A DNA stretch of 24,265 nucleotides from a virus. The position numbers were made by a program, and so were the translations under genes. The notes beneath the pieces are model-generated. The model ran no database searches. It worked only from the letters and a program-made list of their open reading frames with translations, and was not told where the DNA came from. The stretch's first letter is position 1; the number at the start of each line of letters is the position of its first letter. Positions 1 through 24,265 of the stretch are shown piece after piece. The stretch covers positions 1-24,265 of the IMG/VR virus record IMGVR_UViG_3300043137_000138, one strand, 5' to 3'.

Positions 1-65
1 TGAGTACCTAAACATTTTAATACGGTATTTATTTCATTAACTGTTAAATTTAAAGTAATATTCAT
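1..65 (-). CDS. Small conserved phage protein, N-terminal fragment
   Basis: An ATG at 63-65 overlaps the regA stop codon (ATGA arrangement) and opens a frame that runs off the left edge of the window. The 21 visible residues start MNITLNLTVNEINTVLKCLG. A GGA lies about seven bases upstream as a weak ribosome binding site, and translational coupling to regA is likely. The opening resembles small proteins of about 80-100 residues that are common in T4-like phages and have no known function. Only the N-terminus is here, so no function is proposed. Confidence 0.6.
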   Translation of the reverse strand, partial: MNITLNLTVNEINTVLKCLGT

Positions 66-472
66 TTTTTTCCAATAGTGTATTTAGGGACTAATTCCCA
101 TTTAGATTTTTCTTTAAACGATACAATTTTAATTTGAGATAGCGGAGATTTATCTACGTTTATTACGGTTTTAGGGTCGATAGTTAATAAACCCCATTCC
201 TTTAATAAAACGGCGATAGCATCCCTACGCTCAATATCGCTTACGCTAATATTAGAAGGCTTACCGTCTAAAGCGAATAACTCTTTAAAGTGTACGATGT
301 AATACCTACCTTGTTTATGTAAGATATGACAAGATTGAAATAACCGCATTTCTTTTCTAGAAGCTATCCCAATACGAGTAAGCGTTTCCCTAACCTTTAA
401 AAAGTTATCAGGCTCTGGTAACCCTACCTCAAGCATTGACGCAGGAGCCCAATTATACAAGTTTGTATCCAT
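62..472 (-). CDS. regA: RegA translational repressor
   Basis: RegA is the T4-type early translational repressor. It binds the initiation region of many early phage mRNAs, including clamp and clamp-loader messages in T4. The family core is clear: FLKVRETLTRIGIAS, SCHILHKQGRYYIVHFKEL, the ERRD-AI..LL.EWGL segment, and the C-terminal WELVPKYTIGKK. The ATG at 470-472 follows the gp62 stop almost directly (TAA-T-ATG), so coupling to gene 62 is likely. A second ATG at 434-436 (MLEVGLPEPDNFLK) aligns better with the T4 N-terminus (MIEITLKKPEDFLK) but has no good ribosome binding site; a GTG at 485-487 is also possible. The 62-regA order matches T4. Confidence 0.93.
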   Translation of the reverse strand: MDTNLYNWAPASMLEVGLPEPDNFLKVRETLTRIGIASRKEMRLFQSCHILHKQGRYYIVHFKELFALDGKPSNISVSDIERRDAIAVLLKEWGLLTIDPKTVINVDKSPLSQIKIVSFKEKSKWELVPKYTIGKK

Positions 473-473
473 A

Positions 474-854
474 TTATTTACCGCCACAATAGTATTTTTG
501 TTCTATTTCTTTCAATTGATTAGCAGTCAGAAGTCCAAGAACTTCTTCAGCTCGCTTAGATGAATAACCGTAGTGCTTCATCACCAGTTGAAGGTTTTTG
601 GAATCAGAATCTTTTTTGACCCACTTAGAAAACCGCTTCTTTCTGGTAACGGTATTTAGTAGGAACTTAAATTGCCAATCTTTAGGAATAGTGGGGCAGG
701 TATTCATCTCATTCGCTAGAAACAACGTATCATGAAAATAAGATAAACCACGATTTACCATAAAGGGCGAATAATCTTTATTCGCCTGAGGATCTTCAAA
801 TAAATCTTTTTTCGTATCGTTAATAGCGTTAATAAAATCAAACGGACTTGCCAT
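474..854 (-). CDS. gp62: Clamp loader small subunit gp62
   Basis: This is the small subunit of the T4-type clamp loader. It joins four gp44 subunits and opens the gp45 clamp onto primer-template DNA. Recognition rests on family-like patches (KDYSPFMVNRGLSYF, FKFLLNTVTRKKRFSKWVKK) and on its place just upstream of regA. At 126 residues it is much shorter than T4 gp62 (187 residues). The missing part is mainly at the C-terminus, as in marine T4-like relatives. The start at 852-854 overlaps the preceding membrane-protein gene by 17 bases, and an AAAAGG lies nine bases upstream. Similarity to T4 is weak overall, so context carries much of the call. Confidence 0.85.
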   Translation of the reverse strand: MASPFDFINAINDTKKDLFEDPQANKDYSPFMVNRGLSYFHDTLFLANEMNTCPTIPKDWQFKFLLNTVTRKKRFSKWVKKDSDSKNLQLVMKHYGYSSKRAEEVLGLLTANQLKEIEQKYYCGGK

Positions 855-1206
855 GGTTAAGTACCTTTTCTAAATCTTGCTTTTTAATAGCTAATACACG
901 TTTAGGAAAGCGGGTTTGGATAACTTCAGCTAATTCTTCAAAAGTTTTACCTTGAGCAATAAACTCATCACCTACCTCAGTGTACAAGTAGATAATACCG
1001 TCTTTAATATCTACCCGCATATTTTCAGCGTTAGCTGCAGCTGTGCGATAATCGTAGTCATTACCCGATTTATCACGAACAGATTTTAAAGTAGATAAAG
1101 TTTCTTTAATAGCGTAGATATAACCTATTCTAAAAAAGGTTCTAGCAATTAAATATACTAAAATAATAAAACCGACTGCGCTCAAAACTATTGTTAATGA
1201 ATCCAT
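838..1206 (-). CDS. Small single-pass membrane protein, unknown
   Basis: I do not recognise this 122-residue protein. Residues about 4-24 are a continuous hydrophobic stretch (SLTIVLSAVGFIILVYLIAR), which predicts one N-terminal membrane anchor with a soluble C-terminal part. That part contains a likely beta-rich patch (VDIKDGIIYLYTEVGDEFIA) and then a helix with FEELAEVIQTRFP. An AGAGG ribosome binding site lies in front of the ATG. The gene sits between the two clamp-loader subunits and overlaps gp62 by 17 bases, so it must be co-translated with replisome genes. Nothing in the sequence shows an enzymatic motif. A role at the membrane during early infection is only a guess. Confidence 0.75.
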   Translation of the reverse strand: MDSLTIVLSAVGFIILVYLIARTFFRIGYIYAIKETLSTLKSVRDKSGNDYDYRTAAANAENMRVDIKDGIIYLYTEVGDEFIAQGKTFEELAEVIQTRFPKRVLAIKKQDLEKVLNHGKSV

Positions 1207-1241
1207 AATATACCTCTTTAATTAAAATCAATGTTTAGAAA

Positions 1242-2198
1242 TTATTTAAACTTTACGTTAGCCATAATTTCGGTTAAAGCTGCCATAGTATTTAACTCGT
1301 GGTCAGCAACAAAAGCTGCCTTATATTGATAATCGGCTAGAATCAAAATCAATTGAGGTACGCTAGCAGGTTCAATAATATTAACAGAAGAATCGTAAAA
1401 CATACGGAACAAAGCTACTGAATCGGAATCGGAGTTCTTACCTACCCATTTACGAACTTCGCCAAAGTTCTTATCACGCATAAATTTAAACAACTCACGA
1501 TACGTTTCTTCGCCTACGTTTAGTAGAATACCGCTATCAATTTTACCAGATACCGAATAACGTTGTAACTCGTTTAATACTCTACGATAATCAGGAAAGT
1601 GTTTAGAAACTACCTGAGCCACTACTTTAGGATCGTACTCGATACCCTCAGCAACTAAAATCTGAATAGCACGTTTAAAGAATAAACCCGCTAATTCGCT
1701 TTTTTGCTTATTATCAATTTTAAATTCGATAACGGAGCAACGGCTATGTAAAGGCTCAATAATACGGTTTTTATAGTTACAAGTAAAGATGAAACTACAA
1801 TTATTAGAGAACTCTTCAATAAAGGCACGTAACGCTGGTTGGGTAGAGTTAGGGTTTAAATAATCAGCCTCGTCAATGATAACTACTTTATGAGCATCGG
1901 TTAGGGAAACTGAGGAAGCGAAGGACTTAATCTTAGTACGTAAAACGTCAATACCTGATTCTTCCGAACCGTTAATGAATAGGTATTCAGCCCCTACTTC
2001 ATTACACAAAGCTTTAGCGACGGTAGTTTTACCAACACCCGCACCACCCGCAAATAAGAAAGTAGGAATCCTACCGCCTTTAATGTAGTCTTGAAATGTG
2101 CTTTTCAAAGACTCGGGTAAAATACATTCGTTAATTTTAGTAGGGCGGTATTTCTCTACCCAGATGAATTCATTAGAATTAGATGTAATTTCAGCCAT
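1242..2198 (-). CDS. gp44: Clamp loader large subunit gp44 (AAA+)
   Basis: This is the ATPase subunit of the clamp loader, which loads the gp45 clamp for the phage DNA polymerase. From the chosen start, the KYRP segment is at residues 16-19, Walker A AGGAGVGKTT at about 50-59, Walker B with DEAD at 109-112, and the SRC motif that supplies the arginine finger at 152-154. Length fits T4 gp44 (319 residues). The ATG at 2196-2198 has GGAGA nine bases upstream. The in-frame ATG at 2211-2213 has only the T-run of a terminator before it, so I prefer the inner start. Gene order 45-44-62-regA is as in T4, with one inserted gene. Confidence 0.96.
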   Translation of the reverse strand: MAEITSNSNEFIWVEKYRPTKINECILPESLKSTFQDYIKGGRIPTFLFAGGAGVGKTTVAKALCNEVGAEYLFINGSEESGIDVLRTKIKSFASSVSLTDAHKVVIIDEADYLNPNSTQPALRAFIEEFSNNCSFIFTCNYKNRIIEPLHSRCSVIEFKIDNKQKSELAGLFFKRAIQILVAEGIEYDPKVVAQVVSKHFPDYRRVLNELQRYSVSGKIDSGILLNVGEETYRELFKFMRDKNFGEVRKWVGKNSDSDSVALFRMFYDSSVNIIEPASVPQLILILADYQYKAAFVADHELNTMAALTEIMANVKFK

Positions 2199-2223
2199 AT
2201 CAATATTCTCCATAAAAAATAGA

Positions 2224-2239
2224 GGGGCGATTAAGCCCC
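2224..2239 (-). terminator. Intrinsic terminator after gene 45
   Basis: On the minus strand a GGGGC stem, TTAATC loop and GCCCC stem are followed by TCTATTTTTT (plus-strand A-run 2214-2220). It lies between the gp45 stop and the gp44 start. The T-run ends right at the outer ATG of gene 44, which argues that the real gp44 start is the inner ATG. The five-pair stem is short, so it may act as a partial terminator that lowers clamp-loader expression relative to the clamp. Confidence 0.65.
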
Positions 2240-2256
2240 AGATTCACAATACCGTA

Positions 2257-2919
2257 TTAAGCGTCAAAGGTAGAGTCCGATTCAACCGCTACGTAATAAA
2301 CTAATTCTTGATTTACCGCTTTAAAGCGTGAGATACGCTTACTAGAAATACTAACCGCATAATCACCATGAATCATCTTAAGGTTATCTACCTTTAAGTT
2401 AATACGGAAGTTTTTATCCGTTACGCCTACCGCTGAAAGATAGGTATTACCTGTATCGTTTTTCTTATCACCTACTTGTAAAGAGATATTAGCACCATCA
2501 CCGATAACCGATAAATCGGAAGCTCGTAATACGGAAGCCGTTTTCTGAATCATAGCTAAAGTATGAGCGGTGAGTGTAAAGTCAATATCTGAGGCGGGGA
2601 ATACGATAGGCTTTGTAGGTATAACTAGAACGTCTTTAGAACCAGCGTAGAACTTAATAGAAGAACTACCCTCTTTAATAAGTACGTACTTTTCTCTAAA
2701 TTCTAATTCAGGGTCGCTGAATAATGACATAGCACCTAAAAACTCATTCAAGTCATAGATACCAAACTCTACGGGGAAGTGCTCAGCCACGGTAGTATCT
2801 GCCATAACGTTTTTATGAGTCGAGATAGTAGAGATACCTGAACCCTCTTTCAATAGTAAGTTGCTATTGATTCCAGCAAAGTTTTTAATTAGGGCTACTG
2901 TTTCTTTTGATAATTTCAT
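2257..2919 (-). CDS. gp45: Sliding clamp gp45
   Basis: This is the processivity clamp of the T4-type replisome. In T4 it also tethers the late-transcription complex (gp55, gp33) to DNA. The N-terminus (MKLSKETVALIKNFAGIN) and C-terminus (VAVESDSTFDA) are close to T4 gp45, as is the YDLNEFLGAMSLF segment near residue 60. The 220-residue length fits the family. I chose the ATG at 2917-2919 because AGGAAA lies five bases upstream and the next residues match T4; an upstream in-frame ATG (2932-2934) adds five residues without support. The leader carries both an early-type promoter and a TATAAATA late element inside one inverted repeat. Confidence 0.97.
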   Translation of the reverse strand: MKLSKETVALIKNFAGINSNLLLKEGSGISTISTHKNVMADTTVAEHFPVEFGIYDLNEFLGAMSLFSDPELEFREKYVLIKEGSSSIKFYAGSKDVLVIPTKPIVFPASDIDFTLTAHTLAMIQKTASVLRASDLSVIGDGANISLQVGDKKNDTGNTYLSAVGVTDKNFRINLKVDNLKMIHGDYAVSISSKRISRFKAVNQELVYYVAVESDSTFDA

Positions 2920-2940
2920 ATTTTTCCTATACAATAATAA

Positions 2941-2973
2941 AACGCTTATTTATATTATACTTAAATAAGCGTT
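2941..2973 (-). promoter_or_regulatory. 12-bp inverted repeat spanning gene 45 promoters
   Basis: Arms AACGCTTATTTA (2941-2952) and TAAATAAGCGTT (2962-2973) are perfect complements with a nine-base loop. The -10 of the early promoter lies at the loop and the spacer lies in one arm. On the minus strand the hairpin is followed by TTTTATTATT, so the same DNA could terminate transcription from the upstream gene. An operator, a terminator, or both are possible. Confidence 0.7.
2947..2954 (-). promoter_or_regulatory. Late-promoter element TATAAATA for gene 45
   Basis: The minus strand reads TATAAATA, the T4 late-promoter core bound by gp55, 28 bases before the gp45 ATG. It sits in one arm of the inverted repeat and overlaps the end of the early TATAAT by one base. 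Confidence 0.5.
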
Positions 2974-2982
2974 GCGAGTCAA
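2954..2982 (-). promoter_or_regulatory. Early (sigma70-type) promoter of gene 45
   Basis: Minus strand TTGACT (2977-2982), 17-base spacer, TATAAT (2954-2959). The bases after the -35 (CGCAA) resemble the TACAA seen at four other promoters in this window. It lies between the stop of the diphosphohydrolase gene and the clamp gene. Confidence 0.75.
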
Positions 2983-2983
2983 C

Positions 2984-3307
2984 CTATTTAGTGGGGGCGT
3001 TATCCCACTCATTGTCGATATCTTTTTCCAATAAGAATAAAACACAACACATAACGTGGGCTAAGTGGTTTAAACCAGTTTCGGGATCGAAACGCTCACC
3101 CCTAATCCAAGCCCAAAGGTGTCTCATCGCAGCGGAGAAATATCGTCGTTTACCGTCCGCAACGTGTTTCCAATTATCTGGGGCGTATTTCTTAGCACCA
3201 AAAGTTAAAACTTTAACGGTTTCTTCTAAAGCACGAGAAGGGACTAAATCATACTCAGGCTTACCGCCATCATACTTCATTCCCAGTGGTTTAACTTCTT
3301 TGTCCAT
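2984..3307 (-). CDS. dATP/dGTP diphosphohydrolase-like protein
   Basis: The 107-residue sequence fits a phage family annotated as dATP/dGTP diphosphohydrolase N-terminal domain (formerly DUF5664), which relates to MazG/MazZ nucleotide pyrophosphohydrolases. Visible family features are KYDGGKPEYDLVP at residues 11-23, FGAKKYAPDNWKHV at about 36-49, and a C-terminal helix with RHLWAW, GERFDPETGLNHLAHV and LLE, whose acidic and His residues would bind metal. Such enzymes trim dNTP pools. There is no PurZ-like gene in this window, so a modified-base pathway cannot be claimed. The ATG at 3305-3307 lacks a clear ribosome binding site and lies eight bases after the winged-helix gene, so coupling is likely. 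Confidence 0.75.
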   Translation of the reverse strand: MDKEVKPLGMKYDGGKPEYDLVPSRALEETVKVLTFGAKKYAPDNWKHVADGKRRYFSAAMRHLWAWIRGERFDPETGLNHLAHVMCCVLFLLEKDIDNEWDNAPTK

Positions 3308-3315
3308 AGGTTATA

Positions 3316-3564
3316 TTAACGTGAAAAAATACTAGAACCTGCCGCTTTATACGCTTCGCGAACCATACGCTTACTCGGCTTACCTAGGCGATATTGTACA
3401 TTACGGTCACCCGCTACTCGGTTAGAGTAAATAGCGTAACCCTGTTTTCGTAAATCGTAAATAGAATCACGGGGACTTTTCGCACCGAAACGTTCAACGA
3501 TATCTTTATTGGTAATGGATTCACCAGACAAAAGGGCTTCTAAAACTAATTGATTTACTGACAT
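3316..3564 (-). CDS. Winged-helix DNA-binding protein
   Basis: An 82-residue protein with a helix-turn-helix pattern at residues about 4-36: LVLEALLSGESITNKDIVERFG, then SPRDSIYDLRKQGYAI as the likely recognition helix and start of the wing. The pattern resembles the phage HTH_39-type domain. The C-terminus is basic (KPSKRMVREAYK). I chose the ATG at 3562-3564 because AAGGA lies six bases upstream; nine more in-frame codons precede it without support. It follows the cobS terminator and precedes the nucleotide hydrolase. It is the only evident small DNA-binding regulator near the repeated early promoters, so it is a candidate to bind their inverted repeats (inference). Confidence 0.75.
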   Translation of the reverse strand: MSVNQLVLEALLSGESITNKDIVERFGAKSPRDSIYDLRKQGYAIYSNRVAGDRNVQYRLGKPSKRMVREAYKAAGSSIFSR

Positions 3565-3590
3565 AATATTCCTTAATATAATAATCGCCA

Positions 3591-3628
3591 AAACAAAAAA
3601 GGTAAGAGTCGGGCGGTCAACTCTTACC
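3591..3628 (-). terminator. Intrinsic terminator after cobS
   Basis: On the minus strand GGTAAGAGT (3620-3628) and ACTCTTACC (3601-3609) form a perfect nine-pair stem with a ten-base loop, followed directly by TTTTTTGTTT. It lies ten bases after the cobS stop. This is the clearest terminator in the left half of the window. Confidence 0.88.
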
Positions 3629-3638
3629 TATACACAAT

Positions 3639-4589
3639 TTAGAACTCGAACGCTTCACCGACAGTTACGGTAACAACTTTCTTAGGCTTAGAAGCTTCAG
3701 CCGCAGCTGCAGCCTTAGCAGCTAATTCTTCAGCAGTTGGCTCTGGAACACACAATTTATCGAATAAGTCAATAAACGAAGCACGGGTAGCTTCATCAAA
3801 GCGGTTACAGCACAACTCTACAGCTTTCTTTCTGTCTTTAAAGATAGAAAAAGCTTTAACAATATGAACCATACGACGTGTAGTGATAGTTTCATCAGCA
3901 CCACCGCTATCGAATGTTTTACGAACAGCATCAGCCCACTTAACTAAGGCGGAAGCGAATACGTCATCTAAACAACTTTCAGCGGTCATTAAGTTTTTAA
4001 CAATCTTAAGCTCGATAGAAGCGGATGGATATTCTTGGTTAAAGGTAATAGCGAAACGCTCTAAGAAAGCTTCGTTCAATACGTTAGTACCGATATAACG
4101 ACCGTCATCACTACCTTTACCTTTAGTATTAGCGGTGGCGATAATATTGAAACCAGACTTAGGATAGATAAGCTCATTCTTTAACTTGAAGTAATAAGGC
4201 TTACCCTCTAAGATAGGTTGTAAACACAATAAAGTATTAGCAGCACCCGCATCAATCTCGTCAAGTAACAAAGTAGTACCGTTACGCATAGCGATAAGGA
4301 CTGGACCTTCCACAATTTCAACGTTACCGTCTACGAGCGTTTTAGAACCGATAAGTTGGTCTTCATCGGTCATAGCGTTTAAGTTTACACGAATTAAAGG
4401 CTTGGCTAACTTAGCACAGATTTGTTCTACCATAGTAGATTTACCGTTACCAGTTGGACCAGAGATATAGGTAGGATAGAACACACCAGATTTGATGATC
4501 AATTCCATATCTTTAAAATTACCGAAAGGAACGAAGTTAGCGTCTTTTTTAGGTACTAAAGAGAAAGCGTCAGAAGATAAGTTAGTCAT
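3639..4589 (-). CDS. cobS: CobS-like MoxR-family AAA+ ATPase
   Basis: A MoxR-type AAA+ ATPase of the kind annotated cobS in cyanophages after its resemblance to the cobaltochelatase subunit. Walker A GPTGNGKST is at residues 44-52, Walker B LLLDEID at 107-113, sensor 1 IIATANT at about 149-155, and an LERF arginine-finger region at about 176. The C-terminus has an Ala-rich linker and a short basic/hydrophobic tail. The ATG at 4587-4589 is preferred; a TTG at 4599-4601 adds four residues, and neither has a clear ribosome binding site. It follows the VWA protein gene with its own promoter. Such pairs (CobS-CobT, RavA-ViaA, NorQ-NorD) act as ATP-driven remodellers. The phage target is unknown, and cobalamin synthesis is not implied. 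Confidence 0.9.
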   Translation of the reverse strand: MTNLSSDAFSLVPKKDANFVPFGNFKDMELIIKSGVFYPTYISGPTGNGKSTMVEQICAKLAKPLIRVNLNAMTDEDQLIGSKTLVDGNVEIVEGPVLIAMRNGTTLLLDEIDAGAANTLLCLQPILEGKPYYFKLKNELIYPKSGFNIIATANTKGKGSDDGRYIGTNVLNEAFLERFAITFNQEYPSASIELKIVKNLMTAESCLDDVFASALVKWADAVRKTFDSGGADETITTRRMVHIVKAFSIFKDRKKAVELCCNRFDEATRASFIDLFDKLCVPEPTAEELAAKAAAAAEASKPKKVVTVTVGEAFEF

Positions 4590-4642
4590 AGTAAAATTCA
4601 AAGTTAGTTTAACAAAATTTAAGAGTTATCACTCTATACAGG

Positions 4643-4682
4643 TATTATACCCTAAACTTAGTTGTAAGTAAAGGGTATAATA
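4643..4682 (-). promoter_or_regulatory. Early promoter of cobS with 10-bp dyad
   Basis: Minus strand TTTACT (4667-4672), 17 bases, TATAAT (4644-4649), with TACAA just after the -35. Perfect ten-base arms TATTATACCC (4643-4652) and GGGTATAATA (4673-4682) flank the -35 and overlap the -10. The centre between the arms is itself an imperfect palindrome. The dyad lies in the gap between cobT and cobS. Confidence 0.75.
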
Positions 4683-4688
4683 TAATTT

Positions 4689-6851
4689 TTACGCAATCAA
4701 TTCAACAAAGCGGTTTAATAAAATCTTATTTTTGATTTTATTAGCCATAGAAGCCGTAAATGCAGAAGCCACATCTTCAACAGAATCTTCGGTATCGACC
4801 TCAATATTCGATTCGCTAGTGTTAGATTTAGCTAACGCATCGCTAGGAATATAGAAGAACTCGTCATGCGGGGAACCGCTAACCGATACGTATTGATTCT
4901 TAGCGTATTGTTCCACGGCTTCTTTATATGTAGTAAAAGTTCTCTCATAACGCTTCAATTCGTTATAACCTCTACCACAATTAGAAGTTAAGACATTACT
5001 CTCAAAAAAGTCCTTACTAGCTAAGCTACCACCGATATAAAAGCCAATACTAGGACATTTATATCTATCTTTAATCATTTTAATTAAAGAGAAAGTTTGT
5101 ACTGCCGAAGAACCCATAGGATATTCGATTTTAGTCTTTTGGTCTCTAAGAATAACCTCTCTCTTATAACCACCGTTATTGTAATATACTGAAGTAGATT
5201 CGCCGTCAGTTAAAGTGATAAAAGAGAACTTTTCCACTTTAGTAGAAGCTAAAAAATGATCAATATATTCGGTCATATAAGCCAAAGAATTATTCAGCGG
5301 AGTAGAACCAGTGTCAAAACCCTCAATTCTACGGAAAGGACGAGTTCTAAACAAACGCTTAGCCATAGTCTTGAATTCAGAAGAACTCATCTCATTAGAG
5401 AAAAATTCCAATAATCTAAACTCAGAACACTCATTAGTCAGCATACCATCATTTCTGTGTAGATTAGTGCTAGCTGCAGCTCTGTGGTCTCTGATTTGAG
5501 AGGTAGTAGTGGTATTATCGCTGAACGCTAATACTTTATACTTAATCTGGTTTTTATGACAGAAGTAAGCTAAAGGAATAAGTTGAGCCATAGTATCGTC
5601 TAACATATCATTCATAGAACCAGACCAATCTAGCAAGAAAATCATACCATGGTTCTTACCGTTAGGTAATGTAGTAATGCTCTTGAATAAGTCTTCTTTT
5701 AACTTATAAGCGTAAAGCTTACGAGTGTCTAAAGCACCGCTCTTAGAAACTTGGGCACGTTTGTATTGAGTGGCACTCTTACGCATCTCGAACTCTTTAG
5801 TCAAATAAGACACCGCACTATTCATAGAGGTGTAAAACTTATCAAACGCACGAGGGCTTTCAGCAACAGTTTTAGTTTTAGCTAAAATTTCCTGATAACC
5901 CATAACACGTTCTAGTAAAACGTTTTCGTCTACTTTGGTATAGGCGTAGTCAATACCGTTATCTACACCAACGTTATCTTTAATAGCGTTTAAGGTTTTA
6001 GATTCTAAAGCCGATTCATCTAGAGGGGAAGGCTTGTTACCGCTTTTGCTAGAGCCATTATTTTGACCTTCGGCGTCTTGGTTGTCTTCGCCATCTTCAT
6101 CACCGTCGGAAGAGTCACTTTCAGAATCGTTATCATCTTCATCATCACTTTCTTGGTCAGATTTATCGGAGTCGCTTGTATCATTGTCGCTAGAGGGCGT
6201 ACCACTCTGGCTACCGTTAGATTTACCCTTTGAATCTTTATCAGATTCGCCTTTATCCTTACCGTCGCCATCCTCACCTTCCTCACCGTCGTCAGACTGA
6301 GGTTCTTGTTGTTTCTTAGAGTATTCTAAGATTTCACGAGCAATTCGATTAACGTCATCTTCAGAAACGCAAGCCTCTACCGCATCATACAAATCACGCT
6401 CTTCAGCCGTAAAACTGACGCCAGCGTTATGACCTAACTTAGAATATAAGTTAATGCGGTCAATTAAGTTGAGTTGAGAAAACGATACCTTTTTACCAAA
6501 AATACCCTTATCTGAAAGCTCAGAATAACCGATAGAGAAGTCTTTAGCGATACCTGGATACTTACGCTTCACCAACTTCTCAACACGGATATTATCTACA
6601 ACTTTAGAATATTGGTTTAGCAACTTATCGTTACCGACTAAAGTTTTTAGCTTTGAGGTAGTATAAAGGGCGTGACCTACTTCTTGACCGATTAAAGCGG
6701 TCTCAGCCTGTTTAGAAATACCCTTCCACTGGGGAAGTACCAAAGTACGGGTTTTGATGTCGAACTTTGATTCATTAACCTTTTTACGAAAAATATTGAT
6801 ATTTTCGGTAGCTAATAATTTAGCGGTAAGGTCTAACACGTTTTGTTTCAT
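4689..6851 (-). CDS. cobT: CobT-like VWA-domain protein with zincin-like motif
   Basis: A 720-residue partner of the CobS-like ATPase. Residues 1-180 form an alpha-rich domain with QEVGHALYT at 56-64 and RVEKLVKRKYPG at 89-100, a layout like the metallopeptidase-type N-terminus of phage CobT-like proteins. Residues about 182-272 are a very acidic Asp/Glu/Ser linker. Residues 400-560 are a VWA domain with MIDAS residues in DWSGS (408-412), a Thr in GSTPL (about 515-519) and the Asp of TDGES (about 549). The start has AAGGAG upstream. The usual HExxH zinc motif appears as QExxH, so protease activity is doubtful. It is transcribed from its own dyad-associated early promoter. The peptide or DNA target is unknown. 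Confidence 0.88.
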   Translation of the reverse strand: MKQNVLDLTAKLLATENINIFRKKVNESKFDIKTRTLVLPQWKGISKQAETALIGQEVGHALYTTSKLKTLVGNDKLLNQYSKVVDNIRVEKLVKRKYPGIAKDFSIGYSELSDKGIFGKKVSFSQLNLIDRINLYSKLGHNAGVSFTAEERDLYDAVEACVSEDDVNRIAREILEYSKKQQEPQSDDGEEGEDGDGKDKGESDKDSKGKSNGSQSGTPSSDNDTSDSDKSDQESDDEDDNDSESDSSDGDEDGEDNQDAEGQNNGSSKSGNKPSPLDESALESKTLNAIKDNVGVDNGIDYAYTKVDENVLLERVMGYQEILAKTKTVAESPRAFDKFYTSMNSAVSYLTKEFEMRKSATQYKRAQVSKSGALDTRKLYAYKLKEDLFKSITTLPNGKNHGMIFLLDWSGSMNDMLDDTMAQLIPLAYFCHKNQIKYKVLAFSDNTTTTSQIRDHRAAASTNLHRNDGMLTNECSEFRLLEFFSNEMSSSEFKTMAKRLFRTRPFRRIEGFDTGSTPLNNSLAYMTEYIDHFLASTKVEKFSFITLTDGESTSVYYNNGGYKREVILRDQKTKIEYPMGSSAVQTFSLIKMIKDRYKCPSIGFYIGGSLASKDFFESNVLTSNCGRGYNELKRYERTFTTYKEAVEQYAKNQYVSVSGSPHDEFFYIPSDALAKSNTSESNIEVDTEDSVEDVASAFTASMANKIKNKILLNRFVELIA

Positions 6852-6873
6852 AGCAAATTTCTCCTTATAGTAT

Positions 6874-6912
6874 ATTATAAACTAAAAGGCTTTGTAAGTA
6901 AAGCCTTTTAGT
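6874..6912 (-). promoter_or_regulatory. Early promoter of cobT within 13-bp inverted repeat
   Basis: Minus strand TTTACT (6897-6902), 17 bases, TATAAT (6874-6879), with TACAA after the -35. The arms ACTAAAAGGCTTT (minus; 6900-6912) and AAAGCCTTTTAGT (6881-6893) pair perfectly over 13 bases around a six-base loop, and the -35 lies across one arm and the loop. The DNA follows the gp46 stop directly, so the hairpin with its trailing TT-TATAAT could also end gp46 transcription. Confidence 0.78.
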
Positions 6913-6921
6913 AGATATTTT

Positions 6922-8634
6922 TTAGTTCACCATAACAGAAAAGTCGTTTCGTTTTTCAAACTTAATAACGGAACGGAACTTATCGAATAACACGTCTTGT
7001 TTATGGGTTATCACAAATACGTTTGAATCCGCAAACTGATCCAACACACCCATTAACAAATCGGTAGAACTAGAGTCTAAGGAAGAATCGAAGATTTCGT
7101 CCATAAACAATAGGTTAGTATTTACCGAGTTTTTCATTTTAGCGATATGTCTCCACGTGAATAGTATTGCTAAGTCAATCTTCTGTTTCTCACCCTCAGA
7201 AAAGCTATCGTAAGTGAATTTATCTCGGAACCTAGATCTAATAGTTTCATTAAAAGATTCGTCAAGCTCAAAGTGAATATACGTATCCATAGCGTTCAAA
7301 TACTTGTTAATCAATTTATTCATAACAGGTAGGTATTGCTTAATAATAGCGGTTTTAATACCCGTATCTTTAAGCAAGATAGAAGCTACGTCCTCTAGCG
7401 ATTTACGCTTATCCAACATCAACCTTTCCGCCATCTTGTCTTTGGTTTCCTTAGCCATAACCCGTAGTTTATCACGCTCAACTTCGATATCACCACCGCT
7501 ACCGTTTATAGAAGCAATCTCTCGCTTAATGGTATCAATCTCCTTAATCATATAGTTCTTACTATGATTCTTGACTTGGATTTCATTAAACACAGTTACT
7601 AACTTATCGCTAGTGGCTTTAAAGTCTAAATTAAGCTTAGACAAAGTAGCTAGGTCATTAGACAGCTTGGACTTCTTAGCTGAGGTAGCCTCTACCTCAA
7701 GAATCAACTCATGCATAACGGTATCGTAGTGCGTTTTAGGGATTTCTTGAGAGCAAGTCGGACAGGAACTGTTCTCATGGAAAAACTTAGACTTATTACT
7801 ACAAGTAGCTAAATTTTGGTCAAGCTTGGATATAGAAGATTGAAGTTTAACAATACCGCTTTGAAGCCTATCGGAATCTTTAAGTTTGTCTTTAAGTTTC
7901 TCGGAAGCTTGTAAATCCTCGGTAATTTGTGCGTCTAAATCGGCAATATTCGCTTCATGTTCGGCTATCTTTTCTTCCAGCTTGCGAATATTAGAATCTT
8001 TAACATCAGTAAGCGTTTTCATAATAGCTAGCTGGTGTTGGACTTGCGTTTTAGATATACGTATATCCGAATCCAACTGAGCCATTTGTTGGCGGGTTTC
8101 TGATACCTTATTCTTCAATACGCTATTCATAGTAGAGAAGATTTTAATATCTAAAATATCTTCAATTACTTCTCTACGTGAATTAGTCGATAACTGCATA
8201 AAGGGTTCGTACGAAGCTGAGCCCAAGATAACCACTTGGGTAAAGGTACGGTAGTTTAAACCAAGAATTTGTTGCTCTAGGACTTTCTGATAATCTTTAG
8301 AAGCGGCATCTTGGTTTAACATAGTACCATCTACCCAAATCTCAAATACGTTGGGGGAAATACCCCTAACGACTTTATACGATTTATTATCAGCGTCAAA
8401 CTCAATAGTAACCGTACAATTCTTACCGTTAATACTATTCACTAATAAGTTCTTTTTAATATTCCTAAACGGTTTACCGAAAAGAGCAAAGCAAATAGCA
8501 TCCAAAATTGTACTCTTACCGTCTCCGTTCTTACCGCTAATTAACGTAGTAGAAGAACGGTTTAATAATACTTTAGTGGGGGAGTTACCCGTTGAGAGTA
8601 GATTTTTCCATTCGATAGATTTAAATACGACCAT
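6922..8634 (-). CDS. gp46: Recombination endonuclease subunit gp46 (SbcC/Rad50-like)
   Basis: ATPase subunit of the gp46/gp47 complex, the phage Rad50-Mre11 homologue that resects DNA ends for recombination-dependent replication and host DNA breakdown. Walker A GKNGDGKST is at residues 34-42. Long coiled coils (about 170-290 and 300-400) flank the zinc-hook CPTC at 291-294. The ABC signature FSEGEKQKIDLA is followed by Walker B LLFMDEIFDSSLD and a switch His in FVITHKQ. Length (570) matches T4 gp46 (560). AAAGG lies before the ATG. The gene lies nine bases after gene 47, so the two subunits are co-expressed. Confidence 0.97.
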   Translation of the reverse strand: MVVFKSIEWKNLLSTGNSPTKVLLNRSSTTLISGKNGDGKSTILDAICFALFGKPFRNIKKNLLVNSINGKNCTVTIEFDADNKSYKVVRGISPNVFEIWVDGTMLNQDAASKDYQKVLEQQILGLNYRTFTQVVILGSASYEPFMQLSTNSRREVIEDILDIKIFSTMNSVLKNKVSETRQQMAQLDSDIRISKTQVQHQLAIMKTLTDVKDSNIRKLEEKIAEHEANIADLDAQITEDLQASEKLKDKLKDSDRLQSGIVKLQSSISKLDQNLATCSNKSKFFHENSSCPTCSQEIPKTHYDTVMHELILEVEATSAKKSKLSNDLATLSKLNLDFKATSDKLVTVFNEIQVKNHSKNYMIKEIDTIKREIASINGSGGDIEVERDKLRVMAKETKDKMAERLMLDKRKSLEDVASILLKDTGIKTAIIKQYLPVMNKLINKYLNAMDTYIHFELDESFNETIRSRFRDKFTYDSFSEGEKQKIDLAILFTWRHIAKMKNSVNTNLLFMDEIFDSSLDSSSTDLLMGVLDQFADSNVFVITHKQDVLFDKFRSVIKFEKRNDFSVMVN

Positions 8635-8643
8635 AATTTACCT

Positions 8644-9702
8644 TTATACAACTTCCTCATTTAACGCTTCGGTGTAAAGCGTTTTCATAAACGTTTTAAT
8701 ATCTTCTTTATCATCTTCGTTGGCTACCGAATCTACGTAATTAGCCAACACAGACATAGTATCTTCTAAATCAACAGCTTCATCTACCGTACCCTCGCTA
8801 TACTCAGATAGGTCTTCCATAATTTTGATTTCAAAGCAACCCTTTGTGTAAAGTTTCTGAATGAATTTATCAAACATATAGAAGTCAGTTTTGTGAGTTA
8901 CCACTACCCGAACGAAACAATCTTTTAAGTTTAAAGCGTCTAAATCAGGAACTTCACCCGTATCATCGTATTCCAATCTACAGAAAATAGTATTTGGATT
9001 TTGTACAAATTCTAATTCTCTTGTTTCAGGGTTGAATAGGTGAAACCCCCTAGGGTCAGCAAAGTCTTGCCAAGTAAGCTCGTACGGATTACCCAAATAG
9101 TGAATATGACCCGAGCTAGACTTGTGGTGATAGTGACCGCTGAATACCGTATCGAACTTGTCAAATATAGAAGGGTTTAAACCTTCATGACTTTCCATAC
9201 CACGGTACATAGCGAAACCCGCTATCTCAAAGTGACCCATACAAATATCAGCGTTAGTATCTCTAATAAAATCAAAGCTCTCAACGCTATTATCCGCACA
9301 AATCCAAGGCATCATAGCAATAGTAACATTATTGATAACAATATTGGTAGGTGAATCAATAACGTTTACATTGTTATATTCTTGTAATAGTAACTTAGGG
9401 GAATTAACCGAATTAGTATTTTTGAAAGCGGTATCGTGATTACCCGCAATCATGTTAATATAAATTCCACGTTTCTCCGCTTCGTCAAAGAAAATACGTT
9501 TAGCGTGGTGTAGGGTTACGTGGCTAGTGTATTTTCTTCGGTCAAAGGTATCTCCCAACATTAAAATATTAGTAACGCCCTCAGCTTCTAACCGAGGGAA
9601 GAAAGTACCCTTATAAAACTCCTCAAAGAATTTAATAAAAAGAGGGCTATCATTTCTAGCCCCCCAATGCGTATCCGTGATTATAGCTACTTTACGACTC
9701 AT
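8644..9702 (-). CDS. gp47: Recombination nuclease subunit gp47 (SbcD/Mre11-like)
   Basis: Mn-dependent nuclease partner of gp46. The metallophosphoesterase motifs are in order: D10 and H12 (ITDTHWG), GDTFDRR from residue 50, GNHD at 87-90, GHFE at 156-159, and GHYHHK at 189-194. All expected metal ligands are present. The 352-residue length fits the family (T4 gp47 is 339). The start ATG overlaps the stop of the AAA+ gene as ATGA, with GGGA upstream, so translation is coupled. The acidic C-terminal part probably contacts gp46. Confidence 0.97.
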   Translation of the reverse strand: MSRKVAIITDTHWGARNDSPLFIKFFEEFYKGTFFPRLEAEGVTNILMLGDTFDRRKYTSHVTLHHAKRIFFDEAEKRGIYINMIAGNHDTAFKNTNSVNSPKLLLQEYNNVNVIDSPTNIVINNVTIAMMPWICADNSVESFDFIRDTNADICMGHFEIAGFAMYRGMESHEGLNPSIFDKFDTVFSGHYHHKSSSGHIHYLGNPYELTWQDFADPRGFHLFNPETRELEFVQNPNTIFCRLEYDDTGEVPDLDALNLKDCFVRVVVTHKTDFYMFDKFIQKLYTKGCFEIKIMEDLSEYSEGTVDEAVDLEDTMSVLANYVDSVANEDDKEDIKTFMKTLYTEALNEEVV

Positions 9703-10802
9703 ACAAATCCCATGGTTTTCTTACGGTTAATACCTTTTTCGGAAGGCTCTAAGTTGGTTTTAGAATTAAAAATCTCAGCAATAGAATAAGGTTTCGATTC
9801 ATCGGAACGCTCAAATAGCGGGATACCTAATTTATCGGCTAATACTTTAGCTTGATCAACGGTTAGGGGCTTAAACTCTAACACGTCGTGGCAACGTCCA
9901 GGACGTACCAAAGCAGCGTCTACATCAGTGATAGAGGGTAGGTTGGTTGAGAAAATTAGTTTCTTTGAAGAAGAAGCTACCAAACCATCACCAACATTCA
10001 AAAACTTATGCATCATTGTATTACCTTCAGTTCTTGAACTTAGGAAGTTGTCCGAATCTTCAAGAACCATAACGTTAGTATCAGATTCCAAAAAGCTAGC
10101 AAAGAAATTATCTTTAGATAAAATATTTGGGTCATAAGTAACGGAAGCCGAAGTTTTACTATGAGCCAATAACCCACGAATAAAGCTAGTTTTCCCAGTT
10201 CCAGGAGGTCCGATTAACAACAAGATATTAGAACTGGAATTCATAAACCTATCGTAATACTCAGTTAAAGGCTCACCTAAAAACGGATACATCTCATCAA
10301 TAGGTAAACGCTCTACGTTTAACGGTGAAGGGAAGTATTCACCGTACTCGGAATATACCCAACGAACCGTAGAACCAACAACATCAAAATCGTTGGTAAA
10401 CTTAGCTAACGTTTTATGAACCCAAGAAGGTGTACCAGTAATAGAGATTTTGGAGATTTCATTAGACGATTGAAACGCAATCATTTCAGTACAACCGTTA
10501 TCTCCGTCAATATTAACAAACCCCGCAAAATCGCTAGTGAACATAAGCATACTATTTTCATATCGCTTTTCAATATAATCTCGCATAACTTCCTTACTAG
10601 AAACCAACTCAACAGTTCGGTTAATAGTAGGGGTTTTACTAGCTAGACGAGTTTCTAAAACCTTGTTTCTAGCGTACTTGTCGAATACTTCATTGGCTAA
10701 GTGTATATTTTGATTGGTCATATTATTAAGTGGTAATGATTTAGAAAGTTGTAAAGAACTTTCGTTTGCAAGGTCAGCTATAAGTTTATCAATTTTATTC
10801 AA
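9699..10802 (-). CDS. AAA+ ATPase between gp55 and gp47, role unknown
   Basis: A 367-residue protein with one C-terminal AAA+ module: Walker A GPPGTGKTS at 198-206, Walker B region VMVLEDSD at about 244-251 (Glu-Asp in place of the usual Asp-Glu), sensor 1 IFSTNLPS, and an arginine motif VRPGRC as in FtsH/Bcs1-type ATPases. The first 190 residues show no motif I recognise. The start is a TTG (10800-10802) overlapping the gp55 stop as TTGA, with GGGGAG five bases upstream; the next in-frame ATG is at codon 28. A similar ATPase occurs near gp55 and gp46/47 in some marine T4-like phages. Its partner is unknown, and a link to recombination or late transcription is inferred from position only. Confidence 0.8.
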   Translation of the reverse strand: MNKIDKLIADLANESSLQLSKSLPLNNMTNQNIHLANEVFDKYARNKVLETRLASKTPTINRTVELVSSKEVMRDYIEKRYENSMLMFTSDFAGFVNIDGDNGCTEMIAFQSSNEISKISITGTPSWVHKTLAKFTNDFDVVGSTVRWVYSEYGEYFPSPLNVERLPIDEMYPFLGEPLTEYYDRFMNSSSNILLLIGPPGTGKTSFIRGLLAHSKTSASVTYDPNILSKDNFFASFLESDTNVMVLEDSDNFLSSRTEGNTMMHKFLNVGDGLVASSSKKLIFSTNLPSITDVDAALVRPGRCHDVLEFKPLTVDQAKVLADKLGIPLFERSDESKPYSIAEIFNSKTNLEPSEKGINRKKTMGFV

Positions 10803-11314
10803 ACAAACTCCCCTAGGTCAGTTATTTGTTGAGTACGCTTTTTACGTTTAACAGCGGGAGCTTCTTGTGGAGGGTTATTTTGCATATACTCAATATAAGT
10901 ATTTTGAAACACCCCGCCCTCATCGTGTTCCTGAAGCTCAAATAAATCAAACGACATATCTTGTATTAGTTTACTTCTAATATAAGATTGTCGTTTTTCT
11001 TTGTTTATTCTACGTATAAAAGCGAAGAATATAACTTGTGTAAAATACGCAAAGGGGTTATCAGACTTATCAGGGTCAAAACTACTAATATATTGAATAC
11101 AATTTTCAATACCATCGGAAATCATTTCATCCCGATAGGAATAGTTTATAAAGTTAGGGCGATAGGAAACCCTAGTTGCTATTAAAAGAATACACTCCCC
11201 AATATAATTATTGAGGCGGGGTTTGCGTAAACCCGCTTCCTCAGCTTCTTTACACTTAAGCTTATATTCTTTTAACGCCTCCAAAAAATCTTTGTTATCT
11301 ACGTAGTGTGCCAT
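10799..11314 (-). CDS. gp55: Late-transcription sigma factor gp55
   Basis: gp55 is the T4-type sigma factor that directs host RNA polymerase to late promoters (TATAAATA and similar) and works with the gp45 clamp. The 171-residue protein shows the compact sigma-2-like core: WKQEM-like YRDEMISDGIENCIQYISSF at about 60-80, NPFAYFTQVIFFAFIRRINKEKRQ at about 86-109, then an acidic and basic tail. The ATG at 11312-11314 has AAAAGG upstream. It follows the structured non-coding gap and has its own TTTACT-17-TATAAT promoter. The next gene overlaps its stop by four bases. It would read the CTAAATA and TATAAATA elements of the structural module. Confidence 0.93.
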   Translation of the reverse strand: MAHYVDNKDFLEALKEYKLKCKEAEEAGLRKPRLNNYIGECILLIATRVSYRPNFINYSYRDEMISDGIENCIQYISSFDPDKSDNPFAYFTQVIFFAFIRRINKEKRQSYIRSKLIQDMSFDLFELQEHDEGGVFQNTYIEYMQNNPPQEAPAVKRKKRTQQITDLGEFV

Positions 11315-11344
11315 TTTAAAACCTTTTATACTTTAATTACCTTT

Positions 11345-11373
11345 ATTATAGTATAAAGTTTATTGTAAGTAAA
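11345..11373 (-). promoter_or_regulatory. Early promoter of gene 55
   Basis: Minus strand TTTACT (11368-11373), 17 bases, TATAAT (11345-11350), with TACAA following the -35. A six-base inverted repeat CTTTAT (11341-11346) and ATAAAG (11353-11358) overlaps the -10. The ATG of gp55 is about 30 bases downstream. Confidence 0.75.
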
Positions 11374-11406
11374 GTATTATATTTCGTAAAGATTAGGTAA
11401 AGTCGC

Positions 11407-11435
11407 TTGACTTACAACCGCTATCGCGATATAAT
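11407..11435 (+). promoter_or_regulatory. Plus-strand sigma70-type promoter
   Basis: TTGACT (11407-11412), 17 bases, TATAAT (11430-11435), with TACAA after the -35 as at the minus-strand early promoters. It is the only good plus-strand promoter I see, and it points away from gp55 toward the hairpin cluster. The arms TACAACC (11413-11419) and GGTTGTA (11443-11449) flank the -10, and a TATCGCGATA palindrome lies in the spacer and -10. Transcription would start near 11442. Confidence 0.7.
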
Positions 11436-11441
11436 ACCTTT

Positions 11442-11577
11442 AGGTTGTATTTTATGACTTAACTTTAGTTAAGGCACTGCGTAGCAGCGTTAGAAATAAC
11501 TGAGTACTAGACTAATAAAAACTAAGTCTGTGAGCCTTTGGCTCACCTGCCCGTAGGGCAGTAAGTGAGTGTCTAGT
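11442..11577 (+). ncRNA. Candidate structured non-coding RNA
   Basis: The region downstream of the plus-strand promoter folds into a series of perfect hairpins: CTTAAC/GTTAAG (11458-11473), CTGC/GCAG (11477-11487), GTGAGCC/GGCTCAC (11530-11546), and directly abutting CTGCCC/GGGCAG (11547-11561). The last two are enclosed by ACTAGAC (11506-11512) pairing with GTCTAGT (11571-11577). The only ATG in the transcript start (ATG-ACT-TAA) encodes nothing. I see no plus-strand T-run terminator, so the 3' end is unknown; the outer stem overlaps the stop codon of the neighbouring minus-strand gene. Alternatives are a minus-strand terminator cluster for the uvsW operon or a 5' leader structure for gene 55. 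Confidence 0.45.
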
Positions 11578-11950
11578 GTACTATACGGGGTTGGGTATCT
11601 GAAGGTTCTTCTTCTAAGCTTTCTTCCGTAACGTAACCTTGACTATCTACTGTGGCTGTAACCTTGGTTTCAAACGCTTTAACTAGGTTTAAGTAATGGT
11701 CAAGCAACGCTGAGTGTAAATCTTCCATTATAATAATATGATTAAAGGATATTGTATATTTCTTGGTAGCTGAATATTCACACCAAGGGTTAGCCGATAC
11801 GGACGGAACTAAATTACCATCTTCATCTTCCGTATGAAATACCCTAATTAACATAGGATTAGATATTACAACGGTTTCTGAAGGTTTGTTCTCAAGGGTA
11901 GCCAATAACTCTTCACCCGTTACTAATTTTAAAACAACATATTTATTCAA
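11573..11950 (-). CDS. Small Sm-like protein candidate between uvsW and gp55
   Basis: A 125-residue protein that opens YVVLKLVTGEELLATLEN and continues VVISNPMLIRVF. This strand pattern, with a Gly-Glu turn followed by an Asn-Pro, is like the Sm1 part of Sm/LSm-fold proteins, and similar small proteins sit next to uvsW in marine T4-like phages. The middle (about 70-95) has YTISFNHIIIMEDLHSALLDHY, and the C-terminal 30 residues are acidic and probably disordered. The start is TTG (11948-11950) with GGAG six bases upstream, overlapping the UvsW stop by eight bases. The nearby ATG is out of frame. An RNA-binding role is inference from fold resemblance only. Confidence 0.75.
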   Translation of the reverse strand: MNKYVVLKLVTGEELLATLENKPSETVVISNPMLIRVFHTEDEDGNLVPSVSANPWCEYSATKKYTISFNHIIIMEDLHSALLDHYLNLVKAFETKVTATVDSQGYVTEESLEEEPSDTQPRIVH

Positions 11951-13430
11951 GATTCACTCCTAATAGTTTAACATTAAATTGCTCTTCAGCGTATATTTTA
12001 TAACGCTCCGCAGCGTGTCTAAGCGTATGGTTAGCGTTCTTTTTCCACTGTAAATCATCCGCTATATCATACAGATTACAAATAGTCTTACCGTTATTAA
12101 GCCTCAACCCACGCCCAATACTTTGTAAGTTACGAATTTTACCCTTGCTAGGCGAAGCAAATACAATATTCTCAATAGAAGGAATATTGATACCCGTTGA
12201 GAATGTGCCGAAACTAGCTACAATAATAGCATTAGTTTCCTTTGCGCATAGTGCTCTAATTTCTTCTCGTCTAGCGGTATCTGTACCCCCGTGTACAAAG
12301 AATACTTTCCTACCGTCCTCAACCCCCTCCTCTATCATTTTATGTAACACCTTACCGTGTTTTTCTACGAATTGGAATAACACTAAACTATTCCCCTCAC
12401 ACTTCAACACTAGGTCGGTAATGTATTGGTTTCGTTTATGGTTAGTTACAACGAAGTCTAATTCGGTTTGATAGTCCGACTTATTCATTTCTTTACGAAT
12501 AGCTTCGGGGTACTTTAAAACAACGCAAGTGATAGCTAATTGGGTTAAGCTACCTTGATCCATTAGTTTCTTAGTTGTGGTAACACGGTGTATTGGTCCA
12601 AAAATACCTTCCAAAACTAGCTGATGTACTTTTTTATTATCTAAAGTACCCGTTGTTCCAATACGATACTTAACGTCCGCCATTTTCTCCATAACCGAAG
12701 TCAGCGACTTAGCTTTGAACTGGTGGGCTTCGTCCCCAAATATAACGTCAAACTGGTTAAACCAAGATTTAGGTTGTAAGTAAATAGATTGCCAAGTCGT
12801 GATTAAAACGTTACTAGCGATAACCTTAGAGAAGCCTGAATATAACTTTTGACAATGTTTATCAACGTCAAACCCGTTTACCGAGGAATACTCTCTAAAG
12901 TCAGACTGTAACTGCTCAACCAAAGACGTAGTAGGTACTATAATAATACACTTACGCTTTTTAGATAAATGCCACATCATTGTTAAGTAAATAATGAACG
13001 ATTTACCAGAAGCCGTAGGCGATAGTAATAGCACACGACTACGCTCTAAAGCGGTTTGAACCGCCTCTAGTTGATAATCCCTAATCTCAATAGGTTCCCC
13101 ACGGCTGTGCGGTTTCAACTTAGTAGAAAAGGCTAAAATATCCTCAGCGGAAACTTCCGTCTTTTCTAGTATAGGCGTTACGTATTCTACCGTATCGCCA
13201 TTTTCGTTGGCGAATCGCTCCACATACGAAACTAGACCTAGGTATAACGTTTTACGGATTGGGTCGTAAAGCCGAACCTTTCCGTCCCATAACCTAGCCC
13301 TAAATTGAGGAGTGAACTTGGCTCCAGGATATTCATAAGTGAAAAAATCGCATAATTCTTTTTCCGTAGAGGGTTCAGAATATATGCGAATAAAAACTTC
13401 GTCTAATTTTTCAATATGTATTACAGCCAT
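11943..13430 (-). CDS. uvsW: UvsW helicase
   Basis: SF2 DNA/RNA helicase that in T4 unwinds R-loops and branched DNA and moves replication from origin-dependent to recombination-dependent mode. The N-terminal 100 residues match the UvsW substrate-binding domain (FRARLWDGKVRLYD at about 43-56). Walker A SPTASGKSF is at 137-145, motif II DEAH at 233-236, a TGTLDN segment follows, and motif VI is QSIGRGLRL near the end. Length (495) fits T4 UvsW (about 500). It starts three bases after uvsY, so the two recombination genes are coupled. Confidence 0.96.
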   Translation of the reverse strand: MAVIHIEKLDEVFIRIYSEPSTEKELCDFFTYEYPGAKFTPQFRARLWDGKVRLYDPIRKTLYLGLVSYVERFANENGDTVEYVTPILEKTEVSAEDILAFSTKLKPHSRGEPIEIRDYQLEAVQTALERSRVLLLSPTASGKSFIIYLTMMWHLSKKRKCIIIVPTTSLVEQLQSDFREYSSVNGFDVDKHCQKLYSGFSKVIASNVLITTWQSIYLQPKSWFNQFDVIFGDEAHQFKAKSLTSVMEKMADVKYRIGTTGTLDNKKVHQLVLEGIFGPIHRVTTTKKLMDQGSLTQLAITCVVLKYPEAIRKEMNKSDYQTELDFVVTNHKRNQYITDLVLKCEGNSLVLFQFVEKHGKVLHKMIEEGVEDGRKVFFVHGGTDTARREEIRALCAKETNAIIVASFGTFSTGINIPSIENIVFASPSKGKIRNLQSIGRGLRLNNGKTICNLYDIADDLQWKKNANHTLRHAAERYKIYAEEQFNVKLLGVNLE

Positions 13431-13432
13431 AA

Positions 13433-13870
13433 CTAATTACCTGCTAAAAATTGTTTCCACATAATACCGTTTTTAATATCCCAACCTCGGGATTTAATTT
13501 GGTTCATGACGGATTCTAAAAAATATATCATTGTGTATAAGTATTCTAATCGTATTTGCATCTTGTTTAAATCTTCATCACCCGATAGAAACTCTTCCAT
13601 ATCGGATTTTAAAGGTTTAACGCCTTGCCACTGTTGCCAGCCTAGGGCGGTTAATTCTTCCCTAGAAAGCTCGCCCCTATAATATCTAAATTTTGTTTTT
13701 CGTAATACGCTTATATCAGCTTTTAATTTAGTAGCTTTAAGCTTTACGCCTATTAGTAGTCGGAGGTATTTGGCGTGAAGTTTAGGGGTTTCGGTTGAAT
13801 GTTCCCCTAATTTATTATCGTCAATAACGCAATCGACTTCCCACATATCCTGCATTTCTTCTAAATTCAT
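13433..13870 (-). CDS. uvsY: UvsY recombination mediator
   Basis: UvsY loads the UvsX recombinase onto single-stranded DNA coated by gp32. The N-terminus MNLEEMQDMWEVDCVIDD matches T4 MRLEDLQEELKKDVFID in pattern, a long helical core with Lys/Arg-rich segments follows, and the C-terminus IKSRGWDIKNGIMWKQFLAG is diagnostic. I use the ATG at 13868-13870, which has AAGGA six bases upstream and aligns with T4; an in-frame ATG seven codons earlier has no support. The protein is 145 residues (T4 is 137). It lies just downstream of the tube-fold gene and just upstream of uvsW. Confidence 0.92.
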   Translation of the reverse strand: MNLEEMQDMWEVDCVIDDNKLGEHSTETPKLHAKYLRLLIGVKLKATKLKADISVLRKTKFRYYRGELSREELTALGWQQWQGVKPLKSDMEEFLSGDEDLNKMQIRLEYLYTMIYFLESVMNQIKSRGWDIKNGIMWKQFLAGN

Positions 13871-13906
13871 AATTTTCCTTAAACACTTCAATTACCTAAT
13901 ATAGCG

Positions 13907-13914
13907 TATTTATT
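13907..13914 (-). promoter_or_regulatory. Possible late-promoter element before uvsY
   Basis: The minus strand reads AATAAATA within TAAATAAATA, 37 bases before the uvsY ATG and overlapping the stop of the preceding gene. It differs from the TATAAATA core at the first position, so it is weak evidence. Confidence 0.3.
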
Positions 13915-14455
13915 TAAGTTTAAAGCTAGTGTATTTGAACGTAACCTTACCGATAACGTAATTAACGTCCCTAGAGGTAGAAGTAAAGTTAATAGAAGAT
14001 AGTGATATAGGAAATAAATCTACAAAATATAAATCGGCTAAGGGCGTATTTGAAGAACTTAAAATACTTAAAACCCCGTCTGAGTAGTTGGTGATGGTTT
14101 CGGCTGCGAAACTAGAGGGGTTGTAAGATTCTCTAACAAATGTAGCGTATTGTTCCCACCCATCAGGGAAACCTAAGCCCTCTAACCAATTTAATATAGC
14201 TCGGTAGTTTTCCATTTTAGAATCTACAATAAAATCTAATTCTAGGCTACCGTAATTAAGTTTTTCTCCTGGGATATGAATATCTACAAAAGGCGTATTC
14301 TGTGTTATATCACCTAAACCTACGCTCGGAATACTAGCTTCTTGGCAGAAGAACTGAAGTGAGGGTAGTTTTTGAATAGAAAGCCGATACCCGTTAGGTG
14401 ATAGTGGGGATAGGTTTTCGGGTATAGGGCAGGTAATAGTTCGGGGAAAGGTCAT
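13910..14455 (-). CDS. Tail-tube-fold protein downstream of gp23
   Basis: A 181-residue protein of the gp19/gp54-like tail group. The opening PLSPNGYRLSIQKLPSLQFFCQEASIPSVGL is the usual start of T4-type tube-fold proteins. The middle IPGEKLNYGSLELDFIVDSKMENYRAILNWLEGLG matches the T4 gp54 pattern (FRMDSEACNYRAMQDWV), and the C-terminus (VIGKVTFKYTSFKL) is like gp19. In marine T4-like phages the gene at this place, between 23 and uvsY, is usually annotated gp3, the tail completion/sheath stabiliser. I cannot decide between tail completion protein and tube-initiator paralogue from sequence alone. GGAG lies before the ATG. A terminator and a TATAAATA element precede it. Confidence 0.8.
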   Translation of the reverse strand: MTFPRTITCPIPENLSPLSPNGYRLSIQKLPSLQFFCQEASIPSVGLGDITQNTPFVDIHIPGEKLNYGSLELDFIVDSKMENYRAILNWLEGLGFPDGWEQYATFVRESYNPSSFAAETITNYSDGVLSILSSSNTPLADLYFVDLFPISLSSINFTSTSRDVNYVIGKVTFKYTSFKLK

Positions 14456-14468
14456 TATAATACTCCAA

Positions 14469-14491
14469 TGAAAAAGGGAGCCGAAGCTCCC
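14469..14491 (-). terminator. Intrinsic terminator after major capsid gene
   Basis: On the minus strand GGGAGC, a TTCG tetraloop and GCTCCC are followed directly by TTTTTC (plus-strand stem bases 14476-14481 and 14486-14491). The ultra-stable UUCG loop and T-run make this the strongest terminator in the window. It lies 50 bases after the gp23 stop and about 15 bases before the next ATG. Confidence 0.92.
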
Positions 14492-14520
14492 TAAAATTTA
14501 TACCGCTTCTTACGTCGGTT

Positions 14521-14528
14521 TATTTATA
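14521..14528 (-). promoter_or_regulatory. TATAAATA late element between gp23 and next gene
   Basis: The minus strand has the exact T4 late core TATAAATA, 66 bases before the ATG of the tube-fold gene. It lies upstream of the terminator, so RNA started here would meet the terminator within about 25-45 bases. Confidence 0.55.
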
Positions 14529-14540
14529 CTTAACTCAATA

Positions 14541-15833
14541 TTACATTAAGTTAGTAACAGCAACTCTACGATAGTAGTAGTTCTTATCAGCAGTCAAGCT
14601 ACCAACTGTACCAGAACCGTCATCCAAATCAACGAATGGGTTAGCTACTAAGCCGTAACGAGTCTTGAAACCAATTTTAGGTTGGAAGCTGTTAGGGTCT
14701 ACAGCACGAACCATTTGTAACGGTACGTATGGGCAGTAGAATAAACCAGCGTCAAAAGCGGAAGTACCTTTGTAACCAACTGTGAAGAACTGTGTAGCAC
14801 CTTGGTTAGCTGAATATGGATCAACATAAACTTTGTACTTACCGTTCAATACACCAGCGAAAGTAGTAGAAGCTTCATCAACATTCAAACCAGTTTTCAA
14901 AGCTGGAGCGTAGTCAAGAACACCTGCCATTGCGAACGCAGAAGCTACGTCAGAAGAACAGATAATAAAGTTACCACGACCACGACGTGTTTGTTGGGCG
15001 ATAGCATTAGCTTCACGCTCTAATTGGAACAACATACCTTTGAATTTCTCTACAGACCAACGACCGTTAGAGTCAACGTCTAAGTCGAAAGTACCAGCAG
15101 TAGCAGTACCAACTTGAGCACCAACTTTAGCTGTTTTGTAGATAGTACGGATAACTTCACGGTTCATTTCAGCTAAGATTTCTGTAGAAAGAATCTTGCT
15201 CAATTCGCCTTCAGCGTCAAGACCGTGAACTGATTTCATATCTTGAGCTAATTCAACTGAGTATTCAGCTTTCAAAGCACGTGTTTGAGCAGTTACGGAT
15301 GTTTTCTCGATAGAGAAACCCATTTGACCGAAAGTACCGTCACCAGAACCGCCTTGACCTAAACGCTCGGCAGCAGCTGTGGACATACCAGTACCAGTAG
15401 TGTAAGTACCATCAACTGGGTTACCACCAGCGTGAGTACCTGTACCTGAGAAGTCAGTATCGGCTTCGTTAAACAAAGCTTCTGTACCACCCATTGAAGT
15501 GTAGCGTGATTTCATAGCGAAAATCAAGCCAGTAGGTTGAGTCATTGGTTGAACACCAGCAACGTCATACGCAATAAGTTGTGGCATAGCACGACGTACT
15601 AAACTGACCAATACTGGGTCAAATTTAGCCATACCACCCGCATCAGGGTAGCTACCAACTGAGTTAGTTGGGGCGGTTTCAAATAACGCTTGGCGTTGCT
15701 TGCGCATTTCTACTTCTTGGTTTTCCAAGAGAGTAGCGGTAACTTCACGGCGATACGTGTCAGTAATAGCAGGTGAACCATCGTGGTCCAATACTGGAGA
15801 CCATTTTTCTACGAGTTGTTGACGACTTAACAT
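14541..15833 (-). CDS. gp23: Major capsid protein gp23
   Basis: The HK97-fold major head protein of T4-like phages. The call rests on family patches (KFDPVLVSLVRRAMPQLIAYDV at about 70-91, MKSRYTSMGGTEALFNEADT, YSVELAQDMKSVHGLDAEGELSKI, SVEKFKGMLFQLEREANAIA, RGRGNFIICSSDVASAF, and a C-terminal FKTRYGLVANPFV). Length is 430 residues, shorter than T4 (521), as in cyanophage relatives. The N-terminal 52 residues end in LFE before TAPTN, which fits the gp21 cleavage rule (Leu/Ile-x-Glu). AAGGA is upstream of the ATG. No promoter is visible in the 31-base gap to gene 22, so it is probably transcribed with it. Confidence 0.98.
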   Translation of the reverse strand: MLSRQQLVEKWSPVLDHDGSPAITDTYRREVTATLLENQEVEMRKQRQALFETAPTNSVGSYPDAGGMAKFDPVLVSLVRRAMPQLIAYDVAGVQPMTQPTGLIFAMKSRYTSMGGTEALFNEADTDFSGTGTHAGGNPVDGTYTTGTGMSTAAAERLGQGGSGDGTFGQMGFSIEKTSVTAQTRALKAEYSVELAQDMKSVHGLDAEGELSKILSTEILAEMNREVIRTIYKTAKVGAQVGTATAGTFDLDVDSNGRWSVEKFKGMLFQLEREANAIAQQTRRGRGNFIICSSDVASAFAMAGVLDYAPALKTGLNVDEASTTFAGVLNGKYKVYVDPYSANQGATQFFTVGYKGTSAFDAGLFYCPYVPLQMVRAVDPNSFQPKIGFKTRYGLVANPFVDLDDGSGTVGSLTADKNYYYRRVAVTNLM

Positions 15834-15864
15834 TTAGTTATTTTCCTTTTTAATTAAATTTAAT

Positions 15865-16815
15865 TTACAAATTTACGCTACGATCTAACGCACTAACATA
15901 CGCTGACATAGTTTCGCTAGTTTCTTCATTCAAAGAACTTACGTTACTATCGGCATAGTATGGTTGGTACATAGACTCAGTTAAGCGGTTGTTTCTGCTA
16001 GAGAAGAAATTCTCTCGAATAACGGCTACTTTTTCTTCAAAGATCTCTGCGCTTTCAAAAGCGATCTCTTCAGTTAAAGCATAGAATTTATCTACTTCGG
16101 TTTGAGCCAAACCTTCAGTATATTCGCTTACGATGTCAAATCTTACGCTCTCCATTAAGGCTGCATTCAATTCAATATTATTACGAACTTCTTCGTCTAA
16201 TTCTTTTTCCAACTCTTCGATTTGGCTTGCCATTTCGTCTACGATATCTACTTCGCTATCTGCGACATTGATATAGTGTTGTTCGAATAGACCTTTGATA
16301 CCGTGCATAAAGCTTTCCATAACTTCTACTTTAATGCCACGCTCTACAGCTAATTGGTTTTCTTCCATCCACTGTTCAACGACGTAATTTAAGTAGCCAT
16401 CAATATGCTCTACCAATTCCATCATGTTTTCTTGTACAGCTTCTTGAAGTTGTTCTTCGAAGATTTCAGCGTAGTGTTCGTCGAGGGCTTCAATTTCTTC
16501 AGCAACACGACCTAACACGGCAGCTTCAAAAATAGTAGCTGCTTTAGCTTTAAAGTCTTCAGAAAGGTTTTCACCGTTTACTAAAGCGTCTAAACCTTCC
16601 TTCATCGAACTTCCTTTTAAATGGTTAGCCTCTGGAGCTGATGCGCCTTTAGTAGCACGGTTAGCTTTTTTACTTGTACCGCCTGTGGCGATATCTTGGC
16701 GATCAACGTTATTTCTAGCGTTATCTGGGTTTTGTGTATATGCTGGCGGTTTAGCTTCTTCTTCGTTTAAACGACCTTCGGCTAAAATTTCAGCGATCTT
16801 TTGTTCAATTGACAT
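15865..16815 (-). CDS. gp22: Prohead core scaffold protein gp22
   Basis: The main scaffold of the prohead, degraded by gp21 during maturation. The protein is 316 residues, very acidic and predicted helical, with coiled-coil stretches at about 110-150 and 195-240. A short ordered N-terminus (EQKIAEILAEGRLNEEEAK) carries LAE-G and LNE-E sites of the kind cut by gp21. A Lys/Gly/Asn-rich stretch follows at residues 25-65. Position between 21 and 23 is invariant in T4-like phages and supports the call. GGAGAAAAGA lies before the ATG, and a CTAAATA late element is 32 bases upstream. Confidence 0.93.
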   Translation of the reverse strand: MSIEQKIAEILAEGRLNEEEAKPPAYTQNPDNARNNVDRQDIATGGTSKKANRATKGASAPEANHLKGSSMKEGLDALVNGENLSEDFKAKAATIFEAAVLGRVAEEIEALDEHYAEIFEEQLQEAVQENMMELVEHIDGYLNYVVEQWMEENQLAVERGIKVEVMESFMHGIKGLFEQHYINVADSEVDIVDEMASQIEELEKELDEEVRNNIELNAALMESVRFDIVSEYTEGLAQTEVDKFYALTEEIAFESAEIFEEKVAVIRENFFSSRNNRLTESMYQPYYADSNVSSLNEETSETMSAYVSALDRSVNL

Positions 16816-16846
16816 TCTTTTCTCCTAACTGGGATAGTTCTATATT

Positions 16847-16853
16847 TATTTAG
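16847..16853 (-). promoter_or_regulatory. Late-promoter element CTAAATA of genes 22-23
   Basis: The minus strand reads CTAAATAAATA in the gap between gp21 and gp22, 32 bases before the gp22 ATG. A second ATAAATA copy lies at 16854-16860. This unit would drive the abundant scaffold and capsid proteins. Confidence 0.65.
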
Positions 16854-16870
16854 TATTTATGCGATTTCTC

Positions 16871-17527
16871 TTAGAAACTTATATGTCGTAGAAACTTAGC
16901 AAATTCTAACATCATAGCTTCATCTAAATTTCTAGACGAAGTTTTTCTTATATTAGCCCTAGCTTCTTCGATATGACGTTCAACGTATTTACCGTCTACA
17001 AACGTCCATTCCTTGTTTTCCATAATACCACGTACGAAAGCGTCTGGTGCTGAAGGGTCGGCTACGATATCCGCAGCAGTAGATAACATAAAGTCGTCTT
17101 GTACAATCTGTACGCCCTCATTATTCGGTGCTAAAGTACCTAAAGCCCTACTAGAAACGCCTAAGTTAGCTCCGCCATCTAAAAGACCACGAGCAATATT
17201 TCCCATGGGGGTTTCTAAAATCTTAGCTCTACCAACGTAATTAGTACCCTCTTTACGGAGGTTAGTAATTATGTGAGAGACTCTATCTAAATTGATAGAG
17301 GGATTAGATGGGTGACCTAACTCGCCGTAAGCTCTATTCTTCTGTACCGATTCCATCATGTAACGGTTTACTTCTCTATCCATGATATGTTCAGGATACA
17401 TTCTACCGTTACGATTCTTTAGCTCAGATTGTAAGAAAACGCCTTCAATGAAGTAATTTTTCTTGCCATTCGCCGAAGCCTCAGTAATTAAGTTCACCGT
17501 TTCGTGAACTTCTCTAATAAGTTTCAT
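16871..17527 (-). CDS. gp21: Prohead core protease gp21
   Basis: Serine protease of the herpesvirus-assemblin type that processes capsid and core proteins. Recognisable segments are YFIEGVFLQSELKNRNGRMYP at about 25-45, AYGELGHPSNPSINLDRVSHII at about 65-86 (catalytic His in GELGHP), and GVSSRALGTL near 123 with the catalytic Ser. ADPSAPDAFV follows. Length is 218 residues (T4 is 212). The ATG has only a weak AAGG eleven bases upstream. A TATAAATA sequence overlaps the stop of the preceding gene, two bases before this ATG. Confidence 0.95.
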   Translation of the reverse strand: MKLIREVHETVNLITEASANGKKNYFIEGVFLQSELKNRNGRMYPEHIMDREVNRYMMESVQKNRAYGELGHPSNPSINLDRVSHIITNLRKEGTNYVGRAKILETPMGNIARGLLDGGANLGVSSRALGTLAPNNEGVQIVQDDFMLSTAADIVADPSAPDAFVRGIMENKEWTFVDGKYVERHIEEARANIRKTSSRNLDEAMMLEFAKFLRHISF

Positions 17528-17532
17528 CTTAT

Positions 17533-17982
17533 TTATACCTTATCTGGACTACCGCTTAGAGTGGTGCTAGCACCGATTCTAGTTGGATCGTCATAAGCTC
17601 CATATGTAGCATTTTCTACTTTAGGAGCGTAACCACTGGCTTTTCTCAAAGTCATGTATAGTTGAGCGTTGGCTCCGGAAATAGCTACTACAATGTCGCT
17701 AGTGTTTGATGTGGACTCTATAAAACCTTCACCGATAAAGTTAATAGTACCTTCACCCTCGGCTGAGAAAGAAGAAACTACCACTGAATTGCGTGTGACG
17801 GTAATTACTGAGGATGCTAAACCTGAGTACCGCATTGCTACGATATTCACGGTTTGTGTGCTACCAGATAGTGCTTGACTATCCGATAAGACGTCCGTTG
17901 CGATACCGATGGTTTCGGTGCCGATACCCGTAATTTTCACTACGGATTCTTGAACTGTGTTTTTTAAGATAGTCTTAGCCAT
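17533..17982 (-). CDS. Beta-rich structural protein, unknown
   Basis: I do not recognise this 149-residue protein by name. It is rich in Ser, Thr, Val and Gly, with alternating hydrophobic strands (VVKITGIGTETIGIATDVL, VNIVAMRYSGLASSVITVTR, INFIGEGFI, DIVVAISGANAQLYMTLRKA) and no charged helices, as in beta-sandwich decoration or tail proteins. The tail ends YDDPTRIGASTTLSGSPDKV. It lies between two prohead-core-position genes and gp21, three bases after the previous gene. A head decoration or accessory protein is the likely class, by context. Alternatives include a core component that is later cleaved. Confidence 0.7.
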   Translation of the reverse strand: MAKTILKNTVQESVVKITGIGTETIGIATDVLSDSQALSGSTQTVNIVAMRYSGLASSVITVTRNSVVVSSFSAEGEGTINFIGEGFIESTSNTSDIVVAISGANAQLYMTLRKASGYAPKVENATYGAYDDPTRIGASTTLSGSPDKV

Positions 17983-17985
17983 ATT

Positions 17986-18318
17986 TTATGTTGGGCGAAC
18001 CATAGCTCCTGGGATTTTCTTAGCTACGTTTTCAGCGTGAGCCTTAGTGCCAAATTCTTTCCAACGCTTACCGTTTATATGTACAGCGTGAGGTCTATTT
18101 GGGTCATTTCGTTTCTGTTCTAATTGTTTCATTAGCGCAGCATGAATAGCTTTAGCTTCTTCTGGAGTATTGTAAGAATTATCGTCGTTAGGATCGTTCT
18201 TATCCATTTTACGCAACTTACTAGCAGCTGCCGGAGAACCCGAAGCACGGAATCCAGCTTCGTCTAAGCGTTCGCCGTAGAAACTCATTTTTTCTAAAAA
18301 TTCGTTTAATTGGATCAT
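17986..18318 (-). CDS. Small basic protein in prohead module, unknown
   Basis: A 110-residue protein I do not recognise. The N-terminal 25 residues are helical (MIQLNEFLEKMSFYGERLDE), followed by a Gly/Ser/Ala linker, a charged stretch with DKNDPNDDNSYNTPEEAKAIHAAL, and a basic C-terminus (HINGKRWKEFGTKAHAENVAKK). The position between portal and protease is where T4 has genes 67 and 68, which encode small prohead-core proteins. The composition fits a core or internal protein, but no sequence match to gp67 or gp68 is visible. The ribosome binding site is weak (AGAAG). Confidence 0.65.
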   Translation of the reverse strand: MIQLNEFLEKMSFYGERLDEAGFRASGSPAAASKLRKMDKNDPNDDNSYNTPEEAKAIHAALMKQLEQKRNDPNRPHAVHINGKRWKEFGTKAHAENVAKKIPGAMVRPT

Positions 18319-18348
18319 TTATTATCTTCTCTGTTAAATAAGTTTGAG

Positions 18349-18371
18349 GTTTGGCGAGTGACCCGCCAAAC
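18349..18371 (-). repeat. Perfect 8-bp hairpin after the 337-residue gene
   Basis: Arms GTTTGGCG (18349-18356) and CGCCAAAC (18364-18371) with a seven-base loop, in the 101-base gap between two prohead-module genes. The minus-strand side has no clean T-run (CTCAAACTTATTT), so it may be a weak terminator or an RNA-processing or stability hairpin. I see no other signal in this gap. Confidence 0.55.
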
Positions 18372-18419
18372 TTGTAAACTATTATCTGTTATATATTACA
18401 GTTGACCAGCTGGACTTTC

Positions 18420-19433
18420 TTACTGTCCGTCTGTGGCACCCTTACGACGAGCTTGAGCTGCTCCGGCAAATCTTTTCTTAGATAAGTCGGCTAAACGTTT
18501 AGATTCTCCTGGGCTGTAGTTGAAATCTTTATATGGAACATTAGTTCTTTCATTTTTACCAGCTCTAGATAAAGCTGAGCTATCTGAAGCGTTAGCAGTA
18601 GCACCAGCTTTATTAGCCATCGCTAAAGCTTTACTACGATAACTATTTAAAGTGCTTTTATTTAATTCGTTTAATTCGATTTCTTCAGCGATACGTAAAC
18701 GAGCGTGTAACATAGCGTGTTCAATTCGGTGCGCTACAGCTTCGTTAAAAGCGTGCTTAATATCGGTAGAATTACCTTCCATTAAGGAATCCAATAACGG
18801 AATAACAGTGTAACGGTAGTCTAAATCTTCGTAATATTCTTCGCCGAATACACGTTTCTTTAAAGAACTTAAACCAGATTTGGCAGCAGAATATCCTTTT
18901 TTAGCTACGTCTTTAACGCCTTTAGCCATATCTTTAACGGTATCTACTGCTGAGATATCTTTCATCTTATCTTTAGCTTGCCTTATTTGTTCAGAGTCTA
19001 AACTTTTTTTACTATGTTCAGTTCCTGAGAGGGTAGCTTGTTGAGCTAAGTTTCTAATTTTATCTTTATTAGATATTGCTCTATCAACAGCACTACCTTG
19101 GTATTCGCCCCTGCGATCCTTATACCCTTTAATTTTGCTTCGAACGTCGTTCTTAGCTTTTTCGCCTTCTGGAGAATCGCTAAACTTAGCCTGAAATTTT
19201 TTATTAGCTTGCTCAACTCCAGCTTTTCTTTTACTAGATTCTCTCTCGTTATCTGAACGAGCTTGGCGATTTAAACGAGCTTGATCGCTTTCCTTTCCCC
19301 ATGTAGAGTCAATACTACCTTGGTTTTTGCTTCTAGTAGCCGATATTTTATCTCGTCTTGTAATTTCTGAGTTAGCTTTTCTTGCATAATTAGCTAGCGT
19401 TTGCGCGTCTAATTCATTTAATTGTTTGGACAT
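18420..19433 (-). CDS. Lys/Arg-rich protein with duplicated motif, prohead module
   Basis: A 337-residue, very basic, Ala/Ser/Lys-rich protein, mostly helical and low in hydrophobics. A motif occurs twice: LNELDAQTLANYARKAN at residues 5-21 and LNELNKSTLNSYRSKAL in the last third, in the pattern L-N-E-L-x-x-x-T-L-x-x-Y-x-x-K-A. Between them lie long charged stretches and a segment FGEEYYEDLDYRYTVIPLLDSLMEG that may be globular. LNE is compatible with gp21 cleavage (Leu-x-Glu). Place after gp20 suggests an internal head or prohead-core protein. AAGGA precedes the ATG and a CTAAATA element lies 27 bases upstream. Function is otherwise unknown. Confidence 0.7.
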   Translation of the reverse strand: MSKQLNELDAQTLANYARKANSEITRRDKISATRSKNQGSIDSTWGKESDQARLNRQARSDNERESSKRKAGVEQANKKFQAKFSDSPEGEKAKNDVRSKIKGYKDRRGEYQGSAVDRAISNKDKIRNLAQQATLSGTEHSKKSLDSEQIRQAKDKMKDISAVDTVKDMAKGVKDVAKKGYSAAKSGLSSLKKRVFGEEYYEDLDYRYTVIPLLDSLMEGNSTDIKHAFNEAVAHRIEHAMLHARLRIAEEIELNELNKSTLNSYRSKALAMANKAGATANASDSSALSRAGKNERTNVPYKDFNYSPGESKRLADLSKKRFAGAAQARRKGATDGQ

Positions 19434-19459
19434 TTTCTTTCCTTTTATGGTGGTTATTT

Positions 19460-19466
19460 TATTTAG
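19460..19466 (-). promoter_or_regulatory. Late-promoter element CTAAATA after gp20
   Basis: The minus strand reads AACTAAATAAAAT, 27 bases before the ATG of the 337-residue gene. Confidence 0.6.
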
Positions 19467-19485
19467 TTAAAACCTAACCTTGCGG

Positions 19486-21006
19486 TTATTGTTTGGGCGG
19501 AGGTTCTCCACCACCCATTTGTTGCTGTTGTAAAGCTTGCTGAGCTTCTAGCTCTTGCTGCTTAATCAAGTCTTGTTCCATCTCTTTATCAATCTCTTTC
19601 ATTTCTTCTGGAGATTGTAATAATAAATTCTTACGTATCCAATCAGTAGAATAATACTTACCGACAAATGGATCAATAGTTTGTAGTATATTTATACGGT
19701 TTTGTAACAACTCGGCATTCTTCAACTCGTTGAAGTGGTTGTCTTGTTGGTAGTCGTATGTAATATCTATTTCAATATCTTCCCAATCATCTGGGGTTAT
19801 AATACCCTTACAGATTAGTTGGATTCGTAGAGCAGATGAAAATAGTAAAGAAAAGCGTTTACGCAAACGAGCGATAAACTTACTGAATTTAATCTCATCT
19901 CGAGTAATTTCCGAGGCTCTACCCATACTAAAGCCTTGAGAAGCCTCAAGCCTAGACATAGGAACGTTTAACGCTTGATAAAGTTTCTTCTGGAAATACT
20001 CAATATCTTTAATATCACCTAGATTTTGGCCAGCGGGTAGCGTAGTAATTTCAGTACCTTTACCGCCTTCTCGACGAGGCATCCAAAAGTCTTCCATCAT
20101 ACTCAAGTGACGACGGTCGTCACGAGTCTCACCCGTAGTAGCGTCATAAACGATTTTATTACGAAACTTGTTCATAATCTCGTTTACGTATTGCTCGGCT
20201 TTTAATTTCGGTAAGTTACCCACGTCCACGTAAAACACTCTACGCTCTGGGGCACGGCTAATACGATAGATAACTACCGCATCCTCAATCATTTTTAACT
20301 GATTGACGGGTTTAATAGCCTTGTGTAACGCTGATAACATCATACCATTGTCAGCGTCTTGAATGCCAGATGGACAAAAAACTACTGATTCTATCGGTAG
20401 TTTTATACCTTGTGTTGAGTTAGCTACAATACCCTTATCATTATACAGAAAGAACTCTTCAATCTGTTTAACGACTTCTACGCCTTTTGATGAGCGAGCT
20501 TTATCTACGTTTTTAATTCTACGAATCTTACGTGGGTCAATGTAACGTAATTCTTGAATACCCTTTTTCTTATCGGTTTCATCGACAAGAATCTGATAAT
20601 ACGCTCTACCGTCAATATACCACTGTTTAAAAATATCATGACCTTTTAAGTCAAATTTATACAGTCTTAATATATTAGCGTGTTCTTCACGTATTTTCTT
20701 TTTAACTGATTCTGAAACTTTTACGTTATCGAGATTGATTTTAACTGGGATTTCAAATCCGTCAGATATAATAGCCTCGTTTACGATATCGTCAATTGCG
20801 CCATCGCAATCAGCGTATTTCGCCGTATCGCGATAGCGTTTAATCAGCTCGTTCTCGTTCTTTACGATACCTTCAACGTCTAATACTGTACCATAGTGTG
20901 CGCCCGTCGAAACGACAGTGCTTCCGTCATCCATAGGGGGAGTTACTACGCTCCCCATTACGGATTGTGGCTTTTTCTTCTTTATTTCAAATCCAAAAAC
21001 GTCCAA
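19486..21006 (-). CDS. gp20: Portal vertex protein gp20
   Basis: The dodecameric portal at the unique head vertex, through which DNA is packaged and to which the tail attaches. Recognisable patches are IVNEAIISDGFEIPVKINLDN near residue 70, WYIDGRAYYQILVDE near 130, ELRYIDPRKIRRIKNV, IYRISRAPERRVFYVDVGNLPK at about 250, and YQALNVPMSRL near 345. The 506 residues compare with 524 in T4, and the C-terminus is Gln-rich. The start is a TTG (21004-21006) with AGGAG six bases upstream. A nearby ATG is out of frame and too close to that site, and a stop codon lies just upstream in frame. Confidence 0.96.
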   Translation of the reverse strand: MDVFGFEIKKKKPQSVMGSVVTPPMDDGSTVVSTGAHYGTVLDVEGIVKNENELIKRYRDTAKYADCDGAIDDIVNEAIISDGFEIPVKINLDNVKVSESVKKKIREEHANILRLYKFDLKGHDIFKQWYIDGRAYYQILVDETDKKKGIQELRYIDPRKIRRIKNVDKARSSKGVEVVKQIEEFFLYNDKGIVANSTQGIKLPIESVVFCPSGIQDADNGMMLSALHKAIKPVNQLKMIEDAVVIYRISRAPERRVFYVDVGNLPKLKAEQYVNEIMNKFRNKIVYDATTGETRDDRRHLSMMEDFWMPRREGGKGTEITTLPAGQNLGDIKDIEYFQKKLYQALNVPMSRLEASQGFSMGRASEITRDEIKFSKFIARLRKRFSLLFSSALRIQLICKGIITPDDWEDIEIDITYDYQQDNHFNELKNAELLQNRINILQTIDPFVGKYYSTDWIRKNLLLQSPEEMKEIDKEMEQDLIKQQELEAQQALQQQQMGGGEPPPKQ

Positions 21007-21039
21007 GACATTCTCCTAATATTTTACAAATTACTTTGT

Positions 21040-21046
21040 TATTTAG
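21040..21046 (-). promoter_or_regulatory. Late-promoter element CTAAATA of gene 20
   Basis: The minus strand reads CGCCTAAATAACA in the gap between gp19 and gp20, 34 bases before the TTG start of the portal gene. Confidence 0.6.
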
Positions 21047-21053
21047 GCGAATA

Positions 21054-21611
21054 TTAGCTAGTTCTAGAATTGTCTTGGTCAGTAGACTCAGACGTAAAGT
21101 AGTTGTATTGGAATGTAATTCCGAACGACTCAATCTGATTATCTGAAGCGTAATTCAATTGAATAGCGTCAATTACTGTAGGGAATGCGTCTTTGAAGAT
21201 GTAAGTCTTCAATACCGCACCATTACGATCTAATTGTTCAACACGCATATCTGACTGATAAGATACGGGATTAGTAACACCGTTAGTAGCAGCGTAGTTT
21301 TGTACTTTACCTTGCCACTCTTCCATAGCGTTTCTAATATCGAAGTCTACGTCGGTATATACTGTAACGTTCCAAGGTTGGAAACTACGTTCGCCCGCAA
21401 AGTTTACTGTACGTCCTCTATAAGCTACTGCTACGTTAGAGATACTAGATCCTGGAAGGGAGGTAGCACTACACAAAAACTCAGCTTTCTTAGCAGCAAA
21501 AACGCCAGTAGAAATACTAAGGTCTGCTGGAAAACTTAAAATAACACGAAATTGGTTGGGGCGTGCGCCCCCGCCCAACATAAGTGATTTAAAATCGTTG
21601 ATATTTGCCAT
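21054..21611 (-). CDS. gp19: Tail tube protein gp19
   Basis: The 185-residue inner tube protein that stacks in hexameric rings inside the sheath. The N-terminus (NINDFKSLMLGGGARPNQFRVILSFP) and the segment VAYRGRTVNFAGERSFQPWNVTVYTDVDFDIRNAMEEWQ are typical of T4-type gp19, as is the C-terminal FGITFQYNYFTS. It follows gene 18 by 27 bases with no promoter in the gap, so the two are probably co-transcribed. Only a weak AAAGAAAG ribosome binding site precedes the ATG. Confidence 0.96.
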   Translation of the reverse strand: MANINDFKSLMLGGGARPNQFRVILSFPADLSISTGVFAAKKAEFLCSATSLPGSSISNVAVAYRGRTVNFAGERSFQPWNVTVYTDVDFDIRNAMEEWQGKVQNYAATNGVTNPVSYQSDMRVEQLDRNGAVLKTYIFKDAFPTVIDAIQLNYASDNQIESFGITFQYNYFTSESTDQDNSRTS

Positions 21612-21638
21612 TATTTTCTTTCTTTAATTTGTCTTTAA

Positions 21639-23849
21639 TTAAGCGTTAAGCTCGCTGAAGGAAATACCAGAACGAGTAGCGATAAAGTTCAAAGTAATGA
21701 AGTTGATAGCACGGTTCGGTTTTACGAAAATATCAGCGATAAATTCGTTACGGTCAATAACTTCACCAGTATTGTTACTAGCATCACAACGAACCAAGAA
21801 CTCAGTAATACCTCTACGACCTTGTACATCACGTAAGAACGGTTCAACCAAATTCTTAAATTGAGCACGAGTAAACGAATCGTTAAACTCGAATAATTGA
21901 TACTTAGAAGCGGTAGCGATAGCTTTTTCTAATACAATAAACAATCTACGAACGTTGATACGATCAAAGGCGGAAGGTTTAGACAAGAGAGTCTTATCAC
22001 CAAACAATACAGTACCTTGTCCTGGAAATGTAACCACAGGGTTTACACCGTTTTTATAGAGATTGTCTCTATCGGTTTTTCTAGGATTGTGTGATAACTT
22101 GACTACGTTCTTGATTTGACCACGGTTTAAACCTCCTGGAGAGAACCAAGGATCGTTAGTGAAGTCGGTACGAGCACATAAACCAGCTACGTCGCCATTT
22201 AACGGAACCCAGCGGTATTTGTCGTTATAACGGTCGTATTGGTATTTGAATCCAGAGTCCATAACCGCATAAGATGTACTTGGTAATTCGTTACGGAAGG
22301 CGATGATTTGGTCGGTAGCGTCAGAACCAGAACCGATGATAATTTCGTTGCTCTCGCTTACAGGGGAAACAAATGCTACGCAATCTTTACGAGCTTCAAC
22401 CACATTATTGATAATGTAGATAGCCACAGTAGAAGATACTTTACCCATAGGTAATAAGCTAATATCGTAAAGGCTGTCGTCCGCAAAAGGAGCCCAAGCG
22501 TTTTGTAAGTTACCGTCAGTAACAGTAAAATCGTCCACACCACCAACTAAAGAACGGCTGATAGCGGTAGTTGCTGATTTAAAGGTAACGCTATTTGCTT
22601 CAGAACCCCAAGCTGTACCGCTAGTCGATAACACTGGGTGATCCATCCACCAAATATACTTAGAACGAGCGTTAAGTACGTTTTTGTAGTAGTTGTTAGT
22701 ACCGTCAGATTGTCTAGCGTCAGAAGCTTTAGATACGAATGCGAACTTTTCTAAGATACTACCTCTAGTGCCAGTCCATACACCATCTTCGTCGATAACA
22801 ATGATATGTAATTCGTCATTAGAACCGCCAACCGTACTCGCATACTCAGAAGTATTAGGAGCGGTATCGAATTCGTCTCTATAAGCCCATGTAGCGAAAC
22901 TAGCAGAATCTGCCATAGAAACACGTAAAGAGTTTCCTAAAGTTCCTGGATACTTAGCAGCGAATTCGCCAATTAAGGCTGAACCGTTGATAAAGTTAGT
23001 TTCGTAGTCGTCGCTATTTTTAATCTTAATACCAACAACAGACGAGATAGTTGCTACGGCTGTAGCTTGCGTAGAAGCTCCACCACCAGCAATCGTAACA
23101 GTTGGAGCAGTAGCGTAACCAGTTCCTGGAGTAACAATAGTAACGCCAGTAATAGTTGAAGTGCCAATAGTAATTGTGCCTGCTGCTGCATTAGATCCGC
23201 CTGAGCCAGCATTATTAAAAGTAACGGTAGGGGCTGAAGTGTAGCCTGAACCGCCATTATCTACGGTGATAGAAGTAACTTGACCTAAAGTCGGGCTTCC
23301 TACTGTAGTATCTACAACAGCTGTACCCGTAGCCGTAACGCCACCCGCTACTTGAGGTGCGCTGAACGTAATAGTTGGGGCTGAAGTGTAACCTGTACCG
23401 CCATTCGCAACAGCAACGGTTAATACTGGAGCACCAGAACGTACAGCCGTACCAGTAGCATTAACGCCACCATCAGCGTCCGGAGCACTAAAAGTTACGG
23501 TCGGTTGGCTAGTATAGCCTGAACCCGCTGTACTCATAGTAACACTAGCTACAGAACCAGTTAAAAGCGAAACCGCATTGCGTTGGTTTGTAGTATCGGC
23601 ACGAGATACTAAAAGGCTATTAGAGTAAGCTAAGAAATTCGCTGCAGTAAAGAAAGATTGAGCGGTAGCGTCGTTCGGTTTACCGAAACGTTGTACTAAT
23701 TCATTTTCAGAAGCGATAATTGTAGGATCCATAACAGGACCCCACTGAAAAGCACCAGCATAAGCACCATTAGAAGTAGAAACGGCTGGGACGATTGACG
23801 TCAAGTCCTTTTCTACAATGGCTACTCCTGGAGATAATTGAAACGGCAT
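21639..23849 (-). CDS. gp18: Tail sheath protein gp18 with Gly-rich repeat insertion
   Basis: The contractile sheath subunit. The N-terminus (PFQLSPGVAIVEKDLTSIVPAV) and the C-terminal third (FNDSFTRAQFKNLVEPFLRDVQGRRGITEFLVRCD, then FVKPNRAINFITLNFIATRSG) are diagnostic. Residues 25-90 and 280-736 follow the usual sheath order. Residues about 100-273 hold four copies of a G-[ST]-G-Y-x-[ST]-x-P-T-[VI]-T-[FVI] unit, a Ser/Thr/Gly/Val-rich beta domain not present in T4 gp18 at this form. Total length is 736 (T4 is 659). AAGGAG lies before the ATG, and a CTAAATA element is 67 bases upstream. Confidence 0.97.
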   Translation of the reverse strand: MPFQLSPGVAIVEKDLTSIVPAVSTSNGAYAGAFQWGPVMDPTIIASENELVQRFGKPNDATAQSFFTAANFLAYSNSLLVSRADTTNQRNAVSLLTGSVASVTMSTAGSGYTSQPTVTFSAPDADGGVNATGTAVRSGAPVLTVAVANGGTGYTSAPTITFSAPQVAGGVTATGTAVVDTTVGSPTLGQVTSITVDNGGSGYTSAPTVTFNNAGSGGSNAAAGTITIGTSTITGVTIVTPGTGYATAPTVTIAGGGASTQATAVATISSVVGIKIKNSDDYETNFINGSALIGEFAAKYPGTLGNSLRVSMADSASFATWAYRDEFDTAPNTSEYASTVGGSNDELHIIVIDEDGVWTGTRGSILEKFAFVSKASDARQSDGTNNYYKNVLNARSKYIWWMDHPVLSTSGTAWGSEANSVTFKSATTAISRSLVGGVDDFTVTDGNLQNAWAPFADDSLYDISLLPMGKVSSTVAIYIINNVVEARKDCVAFVSPVSESNEIIIGSGSDATDQIIAFRNELPSTSYAVMDSGFKYQYDRYNDKYRWVPLNGDVAGLCARTDFTNDPWFSPGGLNRGQIKNVVKLSHNPRKTDRDNLYKNGVNPVVTFPGQGTVLFGDKTLLSKPSAFDRINVRRLFIVLEKAIATASKYQLFEFNDSFTRAQFKNLVEPFLRDVQGRRGITEFLVRCDASNNTGEVIDRNEFIADIFVKPNRAINFITLNFIATRSGISFSELNA
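23030..23552 (-). repeat. gp18: Four-copy repeat insertion inside gene 18
   Basis: The encoded units start near residues 109, 151, 200 and 242, spaced 42, 49 and 42 residues, each with a GSGY/GTGY core followed by PTVTF or a close variant. The copies have diverged at the DNA level, so this is an old expansion. It probably forms a surface-exposed beta domain on the sheath. Confidence 0.8.
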
Positions 23850-23915
23850 AAAGTTTCTCCTTGTTTTGTTTATTCGATAGGGTATTTAATTGTGTATTAA
23901 CCCCTACATGTATAA

Positions 23916-23922
23916 TATTTAG
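23916..23922 (-). promoter_or_regulatory. Late-promoter element CTAAATA of gene 18
   Basis: The minus strand reads GACTAAATATTAT in the 87-base gap between gp17 and gp18, 67 bases before the sheath ATG. It shares the core with the elements before genes 20, 22 and the 337-residue gene. Confidence 0.6.
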
Positions 23923-23936
23923 TCGTTTAACGTTTT

Positions 23937-24265
23937 CTAAAAGTCTAATAAAACTTCAGTCTGAGGCGACCCATCGCTATAATTACCGAATGGTGTAAGC
24001 TCGTCCTCAATCAATTGCATCTGCTTTTTATACATAATATCTCTAAGATTTACGTTATTCAAGTCTTTAAAGTAAGGGTTAATAGTAAGCCACGAAAATA
24101 ACACTAGACACATAACAATATCGTCGTGGTATCCTTCGTCGGCTTGATAAGAACCCCTATTTTCGATAAACGTAGATATCTCGGATATAGCATCCGCATC
24201 TTGTATTATCAGATTATTTTCTTCTACCAAAGATTTAAAGTTTTGACAACCAAGACGTTTTACTT
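23937..24265 (-). CDS. gp17: Terminase large subunit gp17, C-terminal fragment
   Basis: The frame is open to the right edge, so this is the last ~109 residues of the packaging motor ATPase/nuclease; a TTG at 24228-24230 is internal, not a start. Visible features are GCQNFKSLVEENNLIIQDADAISEISTF and the nuclease segment with YHDDIVMCLVLFSWL, whose HDD holds the last catalytic acidic residue of the RNase H-like domain (T4 D542 region). The remaining tail ends in EVLLDF. Genes 17-18 in this order are conserved in T4-like phages. The ATPase domain is outside the window. Confidence 0.93.
   Translation of the reverse strand, partial: VKRLGCQNFKSLVEENNLIIQDADAISEISTFIENRGSYQADEGYHDDIVMCLVLFSWLTINPYFKDLNNVNLRDIMYKKQMQLIEDELTPFGNYSDGSPQTEVLLDF

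Follow-up and report, generated by a model that had tools for sequence, protein, structure and literature searches.

Analysis of the gap between the late sigma factor gene gp55 and the uvsW gene unit of an uncultivated virus revealed a cassette of about 235 bp, made up of a promoter and hairpins, that occurs three times in the 87.8-kb contig containing the window, each time oriented alike and against minus-strand genes. (The window is the whole 24,265-nt stretch of viral DNA analysed, and coordinates refer to it unless stated otherwise.) Among the roles that the initial annotation had offered for an RNA from this gap, antisense action is the one we favour: the cassettes could encode three near-identical early non-coding RNAs of ~125 nt that face the 3′ ends of late gene units and possibly pair with all three 3′ UTRs, a reading that we hold with somewhat less than even confidence.

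Phage and gene context

The contig has a GC content of 38.9%, and its Gp23 is 67% identical to that of Methylophilales phage Melnitz, the closest isolate, which places the phage in the T4-like aquatic group. The gap (11315-11572, 258 nt) separates the gene for a gp55-like late sigma factor (10799..11314, minus strand; phrog_234, E 4e-59) from that for an Sm-like protein (11573..11950, minus strand; phrog_471, and Pfam Sm_like at E 6e-6, a match falling under the curated cut-off), whose 3′ end is faced by the reverse promoter described below. The Sm-like gene lies downstream of uvsY and uvsW, the UvsW helicase gene (11943..13430, minus strand) being recognised by UvsW_N (E 1.6e-11), ResIII and Helicase_C domains; UvsY and Gp23 were also identified among the window genes. 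The element sits between the uvsW operon and the late sigma gene, as had been proposed from the sequence.

Some features of these genomes lie outside the gap. A gene for an AAA ATPase (9699-10802, phrog_14322) lies between gp55 and gp47, a position at which the annotated Melnitz and Synechococcus phage records compared have no ATPase. At locus L085, positions 6342-9257 encode a 971-aa gp5-like hub protein in which an OB domain is combined with an endolysin/chitinase-like stretch and, at the C terminus, a CHAP domain. Two long gaps of the contig (contig positions 1012-1540 and 19195-19695) contain no chosen ORF of at least 45 aa, and their GC content is 43-47% compared to 39% for the contig.

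Divergent promoters in the gap

The initial annotation called a plus-strand TTGACT-17-TATAAT promoter in the gap, and we found it at 11407..11435, with a -35 box TTGACT (11407-11412, followed by TACAA), a -10 box TATAAT (11430-11435) and 11/12 consensus matches. Its 17-nt spacer falls within the 16-18 nt that separate the hexamers of sigma70-type promoters, and only one other of 44 promoter-like sites in 13.5 kb scored as high. Divergent from it is the gp55 promoter, TTTACT(TACAA)-17 nt-TATAAT (11345..11373, minus strand), which belongs to a family common to seven other minus-strand promoters of the contig. The extended -35 had been said to be shared with early phage promoters, and TTKACTTACAA-N10..14-TAWANT has 11 sites in the 87.8-kb contig; eight are minus-strand sites, and the remaining three, on the plus strand, are those of the three cassette copies.

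The two promoters have a central block in common, TTTCGTAAAGATTAGGTAAAGTCGC, which together with the plus-strand -35, TTGACTTACAA, spans 11382..11417 and is identical in 3/3 copies. Between the divergent -35 boxes sits a direct repeat of GTAAAG with an 11-bp period (GTAAAGATTAGGTAAAG; 11386..11402, plus strand), which is present once in each cassette and nowhere else in the contig; its geometry resembles a two-site regulator box, and it may be a regulator site.

Three copies probably under selection

BLAST within the contig placed three full copies of the cassette, all on the plus strand, at contig positions 13345-13577, 47921-48158 (that of the window) and 81157-81382. No other DNA repeat of the contig is as strong: cassette alignments score 197-222 bits, compared to 66 for the next repeat. 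Alignment of the copies showed four identical blocks: 36 nt between the -35 boxes including the plus-strand -35, the -10 box with the next 9 nt, the 5′ RNA block, which holds hairpins H1 and H2, and the 39-nt 3′ RNA block, which holds hairpins H3 and H4 and the sequence TAAGT. Conserved runs of 39, 38, 22 and 17 columns were matched by none of 20,000 permutations, whereas in the 12-nt promoter spacer pairs of copies share just 1, 3 and 5 of 12 bases. Because neighbouring bases have drifted to near-randomness, selection rather than recent duplication best explains the identical blocks.

Within the contig, twin hairpins H3-H4 and a plus-strand promoter of this type occur together in all three places and neither is found alone; the twin-hairpin pattern was also found once in another contig of this species, 99.99% identical to the first. 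The cassette was found in this one species only (two contigs). BLASTN against phage and plasmid collections gave matches at chance level only, and the twin-hairpin pattern had two matches in 84,980 prokaryote genomes (an archaeal MAG and an actinobacterial MAG), which we take as chance. Pattern searches of IMG/VR with the 5′ block, the promoter and the GTAAAG repeat likewise recovered the cassette from the same species only, the other matches being without it.

Hairpins and the predicted RNA

Perfect stems of 6, 4, 7 and 6 pairs, two of them abutting, were expected from the initial annotation, and all four were found: H1 (CTTAAC/GTTAAG, 11458-11473, 6 bp), H2 (CTGC/GCAG, 11477-11487, 4 bp), H3 (GTGAGCC/GGCTCAC, 11530-11546, 7 bp) and H4 (CTGCCC/GGGCAG, 11547-11561, 6 bp), which abuts H3. 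The enclosing 7-pair outer stem (ACTAGAC/GTCTAGT, 11506-11577) is present in the window but not clearly conserved in the two paralogous copies, which keep about 6 and 4 of the 7 pairs. Its positional pairing was better than in most shuffles (3/500) and its duplex energy was at shuffle level; some pair-preserving change was seen, and this was better on the plus strand.

Taking the start as 7 nt past the -10 box and the end as the last conserved base, the predicted non-coding RNA would extend over 11442..11566 on the plus strand (~125 nt), with lengths of 121, 125 and 126 nt across the three copies. It would consist of a conserved 5′ block carrying H1 and H2 (11458..11487; CTTAAC..GTTAAG and GGCACTGCGTAGCAG), with stems identical in all copies, a spacer that varies in the copy alignment (11488..11516), and the twin hairpins plus TAAGT (11530..11566), identical in all copies. 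In the window the twin hairpins lie 11 nt past the stop codon of the minus-strand Sm-like gene.

The element contains no conserved ORF, in agreement with the initial annotation: plus-strand peptides of the predicted RNA do not exceed 17 aa and differ between copies, except for two 8-aa frames within an identical block. A small plus-strand peptide was thus rejected as a candidate product, nothing being conserved outside the identical block. Searches of Rfam 15 at gathering and relaxed thresholds matched the gap element to no family, and no tRNA or tmRNA was found within the window.

A reverse promoter conserved among relatives

Comparison with related phages, collected through gp55 (80 loci, with Sm-like/gp55 gaps mostly of 110-160 nt), revealed divergent promoters in the aligned gaps, with the -35 boxes lying within an inverted repeat. 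All 39 non-redundant relatives, whose gaps have a mean pairwise identity of 53%, carry on the plus strand a -35-like hexamer and a -10 separated by exactly 17 nt, and in 34 of them the -10/start block outscored all shuffles under a model built without the scored sequence. The plus-strand promoter of the gap is also present in Melnitz and in the Synechococcus phages S-H38, ACG-2014b and ACG-2014d. In five relatives (L143, L145, L146, L147 and L153) the -10/start motif, AACCATGTCGGGTTTGAT or AACGGTGTTAGGGTTGAT, recurs before sense genes, two of which are MazG-like as assigned by eye from the protein sequence; the motif therefore represents a working promoter type. These comparisons indicate that the reverse promoter is a conserved signal, ancestral in a group of T4-like aquatic phages.

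The start-site motif of the relatives is unlike the start region in the window, so only the position and spacing of the promoter are held in common, and the transcribed sequence downstream is not shared between the window phage and its relatives. The earlier proposal of an early-type plus-strand promoter feeding a conserved non-coding element is well supported by the position kept in the relatives and by the three paralogues in the contig. Our literature search, outside which many subscription papers lie, found no published account of a promoter in the uvsW-gp55 gap. In the Melnitz gap (MZ577097.1, 132258-132436; L167), a short minus-strand ‘hypothetical protein’ (132367-132462) has been annotated inside the gap that bears the reverse promoter; it could be a false gene call on promoter sequence.

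Cassettes at the 3′ ends of putative late units

Each cassette occupies a junction at which a minus-strand unit ends and the next gene begins. One copy lies between a spanin-like/coiled-coil unit and primase, the window copy between the capsid-uvsY-uvsW-Sm unit and gp55, and the remaining copy between gp5 and gp25. The plus-strand promoter faces minus-strand 3′ ends at all three, and the twin hairpins are always found 10-16 nt past a minus-strand stop codon. Late-type sites, NATAAATA, number 25 on the minus strand compared to one on the plus strand; some of these precede uvsY, and others precede genes above the other units, among them the gene unit above the spanin-like ORF. The units ending at the cassettes are thus probably of the late class, the expression class of the flanking genes being assigned from promoter motifs and gene identity alone. 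Because gp25 also bears a late-type site at its cassette, a scheme in which a late unit is followed by an early gene fits two junctions fully and the third partly.

We propose that each cassette acts as a pair of divergent sigma70-type early promoters around a common central block, the plus side of which would produce the structured non-coding RNA of ~125 nt. The predicted transcript would most likely be made by host RNA polymerase early in infection and would run as far as the twin hairpins beyond the stop codon of the late unit. Since the 3′ UTRs hold its complement, each RNA could pair both in cis and in trans with the three mRNAs. Such pairing, likewise a prediction, would either keep late-unit mRNAs low before the late switch or shield these mRNAs from decay.

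Transcribed strand and alternative explanations

The assignment of the RNA to the plus strand rests on promoter association rather than on folding. The fold z-score against shuffles was -3.83 for the minus strand compared to -0.90 for the plus strand, and in two window-type copies H2 can pair over 6 bp on the minus strand, compared to 4 bp on the plus strand of the window copy, whereas absolute fold energies of the conserved stretch were equal for the two strands within about 1 kcal/mol. H1-H4 give no covariation support because their stems never vary among the copies. Structure therefore does not decide which strand is transcribed, and the plus-strand RNA is favoured because the hairpins strictly co-occur with the plus-strand promoter. 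The minus-strand values nevertheless feed the main rival explanation, in which the hairpins function mainly as minus-strand 3′ ends of the three late units, acting as stops or decay barriers, and the reverse promoter serves as an insulator that limits read-through or causes collisions. This interpretation, which we regard as unlikely though worth serious weight, accounts for the constant position of the twin hairpins just past a stop codon, and on the minus strand the H4 loop reads as a UNCG-type cUACGg. However, no intrinsic terminator (a GC hairpin with an immediate T-run) was called at the twin hairpins on either strand, a T-run being absent after the hairpins, and the conserved 5′ block, the GTAAAG repeats and the strict co-occurrence with the plus-strand promoter would be left unexplained. 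The lack of an intrinsic terminator at the end of the predicted plus-strand RNA likewise weighs against our favoured reading. The two roles may also coexist.

Three near-identical paralogues with conserved ends, a variable middle and an early-type promoter would also be consistent with a trans-acting early small RNA or sponge with targets elsewhere in the host or phage, for which the three copies would provide dosage and the antisense position would be incidental. We consider this improbable, as the conserved position facing late units would go unexplained and the RNA has neither an Rfam match nor relatives outside the species. Less probable still is a transcription-primed (R-loop) replication origin, here near uvsY-uvsW, an option raised in the initial annotation. 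Roughly evenly spaced, the three non-coding gaps in 88 kb that each hold a promoter and a predicted transcript recall T4 oriF, which is located at uvsY (PMC3016281), but T4 origins require an A+T-rich unwinding element (PMC3016281), whereas the predicted transcribed stretch here has 41-42% GC compared to 38.9% for the contig and holds no such element, which weakens the proposal; GC skew also shows no turn at the three copies. Least probable, and in our view very doubtful, is an RNA anti-CRISPR in which H2 and H4 mimic the type I-F CRISPR repeat and titrate Cas6f. The stem CTGCC/GGCAG matches the I-F stem, and alignment scores to eight reference repeats beat random-hairpin controls (about 0.0013 to 0.007) and exceeded those of nearly all 200-nt contig tiles. 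The likeness is equally good on the strand opposite the promoter, however, indels bring identity well under the 90% used by SRUFinder (PMC10651486), and the E. coli I-F repeat aligns at best with three gaps and without its first three bases. The I-F-like sites in the window are at 11530-11561 (H4) and 11477-11496 (H2; CACTGC-GTA-GCAGC-TTAGAAA).

Comparison with known systems

The closest parallel to the antisense reading is CfrI of Synechococcus phage S-PM2 (PMC2984593), which documents antisense RNA in T4-like aquatic phages and is likewise a phage-encoded, antisense-facing non-coding RNA at a gene junction. CfrI is ~225 nt long and lies at psbA, whereas the window element is predicted to be ~125 nt long and is present in three copies at the gp55, primase and gp25 junctions. 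CfrI has been detected as RNA, whereas our element is known from its sequence, and the two are likened here by description. In cyanophages, antisense transcription has been suggested to be protective (PMC10976474). The repeats of halovirus HF2 are also dispersed, intergenic and promoter-bearing, with counter-transcripts reported, but they serve an archaeal virus as promoters of 29-58 bp, and the abstract makes no mention of a hairpin RNA block (PMC8707807).

Two other systems resemble the cassette in part. T4 oriF and oriG (PMC3016281) also combine a promoter with a non-coding transcript, and oriF adjoins uvsY, but these origins use MotA middle promoters with an A+T-rich unwinding element, compared to the sigma70 early type, with none seen, in the window. 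Racr and solitary CRISPR repeats in phages (PMC10651486) similarly have their own promoter and produce a short hairpin RNA from an intergenic region; Racr has one repeat, whereas the window has two different hairpins whose identity to CRISPR repeats is far below the published threshold.

Implications for T4-like aquatic phages

Because a promoter opposing the genes, with an exact 17-nt spacer, is kept in every diverged relative tested, many abundant aquatic phages probably transcribe some sequence against the uvsW unit. T4 UvsW is a late product that eliminates R-loops at origins; control by antisense RNA at this unit would therefore tie RNA regulation to the replication switch. More speculatively, and we think rather unlikely as a whole, an ancestral reverse early promoter at the boundary of the uvsW unit and gp55 may in this phage have been turned into a three-RNA family, a single address code that times or protects late mRNAs. 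With its three copies, the cassette would be an example, rare among phages, of several operons served by a single RNA sequence. In sum, the conserved reverse promoter and the hairpin-rich stretch that recurs with it make it probable that the cassettes represent a small, as yet uncharacterised family of regulatory RNAs.
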